DNA of 64,000 nt from the NCBI GenBank assembly GCA_026027325.1, contig JAMSLZ010000003.1, forward strand, positions 930,001-994,000, in the 5' to 3' direction. The position numbers and the translations under genes are program-made. Position 1 is the stretch's first letter; every line of letters begins with the position of its first letter. Positions 1 to 64,000 of this stretch are shown piece by piece. The stretch is from Actinomucor elegans. Taxonomy: Eukaryota; Mucoromycota; Mucoromycetes; Mucorales; Mucoraceae. The notes beneath the pieces were generated by a model. The model saw nothing but the letters and a program-made list of their open reading frames with translations, did no database searches and was not told the origin of the DNA.

Positions 1-447
1 GACAATAAGAAGAAAAAGAACACAGTTTATATAAAAAAAATAGATAGGTTTATTATATAACAAGTTTGAAAATGTATTCCAATGATCGTCAGCCAAGGAA
101 GCTGAGAGGGTTCATAGTTTTCGAATAATAAGAGCGCTTAAATACTCGAGAATTTTTCAAAGCAAGTCACAGATCTAAGCCAATCATATCCCGTTTTTTT
201 CGATTGATTGAATCGCCGCTACTTGACTTGGTTTTCTCCAGATATGCGTGTAATCTCTTTGTACTCGCCTCGGCCTAAGCCAGTTCATTAAATAAATAAT
301 TATTTATAGCAGTAGCTCTTGTACTCATAGTTCTTTGCTCCTATTGCACGCACATACTTTCTCTTTTAAACCATCCCTTTCATATCTTTGTTGACGAACT
401 ATCGAATAGGAGACGTAGCTAAGTTAATATAAGCCGCATATGACAAA
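1..447. other. 5' flank of the CCH1 gene
   Basis: No coding potential is visible. The stretch is AT-rich, with an AT palindrome-like run near 291-308. It lies directly upstream of the CCH1 start at 448 and so probably contains its promoter and 5' UTR. I see no convincing TATA box. Confidence 0.5.
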
Positions 448-3400
448 ATGTCTTTTGGTCGAAATAAAACTCTATCTAAGAAACAACGATCGTCTAGTAG
501 CCCTTCTAAACCAATGAATGAAAATGAGTTGTTTCAACAAGATGATCTGGGCAACAGATCGTCCTCATCGCCTTTCATGTCCTTTACTCCAAAAACCAAT
601 CCCGATCTAAGCCGTCGCTATACCCAAAAGAAACCACCACCCACTGCCACAGAGTTCATGACAGAGTTTGAACAAGAAAGACGGCATATACCGCCGCCAG
701 AGTCTCCAGTTCTCGATCAAAATGATGAGATAAGCGAGGATAGTATCGCGTCAGATGACGATAATCAAGATTTCTCAGATACGGCTCGATTGACTTTGAA
801 CGCCTCCACTATGACCGGTTTTGAATCCAACAAAGTCGGCAGTAGCAGCGATCATCTGCGTCCAATCCTTGATGAAGAACGACTCTCGTACGATGCGAAC
901 AATGCCAGTAGGGTATCATTCCAGCAAGGACGACCTAGCAGTAGAATCTACCAGCCTGCTTATATAGACCCTGAAGAAGATCAAAGAAAAAGAAAGCTCG
1001 ACAAAATTAAAGACATTGATCCAAAGGTCTACACTGGTGCCATATCCAGAGCGATAAGACGCGTATCAAGAAGAGTTGTGAATGTGCATAATAGTAGCAC
1101 GAATATTGACAGTCCTGCACCTCAGCTTCATCATCAATCACAACAGAATGCATCTCGGACTGATGAGCGACTTTCTCTCATGAACAAATCGAAAACGTAT
1201 GACGAAACTACTGAGGATTCTGATACATCCTCTATCACTGAGGATGTGGTGCCAACGACAAGCACTGCCTCCAACCATCTGGGAGAGACATCAAATCAAG
1301 CATTACCTACCAACACCTCTATACCATACGCTGATAAAGACAAGAAGAAATTCATTCAACTGAGTGGTAGAAGCTTAAAGATATTCCCTCCAACAAGCCC
1401 GATCCGTTTATTTTTTGCGCGTATTCTATGCTGGAAGTAAGTAACAGTAAACTCAACATGTTGTATATAGCTAACAGTTGCCCTTTAGGTGGTTTGAATC
1501 ATTGATGATGCTGTTTATTGTGCTTCATGGATGCGTATTATTGGCAGTTGGTTGGGGAACTAATCCATTCCCTATACCACCAAGTAAATGGGCACCAACC
1601 TGGGATCAAGCAATACTATTAGTGATATTCTCGTTTTACACGTAATGTACCAAGTGTCCATATAATATATTTTCATGCATTAACCTTATGTACGTATATA
1701 TATGTGCAGACTAAGCGTCATCTGTCGTATCATAGTATATGGTGTCTTTTTGAACTCTACACCCAATTCGAAAACTGCATTTTTAAGGCATAGTTGGAGT
1801 CGAGTTGATTTCGTTTCTGTCGTAGCTTATTGGGTTGATCTGGTCCTATTACTCAGTCAACAGGAAATTATAGACGATGAAGGAAGGCGCATACTAGTCT
1901 TTAAGATGCTATCTGCCTTGATATTGCTTCGGTTATTGAATTTGACAGATGGTAGTAGAGTGATCTTGAACAGTTTGAAAAAGGCAGCACCACTACTGGT
2001 GAATGTCCTGTTCTTTGTTCTCTTCTTTTTCGTCATATTTGCGTAAGTAATTGTTGAATCAAAAATAACTTGTGTATTTACTCTATCCATCATAGTATTG
2101 TTGGAGTACAGTCGTTCAAAGGTTCTTTTAGAAGACATTGTGTGTGGCATGGTATGTATGTTTGTCTGGTCTATTGACACTGGGATTCACTTTTTATTTT
2201 ATTTTTACTAGATCCCAACAATTACACGAATACCCAAGAACTACAACAGTATTGCGGCAGCTATAGAAATGCCTCAGGTGACGTAGTACCATATCTACTA
2301 AAAGATGGACGTGAAGCACCTTGGTCTAAAGGCTTTACTTGTGAAAATGGGTTGATTTGTGAGGTAAATAGTGGACCAAAAAAGTACAAAGTATGATCCT
2401 GAACAATCAATTAGGAAACCGAGAATCCATTTGGCGGCACAATTAGCTTTGATAATATCTTTTCATCCATGCTATTGGTCATGATTATCACAGGCGGTAA
2501 ACATTGTCTTAATGCCAGTTGATAGTAGCAATCTAAACCCCTTTTTTCATTTAGTACAGTCATGGACAGACCGTATGTATGATATGATGGACGCTGAATA
2601 TTTCATCGCAAGTCTCTACTTTGTAATTATTGTGATTGTGATGAACTTTTGGCTTATTAATTTGTTCATTGCCGTTATCACTGAAATGTTTGCTAAAGTC
2701 AGAGAAGATTCGCAACATTCAGCATTCACCAGCTCAACGTAAGTATCAATTATGATACTTTCCTTACCATTTGACCAACACTTTATAGTGCAAAACCCGT
2801 CCTAGCTGACGTTGTTGAGGAAGATGGTTGGGCTTTCTCTGAAAATGATCCAAACCAAAAGAAAAAATTCAAAAATACGTCGATTTTGGATGTCATTGTC
2901 AAATACATGAAGCCGTTCTGGATCCTTCTTGTGGTAGTAGATCTATTATGTATGGCCTCAAAGAACAATAGCATGTCTGTTCAAGAACTTGAAGCATTGA
3001 ATATGGTGGAAACGATATTCTCTTTGGCCTTTTTGTTTGAAATCCTGCTACGCATGTTGAGTCAAAGAAAAGACTTGAAGGCTTTCTTTCGAGACAAACT
3101 AAATACTACCGACTTTTTTATTGCCATTATCACCTGTATCATTCAAATCCCTCCTATAGTTGAGAACCAGTTTGTGTACGTTTGGTTCACTGGCTTCCAA
3201 GTGCTTCGAATCTATAGACTAGTAGTAGCCATCCCAAGACTAAGAGCCTTGATGGTAAGCAAAGTTTTTGAAAGACATACAACATAACTGATCATCTATT
3301 TAGTCTCGAGTACTAGGAAGCGTGTACGGTTTGATCAACTTGGCATTCTTTATTATTTTAGCTACACTTCTATGTGCTATTATCGCATTTCAGTTGTTTG

Positions 3401-6400
3401 AAGGCGTTATCAATGAATTGGGTGATGATAACGAAATGAGATTTTTTTCAGTGTATAATTCATTTGTTTCTTTGTATCAGGTAAGTGCCAATGCGATTGT
3501 GATACAGACGTCTTTTGCTTATTAGTATTGTACAGTTATTTTCGGGCGAAGATTGGACGACGGTATTATACAATGTTATGGAAGCTGGGTCAGATAATAG
3601 AAACAGTGCAATATATGCGTTATTCTTAGTGTTATGGTTTGCATTTTCCAACTGTAAGTTCACTGTGTAGATGTGTCTTAAATTTCCTAGCTAAACTTTT
3701 GCTTTTGATAGTTGTTTTAGTCAACTTATTCATTGCTGTCCTTATGGAGAATTTTGAAATTGCAGAAGAAGATAAACGAAAGCGTCAAGTCATGCATTAT
3801 ATGAGAAAAACCGAGCTCGAGCTAGATAAAAAGACGGTCGTAAGTCGGTGGAACATTTACCGGTATTTTAAGCCTCAAGCAAAAGGCCTGGATGTCAAAA
3901 ACATTCCTAGTAATCTGGTGCTATCAGTTCAGAAGAACATTGTACGCGAATTCATGAATGAAGCAACTGACAGCAAACCACACCAGCCAACATTACAATC
4001 CAAACCCAGACAAGAGAATGAAAACGGTATCCTTGCCAAAGTACAAAGCTTTTTGGGTCGGTTATTTCCAGAGTCTTCTGATACATCACAGCAACAGCAA
4101 CAGCAGCAGCAAAAGCATCGTAATAGAAACACAATGTATATCGATCCAACAAATGCTTTCGATCAAGTTGGCACTTTTTATGACTTTAAAAAGAAAGGCG
4201 AAATTCATGATATGAATGAACCTCGATCTTTACGCTATTTGGTAGACCCATCTTTACGAGAAAACGTAACCAACAGATACCAACAAGAAGCAACTGATCA
4301 TGATCTAGAAGAAAGAAAGGCCTTGAAAAGAGATTTCATCACTGCTCATCCTTCCTATGACAAATCGCTTTATATCTTTTCTCCCAGAAATCGTATCCGT
4401 CGATGGTGTCAGTTAATTGTTCAACCTAGTCGTGGTGAACGTACTTTTGGTACGCCTGCGAACCGATGGGGAAGCATCATCTTTTTAACTATCATTACAT
4501 GCTGCGTGATTACCAACGTAGTTCTCACTATCTATAATTCGCCTGTCTACCAGTTTGAACATCGAGGCAATCCTTCTGCAATTCTGCCTTTTGTGTATGC
4601 AGATTGGGCATTTACTGTTATTTTCACTGTAGAGTTTGTTATCAAGGTCATTGCCGATGGTTTAATACTGACTCCTAACGCGTACATGTTGAATGGCTGG
4701 AATATGTTGGATCTGTTTGTATTGATTACATTGTACATGTCAAATTTTGGTAACTTTGCTGCTGCTACCGGCTTGGAGCGTGGTTTCCGTGCCTTCAAAG
4801 CCTTAAGAGCATTACGTTTAATCAACTTGTTGGGGCCTGCAAAGGAAACATTTACTGCTATTCTTGTTACTGGTCTTCCTCGTATTATCGATGCCGCTGT
4901 TTTGGGTCTCTGTCTGATTGTACCTTTTGCGCTCTATGGGCAAAATGTGTTTATGGGCCTATTCTTTCACTGCAACGACGAGGATGGAAATAAAGTGGAT
5001 TGCGTTTATGAAGGCATGTTGGGCACTCAAGAGCCTATGCCAGAAGATAGCAGTATCTATATGCCGCGCGTTTGGACCAATCCTTATGTGTACAGCTTTG
5101 ATTCTTTTTGGAGCTCACTTCTAATTCTGTTTGAGATTGCTAGTGGTGAAGGTTGGATTGATGTGCTTACTACTAGTATGGGTATCACTGGCAAGGATCT
5201 TGCTCCCCAGCAAGACGCAAGTCAGCTTTGGGGTATCTTCTTTATGGTGTACAATTTGGCCGGATCTGTATTTGTCATTTCTTTATTTCTTGGTGTAGTG
5301 ATCGAGAACTTTACAAAGCGTAATGGTTCTGCGTATCTGACAAGTGACCAGCGTCGATGGTTGGACCTCAAAAAGCTGCTGAATCAAATCAGACCAGCTA
5401 AGCGACCCAAGACTGTACCTACAAATCCTGTTCGCAAGTTTTGCTTTGATTTGACTGTAGAGAAAAGAGGCAAATTCTACAAATTTATGACTGTAATAGT
5501 TACATTGAACATATTGTTCTTGTGTACAGATACGGCTCGTGGATCGAATATTGATTTCATTCTAACTGATGAAGCGAATGGATGGAGTCGAGTTAGAGGT
5601 TGGTATCTAGTATAAGTCAAATTATATGCAATACTAATGTATTTCTATGTAGTGTATATCTATCTTGCCTTTGTGTCTCTTTACTTAATAGAAATTCTAA
5701 TCAAGATTCTAGGCCTTGGTTGGAAATCATTTCGCAGAAACTTGTGGAATCTGTTTGATTTGATTATGGTCCTTGGTTGCTTCATTACAGCCCCTATTGC
5801 TCTCATTCATCCTGACTTGCAAGTGAATGTAGAGTCTCAAAAGTTGTTCATGACTGCTCTTTCATTCAAGCTAGTTCAAAGAAGCGACAGTTTGAATCAA
5901 CTGTTCACTACAATGGCGTGAGTACTCTACAAAACTTATTTTGTGTATTAGATGTTCATGTTTTATTCAATTTCTAGTGCTTCTTCATATCAAATTCTAA
6001 ATGTATTTGCTGTATGGTTCGTCGTGATGACTACATATGCAATCATGTTTATGCAGATTTTTGGTTTGACCAAGTATGGTCCTAGCGCAACTACTGAGCA
6101 TATCAACTTTCGCTCCTATGCTAATACCATGATTTCACTTGTTCGATATACAACTGGGTATAGTGAACAATTTAATCAGCTAAATGACACTCAAGATTAA
6201 CTTTTGACATCTTTATTAGTGAGGGTTGGAACTCTATTATGCATGATTTCACTATAGAGTATCCTAATTGCGTGGTTGCTGACAACTACCTTGATTCTGA
6301 TTGTGGGTCCCTTCGTTGGTCCTACTTTTTGTTCTTGACGTTTAATATTATTTCAATGTATATTTTCATTGCCATCTTTGTCGCTGTAGTAGCAGACAAT

Positions 6401-7727
6401 TTCTCGTATGTATATCAGATCAAAGCCAACTTTTCTTTGGTGAACCGAGATGAAATCAGAAAATATCCTTTTATATATATATATATATGTACACATGATA
6501 GAACAAACATACTAACACTCCATATATTCATCCTTAACCTTTATTTTTACGTTCAAGATGACTTGGGCATCAATAGATACAGATAGAACAGGTTATATCA
6601 AGCCAAGTCAATATATGACGCTCTGGAGGGTAAAGAAAGAATAACTTGCTCAAGAACGATCACTGACCAATATTATTAGAAACTGGAAGGCATATTTAAA
6701 GTCCGTATTTTCGATCCAGAGTTTTCGTACAAGACGCTAGTAAAGGAATGCAGTGTTTCCGAAGCTATTGGAAATGCAAATAGTGATCCATATCAGCATA
6801 ATTTGGACTTGGTTGCGTTGAACAAAAAATTGAATCTATTGGATAAACGAGAAATTCATACGAGAAGACATGATCTGGAGAGAATCTATTGGGTATATAC
6901 CATATAACCGCATAACAATTTGTGATAGCTGACATTTCAACTTAGGAAACTGCATTGGTCGAATCAGCTTCCAGAGGTGTATCGTTCAACCAAATGCTAC
7001 TCATGTTGGCACAAAGGAAATTGATTGTTCCTGAGAACGCGCTTGTGTAAGCTTATATATACACTATTAAGCCTATCATGTTCCTCATCTTATATTACAT
7101 ATAGATTGGAGGAATTATTAGAAAACCAAAAGAAGGAAGAAGCCATACATACGTTGATTTCGATTGATCGTGTTCGAGGATTGATCGAGACTATCGCTTT
7201 ACGCAAAAAGTTCTTGAAACACTTGGAGAGTAAGAAGCAAAAAGATAGTAAGTTGTTTTCTTATGTGTAATGTTACTCTTTGTTAATCCATTTTCGAACT
7301 AGTACCTGCTATTATCATTGACAATAGCGAGGTGATACAACATCAGGTCCCAATAAACAATGAACTCAGGTCTCACAATGGGGATTCAGTACATTCATTG
7401 AATAGCGCAAGGTAAAAAGAATGTTTTTAAGTGATATTGTTGGCAATCAAACTAACTTTTGAGAAAAAATCATAGTCATAGCCATACTTCTGTTTATGAT
7501 CATTATTTATCGAGCGATGAGGAAGACGCAGCCTCTGACAAGGAACTAGAGGACGATGATGATGGAAACTATAGTGACACTAGTTCTAGAGGAGACAATA
7601 TTATTGAAGACGTATCATCACATGACATCTGGCAAGGTAAAGTATAACAAAGGCTCTGCCAGTCCAACTACCCTAACAATATAACTTGTTTTCTATAGAA
7701 ATGTTGAGAAACGAGTCCAGACAATAG
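448..7727 (+). CDS. CCH1: CCH1 voltage-gated-type calcium channel alpha subunit (four-domain)
   Basis: This is the pore-forming subunit of the fungal high-affinity plasma-membrane calcium channel, which normally works with Mid1. I model 21 exons: 448-1436, 1489-1641, 1710-2042, 2096-2151, 2212-2363, 2415-2496, 2555-2738, 2789-3254, 3304-3480, 3536-3653, 3712-5598, 5653-5917, 5978-6157, 6220-6462, 6551-6629, 6680-6892, 6946-7046, 7105-7247, 7303-7411, 7476-7636, 7699-7727. They sum to 2039 codons plus stop, close to the yeast protein. A Ser-rich cytosolic N-terminus precedes four six-helix repeats. Pore loops read VQSWTD (I), SGEDWTT (II), SGEGWID (III) and TGEGWNS (IV), giving a Q/E/E/E filter. 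Repeat III has an S4 with RAFKALRALRLINLLG. After repeat IV comes an EF-hand-like IRKFKMTWASIDTDRTGYI. The II-III linker has a short polyQ near 4090. The intron between exons 14 and 15 is AT-AC type. The family assignment is strong; single exon edges are inferred. Confidence 0.93.
6463..6550 (+). other. U12-type AT-AC intron in CCH1
   Basis: The intron starts with ATATCCTTTT, which is the canonical minor-spliceosome 5' site. It has a U12-like branch sequence TCCTTAAC at 6531-6538 and ends in AC, 13 nt after the branch A. Splicing here joins IRK to FKMTWASID, the conserved segment after repeat IV. No GT-AG alternative restores that segment: the only nearby GT (6489) would add a translated TA repeat. 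The intron is 88 nt and contains a short (TA)n near 6472-6487. Confidence 0.88.
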
Positions 7728-8040
7728 AATATTCATTATACGCAATAAAAACTACACTTATACCTTTGCCTCTTAACGGTTTAAACTACAGATAAGCCCT
7801 AATTAGCTTACTGCATTTTAATGTTTTTTCGCTACGGGAAAACCTATTCAGGTACATACAATTTTGTTGAAATTCATGCAATTCTTTTCACTGCTCCATG
7901 AAACATGGTTTCCATTATAAAATACAATGATCTTTATGTAGTTTATGTGATTAGGTTCCTACAGGGTGCAGTTTAAGTAGTCGTAAATTCTGATAAATAT
8001 AGTATATATATTCGCTGCACTCTGGCTAAATAATGGATCT

Positions 8041-8112
8041 AATAGATGCAGTAATTTATTTCCAATATATACGACTAGTCTGGTATGGTATTTAATCAAG
8101 AGATCTATAGAT
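8041..8112 (-). repeat. dispersed hairpin repeat, family A copy 1
   Basis: Reverse-oriented copy: GATGCAGTAATTTATT, a diverged centre, then GGTATTTAATCAAGAGATCT. Diverged relative to copies near 60 kb. Confidence 0.6.
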
Positions 8113-8222
8113 ATTAGATTTATTAAGTTACATGAAATTTATGTAATGCGTTGTTACTATTGATTGCAATTTAATGTAATAAATAATTTAATAGTTGTTC
8201 TTTCTAAACTCGTAATAGTAGT

Positions 8223-8260
8223 TAGATGTGGTATTTGGCTGAGGCTAGTAGAGAGATCTA
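8223..8260 (-). repeat. dispersed hairpin repeat, family A copy 2 (partial)
   Basis: Contains the family block AGATGTGGTATTTGGCTGAG followed by GAGAGATCTA. The hairpin half is not recognisable. It lies about 180 bp from copy 1, like the spacing in the tandem array near 19.5 kb. Confidence 0.5.
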
Positions 8261-8574
8261 AAGATAAGAAATGAGAGTTTTGGGTCTCTTAAGTATATTA
8301 ATGAAGGTACAGTAGGAATAGAATCATGCAGAAAGTGGAGCTGAATTTTATTGTGCAAATTAAAAAGAATCATATACATGGATACAGTTAAGATAACACG
8401 TAAATACGATTAAATATATTATCGGTAGAGTTTTTTTAGTTAGCGTAGGAGTAAAACTGCCTCCACTTTTTCTTATTACAATATGTCGATGTCTGTCTAT
8501 CACAGAATGATTTTATGGCAAAAATGTGTCATTTTATTATCGATTTTGTTTTTTCTCTCTATCCTTATATCATT

Positions 8575-8578
<4 letters not shown>

Positions 8579-8611
<33 letters not shown>
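8579..8611 (+). repeat. poly-T tract (33 nt)
   Basis: Uninterrupted run of T in non-coding DNA. Confidence 0.9.
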
Positions 8612-8614
<3 letters not shown>

Positions 8615-9926
8615 GTAAAGCCCAGGATTAGAGTCGTTACTGCAGTTTGCATGTTTTATACTACAATAACTGGTATTCTCTTCTGATCTTCTCACCGTAA
8701 TGTTGACCAGTCTAGAGAGAGCTAGTCTGTTTGTTTCCCTAGTGCGACAACTTGAGGATGTATAAACAAAACCAAGGAGTTTCATTTTTCGTAGGTCAAA
8801 CATTTATGACAAGAAATGATAAACGGCCCTGCATAGTATTTTATTGAACTTTGGGTCAAAAGAATCACCTTCTGCGTCATTTGAGGATACTAGAGCAGAC
8901 GGCCATTCAATCTAAATTGTCAAGCTTATACCCTCTGATTCTAACACCAACCACATACAGACAATGTCATCTCTTTATCTACTGAAATAAGTGCATAGTA
9001 AATTCGATAACCTCTCTACATACACCATATACTAATCATCATCTATTGTCACATCTCATTTTGAGTTTTAACTTGTAACTATTTGGATTTTATCATATAA
9101 GGATCAAATCAAGCAGCAAATATTCTAGGGAAAAAGCTGGATTGTTATTATTCAGACCAATAATAGATATTTCAATTGGACTCACAGATGGTGGAGTGCT
9201 TTATTACTCAAGCAAAGGACGATTACACGGGTTGCATTAATCCTTTTTACTATTCAATGCTTGTTCGAAGATCGATAACACATCATCATTATTAGGAACA
9301 GGGCTTTGCACAATCAATTAGATGGATTTTGCTAGTATTAACAACAAACGTTAAAATGAGAAAATACTACCAAAAATCTATACAATTGAATAAATTAGAT
9401 GCTTCTGGCCAAATTTAACTGACAAAAGCAGCTTGGTTATTCCTGTGTATTTACTGGTTGTAGATCAATGAGTTCAATAGTCGTGATATACATATAAAAC
9501 CATATAACAATTAATAAAAAAAAATAAGTGCGTATGTTTTAATATAATGGCTTGCTCAAACCTAACGAATGTTGGCCACTTGCTCACTGAACACTCGCTA
9601 AACTTGCTATAAACAAGTGTCTTTTAAGTACTATATTTTCTTTATTGTAGATTAATGTATCATTATTCATGCAGCGTTGAATGTCTATCTAAATCTCTGT
9701 AAGGTAAATATGATTTTATTATGATTTATATCTGTGCAGGTTTGCAAAATACGACATATAGTAGTTTGCAACCTCTGATAAAAAGGGGTGCACAAGGGCT
9801 GTCAAAATTGCAGGAAATTGAGGCTTATGCATAAAAAACGGTCACAATAGACTTTTTTTCTCGACTTTTATTATTTAAAAAGCTTTTCAGTTTGACATTT
9901 GCCCTTTCTGTTGATAATTAAACGCA

Positions 9927-12900
9927 ATGGGAGCAATTGATAAAAAAAATAAGAAAAGCTCTGACAAAGGCGCCAAAGTCAAGTTCAATGACAAGAAAGG
10001 CTCAGACAAAAATACCAAAGTCAAGTTTAATGACAAGAACTCTGACAAGAGCGACAAAGTGAAAAATGTCAAATTTAATGACCAAAAGGAAAAAAGTCCT
10101 TTCGAAGAACAAAACGATAAGCTTCGCGAAGCTATTCTTTCTTTGGGTGGAACCAAGGGCGACATCAAATATTTAGAAAATGTCGATACTGATACTAATG
10201 AAAATTTGGTTACTGATGGAGACGCAAACGCTGAGGTAACGTATTTATTTGATCCATTAATATATATATTTAACTGAATTTTTTTGCGTGTTCAGGCTTC
10301 ACTTCAAAAGGAGTTGATGAGCTTTATGACCAACATTGGCTTATCCGCTGATAAGTATGAAGAAGATATTGAGACTGAAAATGAGGAAGAAGAAGAGGAA
10401 GAGTCTGAAGAAGAGGAAGAGTCTGAAGAAGAGGCCGCTGAAGGAGATGCCACTGAAGAAGAAGATGATGAGGAGTCTACCGATAATCAAGAAGTATCTG
10501 AAATGAAGATCCATCAACCCAAATTGATTCCTAGTAAAACTTTGGTAAATGCTTTTTTTTTATTTGTTTGCTCTTTTTATTTGCTAATTACTTTGATAGC
10601 TTGTTGAACCTACACCATTCTGGTATAAAGCTAGCCTTCCCGAAGTATCAGTCAAGAACGTACAACGTTTATCACCTGTAGAAACATCTGAAAAATACGC
10701 ACTAGCCAAAGAACTCTTGAGTCAAGAAAACACCAACTCCGAAAAGCATCCTCTCTTGACTTCATCCAACCGTAGTTTCATGGCAAACATTATTACTTCG
10801 GGTACTTTGAACGATAAAGTGTCTGCTTTGACATTGATGTTTCGTGAATCGCCTCTTCACGGTATCAAAACTCTGGATACTTTGATGGCCATGGGTAGAA
10901 AGAAAGGAAGAAATGAATCTGTGATGGCTGTAACAAGTTTAAAGGATTTGTTCATTGGCTCTGTATTGCCTGATCGTAAATTGATCTATTTTGCTGACAG
11001 ACCTCTCGGATCCAAGGATGTCACCAACCTTCATTTGTTGTTATGGATCTTTGAAGATCATTTGAAGAAAACTTACTTGGAGTTCCTTCAATTGATTGAA
11101 GTAAGTTTTTTTTTTTGGTAAATTAGAAACTCTTTATGGTTGCTAACATATATATGATGATTAGGAACTTTCGCGTGATACATTGATGCATGTTCGTAAC
11201 AATATGGTGACTTGTATCCATGACCTTTTGGCCAACAAGCCTGAACAAGAACAAAATTTGCTCAAATTACTCGTCAACAAACTTGGTGATTCTGACAACA
11301 AAGTAGCATCCAAGACTTCTCAGCTATTGATCGAATTATTGGTAAAACATCCCGGTATGAAGATGTTTGTCATTCGTGAACTTGAACAGCTTTTACTCAG
11401 CCCTAGCACCAGCGAAAAGGCACAATATTATGCCATCATTACCATGAATCAAACTATCTTGACTTCAAAAGAAACTGCGGTTGCAAATAAGCTTGTGGAA
11501 CTATATTTTATCTTTTTCCGTAAGCTTTTAAAGATTGTCGAAACTGAAGAAAAGAACGAGTTGAAGAATAAAAAGAAACATGATGAAGAGCCTGAACCTG
11601 AAAAGAAGAGTGAAAAGAGAAAGGCTAAAGATAAAGCAAAAGAAAAGAAAGAGACAGAACTTGAGGATCACCAAGCAAAGATGATTGCTGCTATTTTGAC
11701 TGGTGTAAACCGTGCTTTCCATTTTGCAAACATCTCGGATGAAATGTAAGTTCCTCTAAAGCTAAATTCGATGTTTACACACACTAATGAAAATAATAGG
11801 GTCGAGAAGCATTTGGAGGTTTTGTTCAAAATGACCCACGCCAGTACATTTAACGCTGCTATTCAAGCACTTTCACTCATTTTCACCATTTCACTCTCCA
11901 AACAAAATGTATCCGATCGTTTCTACCGTACCCTTTACGAATCATTATTGGATCCTAGAATCAGCCACTCTTCAAAGCAATCTATGTACTTGAATTTATT
12001 GTTCAAAGCTATTCGTGCCGATTCTGATACACGTCGTGTGAAAGCCTATGTTAAACGTATGGTACAGATCGCCGCTCGTAATCAACCAGCATTTGTATCA
12101 GGTATCTTTTTCCTTTTAAGTCAGGTAAATATCGCAATCCTTTTTTTTATTTGTCCAACAGATTTAACTCTTTAAGTAGTTGATGGAAGCTCAGCCTGGT
12201 TTAAGAACCATGTTGACTACACCCGAGGAAGACGATGACGAAGAATATTTTGTTGATGCTCCCGAGGAAGACGATGATGAAGAAAAGAAGAGCAAGGTTG
12301 CTGCTGAAAAGCAAAAGAGAACTAATCTCAAAACTGAATATGACGGTAGAAAGCGTGATCCTCGGTTTAGTAATGCCGAAAAGAGTTGTTTATGGGAATT
12401 GGTAAATGAGTTGTTTTACAGCCCAAAACAAGGTTGCTAATTTTTTTTTTTGGTTCTAGATTCCTTTCAAAACACACTATCATCCTTCTGTCGCAAAGTA
12501 CACTGAACAATTGTTTGCAGGCGAACTCATTAAAAACCAACCTGATTTGCATCAATTCACTTTGATGCACTTTTTGGATAGATTCGTCTATCGTAATGCA
12601 AAGAAAACAATCACGACAAAGGGCCAATCGATCATGCAGCCTCTTTCTGGAAGCAGGCGCGATGGCGGTATTATGTTTACCAAGGGTAGCGGTATTAAAT
12701 CCGATGCTGTAGCCCTTAATTCTGAAGCGTTCTTGCAAAAGAAGGAAGACGATATTGAGGCTGATGAGGTAAATTAATCAAATGATAACTCAAAATTATA
12801 ATAGCTCATAATTGCGTCTTTCTTAGGTCTTTTTCCATAAATACTTTAATCAAAAAGCAGTAATTACTCCTAAAAAGACAAAGAAGGAAAAGGCTTCAGC

Positions 12901-13330
12901 TGATGACGAAGAGGAAGATGAAGTATGGCGTGCAATGATGTCTTCTATACCCGGTGGATTAGACAATGATGATGACGATGAAGGCTTGGAAGATGAAGAT
13001 GATGACGAAGACGATGAAGCCATGCGTGCTCTTTTAATGGAAGATGAAGATGACGAGGAAGATTTCGGAGAAGAAGATATGGCAGAGTTTGGATCTGAGG
13101 AAGAAGGCGAGGACATGGATGATCTTGAATTAATGAATGCGTCCAGTATGGACGAAGAAGAGTTTGAGAATCAAACAAATAAGCGTCCAGTTGAATCCGA
13201 AGATGAAGAAGCCGGCCTAAGCAATCGTCAAAAGAAGAAGCAAAAGAAAGAAAAGGAGCGCCTTCCTACCTTTGCTTCCTATGAAGATTATGCTAAGCTT
13301 ATTGAACAGGATTTAGCTGCTGACGAGTAA
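9927..13330 (+). CDS. MAK21: Mak21/Noc1 (CEBPZ-like) ribosome biogenesis factor
   Basis: Nucleolar factor of the Noc1-Noc2 complex that escorts pre-60S particles. Eight exons, all in phase: 9927-10235, 10296-10544, 10600-11100, 11165-11745, 11800-12124, 12180-12401, 12460-12768, 12827-13330, giving 999 residues, near the usual family length. The N-terminus (about 1-60) is a Lys/Asp-rich tail with three near repeats of KVKFNDK. An acidic block follows at about 120-165. The segment from [14 protein letters not shown] through [16 protein letters not shown] is typical of Noc1/CEBPZ, and helical HEAT-like sequence with the CBF/Mak21 domain fills about 350-830. The C-terminal 150 residues are very acidic, with a Lys-rich stretch [13 protein letters not shown] near the end. 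Identification rests on overall family resemblance and is firm. Confidence 0.93.
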
Positions 13331-13430
13331 AATTATTCATTGTATATATACACACCAACACACATTACACGCTATAATTGAATAAAACTAAGAGAAACAC
13401 TCACCTATAGAATCAAAACAAGCGGACTTC

Positions 13431-13517
13431 TAGTGATGCAGCAGTTTATTTTGGTTATACAGTGCTCAACAGATGCGACATTTGACCGAGGGGTTTAGTC
13501 GTGAGATCTGGAAATGG
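13431..13517 (-). repeat. dispersed hairpin repeat, family A copy 3
   Basis: Near full-length reverse copy: GATGCAGCAGTTTATT, then CAGATGCGACATTTGACCGA, ending GTGAGATCT. Confidence 0.75.
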
Positions 13518-15320
13518 TTAAAATAATCACCTTAGAACCAAATTTACAGATTGTCAAAGGTGCTATTATAGGATAAAGATATTTGAGAGAGATGCTTTAT
13601 AAATATTGCAAGTTCGGTATATCAAGAAGTTTATAGATATATGTTTTGTGTATTTCTATCATTGATAATACACAGATTACAATCCATATCAAGAAAATCA
13701 TCTTTTTGTCAAAAAAAAAAAAACTCCATGGGTCAAAAGAAATATAATTGAATTTTGTACAAACGATGCCACTATGGTTTTGATCTATTGATATTCTTGT
13801 CTATTATTAAACTTTCAAATGAAACTCGACTTTCTTTTTGGCTATCATTAATCTTCGACTGACAATCAAAATCAAGTAACCTAACATAGTAAGTTGTGAT
13901 ATCGGGCGGAACCGCTCTTTTGACAGTATTAATAACTTTTCAGAAAAGCAGTTTCTAAAGAAACAAAGTTTCTTCAAAGTCTCAAAGTATATATTCACAC
14001 TTTCTTTATTATTGAAAACTGGGTTGATTATCACTTAATTGATGACCAATCAAACAGTAATCATTACTACATTCAATCTTTCCAAGGCGACTAATAAAAC
14101 TACGGAGATTGCGTTTAATGTTTGCTAGATATTACTAAAGCACAAGTCAAGCTTTCAAAGACTATCACAAAAAGTAAAGAATATAACCCGACTCTCTGAA
14201 GAATGACAATAAGGAAGACAATAATAGGACCGACTGAAGCGAATTCAAATTTCGGGAAAAGTATAGAACGAAACACGCTCTTTACAACGAACTAATTTTC
14301 GTAACCATCAAATATTGACATGGGCAAGCGTTAGAGGTCGAGATATGTTGGTAATATGCATTGAAAGCGGCGCTTCAACCCATATCCTTATCCATCTTCA
14401 AATCGATTCTTTATCAATATAAACTTGATATAAATGGATATTTCTTGGGCAAATTATAGAACAAGACATTGTATTTAGAAGAAAATAAGTTTTATAATAG
14501 TAGGTTGGTACTGGCAAGTTTTATAGCTTGAAATGCACAGACAGCCGGGATATGAAACAGTACCTGAAATGGTAACCATGCCAACCAGGGTCAAATGTAT
14601 AAAAGCGCTTGTACATCAGCAACCAACAATGACATATCAATTATTACCGAGCATGGCATATAAAACCACGTTTTTTTTTTATAATGAATTAACTGGTATG
14701 ATTGTATATCAAAGCAGCTAGGAAATAGAGACTGAAAAGTACTGACATTCGGAGATTCTACTGTTAACCATGGACACCTAGTGCTAAATCATTTCTAGAT
14801 CCATATGTAATGGAGATATATAAACAATTCTCGGGTAAATAACAAAAGAAGGTACGCTCTTCCTGATAGCGTGTTTATTTTATGGATTTTAAAGATACAA
14901 GAGATTTGTCTGAAATCAACCTTAAACTTTGTCTTAAAAGGGCATCAGTCAAACTTGTCCAATAAATGGTTATACAAAATGTTTGAAACGGAAGCAACGT
15001 AGTACTGAGCATCTAAACTCACTAGATACAAACATCTTTCATATGATTGAATTCCGACTCAACTGAATCCCCGGGTGTCAATTATAATTTGTTATGGTTA
15101 CCCGAGTTTTGATAATCAAGATCACTTTCAGTGCAAAATACTATCAAAAAAGTGCAAAAAATGAAACGTAGGACACACACGCACTACATAAACTGCTTTT
15201 TGTGTGTCAGTGACTTTTCCTTGGGATGCGGAGATCTATCTGTTGGTTGAAAATCCGCTTTGATAAGTGTAACCTTGTTTTAAAAAAGAGGGGACCTTTT
15301 ATTTTTTTCTTTTTTTTAGA

Positions 15321-15330
15321 CATATAAAAG
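15321..15330 (+). promoter_or_regulatory. TATA-like box of the SFP1-like gene
   Basis: CATATAAAAG lies 90-100 bp before the ATG at 15420 and follows T-rich sequence. Inferred only from motif and position. Confidence 0.45.
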
Positions 15331-15419
15331 AGAAATGGAATTCATTCGATTTTCTTTCTTTCTTTCACTCTTTAGCTGTATTCATCTTAATACCCTTATT
15401 CTTACATTATACATACAAG

Positions 15420-16389
15420 ATGCCTATTCCTATTGAATACAGTTCCATACGTCGTATGAGTACAATTACTGTACCCAAACAAGACATCAATTTTGAGTGA
15501 GTATATACAAAATTGACCACTTTATAATTTAAACTAACCCGTTATTAGTGCTTATGACTTTCAGTTTTGTCAACCTCAAAATGACATTAAAGGTGCTTTT
15601 GAATCACGCGAACTAGAAGCTAGCTTCTGTCGTGATTTTGCTTGTTGTGGTTTGATCCTTGAAGACCTTCATGATCTATTGCAACACTATGAAGAATGCC
15701 ATGTTAGACTTGAAGATGAAGAAGAAAGTAGCTTCTATGATGATAATAGTAGCACTACTAGTGGCAGTTGTTGGTCTATGCCCAGCAGCCCCATTTTAGA
15801 AGAAAACGATCAAATCGTTGCTTTGAAAAAGAGAGCTGCCGCCTATCTCTCTGATTTGTACAACTCTACCCCACCTGTATCTCCTACGAGTTCCGTCAAT
15901 GGAGATGCTGCTGAAGAACCCACAAAGAAATCTGCTGGAAAGAAGAGATCGTATGGTCAATTAAATGTTCCTAATGCATTTGATTTATTGACTCAATCAG
16001 CTGCTAAAAAGATCGCACTTGCATCTGGCGATACTCCATTGTTAACAGATGAGGATTTCCTTGCTCAGGCTGGTGCCCTGTTGGCTTCAGCCAATGCAAA
16101 TTCCAATGCGGATAAACCTTACAAATGTCCTATCGGAGGGTGTGACAAGGCTTACAAGAACCCTAATGGATTAAAATATCACAATCAACATGGTCACTGT
16201 AATATGACAGCTGATGATAATGACACTTTGTCTAAACCGTATCAATGTACGATTGGCGACTGCGGTAAGAGATACAAGAACTTGAATGGATTAAAGTATC
16301 ACATTGAGCATTCCCACATGGCTGCTCTGAATCATACTTTGGCTACTTTTGGTTCTTCTCTCTTTAATAGTGAAGAATTCACATTCTAA
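15420..16389 (+). CDS. SFP1: SFP1-like split C2H2 zinc-finger transcription factor
   Basis: Probable nuclear regulator of ribosome-biogenesis genes, by analogy with yeast Sfp1. Two exons, 15420-15496 and 15549-16389, encode 305 residues. An atypical N-terminal finger (FCRDFACCGLILEDLHDL followed by LQHYEECH, about residues 55-80) is followed by a Ser/Glu-rich linker. Two C-terminal fingers follow: YKCPIGGCDKAYKNPNGLKY (about 225) and YQCTIGDCGKRYKNLNGLKY (about 264), each ending in an H-x3/4-H pair. This wide split between an N-terminal CCG finger and a C-terminal pair with KAYKNPNGLKYH is the hallmark of Sfp1/JAZF1-type proteins. The start is chosen because exon 1 joins in phase and follows a TATA-like site. 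The family is clear; one-to-one orthology with yeast SFP1 is an inference. Confidence 0.85.
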
Positions 16390-18246
16390 TTGTATACAAT
16401 CTAACCCTTCATGTACATATCTATTTATTTTATTCTTTAAAAAAAGTTCAAAAAGTTTTATATCTAATCATTAATATTTCTTCAATAAAAAAAACTCTAT
16501 ATCATATTAACTGAACTCACGTAGTATTCTTCTTTTTTTACTTTGTCTGCTCTAGTGTAACCGTTCAGATAAGCCAACTTGATGATAATAAATCTGTGTG
16601 TGTGTGAGAATTCATAAGCTGCATATTCTTTAGCTCTTTTGACGTATGCGCATTTCTGCCCCTCTGTTTAGATGCAAATATTTGCTATAGTTGATGTAAT
16701 AAAGCTCTAGATCTGCTAAAGATGAATTAATCGGGTATTTAGTGTAGAAAAATAGGCGCCAACCTTGGCTGGTTGTATCATAATATATATGTATGTATGT
16801 ATATAAATAATGAGAATCTTATTCTTCTAAACTGATTGATTGTCTCTTTTATGGACAATTCACTGGTGGTTACATGCTCAAGATACTATATCTTACAAGT
16901 CGCGCACTTTCAAATAAAAAAGAGCCGTGAGTGTAACGTTAGATCCTCTTTAACCCAAAGTTTCAATCGGCGTCCCTACTGTATTTAGGCAGGCGCATAT
17001 TATGCTTACAAACAAGGAACGCGTTTTATATTCATATATGAACAAAGCACTTTCCGAGCAGATCTTTTTGTAGGATTTTATTGAATATTTTGTAGTGTTT
17101 AAGCTTCAAAAAGAAAGATAATGGATTACATACTACGTAACACAAGAAAGGGTAAAAAAGTAGAGGTGCAGTAGCTTTCTTTGTTTAGTAAAAAGTAACA
17201 ATTATACTTTCCGTCTTTAAAGCACAAAAAAAAAAATAGTGGCATCCATCTTACTGAAGCCCCTTTAGCAATTAGTCATAGTAGGAAAGATACAGTTGCT
17301 TCTCCATAGTGGATGATATAATTCGATGAAATAGTGCTTCTTATAAACTAAGACATCTTCTGCTAGTCCTTTCTTGTGCCACCAACATGCAATATCTGCA
17401 AGATCAGTCTTGTGTTATAACCTTTAGTAATCTCCTAAAATAAATTAACGTTCTAAACGATATCACGACGACGTATTTGTATAAATACTGATCTGTTTAA
17501 ATGCATACCAAATATCTCTAGGGGATTCTCAGTCGTTTCATTTTGGCTATATTAATCACGGTGTACACGTTCAAGGGGAGTTCAAGAACAATATGCAGGT
17601 CAAGCATATATTCATTTATGCCTGATTCGTGATCGGGGTAAGTCTTTTGATATCACTTGATGTCAGTGTTGTACATGCTACCTACAGTCGCTGATCCTAT
17701 AACTTTCAAAGAGACGGTTATTAAAAAGATCTCACTCAAAGGTAAGCATGTATTTTATCTAGTGCTCTGCATTTGTTCACCGTTCTTTTTTTTTAAATAA
17801 TACATTTGCTCAAGGTACCGCGCCCTCTCACGTTTCACAATATATAATACCTGCCTTTCCATGAACACTTTGTTAAACAAGGTCTTCTTTTAGCTAATCA
17901 TCCATGGTAATAGATTTGAAGTTGGTAGTTCAAACATTTGTTTGTTATGAAAAAAAGCCTCAACTGGAAGGGAAACAAGTAGCTAGCTTGTCATACAAAG
18001 AACTCAATAGCCCTTTTAGCTGCGACTATCTTAGTTTGTTGACGAGTACTTCTCGGGATTCTTAGATACATCTCAAACTCTGTTTGAGTGAGTCACGCGG
18101 GCGTCTAATACCTTTCAAATGCAGTTGATATCATCGCAAAAGAATTGGCACAAGTGAAACAGACAGATTTATGCAATTGTCACTTGCCTAATTGACGATC
18201 GACATCACACAAGTTGCATTGAAATAGATCTGAGGTTTGATCAGTT

Positions 18247-18325
18247 GTTGCAATTCATTTTGACCATCGACTGCTAATCAGATACAACATCGGACCGAGA
18301 TCGACCGAGAGATCTACTAGAGATG
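18247..18325 (-). repeat. dispersed hairpin repeat, family A copy 4
   Basis: Reverse copy with GCAATTCATTTTGACC, then ATCAGATACAACATCGGACC, then GAGATCGACCGAGAGATCT, one of the clearest right halves. Confidence 0.75.
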
Positions 18326-19171
18326 AATAGCGCACCGAGCCAATTCTCCTACGCGGAGAACTATTTTAAAATTTTTGAAGCAAAACTTTATGCCAAGAAA
18401 TAGAAGCCATGCAGTACAAGATTATGATCTCAGATTCGCAACCTGTTGACTTAGTATAACCTGTAAAAAAATGTATCTCTGTTTTGAAAGATATAGGTTT
18501 AGTAGCAGAATAAAAAGGAACATTTTGTGGGCAGGAACCAAGAGTACTGTCGGAGTTGGTTACTTTTTTTCAAGCCAATGTATAATTTTTATTATGCATT
18601 CATGTACAAAAGCACATTTGATTATATTGATTATTTGACTTTCAAAGATATACCTCGACTGGTTGTTGATATAAATGTAGTTGTATACTTTGAGCATGCT
18701 CGTCTAGTGAACCATAGTAGTGGGTAACAGTAGACCTTAGTTTCGGTCGCCGTGACCTAATGAAGTATATGTATGCTCCAATAACTAAAATTACAACTGT
18801 AGAGCGCTCTAGCTATTAACTATTATCCTGTATGTTTAACATAAATAATATAATATTAAATTCTATACTAAATTCAATTTTATATTTTGTGAATTTCGTA
18901 AATAGTTGAAAATGAAAATCTAACCTTAGAATGTATAGATATGCATTAATGTCAGAGTTTGCTCGTAGCCCACCACTTTCAGTTCATGGCTATTCAAACA
19001 ATTGAATATAAATCAACACATTTCAATCTATATATTTCTTGTGGTTCAAAAATATAACTTGTATTTTTGTTTACTTATTCAAACTGAATAGTTTTTGTCG
19101 AATTAACATGATTGGCGAGATTTAAATAATCAAAAACCAATTAAATTAATAGGACTAAATACTAGCAGCAA

Positions 19172-19245
19172 GTAAATCTCTCGGACGATCTCGATCAAAT
19201 GTCGCATCTGATTAAGTGTATCATGTCCAAAATAAATTGCTACTA
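19172..19245 (+). repeat. family A copy 5 (tandem unit 1)
   Basis: AATCTCTCGGACGATCTCG, then ATCAAATGTCGCATCTGATT. First of four direct copies spaced about 150-180 bp. Confidence 0.75.
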
Positions 19246-19349
19246 ATGTTGGAAGTATTATTTTATCTCAATAGCTAAAGTGTGTTTCATATTGCTAATG
19301 ATTGGTAGTAAATTATATGTAAATCATTTATTCATGAATAAATGATTGA

Positions 19350-19430
19350 TAGATTTCTCCATCGATCTCGGTCCAATGTCGTATTAGATTAATAGTTCAT
19401 ATTCAGAACAAACTTTAGCTTCTACTAAAA
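19350..19430 (+). repeat. family A copy 6 (tandem unit 2)
   Basis: CATCGATCTCGGTCCAATGT, then TAATAGTTCATATTCAGAAC. Confidence 0.75.
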
Positions 19431-19508
19431 CCTGGATTTAATCACAAATTTGCAAATACATTACATTTGAAGTAAAATGTATGCAATTTATATAATAACG
19501 TATAATTT

Positions 19509-19582
19509 ATAAATCTCTTAACCGATCTCTACCAAATGCTACATCGGATTAGTGATCCATGTTCATAGTAGATTACTGTATG
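19509..19582 (+). repeat. family A copy 7 (tandem unit 3)
   Basis: AATCTCTTAACCGATCTCTA, then GATTAGTGATCCATGTTCAT. Confidence 0.72.
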
Positions 19583-19660
19583 CATTAAAAGTTATATTTA
19601 ACTGCTATAAAGCGATTATGAAGAAAAACAGTAATTCATTTAAGAATGTCTAATAGTTTA

Positions 19661-19733
19661 TGGATCTTAACCGATCTCGGTTAAATGCTCATCAGATGAG
19701 TAGTCTATACTCAGAATGAACTACCGCATCAAA
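19661..19733 (+). repeat. family A copy 8 (tandem unit 4)
   Basis: GGATCTTAACCGATCTCGGT, then GAGTAGTCTATACTCAGAAT, then GAACTACCGCATC. It keeps both hairpin arms almost intact. Confidence 0.78.
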
Positions 19734-20025
19734 TAACGTTGCGCTTTGCTTCTATCGCAACCGCACTTTCAATTTGTTATAATCCAGCACTAATTGCTCT
19801 TTACGCTAACCCAGCACAATTTGCTCGCGTTGTACTTTGCTGAGTACTTGAAGTATAAAAAAAAACTTAATACTCAATGTAAGCTCACTTTTTTGAATAG
19901 AACAAGATATTATTTTTACGTATGCAAAAGGTATTTAGAAAGTATGGCGCTTATTATCTATGCAAGTATCAAGTTACCCTTCGCATAACAAGCCAATCAT
20001 AAGCGGACTAATCTATTTATAAAGT

Positions 20026-20033
20026 ATATAAAC
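20026..20033 (+). promoter_or_regulatory. TATA box of the MerT/MerP-like gene
   Basis: TATATAAA about 75 bp before the ATG at 20104, with a CT-rich initiator-like stretch between them. Confidence 0.5.
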
Positions 20034-20103
20034 TCCAGGCAGATTTTCCTTTACTTTTTTCTCTCTCTCTGTTTTGATACATTACACAAAGAATAAAACA
20101 GAA

Positions 20104-20658
20104 ATGCCTCGTCCGCTACAGGTTCTTCCCGCTTTGACAGCTCTATTGTCTTCTTCTTGCTGCGTCATCCAATTAATCCTTAATCTTTTTTCGATTTCTT
20201 GTGCCGGGTTTGCAGTGCTCACACCTTATAGATCTTTACTTGGTAGTATAACAATTGGTTTGTTGAGCTACAATCTGTATAACAAAGGATTAAAGAGCCG
20301 ACAAGCATGGCTATCTCTGGCTATTTCGCTGGTATTGATGATCAGTCCTGACATTGTGAAATGGGTGAATCAATCGGCAGTTACTCCAGCAGCAGGGATG
20401 ATATACAGTTATAGAATTCATTTAGACGGTTTAGGATGTGAAGCATGTGCGAATCGAATCCGGAATACACTAAATGCTGTAGATTGGATATACCAGACTC
20501 GTGTTTTCTTTGAGAATCAAACGGCCGTTGTTCAGACCTTCAACGAATGCCGCGACGGTATTATTGTAGAAATGATAAAGGCGATTGACGCAAAGTATGA
20601 TGCCCAGGTACTTGATTCATGGGTTGGATTACACGAGTTTATTAGTGTAACAAAGTAG
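20104..20658 (+). CDS. MerT/MerP-like membrane protein with C-terminal heavy-metal-associated domain
   Basis: Single-exon gene of 184 residues. About residues 8-30, 33-58 and 66-85 are hydrophobic and likely membrane-spanning. Helix 1 holds a vicinal cysteine pair (SSSCCVIQ, Cys19-Cys20), and helix 2 contains AGFAVLTPYRSLLGS; both resemble the bacterial mercuric transporter MerT (a CC pair in TM1, then a LTPYRP-like segment). From about 103 there is a ferredoxin-like metal-binding domain with GLGCEACANRI (Cys112 and Cys115), as in MerP and other HMA domains. The arrangement is therefore MerT-like plus MerP-like in one chain. The likely role is handling of a soft metal ion at a membrane; the metal is unknown. 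The ATG at 20104 is the first in this frame. Possible bacterial ancestry is an inference. Confidence 0.7.
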   Translation: MPRPLQVLPALTALLSSSCCVIQLILNLFSISCAGFAVLTPYRSLLGSITIGLLSYNLYNKGLKSRQAWLSLAISLVLMISPDIVKWVNQSAVTPAAGMIYSYRIHLDGLGCEACANRIRNTLNAVDWIYQTRVFFENQTAVVQTFNECRDGIIVEMIKAIDAKYDAQVLDSWVGLHEFISVTK

Positions 20659-20901
20659 GAAACTCAAAGGAAATAAAAGAATAGAGGTTTTTTATTAAAA
20701 AATCAGGTTGGCATAGCACAAAATTGATTGTATTCTTAGTGCGTTAATTTAGTTTATAAAACTCTTTTTTGCGTTGTCTTTTCTTCTTCTTTCTCTCTCT
20801 CCTTTTTTACTTTTTAGATCTTTCAACGCTCGACCACTTCCTCTCCTTTTTTAAGCATCTCCTAAACTTATCAGCAATACTTTTTTTGTCCTTCGTTTTA
20901 G

Positions 20902-22283
20902 ATGAGTTTACCAGTCATTTTTTCATCTATTGCATTGCTTGCAGTTGATTCAACAGAAGCAATGCCGCATTTATGGTTTGATGTAAATAAGAGAGCTGCA
21001 GCCGCCGATGGTAAATATAGAATAGTATAATAATGATAATAATATATATATAAATATAAATTCATTGTGCTGTAGATGATAAAACTAAAGCCGCCGCTGC
21101 TCCAGATGATCCACCAAAATTTAGCAATAAACCAACCGAAGCCGATAAGAAATCCAGCACCACAGCATCCGCCAAACCTACATCAAGCAAACCCACATCA
21201 GCTAAACCTTCATCCACCAAACCCTCATCCGCCAAACCCTCATCCGCGAAACCTTCTTCAGATAAACCTTCGGTTGTGCCTTCATCATCGTCTGTCTCAC
21301 CTACTTCAGTACCGCCTCCATTAGTTGTAACACCACCTAATAATTCTATTTCTTCAAGTGCCACTGCAACTCCTACATCTGCCAGTGCAAATGAACAGAG
21401 TGGAGGGATTTCAGGTGGTGCCATCGGTGGTATTGTAGCGGCCATTATCATCATTATTGGTGGTTTAGCTGCCTATTTTGTTCTTCGTAAAAAGAAGGCC
21501 AATAAGCAACGTAGTATGAACACGAAACCCGATCCATTTACTATGGGTTTTGGTAGTGACCAAGGCCTCCATAACCAACAGCAGCAGCAATACCAACCTC
21601 AAATGCAACAAAACAACCTTTCAGTGAATACGTATCAACACCAATATGGTACTAATCCACAACCTAGTATTGCTGTCACTTCACCTACTTCTCCCGCTTC
21701 GCCATACAATAACAATTTCCACGATGCCAATAACCATATTATCGCTGATTCCATGATGACATATCAACCACAACCTCAATATCAACCACAACAACAATAT
21801 CAACCTCAGACCGTGCAACAATATCAACCAGACATGATGCAGGAAAACACGAGCACTACCTCAATGGGTGGTTTAGCACCTACTCCCGCTATTGCTGCTG
21901 TTGGTGGAGCAACTGCAATGACTGCAGTTGCGCCTTTACTTGCACCAACTCAAGCTGGCTCGGTTGGTGTATTCTATGTAGGCGCCACTTATACACCTAC
22001 ACTCAGTGATGAAATCGATATTCAAACGGGTGATCAGGTGGAAGTGTTGGTAGAATACGATGATGGATGGTGCCAAGGCATCAACTTGTCGCGTGGTAAT
22101 GCAAAGGGTGTGTTCCCTAAACATTGTATTGATTATGGATCGGCAGATCAACAGCAGCCTGCTGTTGCTACTGCTGCCGATGCTAATGCTACTACTGCTG
22201 CTACTGCTGGCGCCCCAACTTCTCTTCAAAATGGTGGTGAAGTTGATAGAGTTAAACGAGTTAGTTCCATGTATATCGCTTAA
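20902..22283 (+). CDS. single-pass membrane protein with cytoplasmic SH3 domain
   Basis: Two exons, 20902-21010 and 21076-22283, encode 438 residues. The N-terminus (LPVIFSSIALLAV) is a signal peptide. A Ser/Thr/Pro/Lys-rich ectodomain follows, with four or five near repeats of SAKPS, as in a glycosylated stalk. A transmembrane helix (GGAIGGIVAAIIIIIGGLAA) is followed by the stop-transfer LRKKKANK. The tail is Gln/Pro/Tyr-rich with repeats of YQPQ. An SH3 domain sits at about 355-410 (VGATYTPTLSDEID, then GDQVEVLVEYDDGWCQGIN, then KGVFPKHCIDY). The topology resembles yeast Fus1 and other fungal membrane SH3 adaptors, which recruit polarity or wall-stress partners. Orthology to any named gene is not claimed. 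Confidence 0.85.
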
Positions 22284-23382
22284 ATTATAATTTAAACAGA
22301 ATAATAAAACAACATATATCTATTACTGTCATTTATTCGTCGTGTGCTTATAACAATGCTTAACCGGATACTTTATTGCAAAAAAAAAAAAGCCAAGTTT
22401 TGATCTATCTTTTTATCTATCAAGCTTATTGTGCTACTGATACCAATATTGTTAAACTAATTACCTCATGTAAAACTGATGGTTAAATGCACGAGCTGTT
22501 AGATTACATTTCAGGCAGATCTATGGCTTATACATATTACAGATGAAAGGCATATGTATATGCCATTATTCGATTCTTTATCTTATATATATATACATCT
22601 ACCATTATCTGTATATCAAATGGTGAACGATTATCATACATTTATATGCATACTTATAATTACTTCTATCATCTATTAGAGCTATGACCTAATTTTATTG
22701 CTCCCCCCGTAAGGTGCATGTAAAATTTTGCCCTCTCATAATCTTAATGACCCACCACCCTTTTTTCATTTGTTGAACGTTGATTTCCATTGAGCTATAT
22801 GTTACTGCAGATGATCTACACGGCTATTGATTTCTACTGTCCTAGTGGAGAATTAATATGAGCGCCATGGTACCTTTGATGAGATTCGATGAGTCAAACA
22901 ATGGTCTCTTTAGCTCAATAGCTAAACAAGATACCAGTTTTGAAAACCGAGAAATATGTAGATTCCAGTGTACTCTCAAAGTATGCCGTTTTTAAATTTA
23001 TACAAGTGCTATACAACTCCGATAATATAACACGTTTTGCGCTCTAGAACTTTTTTTTTTTTTTTTTTTTTTTACAAATTTCACGTTGTTCGAAAGAGAA
23101 TAAACTCATTATAAAAAAAAATTGGACTGACGAAGGAATCATCAGCAATCTCATTTAATCTTGGTCCAATGTCACATCTAATGTATAATTATTCAAAATG
23201 AAATGCTATATCAATTAAAACTCCAATATTTCGAAATATTTTTAATACTATTACTACTACTACTAGCGAAAAGCTTTAAATTCAAATCTTAAAGAACAAT
23301 TGACATTTTGATAGGCAAATACATAAGTTATACATAAAAAAAAAGGAGCGAATAGAGATATAAAATATAAGACATAAGTATA
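22284..23382. other. intergenic gap between convergent genes
   Basis: No gene visible. Contains a poly-A run near 22380, a (TA)n near 22585, a 23-nt poly-T at 23051-23073 and one family A repeat at 23135-23216. Confidence 0.5.
23135..23216 (+). repeat. dispersed hairpin repeat, family A copy 9
   Basis: Diverged direct copy: CTTGGTCCAATGTCACATCT, then ATTCAAAATGAAATGCTATA. Confidence 0.65.
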
Positions 23383-23729
23383 TCATTTGTTGAGCGATTT
23401 TCGGCTATTTTGAGATGCATGACTGGATGAAATACAAAAGAAGTTGTCATCATTTTCTGATGTTTGATCATCATACTTGTTTAGACCAGCGAGCTTAGAA
23501 TCTGCTCGGGGCAATTGAGTTTTTACAGTACCGTCTTGGTGATCGATCGTCGCCATTGCTAAGCGAGGTTGATTTTCAAGACTTCGGTGAGACGTGAATT
23601 CAAGAATGGAATCATGGCGGAGCTGGTTTGAAGAATAATCCGACTGACTATTGTTCTTGGTTTTTCGGGATACGTTTTGAGAAGTTACCTATTTAAACTA
23701 TGAGTTAAGATATTGCAAAACAATAGGGA

Positions 23730-23770
<41 letters not shown>

Positions 23771-24912
23771 AATGAATGGTGATAACATTGATAGTGACGT
23801 CCACTAATAATAGATAAACAGTTAGAGTAGAGATCCTGTAATAATCATAGTCGCATATATACTACCTGTACAGCAGGTTAAGCAAACAAGTCCTCGTTCT
23901 CTACCATGAAACATTTGCAACGAAAATATATTGGCAAAGGATACAACTAAACAGACGACTGAAGCGACAAGAGTACGAAGCGCAACTTGACGTAGTCTTG
24001 GTCGCCTTCTATCACTTACGTCTGATTTTCCCAATTTAAGCAGTGGACGTACGAAAAGGATTGTCATATACAGGTTGAAAGCCTAGATAAAGTCATCATT
24101 AGTAAATTTATGCATTTGATAGAGAAAAGCGGTGCAATATTACAAAGTCATAAGCCTATATGTTTACAGGTTAATAAAGCTATCAATAAATAAGCAGGTT
24201 ATACTTTTGACGCTTTACTATAAGTGGGATTGCAGCAATAGATTGTAATCCTATAATGCAGACACCAGATGCTTCGAGATCGGCAGTGTGGAACGCCAAC
24301 TACTAGCAGAATAACAAAATGCAGTATTTTGGTAAGTGTTACTATATATAACCACCCAATATTCTGACATACCATCAGCGACAAGATAGCAACATACGGT
24401 ACCAATAATAGTACATGGATCCGATAAGAGATAGTCTTCCATCGAGTTTGTCTTGTATATGACACAATATACACTTTCTCGATCAACCTGTATTATTTTG
24501 ATTATGTTATTTTTTTTTTCGTCAAGTGAATTTAACAATGGACTTACCAAGCATAGATCACTAGTTTGGTACCCGAGTAAAAGACATCACAGACCATGAT
24601 GGATAAAAAACATGAAGTAAAGTTTGCTACGCAGTCGTTATCAATGCGCTGTCATAAAAAATAGAAAAACATTATTTTACCGTTGTTCGTTGTAACTAGA
24701 ACCATACTGATAGCGGTAAAAGACCATGAAAGTAAATACAAAGTCAATACCAGCCACCGAGAATAAGACAGATATTTAAATTGAACGTTGTGTGTCTTTA
24801 TACCGAACAAAATGGCTAAGACTGTGATAGATAGCAGAGATATTATCTTGGCAGCAATCTCCGCACTGTCAGGTTGAGGCGTATATACAAATTCAGGTGA
24901 GGTAGTGCTCAT
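23383..24912 (-). CDS. seven-helix-like integral membrane protein, function unknown
   Basis: I reconstruct eight exons on the minus strand: 24912-24681, 24626-24548, 24487-24373, 24299-24219, 24155-24144, 24082-23866, 23803-23769, 23688-23383, giving 358 residues with all phases closed. About seven hydrophobic stretches run from about residue 20 to 260 (for example KIISLLSITVLAILFGI, WLVLTLYLLSWSFTAISMVL, IHVLLLVPYVAILSLM, LVASVVCLVVSFANIFSL). A hydrophilic tail of about 105 residues rich in Ser, Asn and charged residues follows. The fifth exon is only 12 nt (A-Y-D-F) and restores the run IPLIAYDFAFNLYMTILF. The overall shape recalls fungal seven-helix receptors or sensors, but I do not recognise a named family. 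The intron before the last exon holds a 34-nt poly-A tract (sense strand). Confidence 0.75.
23733..23766 (+). repeat. poly-T tract (34 nt) inside an intron
   Basis: Homopolymer directly after the donor of intron 7 in the minus-strand membrane-protein gene (poly-A in the sense direction). Confidence 0.9.
24144..24155 (-). other. 12-nt microexon
   Basis: Phase-0 exon encoding A-Y-D-F, flanked by CATATAG on the acceptor side and GTAATA on the donor side, with introns of 63 and 61 nt. Skipping it would leave the frame intact but shorten the helix start. Confidence 0.65.
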
Positions 24913-26900
24913 AGTAAGGCTCTTTATATATATAGGGCCGTCTTGGGTGTATAGTTTTAATGAGAGGAAGATAATAATTGCGTAGTAAGAAGTGAAAAAG
25001 CGTTTGTAAAGGTTTAGACCTTTTATTTTCTTTTATATTACTTGAGACAAGGAGGGACAGGCTGATGGTCATACAGTCAACACTATAATAAACGTCACGG
25101 AGCAACCTTAAACAGCATCTATTTGCCACTATGGATACCCTGTTTTGGATAGACTTATGTGGCAAAATTTCTACAAGTTGAATCACTAGCGCAGTCGATT
25201 CTCTGCTTCAAATCATCTAGATTCTCCATTCAACAATAGTTGATGTACTGTATCTATATATGCAGATAGTGGAATGATCATACAGATATCCTTTTCTTGT
25301 TGAAATAAAACTGCTTCGTGTAATCTTTTTTTTTTTTTTGACAGTTGAGTGGGTCAACTAAAACGAATAACAGGAATTCCCATTTTCATTATTTGTCTTG
25401 ATCATTTCGCCTCCTGCATTGATTCCATGTGGTGGGGTAAACCTCCTATCTTTTTTTTTAATTCATCTTCCCACCACGTTTGTCATTTAGAGTTGACGGC
25501 ATAATATCGCTAGTGCATTCCTAAAAAGACTTGCGTACCATTTTCCAGCTGGACATCTTCAAAATGTTTGATCTGCAAAACATTTCTCAGCGCTAGTAAT
25601 TTATTAAAAGGTATCAAACAATTTATATTGAATATATGGGCTCTAAAGCATACGCTAAAACTCTAACCATTAAATTGTGAATGATTGATGGGAATGACGG
25701 CGAAATAGAAAGATTTTGGTATATAGTTACACTCGAAACCTGTTATTAAAAAGCGCGCCATTTGACATGCTGGCGTTACTTATAGATTTCGAAAAGGAAG
25801 CTACTGACACTGTTGCGCACGTAATGATAAAGTAATTTACATTACTAAACAAACGCATTATATAAGCATCGGTGAATTAAATCTCTGATAATACAGAGCA
25901 CCACCGTTGATTATGCACAATCGAAATGAACGCGTTTACACGCGTCTCGAATTAAGTTTGTGTTACTTTCATACTTTCTGGCCGAATAATGAGTAGGCGT
26001 CTTTTTGATGAATTGTATGCTATTCATAAAATGAAGCCGTAATCCTTTTTTGACGTTGAAAAAGCTCTTCAATCTAGCATATATTCGCTTCATCAAGTGC
26101 TCTTTCGCCAGACTGTTTACGTTATATTTACATAATTGCAGCTGCAGGAAGTGCTGCTTGGCTTTCAAGCTTGTTCTGGATAGAAAATACAGTGCGATCA
26201 AGTATATGAAAGATCCGAAAACGATCATTAGACAAATAAAGGTTAATGACGAGAACGCATTTACAGCAAGTTAACAAATGCTTATTGGAGATTCATTTGA
26301 TTAGAAATAGATCAATATTTGACTAATTGTAGCACTTCATTACTAACATGGGCTACTCATCAGATGGGACATTTTGTGGATTATATAGAACATAAGCTGA
26401 ATTTTACTATAAAAAGGGACTACATCAATTTGATCACACTAAACGTGCAGTTTGTTTATCGATGTAAAAGAAAGAATAAAATATCATTATTACACAGTTT
26501 GAAATCTCTTAAATACTATATTATTATTGAAGGTCAGATTAAATGGGTGGAGGCCTTAAAATATATAGATAGTTCTCCGTTGTAGTTTTCATCCGCAAGA
26601 TTACCGATCAACATGTCCAAAAAAAGTCAGCACCATTTCTATTCTAATATTCGCAATCAGTTTCATTTAGTTTAGATTTTTTATACATCATTTTTTTTTC
26701 TGATCATTCTATTCATCTTAACATTTTAATTTGCGCCTGCCTTTTGACTGAGTCTTTTCTCATTCTACATGTAACAATGAATAAACAAATTTTTTTTTTT
26801 TTTTTTAAAAAAAAGTATAGTGCTCTCATCTTGATATCGCATAGTGCCATCAAGATACACATTTAATTTAAAAGTTGTATGTAAAGTGCCTCACAAAACC

Positions 26901-26935
26901 GTCACATTAGACCAAACTCAGTCAAGAGATCTACA
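26901..26935 (-). repeat. family A repeat fragment (copy 10)
   Basis: TCACATTAGACCAAACTCAG followed by TCAAGAGATCTA matches the right half of the family only. Confidence 0.45.
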
Positions 26936-27316
26936 TATCTATGAATTATAGTTAAATAAAACGCTTGTATCATTTATAAAATAAAATATATTGATTGGAT
27001 TTTAATCAAATTATAAGATCTACTACATACATCAGGTTACTCTGAACATTTACTAGTGCTCTGATATGATGTTAAATTGAGATTTTCGGTCGGCTGATCT
27101 ATTCATCTTATGTTTGTATAAATGGATACCTATTAAAGCCATTCATTAAAACATAATATGGTTAAAACACTTCAATCAAATAACAGTACTTATAGATGTG
27201 ATGATCCTTTTTGGACCTGTAATGATCATCAGATATAATATCGAACAGGAATCATTCAAGAAGCATAGAAGGGTTAAAAATGGACGATTTCAGAAAAATC
27301 TCAGGGCATTCCTTTA

Positions 27317-27402
27317 GGTCCAAAATTTCGAACTTGCTTTTGCTTTTGTGGAGCATGCAGAAGCCATTCTTTAGATGCAGTCAATTAATAATGTAGCTTC
27401 CG
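27317..27402 (+). repeat. second dispersed repeat, family B copy 1
   Basis: GGTCCAAAATTTCGAAC, then TTTTGTGGAGCATGCAGAAG, then CAATTAATAATGTAGCTTC. Similar order of blocks occurs at about 58.9 and 60.9 kb. Confidence 0.5.
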
Positions 27403-28120
27403 TATATCCGCGAATATACAAGAGTACCTTTTTTTTTTAAAATATACATGAAATTCTCGAGTTACAGCCGAATTTGCGAAAGACCGAAATACAGCTTTTT
27501 ACTAATTATACATTCATCAATCAAAGAAAGTATTAACTTGTCTGGGCTCCACAAGATTTTTAGTATAATTTCCTATACACTTTGTTAATACGTATCCATG
27601 CACTGACAATTGTTTATCATTAAAAACGAGATTAAATTTCATGCTCTGATTGTAAATGAATTATGTACTTCAACAGCTGGCAGCCAATAGAAATTGAGAG
27701 AGCTCATCGTAGTAGTGATAATTCCCAATTATATAAAAATCAAAGTAGTAGCTTTAGCAGATAGTAAGGGCGCCATTGCACATTACTTAAAAAAAATCTG
27801 CAAAAAATTACATGCTGCTTTGAATGATGCATATGTAACAAGAAAGTAAACAAGCACTCTAAAGTGTACAAATCTATATAGAGTCGGAGTTTTCGCTGCC
27901 TCTCTGTATAAAGATCAAGTTTCAAACCCATAGTCATGTGAAAGAGCGCGCATTTTTTTACAGTATTCCAAGGAATAAGGAGGTTTATCATAGCTGGTGG
28001 TGGTTAAAAGATACGCCTATTTGCTTTTAAAGGTTTTAGTATCGAGCAGTAAGCTGCGGAACTTGATCTAAATCCCGCCGGCCAATGAACATGTATCTAT
28101 ATGGGCAGTAACAATAAAAG

Positions 28121-28206
28121 CGATAGATCTACAAAAATCTTTAACGATCTCGGGAAAATGTTGCATCTGATAAATACTTGATGTTAAAAATGAACTACTG
28201 TATCTA
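28121..28206 (+). repeat. dispersed hairpin repeat, family A copy 11
   Basis: AACGATCTCGGGAAAATGTT, GCATCTGATAAATACTTGAT, then AAAATGAACTACTGTATC. Confidence 0.75.
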
Positions 28207-29125
28207 GCAAATCTATAATTTAACTTCAATACAATCCATGCCTCTCGTTGATTTCTTGAATCATTTGAAAATGTACCACTCATCCCACTCGCAGTACCAT
28301 AAAATCGAGAACCGACTATCAAAAAAAAAAAAAAACTTTTTAAGTTTCAAACTCAAGCAACTCAAAATTAAAGAAAACGCTCGACCTTTTTATTTTTCTT
28401 ACATTTATTGAAAATCACGACACTAGTTTACAAAAAAAAAAAGAAAAAAGAAAAAAGAAAAAAAAACTTTTTAGACATAACTACTAGATATATCTATTCA
28501 ATTTTACTTGATTAGGTTGTTTTCACTCTAATAAAGCTAAAGAAAAAGTTTTTCTGCTATAAAATAGATTTCTCTCTTTTCTATTGATTGTCAAAATAGG
28601 TCTTATTCAATAAACCGGGTTATATTTGCCAAAGTCCGGAGTCTGGTGTTTTCTTTTGCTTCTAATGTTCAGTTTGTGATCAACGAATGATCGTCGAGTA
28701 AACTTACAGGCATGGAAAATAATGCAACCTGATTGGATGTCCACAAATAAAAAAGAACTTGAGGTTCCATAGATACAGATCAAAAAAAGGATATATTCGT
28801 TACTGATAGTCCAATTGGTTTTTTTTATTTTACTTGGCGGGCCCTTTTCTAAACCACAATAGCCTGAACTGTAGCTAGTGTACGATGTTTGTTTTGATGA
28901 ATAATACAGGACTTGCTTAGATAAACAGGTATTGTTTGTTTGTTCGAGTAAAGAGATCATCAGTGGATACTTTTTGATGCAAATAAGGTTATAATAAGAC
29001 CATCTACCTATAATATATATATAAAAGGTTATATATTACATATGTCATCTATCTGTTGTATATTAACTTGAAAAAAGGTGCTTTTTTTTTAACATTCCAA
29101 ACCAATAAGCTCCAGTGAAACTACA

Positions 29126-29131
29126 CACGTT
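29126..29131 (+). promoter_or_regulatory. possible Pho4-type E-box in the PHO84 promoter
   Basis: CACGTT about 380 bp upstream of the PHO84 start. Yeast Pho4 binds CACGTK sites; a single hexamer is weak evidence in this organism. Confidence 0.25.
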
Positions 29132-29422
29132 TGAAGTCGAATGTGGCCTAAGGAATGCACCTGAATTAGTAACATCTTTTTCCATGTAACTTTATCGTTC
29201 GATTCTAGCCAATGATCTTTATCTCCGATCTAAAATCCACTGGTGTAGCTCTTACCCTCTTGTTTAATACGAAAAACATACGAGTCCACGCGAGACAAAT
29301 TCCTAGGTTTAATTGGTTGAAAGATTCTCGGAAACGTTGGAATCAATCAGAAAAGGTTCACTCTACCAATGAATTAGCACTCACACGACCTCACTTGATG
29401 TCTCGTTTCTTTTTCGTTCTTG

Positions 29423-29430
29423 TATAAATA
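29423..29430 (+). promoter_or_regulatory. TATA box of PHO84
   Basis: TATAAATAGG starting near 29423, 80 bp before the start codon, followed by a CT-rich leader. A good match in sequence and position. Confidence 0.6.
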
Positions 29431-29506
29431 GGGGGATCAAAGGCAACCCTTCTTTCCATTTTTTCATTATTGATCCAACTATCTTTCTTTTCTTTTCTTA
29501 TTTACA

Positions 29507-31117
29507 ATGACTGATAGTGCTTCTTTTCGCGAGCAAGACCGCATTGCCGCTGCCGAACAAAAGCTTCAATCTCTTGAAAAGCTAGATGATACTGGAGCTG
29601 GTGGTTGGAATTGGTTCACTGCGCGTACCATTCTTACATCTGGCGCTGGTTTCTTTACTGATTCTTATGATGTTTTCATCATCAATTTAATTACACCTAT
29701 GCTTGGTTTCGTTTACTATGCTGACAATGGTAACAAAATTCCTTCTGATATTGAAGGTATCTTGAAGGGTATGTCCTCTGTTGGTACTTTTATTGGTCAA
29801 CTTCTCTTTGGTTTCTTGGGTGATATTTTGGGTCGTAAGATTTACGGTTTCGAATTGTTGATCATCATTCTCGGTACTATCAACTGTGCTACTTCTGCTT
29901 CTGCCGTTCGTGGTGTTTCTACCATTGGTTTCCTTGGTCTCTGGCGTTTGATTCTCGGTATTGGTATTGGTGGTGATTATCCTATGTCTGCCACAATTAC
30001 TTCCGAATGGTCTTCTGCTGGTAAGCGTGGTATGATGATGGCTCTCATCTTCTCTATGCAAGGCATTGGTAATCTGGCCGCAGCTATTGTCACCTTGATC
30101 GTTTTAGCCATCTTCAAGAACGCCGTTATTGCTGATGTCATGAACTTGGATTATGTCTGGCGTCTCTGTATCGGTCTCGGCGCTGTCCCTGCTGTCGGTA
30201 CCATCTACTTGCGTTTCACTATGCCTGAATCTCCTCGTTACTCTCTCAATGTCGAACATGATGTTGAAGCTGCTGCTCAAGCCAAGGGTCAAACCGTCTC
30301 TACTGAACTCGCCAAGCAATATACCAAGGTTGAAGAAAAGCGTGATCATTGGGCTGAATTCAGAGCTTACTTTAGTCAATGGAAGCATTTGAAGGTTCTT
30401 CTCGGTACATCTCTTTCTTGGTTCCTTCTTGATGTTGCTTTCTATGGTCTCGGTTTGAATAACTCTGCTATCTTGGCTGCTATCGGTTATGCCAACAAGG
30501 ATACTCCTTTTGAGACTCTCTGGGCTAACACTGTTGGTCAAATCATTATCACTTGTCTTGGTTCTGTCCCCGGTTATTATCTTACTGTCTTCTTTATCGA
30601 AAAGATGGGTCGTCGTACTATTCAAATCATGGGTTTCTCTGTTACCACTGTCTTGTTCGCTATTCTTGCCGGTTGTTATGATATCTTGATTGAAAAGTCC
30701 ATGCCTGCTTTCATCTTCTTGTTCACTTTGGCTCAAATGTTCCAAAACTTTGGTGCTAACTCTACTACCTTTATCATTCCTGGTGAAGTCTTCCCTACCA
30801 AGGTTCGTGCTTCTGCTCACGGTATCTCTGCTGCCTCTGGTAAGGCTGGCGCCATTCTTGCTTCGTTTGCCTTCAACAAGCTTGTTGATATTGGCGGTGC
30901 TCCTGGTGCTCACGCTTTCTTGCCTGAAGTACTTGCTATCTTCGCTGGTGTCATGTTCTTGGGTCTTATCGTTACTATTCTCTGGATTCCCGAGTCCAAG
31001 GGTAAGGATCTTGAAGAATTTGAGGAGGATTACGTTTCTCCTGCTATTCAAATCGCCTCTCCCAACGCTTCTGTTACCAATGAATCTGTTTACGTTGAAC
31101 GTGAATCAAAGGCTTAA
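29507..31117 (+). CDS. PHO84: high-affinity phosphate:proton symporter, Pho84 family
   Basis: Intronless gene of 536 residues for a 12-helix major facilitator transporter of the phosphate:H+ symporter family, acting at the plasma membrane in phosphate uptake. Diagnostic parts are FTDSYDVFIINLITPMLGFV in helix 1, FGFLGDILGRKIYG in the 2-3 loop, and the phosphate-symporter signature GGDYPMSATITSEWSSAGKR (about residue 155). The central hydrophilic loop follows, then LDVAFYGLGLNNSAILAAIG and NFGANSTTFIIPGEVFPTKV. The C-terminal tail is acidic. Codon use is strongly biased to a few codons (GGT, TCT, CTC, ACT), unlike its neighbours, which suggests high expression. Large antisense ORFs here are by-products of that bias. 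A TATA box and possible CACGTT site lie upstream. Confidence 0.96.
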   Translation: MTDSASFREQDRIAAAEQKLQSLEKLDDTGAGGWNWFTARTILTSGAGFFTDSYDVFIINLITPMLGFVYYADNGNKIPSDIEGILKGMSSVGTFIGQLLFGFLGDILGRKIYGFELLIIILGTINCATSASAVRGVSTIGFLGLWRLILGIGIGGDYPMSATITSEWSSAGKRGMMMALIFSMQGIGNLAAAIVTLIVLAIFKNAVIADVMNLDYVWRLCIGLGAVPAVGTIYLRFTMPESPRYSLNVEHDVEAAAQAKGQTVSTELAKQYTKVEEKRDHWAEFRAYFSQWKHLKVLLGTSLSWFLLDVAFYGLGLNNSAILAAIGYANKDTPFETLWANTVGQIIITCLGSVPGYYLTVFFIEKMGRRTIQIMGFSVTTVLFAILAGCYDILIEKSMPAFIFLFTLAQMFQNFGANSTTFIIPGEVFPTKVRASAHGISAASGKAGAILASFAFNKLVDIGGAPGAHAFLPEVLAIFAGVMFLGLIVTILWIPESKGKDLEEFEEDYVSPAIQIASPNASVTNESVYVERESKA

Positions 31118-32283
31118 TCAGTTACCCCAGCTTTTTTTTCCATCATACGGATGGATTGTATATTATTAAAACCAATTTTTTTTTTGGTTCATTTATCTTT
31201 ACTTTTATGTAAATAGCATATCCTTATATCAGACAAAAACTATCTAATAATAAAAATTACACTATAACATTGTCCTTGAAATATAATCCGTTCTTTAATT
31301 TCTTATTAAGCAATCTTGTCCACCAACGCATTTGTTGAGTGATACTAATGGTAAGAAAACAATTGTTTTAATTTCATCACTAAACCAGGGACTTTGGCTT
31401 TTTTTTATATTACCAATACATGCAAACAAGGCATATTAAAGCTACCACTGCAGTATAGGATTTCGTCAGATACAGCAATCCATTCAGATTATATGTACTA
31501 ATCAGATGCGACATTTGACCAAGACTACTCTGTTTATGCGTCGCATACAAAGCAACATCCGGTTATCAAACCAACCAGCAGGAGGCTCTGCACGTCTACT
31601 GTTTGGAGCCTTTTCTTCTTGATGGTACAATGAAGTTCTATCTGAAAAAAAAAAATGAGTATGCTCATCATTACGTTCACATCCATTGCTCAAAGTACAA
31701 TAATTAAGTTAGTGATGAATTATTATCGATTTGAATATACCCGAGGATAATACAAATACTGCCAAGATATATATGCGAAAACATCAGGCGGTTAAATGAG
31801 TTATTAGGTTCAAGGGTTGCATACAAGTAGAAGAATGTATAAATAACGAGAGCTGTTGGATTAAGACACATCCACTATGCAACACAATATAGAACGTAGA
31901 TCTCCTTCAACAGGTTACTGTTGATTCACAAACTTCGTATCCCTGACGATAGATGTTCTGTTGTACACTACATGTGGGAACTGGATTCTCTTTTTTCTTA
32001 TTATATCTTGATCCATTAGATGTAAAAGGACGTCTTTGTCGACCTTATTTCCATCAGCCTTGGTTTAACAAGAGCTTCATTGGCATAGCCATCATCATTA
32101 TGGAAGCGATGTGTCTTTGTCCATATAAGAATGTCTTCATGCAGCTGCATTATGGTTCACCATTTATATATATGGAATAAAACGCCATAGCATGTTTCTA
32201 AAAACGCCACTGTTATTTCGAACTTTTATTTAATTGTTGCGTCAATGAAGGGTAAAAATAATTAAATAATTGAAATGCATTGT
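31118..32283. other. gap between PHO84 and the sphingoid kinase gene
   Basis: Convergent 3' ends. Contains a family A copy at 31471-31525. A 75-codon ORF at 31953-32180 has no supporting features. Confidence 0.5.
31471..31525 (-). repeat. family A repeat, copy 12
   Basis: CCATTCAGATTATATGTACT, then AATCAGATGCGACATTTGAC, then CAAGA. Confidence 0.7.
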
Positions 32284-33322
32284 TTATAGAACTGCGGTTG
32301 TATCTATATAGCTTGGCTTGATGCTCAAGATGGATACTAAACGGGGATGTACCTGCATTTGGAATGGTTTACAAGGAGCATGCTCACCATCAATAGCTAA
32401 GTAGGATTTCTGGCCTGGTTTCAATACAGGTGTCAATCTAAAAGCTTTGATTTTCATGTAGTCAACCTAGTAGGAAAACGATGATTAATATGCATAGAAG
32501 GTCGCGATGTTTCGACTTACAATATCACTATTGATGTGTTGACCTTTCTCCACTTTATTAAAGACATCCAATTGCTTTGAAATACTTGGACAGCCGCGAA
32601 CCATCATCAAGTCGATAGTACCATCGTTAGGAAGAGCAAAAGGATGGCTCAACATACCTCTTGCCAATAGAGGCACTTTACTAGCTAAAAAGTAAGAAAT
32701 CTCGCCATCAATCACCATCCAGTCATCAGGCACAGGCTCAGACAGATCAGGAATAGTATCTACTACATTGCCTTCGAGTTCATTAACTGGAAACCAAGCT
32801 TCAGCATTCAGTGATTTCTTGTAATTAGCACGAATAGTCTCTTTGTCAGATTCAACGACTTGAACAGCAGCCTGGATATTGTAAGAGTTTCGAGCAAAGA
32901 TTTCCTTTAAAAGGCCTATTACAGTGCGAGCATCGCCCATCCAGCGTAAATGTTCAGTGGCCAAATCAGCATAAGCAGTTGTACCATAGTTTTGAGACAA
33001 GAACGAGAAATAGCGATGATCATCATAGGCGATAGAGCACAAGTCAATGGCCATGGGTCTGCCTTTCACGATTTGAAGCGCTGCAAAAGTAGGGTCGAAT
33101 CCCCGTTTCTCTCCTAAGCATGAAATAATATACGAATTATTGGTTCCACAGGGAATAATACCAATAGAAACCTTTTTCAAGGCATTGCCTGCATCCGATC
33201 TCTTCATGAAACCGTTCATGATTTCATGAATTAAGCCATCACCACTGACAGTCACCACAGCATCATACTTTGTGATATCCAAGTCTTTGCCAATCTGTAA
33301 CGCATGTCCTTGATGCTCAGTA

Positions 33323-33357
<35 letters not shown>

Positions 33358-33951
33358 GTTTAGAAGTACTGCAGAAAATACATCTTGGTTATACATACAT
33401 TTCACATCAATTACACACTCGGCGCTTGTAAAGATGGGTCGTACATTGTATTCAAACAGTTCCTTGGCTTTGCCTTGTCCACTAAATGGATTAATCAATA
33501 CCAATAATCGTTTGCCATACGTAAGGTTTCGATAGGCTTCGTGCAAAAGATCTTTACAAAATTGTTCAGCATCTTTCTTTTCACCGTCTCGAACTGTGTA
33601 AATAAACTTGTATAGATCAGCAGGCGATTCCTCTATCGTTCTATCTTCAGGTAAGACACAGTGAATTTCAACAGTGTTGTTGCGCTCGAGATAATACGCG
33701 TTGATAATGTAAACAAGGTCGATGGGTAATAGCGTTGGATCAGGACCTTTTCCTGCTGGAATAGGAATGCAACACACAGTTTTGGAATCCTTGGCTTTTT
33801 TTTTGAGTTATTAAAATGAGCAAGCTAATGATATAAGAGGCAAATTACATGTCTTGGCTGCATTCAAGTCTCCTTCAATTCGAAGACCTCCTTCATCAAA
33901 TGACAAATCCACAGGCTGATTGACTTTTAGAACTTTGAGAATATGAACCAT
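32284..33951 (-). CDS. LCB4: sphingoid long-chain-base kinase (LCB4/sphingosine kinase family)
   Basis: Phosphorylates sphingoid bases at membranes, feeding long-chain-base phosphate signalling. Four exons on the minus strand: 33951-33849, 33794-33399, 33323-32521, 32466-32284, giving 494 residues. The diacylglycerol-kinase-type catalytic domain begins with LVLINPFSGQGKA (about 150). It continues with YTEHQGHALQIGKDLD, the nucleotide-binding VTVSGDGLIHEIMNG (about 220), IIPCGTNNS, a substrate region PMAIDLCSI, LPNDGTIDLMMVRG, and the terminal LAIDGEHAPC. The third intron-exon join (K-Y-T-E-H) is fixed by family conservation. The acceptor of exon 2 (after a poly-A stretch, before CCAAGGATTCC) is less certain but is the one I found that avoids a stop. 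Intron 2 is 75 nt, has no in-frame stop and carries a homopolymer. Confidence 0.9.
33326..33354 (+). repeat. poly-A tract (29 nt) inside an intron
   Basis: On the sense strand this is the pyrimidine tract directly before the 3' splice site of intron 2 of the sphingoid kinase gene. Confidence 0.9.
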
Positions 33952-34474
33952 GATACAAAGTGAAAGAAGAAAAAAAAAAGTGTCACTCAGGAACCCTTTT
34001 CTGTGTCATACAATAATCGCAACTCAGCGTTTCTCCTGATTTGTTTGCCTTGAAACAGCGCCTCAAGAAACAAAAGGCTCATGTTATGAAACATACCAGC
34101 TCAATAGTTTTTTAAAAAAAAGAAGAAAATCTTTTAGAAATGGTCATATTATAATCGCTTCTTTTCGGATAATATACGGTCATACTATGCACATGAATAA
34201 AGAAACAGAAACTAAACCTCACTATTTATCTTTGAAATGGTGTTTGAAATAAGCATATAATTTCAATTGAATAGTGAAGATCTAATTAGTGTCAGTGCTA
34301 GCAGCCAGCTTACTCAGTAGATACTACCAAAATGTTCAATCAAAGTAACCAAAAAATTGTAACATAGAGGGGTAAACCTTACTAAAACTAGAAATGATAC
34401 GTGACATCATGCAAGCTTTAGTATTTATGCAAGTGTACACTAATACAAACTATTTTCCTTTATCATATTACGCA
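33952..34474. other. divergent promoter region between the sphingoid kinase and FAM210-like genes
   Basis: 523 bp without a recognised gene; AT-rich. An upstream in-frame ATG at 34394 could extend the next gene by 27 codons. Confidence 0.45.
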
Positions 34475-34960
34475 ATGTCATTCCTAGTGCAAAAGCAATT
34501 AATCAAGCATTTAAGATCTCCTGCTATCAATAATCGCAAGTTACTGCAACCTCATTTTCAACATCGCGTCTTTACAACCGCACAGCAGCCTCCAGTATCC
34601 AAAACAAAACAGTTTATGAAAAAATATGGCTATGTAGGTATAGGTGTTTACCTTGTCCTTAGTGCAGCTGACTTGGCGGCTACAATGGCTGTTATCAGTG
34701 TAAAAGGAGCAGATAAGGTGCGACAAGCAGAGGATTACGCGTTGGAAAAAGCAAAGGGCTGGTTAGGTATGAAGCACACACCACTGAATGAAACACATCT
34801 ACACGAAAAACCATCCTTTGCTTCAGTGTTCTTGATTGCTTATGGTATTCACAAGACAATTTTACTACCTTTTCGTCTATCATTAACAGCAGCTGTGACA
34901 CCAGCAGTAGCAAGAAGATTAATGAATTGGGGTTGGCTTAAAAATAAGCTTAATAGATAG
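34475..34960 (+). CDS. FAM210/DUF1279-type mitochondrial membrane protein
   Basis: Intronless, 161 residues from the ATG at 34475. The N-terminus (MSFLVQKQLIKHLRSPAINN onward, to about 40) is basic, free of acids and Ser/Gln-rich, as expected of a mitochondrial presequence. The DUF1279 core follows: TKQFMKKYGYVGIGVYLVLS with AADLAATMAVISVKGAD, a charged stretch, then FASVFLIAYGIHKTILLPFR and a C-terminal LTAAVTPAVARRLMNWGW. This two-helix arrangement is that of the FAM210A/B family of mitochondrial inner-membrane proteins. The alternative start at 34394 would place 27 mostly hydrophobic residues ahead of the presequence and looks less natural. Confidence 0.8.
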   Translation: MSFLVQKQLIKHLRSPAINNRKLLQPHFQHRVFTTAQQPPVSKTKQFMKKYGYVGIGVYLVLSAADLAATMAVISVKGADKVRQAEDYALEKAKGWLGMKHTPLNETHLHEKPSFASVFLIAYGIHKTILLPFRLSLTAAVTPAVARRLMNWGWLKNKLNR

Positions 34961-34981
34961 AATATAGCTTCTTCAATAAGG

Positions 34982-34986
<5 letters not shown>

Positions 34987-35030
<44 letters not shown>
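34987..35030. repeat. (TA)n microsatellite
   Basis: 22 uninterrupted TA units just after the stop of the FAM210-like gene, in the short gap between convergent genes. Confidence 0.95.
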
Positions 35031-35103
35031 AGTAAAAGGGAAAAAAACAATCATTCATGTAGTTTATAATAAAGAATTGCATTGCACATATGATAAAGCC
35101 CAA

Positions 35104-37083
35104 CTAGTGGATTGGTGGCGAGTTACTACTAGTTCCTCTAGTTTCAAAGGGTAAAAGAACTACACATAAGCCAACAATCGAGAAGCCAACGACACTGACA
35201 TAGAGCGGTAATGCAGTATTAAATGTCAATAGTACACCGGTGATGATTGGGCTTGCAATACCGGCAATTCGACCTAACCCTGATGCAGTACCCACAGCAG
35301 TGCCTCTGACATTAGTATCGAATACTTCAGGTGTATATCCATAAATGACAGCGTACAATAGCGTAGCCAAAAACGAAACTGCAGATGAAGATAATACCAT
35401 TGTAACGCGAGAGCTGATAATGGAGAATAAGAAGAGAGCTAAAGATGAGCCAAACGCTGATATAGCCATAGTACCCTTTCGACCAAGCCTTGTTTCGATC
35501 ATCCAAGAAGCAATCTATAATACAAGCCTGTTAGTATCTCCCACTGTTCTCTAATCAAAAGATTGTACTTTACCACCGAGCCTGGCACACCAGCCAACGA
35601 ATAAATCATGTAATCCCAATACACCTGTGATCTAGTAGGCGCAGATTCACCTTCAAATCCAAGCGTTTCGAGGTACTTTGGTAAGAATACATTAAACATA
35701 GTATACGCAATAGATGTGAACGTCCAAATGGACCAAATCAATATTGTTGTTACTCGCCACTGTGGGCTTAACAATAGCTGTAATGCCTTTGCTTTTTCTT
35801 CCTTTTCCTCTACTATCAAGTCTTCTATCCCATGTTGGCCAGTATGTAAAAGCATACGATTCACTTCTTCATCTGCTACAATAGTATGGTCTTCTTCAGT
35901 GTCTGTAACGTCTTCTGTTGGTGAGCTTCTTCTTCGCAAAGTACTGTGACAGGGTAGTTCATCTTTATCAATATGTACATGACCTCCGTTAATCTTTGCA
36001 ATGTCCTGCAGTACAATGATTGTTTCATGGTGTCTATCTTGACTCATCAAGAATTTGGGTGTTTCTGGTAATTTAAGCCATAATGTTCTCAATAATAACA
36101 TGAATATAGTAGCAATAGAAACTGTGAATAACATAATACGCCAGCCGTTGTTTTGCGTGTTCATATCACATGGCTGTGGTAAGTCTTCTGGGCAACTCCA
36201 TTTTGGTAAGATTAAATAACCCAAGATAGAGGCTATCACTGCACCAAAAGAAAAAAACACGGACATGAAGGTCAACAAGTAATGATATTCTTTAGGCAAG
36301 AATTCTAAGTAAAGGGCACCTATCTAGAGTGTTAGTCTGCATTGTCCCCAAGACCGCTTTGCATAGCATACCGTCTGTTGGCATATTACCACCTACGCCA
36401 AATCCCAAAAAGAACAAGGTGACGCATAAGCTGGAGAAGTTGAATGTAAAGCTAGACAAAAGGCCAAATACAGATGTGATGGCCAATGTCATGGTATATG
36501 GTGTCTTTCTACCCTTTGTATCTGAATAAGTACCCCAAAAGAAAGCACCAAATGTCATTCCAGCGAAGAGTGAGCTACTTAGTGTCCCAATCCATTTATC
36601 AGGTACATCGTAATGGTCTACAGGATAATCAATATATATTTAATTTAAACTAGTCTTACTTTGTGTTTGGACTTTACCTTGAACACGAGGAAGGACAATG
36701 GCAATTGTCTTTATATCAAAGATGCTTTAGAGATTGTATTCTATAAAAGATCTAGTGATAGTTACCTGAAGCCACATCTAGATATTGCAGAAAAGTTAAA
36801 AGGATAATTTTCATTACTTGTGAAAACAAGCTTACATTGTCCGCTAGCCATCCAAACCCACACAATATCTACAGATACATGGTTAAGATAGGGTTGTTAT
36901 TAGATTTTGATCCATCCTGTCCCTTACTAAAAGCTTTTTTTGAAATAAACCGTATCCAACTTTCGATAATAGTCCATCGAGTATTTGATCAGTTGTGCCA
37001 TTCAGCCCTTGGTCGCCATTCTCAACTTCTTCTTGAGGTAAAGGAGTAAATACATGAGCAGAGGTCGAGTTCACTACTACCAT
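35104..37083 (-). CDS. SVOP/SV2-like major facilitator transporter
   Basis: Seven exons on the minus strand: 37083-36928, 36868-36836, 36777-36766, 36708-36678, 36617-36372, 36319-35574, 35514-35104, giving 544 residues. It is a 12-helix MFS protein of the synaptic-vesicle-2-related type; its substrate is not predictable. Typical family pieces appear in order: DQILDGLLSKVGYGLFQKK (about 33), ILCGFGWLADNMWLQTIAIV (helix 1), WIGTLSSSLFAGMTFGAFFW, GTYSDTKGRK in the 2-3 loop, FGVGGNMPTDGALYLEFLP, a large central loop with acidic patches, FTSIAYTMFNVFLPKYLE, and IYGYTPEVFDTNVRGTAVG before the last helices. The third exon is a 12-nt microexon coding M-W-L-Q, fixed by conservation of DNMWLQT. Exons 2-4 total only 76 nt. 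Confidence 0.9.
36766..36777 (-). other. 12-nt microexon in the SVOP-like gene
   Basis: Phase-0 exon coding M-W-L-Q between a CTAG acceptor and a GTAACT donor. It is needed to complete the conserved LADNMWLQT motif of helix 1, so the call is firm. Confidence 0.85.
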
Positions 37084-37839
37084 GTTTAAATAGAGAAAAA
37101 TATACGATTTGGGTTAGTTAATATATAAAGAGAAAGAGAGGAAAGAGTCATTAGACTTTTGAAGAATACTACCTATTAAAGGAAAGGCCAAGCTGCCTTT
37201 CAGTAACTCGCTTACCAAAGTTAAAATTCCGTCCAGTTTTGCAGAATGTTCGAACCCAGGTTGCTATTGTTTGCCAACGAGAAAAAAGATCCTTGCTTGA
37301 CCATATAACTGCCATAAATGTGCCGAGAAATGTGGTATACTATCCATCTTTTCCTTTGTAGATTCATGACATGTACCTTGGATTTTGTAGACAACATAGA
37401 ATAGCTTATCTGACTAACTCAAAAATATCCCTGATTAATTTTAAATCTCCCGAAACGCTGCCAATCTACAGTTAGGAGTAATAGTAAAACTTCTGTTTAA
37501 AGTCATTCAAACGATAGTTCAGTAAATATACCCTTTATTTAATTTTTTCATGTTTACAAGTATATAAAACTTGAGAAAAATAACGAAAAGTATTAACTAC
37601 GCTTCGTTTTATGATTCACAATTTCAAGTGGTGAGTACTGGCTGTTCTCAATTATATAGTTTCAATGTTCATTAGTAAGTTTGGCTTGGGTTCATATGTA
37701 TGACAGGTAGGATAAGACGGCGTAAGCCATCAGCCACAGCAAAGCCATGTTGATATAATATGATATAATTCAAATACAGTTACAAATCATAACTAGTTTC
37801 TATGACATTTGAAACAACTGAAAGATGACCCAAACACAT

Positions 37840-37916
37840 CCAGCAGCTCATTCAGAGTTTAAATCACTAGTTAAATGCGATATTTGACAAGATCGAGCGA
37901 GCGATCTAGAGATGGT
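37840..37916 (-). repeat. family A repeat, copy 13
   Basis: CCAGCAGCTCATTCAGAGTT, then AAATGCGATATTTGACAAGA, then TCGAGCGAGCGATCTAGAGA. Confidence 0.72.
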
Positions 37917-38148
37917 TTGATGTTGTTTATGCGAAATACAAGTAATTCATTGTCGAGCAATCGTAAATGACATATATATATATATATATATATATGCATA
38001 CAAACCGTACTCTAGTTCTATGTAATGGTAACAACTTTCAATTTTAAATAGGGATATTGTCATTATCATTATTTGGCTGAATTTCACTTAGAATTTGGTC
38101 TGCGTTTAAATTAAAGCGTTCAGACCATAGCCTCGTTTCAGTGATTCA

Positions 38149-38180
38149 TAGATCACTCGATCTATTTCGCATTTGATAAG
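38149..38180 (+). repeat. family A fragment, copy 14
   Basis: AGATCACTCGATCTATTTCG followed by CATTTGATAAG matches the left half only. Confidence 0.4.
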
Positions 38181-38516
38181 AAAAAACGTCCACAGTGAAT
38201 ATCGAAAATTACTCTCTCTCTCTCTCTAGTATTGAATAGACTCAATGAAAAGAAAAACACTCGTAGGAAGGCTTGTTGATCCATCAACCGAACCAAATAA
38301 CACCAGTTGCTGCTAGCAAATCTGTCAAATATGTACTTCACATATCCATCATATCAGATTTAATCAATAAAGGTCATCTATCAGACATCAAAGGTATAAA
38401 CATTTTAATTTTTTATCATTTTATATGAATTTATTATAACGCGCATTTTAATAAGAGTTTCGCTTTAGTTCAGTTTAAGTAGAATGTGTCTAGCATGTCA
38501 ATATATAGTAGACCTC

Positions 38517-38543
38517 AAAATCGTCAATCGAAGAGACGATTTT
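38517..38543. repeat. short perfect inverted repeat
   Basis: AAAATCGTC, a 9-nt loop, then GACGATTTT. A third AAATCGTCAA occurs about 100 bp downstream. Function unknown. Confidence 0.6.
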
Positions 38544-38931
38544 CAACCTGAGATTTTAAAAAACGCCCTTTGTGATTTCATAACCCGCAACTGAACTTTC
38601 TTAAATTGCGCTACAATTTAAAAATCGTCAAGTGACGTTGAAGGTGCTGTAAATTGTACTATAAAAAGTCTCGAAGATCATTTAGAAAAGTGCTATATTA
38701 TAACAGGTACTAATCCAATCAATTGACAAAAGAACTTTTTTTTAAGAAATTAGAGAAAGGGCTCTATATATAAAATCGAGATTTTCGGAGCTTCAATACC
38801 ACACAAAAATCTTCACTTCGAGCCAAGCCACCCATTCCCCTTTTACCTAAAAAAAAGACGTTTTGTACATACGAGAAAAAAGAAAAAAAGAATGGATGAT
38901 TGTCTAATATTTATTACATGTAATAAGACAT

Positions 38932-39408
38932 TTAAGCAATGGTGACCTCAACCTCAACTCCGGGTTCGATGGAGATGGAGGTGATTTGCTTGACAATCTC
39001 GGAGGGAGAGTGCAAATCGATCAAACGCTTGTGGATTCTCATCTCGAAGCGATCGAAGGTCTCGGAACCGTTACCACAAGGAGACTTACGGGTGGTGATA
39101 CGGAGGACCTTGGTGGGGAGACGAACGGGACCCTTGACCTTGAGCTGCTTGTCCTTGGCACGCTGGATAAGATCGCTGGAGACCTTCTCGAGGTTCTTGA
39201 CGTTGCGAGAAGTCAAAGTGATACGGATACGGTGGATCCTGTTTAAGCCTGTCAGTGATGCATTCTTTTGATAATTGATAAAAAAAAAAACTTACTTGGC
39301 CTCAACTTGTTCCTCCAAACCGGGCTTAGCAGCAGACTTAGCCTATGATATATGTCAATAATTGTCCCTCATAGTGAACCCTAGTATACATACAGCAATA
39401 GCAGACAT
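38932..39408 (-). CDS. RPS20: 40S ribosomal protein uS10 (Rps20)
   Basis: Three exons on the minus strand: 39408-39394, 39342-39296, 39238-38932, giving 122 residues, the normal length. The first coding exon is only 15 nt (M-S-A-I-A). The body [58 protein letters not shown] and [11 protein letters not shown] is unmistakable for the universal S10 family, a component of the small-subunit head. The exon 3 acceptor is the CAG before GATCC, since the upstream GACAG would break the frame. Codons are strongly biased to C-ending and G-ending forms, as expected for a ribosomal protein. It is divergent from ERG12, with 170 bp between starts. Confidence 0.97.
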
Positions 39409-39578
39409 TTTTAGTATAAATGAAAAAGAAAGAGAAATCAATTTGCGCGTCCAACAAAATTTTTTACACACTGGCTGCTTGCTTCAAATGATAGTCACAA
39501 TCAAGAAATTATTGAAGTTTAAACCAAGCAGCCTTCAAGTAAACTCCTCTTGCTTTCTTCGTCCTTGAACTCTTCATC
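39409..39578. promoter_or_regulatory. bidirectional promoter between RPS20 and ERG12
   Basis: 170 bp separates the two divergent start codons, so both promoters must lie here or overlap transcripts. T-rich runs are present (for example near 39460), but no motif is diagnostic. Confidence 0.5.
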
Positions 39579-40919
39579 ATGACAGTAACCGAGATGAATG
39601 AACGTATATTAGTGTCTGCACCAGGAAAAGTGATTCTATTTGGTGAACACTCAGTAGTATATCAAAAAGTATGTATAGAACATCAGTTTCAGCTGGAATA
39701 CTTGTTAAATGAAAACACTTTAGACTGCTGTTGCTGCTTCCTTGGGCCTTCGTTCCTATCTCTATCTCGAACGCAGAAATGATACCCTTATCCGACTCAT
39801 ATTACCTGATGTCAAGGTTGACAAAACCTGGGATATCAAAGACTTTCCTTTGAGAACTTTTGATTTCCCGGATTCAGGTAACAAACAGAAACCGACAGCC
39901 TTCAAAATGCTTATATTCTTCCTTATGGAATAGATACACGCCATCCTGATAACATGCCCCAAGAACTCAAGAAGAAACTCACTGGGCTATCCGGTCTTAG
40001 TGGTGAAACATCTCAAAACCAAGCTGTAATGGCCTTCTTGTATCTCTTGGTTATCATGGAACAGCGCGCTAAACAGCCCCTGATGCACGGATTTACATTA
40101 TGCGTACGTTCCTTCTTGCCTGTAGGCGCAGGATTAGGTAGCTCAGCCAGTTACTCAACTGTTATGACCACCGCTCTTTTGATTCTCAACAAAAAGATCC
40201 CTGTTGACTTCAACGCAAGCCCCGAAAGAAATGCGTATCTAGAAAAGATCAATGCTTATGCTTTCAAGGCCGAAGAAGTGATTCACGGCAATCCTAGTGG
40301 TGTTGATAATGCAGTAGCTACCTTTGGTGGAGCCAAGACATTTGTGCGCGGTCAAGGATTTGCCAACTTGGAAGGCTGTCAATCGTTGCGTTTGTTGTTG
40401 ACCAACACTAAAGTTCCTAGATCAACTAGCGCTCTGGTAGCTGGTGTAGGTGAAATGCGCAAAAAATACCCTGAAATTGTTGATCCCATGTTAGATGCAA
40501 TGCACGGTATTGCTATCCGCTGTCGTGATGCCTTTAAAAAGCTTCAAGAGAAAGAGATCAATCCTACTGAACTGATGAACGAACTGGAGGATTTGGCTGG
40601 ATTGAACCACGCGTTATTGGATGGGTTAGGTGTAAGTCATCCTAGTCTGGAAAAAGTGAGATCAGTTACTGCTGCTTCTGGGCTCAAGACAAAGCTTACT
40701 GGTGCCGGTGGAGGAGGATGCGCTGTTACATTTATTCGCGATGATGTACCTCAAACATTGATTGATCAAGTCATGCTGCAGCTAAAGCAAGAAGGGTTCG
40801 ACTGCTATCAAACATCAGTGGGAGGCAATGGCGCTGATGCTATGGCATTAACAGGAAATGAGACCGAAAAATGGCTTCTTGAGACCAACCGTGATACCTT
40901 GGAAACATACTTGTACTAA
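39579..40919 (+). CDS. ERG12: mevalonate kinase
   Basis: Phosphorylates mevalonate in the isoprenoid and ergosterol pathway. Three exons, 39579-39668, 39724-39877 and 39934-40919, encode 409 residues, close to the usual size. GHMP-kinase motifs are all present: APGKVILFGEHSVVYQK (about 14-30), the ATP-binding PVGAGLGSSASYS (about 130), HGNPSGVDNAVATFGG with the catalytic-region Asp, and LTGAGGGGCAVTFI near the C-terminus. The first ATG is used and the reading frame closes exactly. It is transcribed away from RPS20. Confidence 0.96.
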
Positions 40920-41040
40920 TATACTACTTAATCTAATAAAAAAATACATGCAAAATAACCGGTCTTTCAATTGAACTATACAAGAAGTTAGCTTACAGTT
41001 CCCGGTATTCTCTTTTTCATTTTTAACGTTCTTTTTTCAT

Positions 41041-43706
41041 ATGGCTGACACTTTAAAAGATATACCCGAGTTCTTTGAGTCTGAACTTGGAGAGTCTATT
41101 ATTGCGCGTACCGATGCTTTAGGTAAGTAGCTGTTTTTTCTCATTTCAGTCATTTCAGGGACTACAGAATGGCCAACTTTTTGTAAAAATAGGTGCCTTT
41201 CGAGAGTTAGGCCCTCCAGACCTGTGCCATATTATCAAAGTAAATGCAAAACCAGGTATCAAAGAAGTATGTTTCTTAAAAAAACGTTCGACAGATAAGC
41301 GGCATCTATTGATATTTGTTGTTGCAGATAGGTAGCTATCATTATATCTCAGGCGTTGATGCTTCTTCTTCGGCTTCTTTGGCTGCCTATTTGAACTCAT
41401 TAACTTATTCTATGGTAAAATACAACTATATACCACATCCCTGGTAGACTAACTTATAATATACATAATCATCTAGGATGAATCTCAGTCGTGGTTCACC
41501 AAATCCAACTCTTGGCGTATCAGATCTGGTATCTATTGGTAAAATAATGGGTTTCATAATAAAACAAGATACTAACCAACGAAACAATAGCTGCTTCAAT
41601 GCATTTTCTCGAGTCGATGTTCGCGTTGAAGTCAAGATTCCTGGTGGAGTAGAAAGTTACTATGTTGACGTACGTGGAGAAAGGTGAGTAAACCTCTTCC
41701 CAAAAAAACTCTGGGTAGTACATACTAATATATAGTGTTGCGCAGACATGAAGCTACAGCAGAAATATGGCAAGAAACTTATCTATCAGCTGTACTTCGT
41801 GCTATTCTTTACTCGGACGATAGTTATTACCGCTTAGCAGGCTACAGAAAAATCGATCCTATCCTCAACTTGTCTGCTGAATCAAGATTTTTAGAAGCTG
41901 TAGAGGCTCTCTTTTGGAAAGGCTGGCAATTAGGTAGTAAGCCTGAAATTCAAGTTGCTACACCAGTGCATAATCATTTGACGGACGGTGTCATGAAGTA
42001 CTTTGGTGATAGTTTTCGATATGAACCGGCAATTGCTTTGTTTCAAAAGTTGCATAAAAAGGATCCTGAAGTGGGTGCATTGTTAGCCAAAGCGTATATC
42101 GGTCAAAATGAAGAGATCAAGGCTGTAAAGGTTTTGTATGAGGATCTGAAGCTTGCACACATGAGCTATCCTTTGCTTCATACTCAAGTGGACTTTTTGA
42201 GAAGCAAGGTATTGTATCAATATATATATATATATATAAGTTTAAAGAGGAGGACACAACTGACATGATGCATTGTTCATACAAAGAACGAATACAATTT
42301 AGCTTTGAAGTTGGCTAAATATGCAGTGGATACTACGCCTTCTGAGTATTTAACTTGGGCCAAACTAACAGAAGGTACTTGTATTATTTAATATATGGAT
42401 TGATACTAACCAATTGTATCAAACAGTTTACATTGATCTCAAGGATTATAAAAACGTAAGATAATCTAATGCATCCTCAGTTAAAATCTGACAATGTTCT
42501 TTTTTTTTTCTATTAGGCACTTCTGACGCTCAATTCATGTCCTATGTTCACGTACAGTGAACGTGATATGCACCGTATGCCTGCGCCTCTCAAGACCCAC
42601 TTACCAATCAAACCAGATATCATTAGTTCTGGAATCATGGAAGAAGATGCAGCCAGTCGAGAATCCGAAGTAAATACAACCAAGAAACATAATGAACTGT
42701 AATTAAAGCGGATTTATATAGGCTGACTCGACTCTTTCAAGACTTCCTGCTCCTGCTTTACATGGCACCTTTGCTAAAGCTTATTCTTTACTGACTCGGC
42801 TTGCCAATGCATTGGGCTGGGATGAACTCCTTCGATGTCGCTCACAAGTCTTTGTTATGGAAGAAGAGTATCGCATTCATAAAGCCAAAGAGGATAACCG
42901 TAAAAGTACAATCCCTGATGTGAACGCACTGAATGAAAAACTAAACGACACCAGTATACAAAACCCTAAACCAGCTCAAGTGGCTACGAAGGAAGAAGCA
43001 ACAACAACAACAACAACAACAGCAACAGCAGCAACAGCAGCAGCAGAATCAGAGACCGTTGATGAAGTCAACGTGTCATTTGGTAATAAGCGACTTTGTG
43101 AACGATGGTTGGATAACTTGTTCATGGTATTGTATGAGGATTTGAGAGTATTTACGTTTTGGAGAACAGAAGCAGCACACTATCGTACTCAAAAGACGGT
43201 ATATCGCAAAACTGGAACTGAGTGGGAGCTTCTAGGCGACCTTGCTTTAAGATTATGGCATGAAGTGAGTTCAATCGTACGACTGATGAAAAAGATTCTA
43301 TTAACATTTCCATGCATAGAGTGAGGCAAAAGAAGCTTATGAATTGTGCCTCGATCACAAGTTCTCTGCCAAAGCTTGGATGAAGCTATTACAAATTTAC
43401 GCAAAGGAAGGAAACACGCAAAAGGCACTTTTGGCAGCTGTTAAATTGACAGTCTATCATGAACGGTGGTATCATGAAATTGTGGTAAGTGCTTATACAC
43501 AATAACTATCCTAGTGTTATATACTCAATTTGCATTAGTATCCAACCGAAATTTCCTGCAATCTAAACACATTGATACGCAAGTCTGGCCTATCCAAGAT
43601 GCAGAATATATTGACTTCGATGAATCTTCCAAAGCCCGTTCAAAAGTTAATGACACGTTACTTTGATTATGGAGAGCTGTTTAAAGTTGAAGGCTATGAG
43701 CTGTAA
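41041..43706 (+). CDS. BCH1: ChAP family (Bch1/Bud7/Chs6-like) exomer cargo adaptor
   Basis: Subunit of the exomer-type coat that, with Chs5 and Arf1, sorts chitin synthase and other cargo at the trans-Golgi. Twelve exons: 41041-41122, 41193-41266, 41328-41414, 41477-41538, 41591-41683, 41746-42208, 42287-42374, 42427-42455, 42517-42669, 42722-43264, 43320-43484, 43539-43706, giving 668 residues. Family segments include ELGPPDLCHIIKV, GIYCCFNAFSRVDVRVEV, EIWQETYLSAVLRAILYSDD, tetratricopeptide-like helices (KLHKKDPEVGALLAKAYI), PLKTHLPIKPDII, FAKAYSLLTRLANALGWDEL, and a C-terminal block ending in LFKVEGYEL. A Thr/Ala-rich low-complexity stretch (about residue 475) is coded by repeated ACA/GCA. 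The donor of exon 4 is the second GT (41539); using the first would break GIYCCFNAF. Confidence 0.93.
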
Positions 43707-44359
43707 TTGAAGTCTTTAGTCGCTGGCATAACAGTCAACTTGTTCGTTTAATAAAATTTTATTATGAACAGAGCAATTGATCAACTCTGTTGTTGTATAA
43801 CATTCTCCATCTTTTCTTTTGAAGTGATAGCATATGTGTGCAAAGTATGTAGTGTTTTGTTTTATACTAGCATAGCACTATGTTTACTTTTGTTGTAGAT
43901 ATATATATGCCCATTAGTAAGCAGACCCTGCTTGGCAATATGAACATGCGTTTAGCGATGCAGAGCTGATGCATTTCAGTTATGATGACGCTTTCTTGAG
44001 CAACTAAGGTTCTAGTGACCTATCCATATAAAAAATGTACTTTAGCAAGCATTGGGCTGTATACAGTCAAGAAAAGCATCATTGATGAAAATTTCTAATA
44101 ATTATATATGGCTCCTCAGCATAATAATATGATGCTATCACCTACATAAATTTCGCTTTTCCGTGATAATGTACATATAAAAAAGAATATCAGAGCATAC
44201 CTTGAACTGTAAGAAACAGAATCAGATTATAAACTTTGTTTCTAGCGTGCTTCAACCATTGATAATTAGTGTGAGGCGGAGATTAAACGATTCAAGGCTA
44301 AGGCTTGTTCAAAATGTGACATGAAGTTTTGAGTTTGTTTTTAATGAAGATTATTATAT

Positions 44360-44361
<2 letters not shown>

Positions 44362-44400
<39 letters not shown>
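44362..44400 (+). repeat. poly-A tract (39 nt)
   Basis: Longest homopolymer in the window, in non-coding DNA. I see no gene-like sequence just before it that would mark a retroposed copy. Confidence 0.95.
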
Positions 44401-44402
<2 letters not shown>

Positions 44403-44867
44403 ACGCAAAGCTGAACGGTACATTTAATAGTAAAATCCCGTTCGTTATTTCTTTCAATGCATGTACTTGTATTTTAATAAAAGGTGATGTGTTTCATCTG
44501 TTAGAAATATTACCATAACTTGAATATTTAATCTTTTAGTTTTTCTATATAGTGCCAAATGTTTGTTATTAATAGATTAGGCCCTGAAAATATATGTTTT
44601 ATGTTCCACAAGAGATGTAATTTTTTGAAAATTGTGGCCCTGGGTAAACATACTTGCGAAGTTGACAGAATCGTTCCATTTCCTCTGCCTCCATATTTTT
44701 GAATGAATCCTAAATTTTTGTCACATCTGTTGAGTAGCATATGTCTAGAAAGAAGTATTGTATTCATTACGGTTCTTTCTTTATCTAAAACACAATGGGT
44801 GTATTATATTTAAGCCTTGAGTTGCAAATTGCATATATTTCATATTATCTAGATTTTCTATATGATT

Positions 44868-44925
44868 TATAAATCTCTCAGCTAATTCCGATAAAATATC
44901 ACATATGCTAAGCAAAACATACACA
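44868..44925 (+). repeat. family A repeat, diverged copy 15
   Basis: AAATCTCTCAGCTAATTCCG, then ATAAAATATCACATATG. Confidence 0.45.
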
Positions 44926-44959
44926 AAATAAGTATAATGAATTATAATCTAGAACTAAT

Positions 44960-45034
44960 ATCTCAGCATTTTTCGATCGATTCTCACTTAATATCGCATT
45001 CAATGGACAATTTCTACTCTGGATGAGCTACTTT
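44960..45034 (+). repeat. family A repeat, diverged copy 16
   Basis: TTTCGATCGATTCTCACTTA, then ATATCGCATTCAATGGAC, then TACTCTGGATGAGCTACT. Confidence 0.55.
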
Positions 45035-45535
45035 GTTTATTGGAACCTTTAATTAACGAGTATAATATAGTAATTGAAAATATTTCGCTTTGATCCAATT
45101 CTTCTGATATGCGCTCAGTGCCATTTCTAAACATAATAAAAATACGTTTTTGTTACAGCCGCAGGTGTTTTAGCCGGGACATCATGTATTCCTTTTTGTA
45201 AAGCTGCTGTAGTAAGATGAAGTGCTTTTTTTAAATATTGAGAACCTCTATGATGGCCAACGCAATCTTATTATTTCTATTCTATAAAGTAACATATAGT
45301 CATTATAAGGCATAATGTATACACTTATTAGAAAGACTCAATATTTGCTACTTAATATATTATTTCACGCTCTTGTTTAATGGTCCTTTCGGCACATAAT
45401 AGTTTAGTCTGAAATTCTATTCTATTATAATTCAACAAAACCTGATCTTTATTTCATTGAAAAAAAAAAGTGTACTACTTGAGGCACATACGATTGTATG
45501 ATATACGTTCTAGTAGTTTTTCTATAAAAACGGAC

Positions 45536-46842
45536 TTATTTCTTACAGTAAGAAATCTTATTAGATCCGTTAAGGTAAGAACAGACATTAGGCTTAGTCT
45601 TGGAATTCTTGGAGACGTTAATGTTACTGAGAGAGAAACCAGAACAGGGAGTACCAGAAGAACAGGTGATACTGATGACAGGCAAGTCCTTGGAAGAAGT
45701 AGAACTAGAGCGAAATCAGTTAACATACCACTAACAATAATAATGCTTTCTATATATTTACCCAGTGATATCATTGATAACGACGTTGCTGATGCTCAAG
45801 GACTTGGCATTGTTCTTTTTACAGTAAGCCATTTGGTTCTTGTCACAATAGTGAGTAGTGATGATGATAGGGTTTTCAGTATTGACGAGCTTGACATGTT
45901 CAAAACGAATATCGGAAACGGCACCTTTACCTATAGATATCCAAACGTGTTATGATTTAAAGACTATAAAGGCGTATGGAGGACTTACCACCATCCCAAG
46001 TCTTGATACGAACACCGTTTTGACAGTTAGTACAAGTACTGTCAACGATACGGACTTGCTTGACATACTCAGTAGAGCCGCCCTTACCAAGAGAACCGAT
46101 ACTGAAACCATGACCATTAACACAGTTGATGTTGGATAAGGTGACGTTGGAAACACCACCATTGATAGCAGTACAATCATCACCGACAGTGAGATGAGAG
46201 TCTCTAAAGATCAAGTTCTTGGAAGAAGAGATATCAAGAGCATCGCTAATCAATAACATTAGTATAACCCAAATTCTTCAATTGAAATTACACTTACGTG
46301 TTCTTGGGTTTGTTGCTGTTCTTGGAGACAGTGTAAAGCGTGACCTTTTCAAGGACAACGTCATCACAGCTAGTCAAAGCAAGATGAGCGCGAGGAGCAG
46401 CATTAATCTTGAAGTTTCTAAAGACAGAATGAGTGGCGGTCATTCTAAAGACAGTGGGGGCCTTGTTGTTTTTGGCATCCCACCAGACTTGGCCACCACC
46501 GTTGATGGCACCAATGCCGGCACCTTCCCAATGAATGTTATCACCGCCAATCTTGAAGAAAGCAGTAGCACCTTGGAATTTGGTATTGTAAGCAGGCAAG
46601 TTGAGAGTACCATAGAATTGGACATTGACGTTCTTGAGACCAGTGACATTGATCAAACCGTTGGCGTTATAGGTGGCACCCTTGGTAAATACAACGGTAC
46701 CGCCATTCTTACAGGCGTTGAAAGCATTGGCAATGTTTACAGAAGCATCACCGCCAGTCTTGACAGTACAAGTCAAGGCTTGAGCAGAAGACAAGAAAGC
46801 GAAAAGAGCCAGGGCAGAAGAGATTGAAGGAATGGAAACCAT
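45536..46842 (-). CDS. secreted exopolygalacturonase, glycoside hydrolase family 28
   Basis: Cleaves galacturonic acid from pectin chains outside the cell. Four exons on the minus strand: 46842-46298, 46245-45989, 45930-45762, 45704-45536, giving 379 residues. A signal peptide of about 22 residues ends at SSAQA. The right-handed beta-helix motifs are complete: NTDALDIS (the Asn-Thr-Asp), VGDDCTAIN (the Asp pair), [11 protein letters not shown] and GVRIKTWDG. Cys-rich C-terminal sequence ([31 protein letters not shown]) is typical of Rhizopus- and Mucor-type exopolygalacturonases. Codon use is strongly biased, as in PHO84, suggesting high induced expression. A TATA box lies about 58 bp upstream on the same strand. 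Exo rather than endo action is inferred from the family subgroup. Confidence 0.94.
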
Positions 46843-47340
46843 AGTAAACTATAAGTTATTGATATTGAATTAAAGAAAAAGCAGTTAATCTGGCTCTTTA
46901 TATATATTTCTGGACAGTGAGTGTCTCTTCTATGTTAGCAGGTTACACGCATTTTAAGTTGCCCAGAAAATTTGACAGTGGTATGACAAGCCAAAACCGC
47001 GGATGGATGAGTATATAGTGTCATTTAATAAATGAAATATGTGCCACTACGCACAGGTCCTTGTAAACCCTTATTTCAATTTCGACATGCATAAGTAATA
47101 TCACACAACAGCTCCGTTAATCAATGTATATCAGTAGCACTGATATTGAAATGAATAAAGAAAAGAGAGCTTGATTTTTTTTTTATTTACATTAGATGAA
47201 TTGAAAAGGAATATACCTTTGTCTTATAGCAAGTTGAAAATGAGGATATATCTGATAACATGAGGTCTTATAAAAGTGTGCTAAATGATAGTGAAAATGA
47301 TGATATATGTATATATATATATAAAAAAAAAGGGTGTATT
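46843..47340. other. promoter region of the exopolygalacturonase gene
   Basis: 498 bp between the end of the kinase-like gene and the start of the exoPG gene, both on the minus strand. No gene seen beyond the TATA box annotated separately. Confidence 0.5.
46898..46907 (-). promoter_or_regulatory. TATA box of the exopolygalacturonase gene
   Basis: TATATATAAA on the minus strand, about 56-65 bp upstream of the ATG at 46842. Confidence 0.55.
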
Positions 47341-48695
47341 TTAGGTATTGGATGGGTCCTTTGTAGTCTTGGGTCGACCTCTAGCCTTTTGTGCAGCATT
47401 TGCTCTTCGTCTAGGCTTCTTTTTCTCTTCTTCATCAAGCTGTGCGTCTTCAAATCCGTAAGGGTTCTTTGCTCTTCTAGAGCCACGGGTGTCTGATGAA
47501 TACATTTTCCATTCACCTATCAATCCTTCTCTGACGGATTCTTGCGTAAACCAAAGCAAGATGTCTTGAGCTGTTTCTCTATCTTGAGGTCTTGTCTTGA
47601 GACATTTGAGTAATAGTTGGCGACTGAGTTCACCGTGCACTTCACCTTCTAGAGCGCGTTGAATTCGATAGTCGTCTTCTGCTACATAACGAAGACCTTG
47701 GAGATCAGTGTCTAGAATGCCTCTCCAAGGTTCCGTATCCGTAAACAGTTTCCAGATCATGACTCCGATAGAATACATGTCTTCGGCTTGCGGATGAATT
47801 AACCAAGGTAATACTTGATTATCTGATCTAGTCTTGGGCAAGGTTTGAATAGATCTATTGCAATACATCAGTCATAATTCAACATATCAACGGCTCTACA
47901 TACCTATACATTCGGTAGCCATGATCTGGCTTGCCTTTGACCCAAGGTAAAGATTCGCACCAAACGTCTAGTTCTTCCTTGGTCTCTGGCACGACATCGC
48001 CATCGTATTCCCATTCAGCACGAGGTACATCGACAAACCAATCCCGAACGTCGTGCGCTTCACAGAATACAGCTTTTCCAAAATCGATCAAGTAAAGGTA
48101 TACTTTTTCGCTGCCGTCTTCCAAGAACTGCCCTTCTAATATATTAACCATGATATTGACTTCTGAAAGATCTCTGTGAGCGAGGCCTGCCTCATGAATG
48201 GTCTTCATACAGATAAGCATTTGATAAATGACATCGTATTTTTGATAGGCAGACAATCGGTGGTGAGAATGAACGTGTGCGTATTGCTTTAAAGTAGTTT
48301 GATATCTATTAAGCTGTTAATATATATACGGGCTAGTCAACACTACATACCTTGTCATGGACAAACCAGCTACATCGCCATTGTCATTATACAAGACTTC
48401 TCTCATTTGGGCCATGTGCGGTAAGTTTCTCAGTTTCCTACATATCAATTAGTAAGCCTTATTGATTTTCGGTTCATTAAACAGCTTACATAAGACAGGC
48501 CACTTCAGTAATGCGCTGATACATTGTCATTTGTCTAAATGCTTGTACTACTATATCATCAAAAAAGTATACGCGCTTAAAGAAACCCTCAGAGTTAGGT
48601 GAGTTCCAATTGATATGGCCATGCACCGATATATTCCTAATTAAAACACCTTTGCTTGTGCACACTAAGACATATTTAGCTTACAGGGAATACAT
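47341..48695 (-). CDS. protein kinase-like protein with basic AT-hook-like tail
   Basis: I model five exons on the minus strand: 48695-48685, 48636-48490, 48437-48351, 48305-47904, 47854-47341, giving 386 residues. The kinase C-lobe is clear: LICMKTIHEAGLAHRDLSEV continuing NIMV (catalytic HRD with Asn, but Ser where HRDLK has Lys), YLIDFGKAVF (DFG), EDMYSIGVMIWKLFTDTEPW (helix F region) and LLKCLKTRPQDRETAQDIL. The N-lobe is short: there is no glycine-rich loop, and RVYFFDDIVVQAF has Gln where the ATP-binding Lys would be expected. The tail ends KPRRRANAAQKARGRPKTTK, resembling a nuclear basic/AT-hook element. The first coding exon is only 11 nt and its ATG sits 7 nt beyond the stop of the bromodomain gene, so the true 5' end may differ. 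It is either a divergent kinase or a pseudokinase. Confidence 0.7.
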
Positions 48696-48702
48696 GCTTA
48701 CA

Positions 48703-51217
48703 TTAACTATTACCATTAAATAGCTTTTTCCAGACTTCATGTGCAACCTCTTGAGTGCCTAAACGCTGTGTGTTTGATACTGTTTCTGTTTTAACTTCAA
48801 TTTCCATTTTGGCTTGTGGTGTATGTTTTTCATCATCAGAACCTTCATCAGCTTCCATGGCTTCCTCTTCTTTCGTTTTCAGCATACGTTGTTGAATGAC
48901 AGACGGACGAAGAAGTTCCTGTTCAGCCTTTGTCTCAACATTGACCATAGTCTCGCTACTTGAAGCAACAGGTGCAGGCTCTGGTTCAGGCAATCCCAGA
49001 ATCTGTCGTACAACCTTCTTCAATAACTTTTTGGTGGTTGCGTTGTGATGGCCACTTTTATCATCGATTGCCATTTTGGAAGTAGCAAACATCCTTCTAA
49101 AGTAATCGCGTTCAATAGTTTCGTTCACTTCAAAAGAAATACGGTTCACTACACGTAATGGTCTCAGGTGAATCCAGCCTTTGGGTGCGAAATCGTCTGT
49201 ACATTCATTAATTTGATCAATGTCAAACAATTCACTGGCAGGATAAGCCAAAATCATGTCGGTTTCGATACAAATGTTTTTACTACTACGCACTCGGTTG
49301 GTTTTGGTATTGTAAAAGATGGCAAGTACACCTTGTGAGCGGATTTGACGTAGCAGCGTACGGTTTTTTGCAATGTAAAAGCGAGGAACTAACAAGTGAT
49401 TACCATCTAGATCTGATTTCATACGTTCGACAGCTTGAAAGAATGGACCGTTGAGTTGCAAATACAATAGTTTTTCGTTCGTAAATCCTTTAGGCTTGCG
49501 TGCTTTAGGTTCTAATGGTGATAGAGCTGAAATAGCATAGACAGTGCTGGCCTCTGAAAATACTTGGTCCAGAGGTGGATAAGAAAAATCGGATTCTTCT
49601 GGTAGCGTGTTAGTTGGATCAAATTTGAAATCATGTGCACTGGAAGATTGCTGCTGTTTTCTGTTACTTGATAGTTAGTATCATTCTATACTTTAATGTA
49701 TAAACACTCACCTAATCTGTCTTTTAATATCCATCACAATCTTGGTGAATAGCTTCTCCAAGTTATCTGCATGTTTAGGAATAGTGCCTGCATTTCGATG
49801 AAAGGCTCTAGCATTCTTCCAAATTAACTGCATATCCTTTTCGAATCTAGCAAATTTGGTGTATTTTCCACGCCAGACGTTCTCTTCAATGGTATACAAG
49901 TCCATTGGATTTTTGATCTCTTGATGGTACAAGAATGCAGTGTCAGGTACAGGTTGAATGAAAGGCCAGCAGTCTGGTGTTGACAAGAGCATATTTAAAA
50001 TGTATCGATACAACCGCAAGAATAAACGCGTAACATTATGAGGAGGTTCATATTTGACGCGTGTTAAATCTATGATATCGTCCGTTGCTGCAGCTGACAG
50101 TTTAACTCGTTCTTCGCAGACATTTTCAGTCGATGATTGTTCAGTTAATAGTGTATGAATGAGAATGTTCTTACTACGCAAGCCTGCCACAATCATACGT
50201 TGCAGTGCTACCAGATCGCCATTGGAGATCTGCGAACCAAGAGTTTGTGACACATCCTTGTCGCCTGAGGTACCCAATACCATGGTGGTAATGAGCTGCA
50301 TAGCTGCTGCGGGAAGCACTTGCTGTGAATCTGTTGGTAAGGGATCTTGAATATCGACAACGGGTAGTTCCTCAAATGACAAGTAGACGCCCAAGGTGCG
50401 CAAAGTGGCCACTGTCAAACGACGCAAGTTTGTCACGTCCAAATCAGGTTTCATGGGGTCTTTCAGATCATCAAATATGGGAGAATCCAAAGATTCGATG
50501 TGTTTAGCAAAATGCAAACGCAGCTGAGGTCGAGGAGGAATAACAGGCGCTTTCTTCATTGGAGGTAGTGGATTTTGATGCATTGGCATGGTCTGCAATG
50601 CTATAGGCGTGTGATGCATTATCATGGGCGCTGGTGGTGGTGAAGGAGAAGAAATTACCATAGGCGCCATGTTGGTGCCGCCAGTAATATTCGGTAAAGA
50701 AAATGAAGCGATAATAGAAGAATTGCTTGCAGACATCTGCTGATTTGATTGTACTGGTGATATACTACTGCTTCTATTATTCATAGGTGAAGGTGATAGT
50801 GTTAGCTGTTGGATAGAAGGATTGACAGATGAAATCGTATGATTGCTGGGACTACTACTTGAACTGGCAGCCATAGCAATGGGTGCCTGAATACCTTGTT
50901 GATTTGGAGAAGCCTGCTGAGGCATTGGCGGCATCTGTCTAAAGTTGCTATTACTAAAAGATGGCTGCGGTGTATAATACTGCTGCTGTTGAGGAATGAA
51001 CTCACTATTATTCATCATGATGGGTGATCTTGATCGTTTTCTATTCATCAAAGGCGCGTTATTTTGCTGTTGCTGCTGCTGCTGTTGTTGTTGCTGTTGT
51101 TGCTGTTGTTGATGATGATGATGTTGCTGTTGATGATGGTGTTGCTGTTGCTGTTGTTGTTGTTGTTGTTGTTGTTGCTGTTGTTGTTGCTGTTGCTGTT
51201 GCTGTAGCTGCTGCTGT

Positions 51218-51276
<59 letters not shown>

Positions 51277-51277
51277 T

Positions 51278-51309
<32 letters not shown>

Positions 51310-51709
51310 TGATGGATGTGGAGGTGGAGGTGGAGGTGGTAATTCAGGCGATGATAATAGCATACTGATCGAGTTTTCTTGTCGGTCTTTATTATTATCA
51401 TTCGACTGATGCTGATGAATATCTATTAACAGTATAAATAGGAGATCGTCTCTGAAACCTTTCTTAATAGTTACCTTGCATAGCTAAACTCTCGCGAAAC
51501 AATTTATCCACCAAATCATCGTCCTCGTCTGGCAAATCAGACGTTGAAGTAGTCTGGGTGAAGTCAGTAAAGGGCTGTGGACCGTTGGTCTCGTCAGTCG
51601 GCATTAGAGGTTCGAGCGATTGAAGTTTCCATAATAGTTGCATGTTATCTACGAAACCATTCACTCCAACAGGGGAATCGTTGTTTTCCCTTAATGCCCA
51701 ATTGTCCAT
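48703..51709 (-). CDS. polyglutamine bromodomain protein
   Basis: Three exons on the minus strand: 51709-51475, 51422-49712, 49660-48703, giving 967 residues. An acidic N-terminus (DLPDEDDDLVDKLFRESLAM) is followed by Pro/His sequence and a Gln/His tract of about 80 residues (about 116-198, coded by mixed CAG/CAA). A Ser/Pro/Met-rich disordered region, a helical region (RLHFAKHIESLDSPIFDDLK) and one bromodomain at about 548-645 follow. The bromodomain shows RLYRYILNMLLSTPDCWPFI, IKNPMDLYTIEENVWRGKYT, and KNARAFHRNAGTIPKHADNL, so the acetyl-lysine Asn position is occupied by a His-Arg-Asn context. An additional C-terminal region contains LNGPFFQAVERMKSDLDGNH and an acidic Glu/Asp patch. Likely a chromatin or transcription cofactor; the exact complex is not evident. 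Confidence 0.85.
51061..51312 (-). repeat. CAG/CAA trinucleotide tract coding polyQ/H
   Basis: About 80 Gln codons with a few His and one Leu inside the bromodomain gene. Mixed CAG and CAA usage suggests selection for the protein tract rather than pure slippage. It creates long valine/alanine and Asn/Ser ORFs in other frames. Confidence 0.95.
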
Positions 51710-52716
51710 CAAGAATAAAAATTGTTGACCAATAGAATAATATAAAGAAACTGTTTCTTCGTGTTCGCTTGCGTTATTCTTGGCCGATCGTACCCAAGTT
51801 TTTTTTGTTTTTAATAGCCCTTACTCTGTGTATTTGAAAAGGTGAAGCTACCTTTTCTTGGTTTGTTTGTTAGAAAGAAGGAAATAAGGGTTTATTTTCC
51901 TTTTTTAATAAAAAGAAAAAAGATAAATAAGAACAAATGGATGGAATCAAAGCTATTGCACAGCTTTAGCTTCAAGACGCACACCACAGAATTTTTCTTG
52001 AAAACTTCTAGTCCCGATAAACTGACCTTCTCCGTGACGTAATACAACAGCTACTCAATTGGGAAGACTGTCCAATCGACTTGAATGCTTCGGTTTCATT
52101 TGGATTCTCGAAAGGTATACTTTTAATTACTTGGTTATTTGATAGTGCATATCACGTTTTTAGACGCAGATTTCATAAATGAAACATGTTCCTTGCATCC
52201 CAAAGTATTTTTGTACGAGCCTTTCGATTTGATGCTGAAAATCGAAAAATCATATCGTCTGTACATAACCGTGAATAGATCGTATTCTTTGTAGGTAGTT
52301 TAATGCATTTTAAATGTAGTTCGATGCCCAATTGAAATAATCGAAAGGTTTATTAAGAGACTTGGTGTTGATTGTGACGTTTTGATTATACAAAGATCGC
52401 GTCAAAGTACATATCGCGATTGAGAAGAATCAAATTTCCATGTTCCTGATGTTCATTCTCCTTTCATCCAATCAATAGCAATTTCCAGATCGACATTTAA
52501 ACTATATTTACGGTATATGTCCTCCGACCACCAATTAAAATACAGTCTAGAACTTTCGTTTTGTTTATTTATTTATTTTTTCATATCAAAAAGTCGATTT
52601 ATTGGCTTAGAACAAAAACTTGCAAATTGCGGCAATTCATTATTAATAGTTTTAAATTCCAAAATCAAATACAGCATGATATTTACACCATTTGATGGAC
52701 AATTCAATTTCTTACG

Positions 52717-52719
<3 letters not shown>

Positions 52720-52747
<28 letters not shown>
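52720..52747 (+). repeat. poly-T tract (28 nt)
   Basis: Uninterrupted homopolymer followed by an A run. Confidence 0.9.
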
Positions 52748-52754
<7 letters not shown>

Positions 52755-54094
52755 ACAATGTGTGCTTCATTAAACTTTTCATTACTCAACCGATAGCTCA
52801 TCCAATGCTCAATACATTTACTGGTCACCCTAGTCCTCTAGGGACCTTCCAAGGGCGCTTTCGTCGGCCTCAAGAATGGGAGGGATTTTGTGTTCCGTCC
52901 ATGCTCTACTTTGTTTCAATATTCAAAAATATGGAGCTGAGATAAAAAAGTTACATTTCAATAACTGTCGATGGGATTAATGATTGCGAATTAATCTCCT
53001 GTTTCATTCCATAGAATAAGCATTGGTTCAATTATTCAGATACTATTTTTTTTTTAAAAAAAGAAAAAAAAAGTTTTCTTACGTTTAGAGCTATAAACTG
53101 CAGAGAGACGAAGCTTGGTTATGTATAGATTACGAAGAAATGGGATCAAGATAGGACAAAGAAAAGATACATGACTAACTTGCGATTTCTTCCTTGGGCT
53201 TTAGAATTGAAAAAAATATAACTGATATTGTTATACTGACCTTTACTAATTATCTTTGAAGTCCATCATTCGAAGAAATGCGCGCATATACATTAGGACG
53301 TTGTGCTTTAAGCAAAGCCATATTTTGAAGGCCAGTATACTTATCTTTGAATACCAATATATCTAACAAGTATGATTCTTTAATACGAGATGTTCTATAT
53401 ATTCTGGACTTGAAGGCACCCTTTTGAAATGCTTTAGTAATATGCGTTTCTTTGATGTGCTTATGCATTTAAAACACCTGTTTACTTGTTTTTACTAATT
53501 TACAATACCATTTGTTTCGCACTTAAGGATTCCATGAAAACCACTTTAACTTCATTTCTTTAGGGTGTTGGATATATAAATATTTAATAAATGATTACAT
53601 TAGAACTGTTGCAATATCTTTAAATCATATAACGAAATTGTTTGGAACTGGGAAGAAGCATTTAGCTTAAATATCTGTAGCGTTGGTGCATCGACTAAAA
53701 CCATCTTGCCAAGTTTTAAGAGCCGTTTGACTATATAGACTTTAGTTTAAAGGTATAATCCATAGTGAAGATATATATGCACTATTAGGTAATATATATT
53801 TATATTTTTTTTTTGAAATACATTATTACCGTAAAAGCAAAACATCCCTGAACTGCAGGCAACTTACTGATAGTTGCAAACTTCAAACAAAATACCGCAT
53901 TATCTTACACCATTCGATACATATTTCAATTCTCTATAAAAATCTTTAAAATACGCTGCTGGTATCAAACCAATTTTTTTTTTAATTATTTATTTACTTA
54001 AAATCAGTTTAAACTATCTGGCCAAGAGAAACTTCAATGCCCTGAAACCAAAATTTATCCAGGCTTGAAAATTAGTATGGCGTGTCTTTCGATG

Positions 54095-54170
54095 CTAGAT
54101 TTCTTGAGCGATCTTGATCAGACATCGTATCAGATCCGTATCCCATGCTCAGAATGAGCAGTCGCGTCTG
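54095..54170 (+). repeat. family A repeat, copy 17
   Basis: TTCTTGAGCGATCTTGATCA, GACATCGTATCAGATCCGTA, then CATGCTCAGAATGAGCAGTC, with an intact small hairpin. Confidence 0.72.
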
Positions 54171-54780
54171 ATAAAATCATATATCTAACGTAAGCCTTTG
54201 TTGCATTAACTGATTTGTACACTTGTGTTAAATTATAAATCTCATTAATCAACCAAATAATACTTAGTGATACTACTGAAGCGAAAAGAGTACAATGGTG
54301 AATATCATTAGGAACAGCGATTTCCAAGGGAAAAGGGTAGCATTAAATCAACTGCCGACTGCACGTACCGCGTCGATCATCAGAGTTTTAACAAAATATC
54401 AGAACTTACAGTGGCCTAGGACTTAATACAAGCAAGTATTACCTTCGGCGTTTTTAGGGAGACATTATAAAAAAAGACATGTAAATATATATTTCATTGT
54501 TACTGAATTAGATACTTATTTCACTATACAGTAAGTATTATTTTTGGACGCGTCCTGTTACATGAAATCTATGCAATCCAGGCTTCATTGTGGCCTGTAT
54601 GCATACCAATTATCAGGATTGCAAATAAAAACCTATTCTGTCAAATGATATTAGGTAACAAATCTATAATTACTGACTGATGTTCCCCTTAATAAGTTTC
54701 TTCACCTTATTTCCCTTTTTTTTTTTTTTTTTTTTTTTTCTTTGGTTGCTTTTCTTTCCTTTATTTTCATCTATTTTTCT

Positions 54781-57502
54781 ATGGAAGCTTTACCTAATTC
54801 AAGAAAACTGAATGGTGTCTCGCTGGTAGAGTGCCTTCAACAAGATGCGATAGGTAAAACGAAGCTCTGTTGGCATGAAATGTATTAAAAAGGCCAGCGC
54901 GTTGTTTATTAGATAAAGATAAAAAATTCAATTCAATTGTTAAAGTACCAAATACTAAAAAAAACACTGATTATAATGACGCGAAAAGACACCCAGTATC
55001 AAAGGTATATATAATAATGATCTATATACAAAACAACTGACTCTTCATAGTCATTCAGAAGTTTCTTTAAGAAATTAAGAGGTGTAAAGTATATCAGACA
55101 ATAATACGATGTTATCAAAACTAATGTGCGAAGCTTCTAGACTACCACTGTACCGGATCAGCAGCAGGCAGGATATGCAAATCACAGCAAATCCTTACAA
55201 ACCCCTCCCAAAAGAACCACACCATGTTCATCCTCTTCCATAACTTCACATAACAAACAATCACACTTGAAATCAAAGCAGTATGCTTTGCCTGTCCTAG
55301 AAAACAGGAGTGCTGCTACTACCACCAGCAGCAAGAACAGACATACCATGGACTTTTCAGGCAAATGGTTTGAAGATGAATCAGGAGCGACACAAAACCA
55401 CGTTTTAAAAAGAGCAAACAGTCTATGTAATAGTTCAATTTACAGCACTTTTGCATCGACACAGCAACCGGCAAAAGAGGAACCTTCTCTTTTCACCACC
55501 TCTTCATCATCGTCTTCTTCGTCTTCCAGCTACGCGTCCTCCTGCATACAGCATATAACAGATAGTATTTCAGAATTGAAAACTTCAGAAAACAAAGGGG
55601 ATGACTTAATAGAAGAAAGAAAATACCATGAGCTACAGAAAAGGTTATGGCAAGAAGACCCAGCACTATGCTCAAAGGAAGAGATTGCAACCTATTTAGG
55701 TCAAAAGTAAGTCTGAATTTCTAACTTCTGTAAGGATATCTCATACGATTTTTGCTAGTTCGCAAGCGAGGTCTAGAGTTCTTTATTTGTACATGAGCAA
55801 TTTTGACTTTACAAACCAACGCCTTGACGTTGCATTCCGAGCGTTATGTGCCAAACTGTATCTCAAGGCCGAATCTCAGCAATTAGATCGAATTGTAGAA
55901 GCATTTGCTAAACGATATTATGTTTGTAATCCTGCAACACTATTGCATTGCTTTGATGTGGTGTATGCAGTTGCATACGCGCTTTTACTACTTAATACGG
56001 ACCTGCATTTGGTATCAGACTGGGCTCATAGGATGACAAAATCGAGCTTTGTCAAGAATACTATGGAGACAGTGCAGTCATTAGTCTTTCCTTACCTGCA
56101 GCGGAAGCGCTGCGTTTCTCTTGTAAGCACAGATTCGTCTTCTTATCATGTCAAAAGGAACGACAGCTCTCCTTCTTCTGTCATATCCTTTGAAGATACT
56201 CCTATTACCTCTAGCTGTAATAGTAGCCAGATCAGCGCGCATGGAAATGGTGCTTTCTTACAAAAACTAGACACCTTAAGATCAAATATTTCTTGGAAAA
56301 GTACAAATTCACAGCAAGTACAGCAGCATCATGATGGATTGACCCGTATGCAAAAAACCTGGCTAGCAGATATTGAGAATCTACTCAAGGTATTTTTTTT
56401 TTAAAAAAAAGTTTCAAGTATTATGTTGTTCATTCTTATATATATATATATATGTTTAGGATATCTATGTATCCGTCAAAAATCAAAAGATTGATCAGGC
56501 GGAAATTGTGAGTGTCCCTCAACTTCCAGCAATTCATCCACTACAAAGATCGAGGACTCTACCTAAAAATACCCCGCTAGAACCAAGCAATTCTGCCGGT
56601 AGAAAACGCCGTGGCGAATCAGTTGTCCTCACGTCACAAGACAAACTAATAAAAAAAGAAGAGCTTTTCAAACAAGGTCTTGTCATGCGCAAACATATTA
56701 TGGAAAGCACAGACAAACGAGCACGTCATCGGCAATGGCAACTGTGCTATTTAGTCATGACAGACACAGAGTTGATCATGTATAGACCCGTTCAACCCGC
56801 AACAGAAACTACGACTAAACAACGACGCAAAAGTCTTCATATTTGGCCGCCACCTACGCTACATAGCATATGGGCGAAGCATGGCAAGCAGATTTTACAG
56901 AAGCACCGCTAGCTACCGTCATGATGAACCATACCTATGCTTCGGTGATCCCTCCTCCAGGCTGGAGTTCTCACCATCCACATGTGTTTCGTTTGCATAC
57001 GGCTGAAGGCGGACTGTGGTTGTTTGAGTCAGTGGACCAATTCGCTACCCAAGCGTGGGCTGAAGCGTGCAATACGACTGCTGCCAAGATCAGCAAAGGA
57101 TCATTACCAGGCGCTGTGTCCAACATCGATTATGGTTGGGGACCCCAATGGGACAGTACTTCAAAACTATTCAAAGAAGTGCCTGTTTGGCATCCACCAA
57201 TGCCTTGTATGGTGAAAAGTACGCTTGATATCAAAGAGCAATGCTTGGACATTGAAAGGCAAATCTTCCAGTTAAATCAGCAATTAGATGATCATCGAGA
57301 ATTGAAATGGTCTGTTGATAGAAAGGTTAGTATATGGGTTTTTATTGCTAAATGTTGAACTAAACTCGATATATAGTTTGTTGAGAGTCATCAAGGCTGT
57401 ATGAATAGCACGCAAGCGCTGACCAACTGGGACAAGAAATTGCGTTATATCTTGATTGAATTGATCAAGCTTCGTTGCTATAAGGAAATCCTCGAGAAAT
57501 AG
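54781..57502 (+). CDS. Sec7-PH Arf guanine-nucleotide exchange factor
   Basis: Activates Arf-type GTPases at a membrane. Exons: 54781-54853, 54913-55004, 55051-55083, 55141-55706, 55759-56389, 56460-57325 and 57377-57502. The Sec7 domain runs from about residue 230: NFDFTNQRLDVAFRALC, YLKAESQQLDRIVEAFAKRY (catalytic Glu in KAESQQ), and VYAVAYALLLLNTDLH. A PH domain follows (FKQGLVMRKHIMES, RQWQLCYLVMTDTELIMYRP, then PPPGWSSHHPHVFRLHT), then a coiled region ending ELIKLRCYKEILEK. The domain order matches fungal Syt1/Yel1-type and EFA6-like factors. The reading frame shifts inside the PH domain near 56833-56880: either an unusual 47-nt intron (56833-56879, donor GTCTTC) or a single missing base in the GGG at 56872. 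The intron version gives 779 residues. Confidence 0.85.
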
Positions 57503-57681
57503 ATTTGACAATTGTAAAAGCAACTCTATAATACAACTGCTGCTGGATTCAGTACTTAAATCTCCTATGATTTGCTATTTAATATTCAACTTAATTCTTC
57601 TTAATTAGTACTACTTGATAACAAGGGCACAGCTAAATAGTGGGTATAACCTATAATCATTTAGTAGTAGCAGTAGCAGTA

Positions 57682-57682
<1 letters not shown>

Positions 57683-57714
<32 letters not shown>
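57683..57714. repeat. (TAA)n microsatellite
   Basis: About ten TAA units preceded by a (TAG/CAG) stretch. Confidence 0.9.
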
Positions 57715-58387
57715 TGCATTTCCAACAGTCTACATTCTTCTATAGCTGCTATGTGTCTTTAAGTCAAAGCACAAAAGCCCTCCTATCTGTTATTGTGATC
57801 ATATTCATTTGTACTTTTTTAAAATGTTTTGATTCTCCTTTGTTACATCCCCTTTTAATACTTCTTGCAGTGAATACAAACAAAGACTATTGCTACAGAT
57901 ATGTCTATTATTCATTACCCACTCAACTCCTTGTTCATTTTATATCTCGCTTTAACCATCTACAGACTGCGATCCCAGACAGTCGTTTCAACCTAAAAGT
58001 ATAGAGTATTGCTTTATTCATTGCATATGTATACAGTTTGTCTATGAGATGGTTGTGCTTAGTTTAATACCTTAATAGGAAAACTCTTCGATCGTGCCAA
58101 GTTTATATTTCATTCTAGCTATATATATCTTGTGTGCTGGAGATCTCAAAACTGGTTTGCTCCAAAATACATGCATAATAGATACTCGAGATACATTTGA
58201 GAAAAAAGGGAAAATATTCATTTAGCCTGGATGCATCTAATTCTTGAGTGCTTTGAGCATACGATTGGCTCACGATATGATATATACTTCTAATCATGAC
58301 AAATCGAGATTTTTTATACTAGACTAAGATCACTTGTAAATATATGATATGCATATTTATTGTATAAGAGTAAATCTAAGATTTTGG

Positions 58388-58460
58388 TAGATGAAGCAGC
58401 TCATTCTGTGCATGGACTATTGATCAGATGTGAAATGGACCGAGATCATTGCGAGATCTA
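58388..58460 (-). repeat. family A repeat, copy 18
   Basis: GTAGATGAAGCAGCTCATTC, ATCAGATGTGAAATGGACCG, then AGATCATTGCGAGATCT. Confidence 0.75.
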
Positions 58461-58552
58461 TTAATTATTGATCTAAGCGAGATGCATATAGCTCATAGTT
58501 GAATGTTGGCCAATAGAAGATGTCCTTTATATTTTGGTTGAACAAAAGCCTT

Positions 58553-58610
58553 AATAGATGAAGTAATTCATTCTGAGCATGTCATATTTAGCCCAATGGA
58601 AGATTGATTA
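58553..58610 (-). repeat. family A repeat, copy 19
   Basis: AATAGATGAAGTAATTCATT, then CTGAGCATGTCATATTT; the right half is diverged. Confidence 0.6.
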
Positions 58611-58884
58611 ACTCAAAGTCAACGTCCTTGATATACTCTCTCGCGCGCCATCCTCCATATGACATGCCTACTGAAATAAGTACTATAAATCCACCCCAAT
58701 AGATAACCAGATTGTACTCAACCAGGCGGTTCAAAGAATTCTACTTATTTTTACGTATAATTCCATATAGATCACAGCTGCCTTTCTCAAGATAAGTCAC
58801 TATGCTCTGCTACTTGGCTCTCCCTTTTTTCTTTATGAGTTTATTCCTAATATTAATAGTAAATGCTCATGCTTACAAAAAAAA

Positions 58885-58965
58885 GTGACATATTTTCAAA
58901 CTTTCTTTTTTATTTCTAAAGCATTTCAAGGGCATAGCCAATTAATAATATAGGCTTTGTGTATG
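58885..58965 (+). repeat. family B repeat, copy 2
   Basis: TATTTTCAAACTTTCTTTTT, then GCATTTCAAGGGCATAGCCA, then ATTAATAATATAGGCTT. Confidence 0.5.
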
Positions 58966-60079
58966 TAAGAGTATGCTAACGCATTTCTTTACAAATTTTA
59001 TTGTATATACGATAGTTGAGTTATGGCTGTAACTATTTGAGAAAACAAAGAATCTTTATCACAGGTATTTTCGTCAGCACATAGAAATATCAAATTTTAA
59101 ACGTTTTTTTTTGTTGTATTTTCAATTTTAAATGCTACACCTCCAAAAAAAAATCGAAAAAATTTCATAATGAGGTATTTTTATATCAGTTTACACTGCT
59201 TTAAAGGTATTTTGGAGGCACAGATTATAATATCACATTATTTCACACATTTAAGCGTATATATTGACTTTTTTTCTATTATCGAATAAAACTCAATAGG
59301 GGATGAATTACTAGATTTAAGCAGGGGCTTAGTATAGCATTCAGATTAGACGTGACATTGCTACCAGATGCATGAAATGTGCTATATTAGCGACCTTTTA
59401 TGTTCTTTTCGATTCCATAACACTCTATGTTGATGATAGTGGCGTAACAAGCTTTTTTAGTCTCCATAATACTTCTTAAAAATGCATAACAGTGGTGAAT
59501 AGTTGAAAAACAATAAAAACTAGCATAGTTTAGCGTATAAAGAGATATTGGCCATGATAATAAATAGAAATAGTTTTAAATGCTATTCAAAATAACACAA
59601 CTTGCGTTTGCTGATCCAAAAAAAAAAAGAAGAGACTAAACATCATGGTCAATAATGAAATGCTTAAAATAGGTTACAGCCTTACAGTAAAGGCACTGCT
59701 GCATCGCTTCCAACTTGTCTACATAAGAGAGTATCACTGTACACTAGAGCGCATAAACAAATAGAATACCTGCATCCGAAAGCCATTTATAGTTATGCAA
59801 CTAAAGCATATCCTTTATATCAATATAAATAACTTTATTGTTTCAACCCTTTACTTCTTATTTACTTGAAGTATAAGCGCATTATTCAGTAAATGGTATT
59901 GTTCGACAATTCCGTCTACTCCTATACCCTGTTCAAATTTCGGACAATCCTCTTTTTCAACTGCTTTTAACTATATATAGAGGTGCCATAAACGCAGAAA
60001 CATTGTTAAGTAGTGAAGGTTAAATCAAGAAATACATATTGCTATTTAATGTAATAAAAGGGTTAAAGATGGTTATTTA

Positions 60080-60145
60080 TGAGATACAGTAGCTTATTCT
60101 GGGTATGAACTACTAGCCTCATCCGATACTTGACAGAGATCATGC
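60080..60145 (-). repeat. family A repeat, copy 20
   Basis: GATACAGTAGCTTATTCTGG, then GTATGAACTACTAGCC. Both hairpin arms are nearly intact. Confidence 0.78.
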
Positions 60146-60452
60146 CAATTTTCTAAAATGAAATTGATGCTCAGAAATCACCTATATATATAGGTAAAAG
60201 GGTTTATATGTGTTTGAAATCAGGATAGTTTTGATGATAAGAGCAGGTTTGCACATTTTTAGTATGGTATCCTGAACGCTAAACGTGATGTGATGGTTAT
60301 ATTATTCGAATAATGGTTTGCATCATCACGTAATTTAGATGATAAAAAAATCATTATATCTACTACTAGTTTGTATAAAGAGTATAGATTTATAATCCCA
60401 ATGGCTAAAATATAGCATATCTGGTTGTTTCAGTTAGAAAATAGTTTCAATA

Positions 60453-60526
60453 AGTGCGGTAGTTCACTAAATATATAGGACTAATCAGATGCAACTTTTG
60501 GCTCATATTGGTCAGGAAATCTAGAC
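60453..60526 (-). repeat. family A repeat, copy 21
   Basis: GCGGTAGTTCACTAAATATA, then ATCAGATGCAACTTTTGGCT, then GAAATCTAGA. Confidence 0.72.
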
Positions 60527-60593
60527 ATTATTGCGGTGATTAGTAAGATGAAATGTACGTAACCCGCGGTCAATCGTTAACTAAATCAAGATT

Positions 60594-60676
60594 CTAATAG
60601 ATGCAACAGTTCATTCCAAGTATGAACTTGTCAAATGCAGCTTTTGATCAGGATTGATTGACAATCAGATCTTGAT
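60594..60676 (-). repeat. family A repeat, copy 22
   Basis: TAATAGATGCAACAGTTCAT, TCCAAGTATGAACTTGTC, then AAATGCAGCTTTTGATCAGG. Confidence 0.75.
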
Positions 60677-60752
60677 TACTCAAAATATATGCAAATTATT
60701 CCTGATATTTAATGTATAGCATATTCTCTATACCTTGGCCAAATAGCAATTA

Positions 60753-60790
60753 TGATAAATACAACAGTCTATTCTGAATATGTGTAAGCC
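60753..60790 (-). repeat. family A repeat fragment, copy 23
   Basis: ATAAATACAACAGTCTATTC, then TGAATATGTGTAAGCC. Left half only. Confidence 0.5.
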
Positions 60791-60877
60791 CTCAAGTATG
60801 TTATCATCATAAGAAATATAATAATAGGAATAGAGGAAGTGGAATGAATCCCGAACATTCGTAAGGGTATTACTCTC

Positions 60878-60955
60878 AGGCCCAAATTTTCAAGAAAACA
60901 ACTTTTTTTTTGTGGAGTGTATTCCAAGGCCTAGATAATTAATAAATATTTTTTG
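60878..60955 (+). repeat. family B repeat, copy 3
   Basis: CAGGCCCAAATTTTCAAG, then TTTTTGTGGAGTGTATTCCA, then AGGCCTAGATAATTAATAA. Confidence 0.5.
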
Positions 60956-61339
60956 ATGATCATTTGGTATTTATTGGCATCCCAAACATGCAAGATATAG
61001 TTAAACATAAAAAAAACCAAAATTGATTTTTTTTTTATTAAGAAAAATTCAACCAATTTAAATAATAGGATCAATAAAAAGCAGAAAAAAAAATCTGAAC
61101 TCTAAATTTCTTTACTAAAGCTGTTGGATAATGTCCAATAAAGAATAATTAAATTGAAGCAAAAAGCTTGTAAATCAATGTACATCAACTATTCACAAAC
61201 GAATCCATTTATAAATATGCTAAAAAAAAAACATTATAAAAAAAGCACATATATGTCAGCATACGCGTTATATGTATACAATGGTACGATTACAATTCAA
61301 AAACGGTTTATTTTAGGATAACGAAGTGTAGTGGTATAG

Positions 61340-61753
61340 CTAAAGTATATATATAATAATAAAAGGACACATTAGTAGAATAAGAGTATAAGAATTGATA
61401 GTAGATGCACTGGATATATGTAATCGACCGTTTTTTCCAATTGTATCGTCTGGATAAGGAGCTGACTGAGAAGGTTTTGCACTGGACATGGAAGAGCTCA
61501 TGGAACCTATGTGCGTAGGAAATACGGGAAAATGGGTAAAGACAAACGAAGTGGGCGATGGCGAGAATGATAACGTAATAGTAGCATTACTACTTGTAGT
61601 GATATTACTGGAAGTCATGATGGTGCTACTACTATTCGTAGTGGTAGTATTAAAGGTGATAGCGCTGGAGACTGTCATGGTTGGAGTGGCTTCTTGGGCT
61701 TGGGCTACAATGATAGATTGTAGCAATATGATGAACAGTAAATAGATGTGCAT
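61340..61753 (-). CDS. small Ser/Thr-rich secreted protein, probably GPI-anchored
   Basis: Intronless, 137 residues. A signal peptide (IYLLFIILLQSIIVAQA, to about residue 19) precedes a Ser/Thr/Asn-rich central region of about 90 residues with several NxS/T sites (for example FNTTTTNSSST, TSSNITTSSNATI). A hydrophobic C-terminal tail (YTLILLMCPFIIIYIL) with no following charge is preceded by small residues (SSAST), the pattern of a GPI attachment signal. Likely a wall- or surface-attached glycoprotein. No named family is recognised. It starts 87 bp after the stop of the bHLH gene on the same strand, with a TATA-like CTTATAAG (61809-61816) in that gap. Confidence 0.72.
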   Translation of the reverse strand: MHIYLLFIILLQSIIVAQAQEATPTMTVSSAITFNTTTTNSSSTIMTSSNITTSSNATITLSFSPSPTSFVFTHFPVFPTHIGSMSSSMSSAKPSQSAPYPDDTIGKNGRLHISSASTINSYTLILLMCPFIIIYIL

Positions 61754-61840
61754 TTGGTTGATAATAGAAAAGAAAGAAAAAAGAAAAGAAAGAAAGAGGC
61801 AGAGAGATACTTATAAGGGGGGCAACTAAATAGGAGGAGT

Positions 61841-62441
61841 TCATTGAAAACAAGACTTGAGCCTTGTCAATTCTCGTTGCAGTTCTTCTTTTTCATGTAA
61901 ACTACGCGCTTCTTTCTCTCGTAATAGATCAATGTATTCCACAGCTATATATGAACTTATCAGCTTAGTTTACAAGGTGCATTGTGTATAAGCGCTTACC
62001 TTTACTCAGAATCTCCCATTTACTTGACTTCATGCTCTTATCCATAGGCAACAATTCCCTCAAATCATCAAAAAGATCCTTCATTTCTTTTCTACGCTTT
62101 CGTTCTGCTAATTTATGGCTGATACGCAATTCAGGTGACCGAGAATACGATCCATGCGTGCTGTGGCGCCTTTCCTGCAGGATAGCCGAAGAAGAAGGGA
62201 TATTGTTGGCTATCGAGTGTCGGCGCGCTTGTGGCGGTTGGGTAATGAATGCTATTGAAGGTAAAGACTCTCTTCGAGTAGGTCTCCCGGTCAAATCAGG
62301 ACGATGATCGAGTGGAGAAGGTCTAAAAGAAGGCGAGGGGGACCTTGAGCTTTCTTGAGATCCTGCAGGACTATAAGAAAAGGGTTGAGGCAGTTTGGGT
62401 GCAAGCATCATAGCTTCTTTATCACTAGGCATAAAGTCCAT
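61841..62441 (-). CDS. basic helix-loop-helix transcription factor
   Basis: Two exons on the minus strand, 62441-62000 and 61944-61841, encode 181 residues. The N-terminal 110 residues are Ser/Pro/Arg-rich and disordered. The bHLH domain covers about 113-165: the basic region [20 protein letters not shown] holds the E-box contacts (His/Glu/Arg spaced as in H-x3-E-x2-R-R). Helix 1 to loop reads [19 protein letters not shown], and helix 2 [20 protein letters not shown]. Helix 2 continues as a leucine-zipper-like heptad to the end ([14 protein letters not shown]). The intron lies at the loop-helix 2 junction, a common site in this family. The H-E-R pattern predicts CACGTG-type binding; two CACGTG hexamers lie just upstream. 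The specific subfamily is not assigned. Confidence 0.88.
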
Positions 62442-62532
62442 TCTCTGTCGATTAATTACAAGAAAGAAAAACGAAATGAGCAAGATGTTTTTTGAGATGT
62501 TTATTAAGAAAATCCTTTTTTTTTTATGAAAG

Positions 62533-62538
62533 CACGTG
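62533..62538. promoter_or_regulatory. E-box CACGTG upstream of the bHLH gene
   Basis: Palindromic hexamer 92 bp upstream of the bHLH start, inside the 148-bp gap to the dehydrogenase gene. Confidence 0.4.
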
Positions 62539-62579
62539 TTTGAAATAGTTCAGCATAAACCTTGTGCGTCCATGGGCTC

Positions 62580-62585
62580 CACGTG
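62580..62585. promoter_or_regulatory. second E-box CACGTG upstream of the bHLH gene
   Basis: Second perfect CACGTG, 139 bp upstream of the bHLH start and next to the dehydrogenase stop codon. Confidence 0.35.
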
Positions 62586-62589
62586 TATT

Positions 62590-63515
62590 TTACTTGTACT
62601 TTTTGGCCGCAGCCCAGTCAACCACAGGACTTGCAATTAACTTGGCCCAAATAGCTATATAACCAAACCAAGCAGGTACATAGACTTCGCGCTCTCTTGC
62701 ATCAGAGGCTTGTATAATACGCTTGGCTACAGTGGTTGGGGATAGTTTGTTCTTTTTAGAGCCTGCTACTTGGCCTTGACCTAAGGCAGTGTCTACAGCG
62801 GATAGTCTCAAGTCAGTATCCACGGTGCCTGGGCAAATGATACCAATATGTATATTCAACGACTGCACTTCTACACGCAAAGAATCAAAAAATCCATGAA
62901 GTGCATGCTTTGAACCTGCATACAAGGCACGCGTTGGTGCTCCCACTTTGCCAGCCATTGAGGAAACCACGATGAAATTAGGTGACACGGACTGAATCAT
63001 CAAAGGTAAAAATAAACGTGCTGTCCATACTGCTGCAAAATAATTGATAGTCGTGATTCGCTGAAGTGCTGAATTGATTTCATCAGACGTTTTATATCTT
63101 CTTTGCCAGTATTGATACCACATGCTTCTAAAAAGGGTCTCACAGAGATCATACCAGCACAATAAATCACTGTATCCACTGTGCCATCAAAGCTGTCTTT
63201 TGTTAATTGAGCTAATTTCACTAGATCTGTCTCCAAAGTAACATCGCCGGCCAAATACTCTACTTGAGGTGAGCCAGCATCTTCGCATTGTTGTTTTAAT
63301 TCTTGTAGTAATTCTGTTCTTCGTGCAAACAATATCAGTTTGGCACCTCTTGCTGCATAGTTTAATGCGCATTCCTTTCCTATCCCAGAGGAGCAGCCTA
63401 ACAGAACCACGCGCTCATCTTTAGGATCAAGTTTATGTTTGCGATCTTGCTTTTGATTGAAAATGTAGTGACTGAGCAGTAAACCAGCCGCTAATGCAAT
63501 GAATTCTTTAGCCAT
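62590..63515 (-). CDS. membrane-anchored short-chain dehydrogenase/reductase
   Basis: Two exons on the minus strand, 63515-63119 and 63068-62590, with a 50-nt intron, encode 291 residues. The N-terminus has a hydrophobic anchor (FIALAAGLLLSHYIF). The Rossmann nucleotide site is VVLLGCSSGIGKECAL (about 36-50), then FARR, DVTLETD and VIYCAGMIS. The Ser of VVSSMAGKVG and the YAGSKHA Tyr-x3-Lys complete the catalytic set, with Asn in TTINYFAA. The FARRTELL stretch after beta-2 suggests NADP preference. The layout resembles DHRS7/11-beta-HSD-like SDRs of lipid metabolism; the substrate is unknown. Without the intron the frame appears broken, but splicing 63118-63069 joins FLEAC to ALQRITTINYF cleanly. 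Confidence 0.88.
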
Positions 63516-63570
63516 TTTGTATAATATGTGTAAAGAAAAAGACGTGTTTAAAGCAAACTGAGCATGATAT

Positions 63571-64000
63571 TTATTCAGCTTTTTGACATGTGAAACGGTC
63601 ACAGACTTCTAAAGTTGTATCTTGAAGATACTCGTTGGTAGCTGTTGGTAGGAGCAGTGATGGTAATTTCTTCTTGCTCTTCTTTAAGTTTTGAAGCTCG
63701 TCGCTTGATTTTCTTGTCTTTGCTGACAAAGACTTGTTCTTCTTTTTAACGGACATCTTTTTTCTTTTGATTTGCTTTTTGACAGGCTGACCTTTACGCA
63801 TACTTAATTTTTGTCTATCTGGGGCAAAAGCAGAAGTTCTTCCACCAACCTATATAATAGATCAAGTTCAATATAACAAGAAAACACACACACACACACA
63901 CACAAAAGTCTTTTGTAGAGCCTATTTACCGTCTCAAATTGTAATAGCAATCCATTGGGTAACCTTTCTTTGTTGTTTTTACCCTTATTCCATCGATATT
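63571..64000 (-). CDS. C-terminal part of a Lys-rich, probably nuclear protein (cut by window edge)
   Basis: Two exons are visible on the minus strand: from the window edge to 63930, then 63849-63571. The sequence begins YRWNKGKNNKERLPNGLLLQ, joins in phase to VGGRTSAFAPDRQKLSMRKG, and ends with a strongly basic tail (KKQIKRKKMSVKKKNKSLSA) typical of nucleolar proteins. I do not recognise the family with confidence. The intron (63850-63929) contains a (CA)n microsatellite. The stop lies 55 bp before the dehydrogenase start on the same strand. Confidence 0.6.
63885..63904. repeat. (CA)n microsatellite in an intron
   Basis: About ten CA units inside the intron of the edge gene. Confidence 0.9.

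What the first reader, a model, noticed from the sequence alone, without database searches (positions are those of the whole stretch)
6463..6550. Minor-spliceosome (U12) AT-AC intron in a fungal calcium-channel gene
The intron begins ATATCCTTTT, carries TCCTTAAC as branch 13 nt from the end, and ends in AC. Only this splice restores the conserved IRKFKMTWASID segment. Animal voltage-gated sodium and calcium channel genes are known to carry AT-AC introns, and minor spliceosomes are rare in fungi outside early-diverging lineages. If the position matches an animal channel intron, it would be an ancient retained U12 intron shared across opisthokonts.
Basis: partly seen in the sequence, partly recalled or inferred. 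Interest (0 to 1): 0.78.

Follow-up and report, generated by a model that had tools for sequence, protein, structure and literature searches.

The report
Fungal calcium-channel gene's minor-spliceosome intron
A calcium-channel gene of a Mucor-like fungus is cut by a rare AT-AC intron that only the cell's second (minor) splicing machine should remove; relatives appear to carry the same intron at the same place, but it is not the intron that animal channel genes share.

Summary
Window 6463-6550 is an 88-nt phase-2 intron, ATATCCTTTT...TCCTTAAC(6531-6538)...AC, in an intact Cch1 gene (model 2037 aa, 20 introns; the other 19 are GT-AG). The genome has candidate U11, U12 and U6atac genes and candidate U11-48K and 59K proteins; U4atac was not found. 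The strict AT-AC motif occurs 13 times genome-wide against 1 for the reversed control; 12 of 13 have a suitable AC. Public Cch1 proteins of relatives misread this junction: six show R-K/Q-YPF, as ATATCCTTTT would translate; six others delete ten residues. In all, 22 of 45 Mucoromycotina/Glomeromycotina proteins are disturbed at or just before it (20 by script, two by eye), against 0 of 149 others, so the intron is probably old in Mucoromycota. The proposed link to animals fails: their conserved AT-AC intron is in domain I S1, 1432 residues away. At that site the fungal gene has a U2-type intron, same codon and phase. So this is a new member of a known kind; the extra interest is its age in fungi, the class difference at the animal site, and an AT-AC-only minor-intron set. 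No RNA evidence. Confidence in minor splicing about 0.95.

The parts
448..7727 (+). Cch1 (NALCN/Cch1-family four-domain cation channel) gene, predicted CDS of 2037 aa in 21 exons
   Evidence: gene model, by hand-set scores and by eye; 83% identity of residues 1500-1960 to a Mucor circinelloides protein; best PDB match: human NALCN. The last two introns and the 5599 donor are less certain.
6220..6462 (+). exon upstream of the intron, ending ...GATGAAATCAGAAA (D-E-I-R-K, codon split 2/1)
6463..6550 (+). U12-type AT-AC intron, 88 nt, phase 2
6463..6472 (+). 5' splice site ATATCCTTTT; pairs with the U11 5' end (CCTTTT:AAAAGG) and with U6atac (TCCTTT:AAAGGA)
6531..6538 (+). branch site TCCTTAAC; ATCCTTA (6530-6536) pairs with the U12 snRNA sequence UAAGGAU (7 bp)
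6549..6550 (+). 3' splice site AC, 13 nt after the second branch-region A
6551..6629 (+). exon downstream (...KFKMTWASIDTDRTGYIKPSQYMTLWR)
   Evidence: the junction region aligns without a total gap or insertion of 3 or more residues in 149 of 149 listed proteins outside Mucoromycotina and Glomeromycotina
6440..6557 (+). rival in-frame GT-AG splice (GTGAAC...TTCAAG), deletes VNRDEIRKFK
   Evidence: ten-residue deletion at the same place in P0007, P0016, P0017, P0021, P0032, P0064
6510..6516 (+). TACTAAC inside the U12 intron (U2-type branch-like motif; unexplained)
1437..1488 (+). U2-type GT-AG intron (GTAAGT...TTTAG), phase 2 in codon K330, at the domain I S1 site where animal Nav/Cav genes carry their conserved AT-AC U12 intron
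   Evidence: PMC6259924, PMC5133883

Best explanation
Window 6463-6550 is a functional U12-dependent AT-AC intron. U11 (AAAAAGGG) and then U6atac (AAAGGAGAGAA) recognise ATATCCTTTT, and U12 (GUAAGGA) pairs with TCCTTAAC, bulging the branch A. Splicing to the AC 13 nt downstream joins IR-K-FK in the region after IVS6 of Cch1. If the intron is retained, the frame stays open through it and stops at 6586, losing the last 275 residues; the full-length channel therefore depends on the minor spliceosome. The intron was probably already there in a common ancestor of Mucoromycotina and Glomeromycotina, and it is not the animal channel intron. SHOWN: motifs, frame, conserved protein across the junction, U11/U12/U6atac candidate genes, genome-wide motif excess, relatives' apparent read-through at the same codon. 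INFERRED: actual splicing, minor-spliceosome dependence, antiquity, any regulatory use.
For: Perfect 5' site and near-perfect branch site with the right spacing. U11 71.4 bits (cut-off 39), U6atac 67.5 (cut-off 33), U12 45.7 (below its cut-off of 53, but with intact UGAGUAAGGA), one hit each. Zinc finger like U11-48K, 32 bits, and PDCD7/59K, 31.2 bits, both over cut-off. 13 strict AT-AC motifs against 1 reversed control, 12 of 13 with AC 11-21 nt after the branch A. In four of eight hosts given to Pfam, a domain over its cut-off spans the junction: RNB, LSM12, importin-beta N, prefoldin. Without a U12 option my gene finder truncates the channel to 1750 aa (hand-set scores). Relatives: RKYPF or RQYPF at this junction in Mycotypha, Apophysomyces ossiformis, Halteromyces, Zychaea, Choanephora (whose protein ends ...DEIRKYPF) and Funneliformis geosporum. 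Script: 11 of 27 called Mucoromycotina and 9 of 17 Glomeromycotina anomalous at this junction, 0 of 20 Mortierellomycotina and 0 of 129 others. Two species have one clean and one disturbed prediction each (Rhizophagus irregularis P0127/P0128, Gigaspora margarita P0034/P0126), which fits annotation trouble more than a real protein difference.
Against: No RNA evidence. U4atac not found in four attempts (checks in 49, 67). U12 is below the Rfam cut-off. An in-frame GT-AG alternative exists. Many relatives (16 of 28 Mucoromycotina, 7 of 17 Glomeromycotina) have clean proteins, which could mean intron loss or correct annotation; their DNA was not read. All 20 Mortierellomycotina and both Basidiobolus proteins are clean, so the antiquity reading needs loss, correct annotation or a later origin there. 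Protein anomalies are indirect and phylogenetically non-independent; not all are tidy (P0026, P0028 are otherwise distorted, P0059 ends before the junction, seven of the nine Glomeromycotina anomalies are larger or shifted deletions). Two other junctions at variable loops (5599, 7248) are also often anomalous, in all groups, and in Glomeromycotina four junctions reach 5 of 16 to 6 of 17.
Confidence: 0.95

Rival explanations
1. A major-spliceosome GT-AG intron, 6440-6557 (GTGAAC...TTCAAG), is used instead; the U12 motifs are coincidental. A TACTAAC at 6510-6516 would serve as branch site.
For: In-frame; a ten-residue deletion at the same place is annotated in six relatives; TACTAAC is present in the intron.
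Against: Weak donor. It deletes VNRDEIRKFK, in a stretch where 149 of 149 listed proteins outside Mucoromycotina and Glomeromycotina show no total gap of 3 or more residues. Several relatives at 71-83% identity (P0001-P0004, P0006, P0008) have the full-length stretch. The U12 motif combination is far rarer than chance. The annotated deletions look like gene-finder workarounds that refuse AT-AC (inference).
Confidence: 0.03
2. An AT-AC intron spliced by the major spliceosome (AT-AC class II).
For: Such introns exist (recalled; class named in the title of a reference seen); CTAAC-like motifs inside this and other AT-AC introns.
Against: 5' site ATATCCTTTT and branch TCCTTAAC are the U12 consensus (class II resembles U2 sites, recalled); the genome keeps U12-type snRNA candidates whose recognition sequences pair with the sites.
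Confidence: 0.02
3. It is the same ancient U12 intron as in animal Nav/Cav genes.
For: Same gene superfamily, same AT-AC type.
Against: Animal site is domain I S1 (PMC6259924; PMC5133883). Cacna1c has its two minor introns at introns 2 and 13 of 44 (PMC8767276), whereas this one is after IVS6. NALCN, the closest animal relative by PDB search, lacks the D1S1 site.
Confidence: 0.03
4. A remnant intron no longer spliced (machinery decayed), giving a truncated channel.
For: U4atac not found; small intron set.
Against: The reading frame continues to the end of the gene and the C-terminal exons match relatives; U11 and U6atac well conserved.
Confidence: 0.02

Closest known systems
U12-type AT-AC introns of Mucoromycota (Phycomyces blakesleeanus, Rhizopus oryzae; PMC2846911) and Rhizophagus irregularis (PMC10639083)
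   Same: Same motifs, same machinery, same fungal clades. Bartschat and Samuelsson counted by EST 9 AT-AC and 8 GT-AG in Phycomyces, 1 and 2 in Rhizopus (one of their two scoring methods; table passage).
   Different: I found no passage naming Cch1 as host (searches and passages). Here 12 credible strict-motif AT-AC and no credible strict-motif GT-AG U12 introns.
Conserved D1S1 AT-AC U12 intron of animal Nav1, Nav2, Cav1-3 (PMC6259924)
   Same: Same channel superfamily, same intron class and subtype as the fungal intron.
   Different: Different position: residue 330 by alignment against 1762 here. The fungal gene's intron at the animal position is U2-type.
Minor-intron dependence of Scn5a and Cacna1c (PMC8767276)
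   Same: A four-domain cation channel whose full-length mRNA needs minor splicing.
   Different: Shown by U6atac knockdown in rat cells; only inferred here.

Membership tests
U12-type (AT-AC subtype) spliceosomal intron | 5' splice site ATATCCTTT | tested here: met
   ATATCCTTTT at 6463
U12-type (AT-AC subtype) spliceosomal intron | branch site close to TTCCTTRAC, roughly 10-20 nt from the 3' end | tested here: met
   ATCCTTAAC, 8 of 9 positions; A6537 to 6550 = 13 nt
U12-type (AT-AC subtype) spliceosomal intron | terminal AC | tested here: met
   6549-6550
U12-type (AT-AC subtype) spliceosomal intron | host genome encodes U11, U12, U4atac, U6atac | tested here: inconclusive
   U11, U6atac over cut-off, U12 at 45.7 of 53 bits; U4atac not found
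U12-type (AT-AC subtype) spliceosomal intron | host genome encodes U11/U12-specific proteins | tested here: inconclusive
   zf-U11-48K 32 bits (but the family also rang in 1 of 14 control genomes, Sulfolobus) and PDCD7/59K 31.2 bits (0 of 14 controls) are both over cut-off; 65K, 31K, 35K, 25K, 20K not searched
U12-type (AT-AC subtype) spliceosomal intron | spliced at these sites by the minor spliceosome | not testable with these tools
   no RNA data
Animal Nav/Cav D1S1 U12 intron | position in domain I S1, phase 2 | tested here: not met
   U12 intron is at residue 1762; the D1S1-site intron 1437-1488 is GT-AG with a GTAAGT donor
NALCN/Cch1 channel family | best sequence match to Cch1/NALCN rather than Cav/Nav | tested here: met
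   fungal CCH1; NALCN E 4.8e-104, 351.9 bits, against Cav1.3 299.3. Orthology of Cch1 and NALCN is supported in PMC12412391 and denied in PMC10120453.

The most novel reading that the evidence does not exclude
The four-domain channel gene carries two deep introns in opposite classes. The domain I S1 intron, U12 AT-AC in animal Nav/Cav, is shared by descent with fungal Cch1, where it is now U2-type; it would then predate the split of Nav/Cav from NALCN/Cch1, against the published view that it marks only the Nav/Cav branch, and record a class switch. Separately, Mucoromycota keep a different U12 intron at the end of the channel, so in both kingdoms a four-domain channel depends on the minor spliceosome, through different introns.
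Probability: 0.4. Interest if true: 0.65.

Novelty: new member of a known kind. Interest (0 to 1): 0.5.

Why it matters
It gives a landmark for minor-intron retention in fungi: one AT-AC intron that seems traceable, by position and by its read-through signature in annotated proteins, across Mucorales and arbuscular mycorrhizal fungi. It suggests that several public Cch1 proteins are mis-annotated because gene finders refuse AT-AC introns. It counts against a simple 'shared animal-fungal channel U12 intron' and replaces it with a testable class-switch hypothesis at the domain I S1 site. It also offers fungi in which dependence of a calcium channel on minor splicing could be tested outside animals.

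Tried and rejected
U4atac: Rfam model at E 0.001 and at E 10, and two patterns built on the expected U6atac pairing, gave no candidate that survived cmscan or a look at its complementarity. I treat this as not found, not absent: U4atac rang in 0 of 14 control genomes at E 0.001, and at E 10 weak hits rang in 11 of 14, which are prokaryotes.

A relaxed motif RTATCCT-N-TCCTTRAC gave 33 matches against 38 for its control, so only the strict motif is informative and the census is a lower bound.

A strict GT-AG census gave 1 match, with no AG at a suitable distance. A GT-type candidate on the window minus strand (23944) was rejected: its reading frame is open straight through. L017, the thirteenth AT motif, has no AC at a suitable distance and is probably chance.

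My first dynamic-programming gene models had spurious introns or wrong introns near the domain I pore and before IVS2. One hand model broke the frame. The final model is.

Pfam did not call an EF hand or GPHH domain over cut-off after IVS6 (13.2 and 13.4 bits against 25.4 and 26.8), so 'EF-hand-like' is resemblance only. Relatives' DNA was not read: the window's genome has no relatives in the genome set, and the other collections offered are prokaryotic, viral or plasmid, or (metagenomes) capped at zero scans; none was tried. Human CACNA1C intron 2 coordinates (c.371/372) are recalled; a search for them in print found nothing usable. The SCN5A junction is supported by PMC5133883.

The CTAAC enrichment was noticed by eye first and then tested with several motifs, so its P values are optimistic. 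A Fisher test of 22 of 45 against 0 of 149 ignores relatedness and is not used as evidence.

Full report
WHAT IS THERE. The window lies in a 36.5-Mb genome in 27 contigs. The closest listed protein relatives of the gene are Mucorales (Mucor circinelloides, 83% identity over residues 1500-1960). Positions 448-7727 encode an intact four-domain cation channel of 2037 aa with 20 predicted introns. By sequence it is fungal CCH1, and its best solved relative is human NALCN. One paper argues that Cch1 and NALCN are orthologues (PMC12412391, passages); another denies it (PMC10120453, passages).

THE INTRON. 6463-6550 reads ATATCCTTTTATATATATATATATATGTACACATGATAGAACAAACATACTAACACTCCATATATTCATCCTTAACCTTTATTTTTAC. 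It is 88 nt, phase 2. The other 19 predicted introns are GT-AG and 49-70 nt. My simple gene finder, with hand-set scores, chooses the U12 option when it is allowed and otherwise ends the channel at 1750 aa. Sixteen in-frame GT-AG or GC-AG splices can be written across the region and none keeps VNRDEIRKFKMTWASID; the one that removes least of it without adding intron letters (6440-6557) deletes VNRDEIRKFK.

IS IT MORE THAN CHANCE. ATATCCTTT-N20..80-TCCTTRAC occurs 13 times in the genome against 1 for the reversed pattern. Twelve of 13 have AC 11-21 nt after the branch A. Eight spliced flanks were given to Pfam; in four the domain spans the junction above its cut-off (RNB, LSM12, importin-beta N-terminal, prefoldin), one has a domain starting after the junction (IPK), one a sub-threshold TBC match, two nothing. 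The flanks of three other census introns (L010, L016, L018) were not tested. With GT in place of AT the strict motif occurs once, without a suitable AG. Relaxed motifs are at chance level (33 against 38).

MACHINERY. U11 (71.4 bits, cut-off 39), U6atac (67.5, cut-off 33) and U12 (45.7, cut-off 53) each have one hit, over the full length of the model. Their recognition sequences pair with this intron: 6 bp U11 to 5' site, 6 bp U6atac to 5' site, 7 bp U12 to branch site. A CHHC zinc finger (PF05253, 32 bits, cut-off 21.1) contains CPFNKRHQVPQSSMDSHYRQC; it resembles U11-48K, although the family also rang in 1 of 14 control genomes. PDCD7/59K matches at 31.2 bits (cut-off 27) with a 304-aa open frame and no control hit. 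U4atac was not found. 65K and 31K were not searched.

RELATIVES. Fungal DNA of relatives was not available, but annotated proteins carry a fingerprint. If a gene finder reads into AA|ATATCCTTTT the protein shows K-Y-P-F. This is seen exactly at the junction in Mycotypha africana (P0005), Apophysomyces ossiformis (P0012), Halteromyces radiatus (P0015), Zychaea mexicana (P0023) and Choanephora cucurbitarum (P0029, whose protein stops there), and as Q-Y-P-F in the mycorrhizal Funneliformis geosporum (P0133). Cokeromyces, Absidia, another Apophysomyces, Phycomyces and two Ambispora proteins delete ten residues there (VNRDEIRKFK or its counterpart). I assigned groups by genus name: 28 Mucoromycotina, 17 Glomeromycotina, 20 Mortierellomycotina, 129 others including unlabelled ones, all 194 proteins listed (323 and 309 hits, overlapping; only the best 120 of each are listed). 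By script, anomalies at this junction are 11 of 27 called, 9 of 17, 0 of 20 and 0 of 129. By eye P0029 (not covered by the script) and P0133 (called clean by it) are added, giving 12 of 28 and 10 of 17.

The 12 Mucoromycotina cases are 5 YPF, 4 ten-residue deletions, 2 otherwise distorted (P0026, P0028) and 1 that ends before the junction (P0059). The 10 Glomeromycotina cases are 1 YPF, 2 ten-residue deletions and 7 larger or shifted deletions. Sixteen of 28 and 7 of 17 are clean; loss or correct annotation cannot be told apart, but Rhizophagus irregularis and Gigaspora margarita each have one clean and one disturbed prediction. The same script on 17 of the other 19 introns of the gene shows, in Mucoromycotina, high rates only at two variable loops (11 of 28 at 5599, 10 of 26 at 7248; otherwise at most 3 of 28), and those are variable in the other groups too (98 of 129 and 102 of 124). 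Glomeromycotina are noisier: four further U2 junctions reach 5 of 16 to 6 of 17, including 5599, and 7248 reaches 13 of 17. Counts are not phylogenetically independent. Dikarya, for which a broad survey reports no convincing minor introns (PMC10639083, passage), show no anomaly among those listed. [quoted passage not shown] so presence in the common ancestor is inferred, not shown.

POSITION AGAINST ANIMALS. [quoted passage not shown] In SCN5A it is intron 3, before L132 with c.393 as the first base of exon 4, so codon 131 is split in phase 2 (PMC5133883, passages). Minor-intron retention was measured for Scn5a intron 3, and Cacna1c has minor introns 2 and 13 of 44 (PMC8767276, passages). The fungal U12 intron is 1432 residues further on, after IVS6, aligned with human NALCN LR-H-FQIIW. 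But the fungal intron 1437-1488 splits codon K330 in phase 2, and local alignment puts K330 on SCN5A S131 and CACNA1C K124 without a gap at the junction (human sequences and the CACNA1C exon boundary recalled). That intron has a GTAAGT donor and TTTAG end. The chance that any of 20 introns meets one given site and phase is about 0.3%, or 5% within two residues in any phase. Common descent with a U12-to-U2 switch is attractive but rests on one species' DNA.

MECHANISM AND CONSEQUENCE. Retention leaves the frame open through the intron and stops at 6586, losing the last 275 residues of the normal protein. The complete C-terminus therefore should need minor splicing. Whether the fungus regulates the channel this way is unknown. 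In rat cardiomyocytes U6atac loss reduces Scn5a and Cacna1c products (PMC8767276), a parallel and not a proof.

NOVELTY. Minor introns in Mucoromycota are published. I found no mention of one in Cch1 in searches of the open library; supplementary intron tables of the surveys were not read, so it may be listed there. It is a new member of a known kind. Interest is moderate, raised by its apparent depth in fungi, the class difference at the domain I site, and an apparently AT-AC-only minor-intron set.

Noticed in passing
window 1437-1488: U2-type GT-AG intron at the same codon and phase as the conserved animal Nav/Cav U12 AT-AC intron (domain I S1); possible class switch.
   Followed up: partly
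L006-L016, L018 and window 6510-6516: CTAAC, a U2-type branch-like motif, lies inside 6 of 12 AT-AC introns (CTAA in 10 of 12). Expected for CTAAC: 0.9 of 12 by dinucleotide shuffles, 0.3 of 12 by GC-limited random windows; 3 of 19 GT-AG introns of the window gene have CTAAC, 7 of 19 CTAA. It may mean dual recognition or incipient conversion; unexplained, and noticed before it was tested.
   Followed up: partly
G000: Strict-motif minor introns are 12 AT-AC and 0 credible GT-AG, unlike Phycomyces (9 and 8 by EST in one scoring method, PMC2846911). Looser GT-AG ones may be missed.
   Followed up: partly
G000 C27:195701-195847, C23:2162383-2162547, C24:547942-548079: Single candidate genes for U12, U11 and U6atac; no U4atac found.
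   Followed up: partly
P0005, P0007, P0012, P0015, P0016, P0017, P0021, P0023, P0029, P0032, P0064, P0133: Public Cch1 proteins that look mis-annotated at this junction (read-through KYPF/QYPF or ten-residue deletion).
   Followed up: yes
P0019 and P0028: Dichotomocladium elegans has two listed Cch1-like proteins, one clean and one aberrant at the junction; perhaps a paralogue.
   Followed up: no
window 23944 (minus strand): GTATCCTTTGCC...TTGCTTAAC...AG resembles a U12 GT-AG intron, but the reading frame is open through it; rejected.
   Followed up: yes
L011: AT-AC intron in the LSM domain of an LSM12 gene; fly and human LSM12 also have a U12 intron (GT-AG, PMC2831892 table passage), position not compared.
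   Followed up: no
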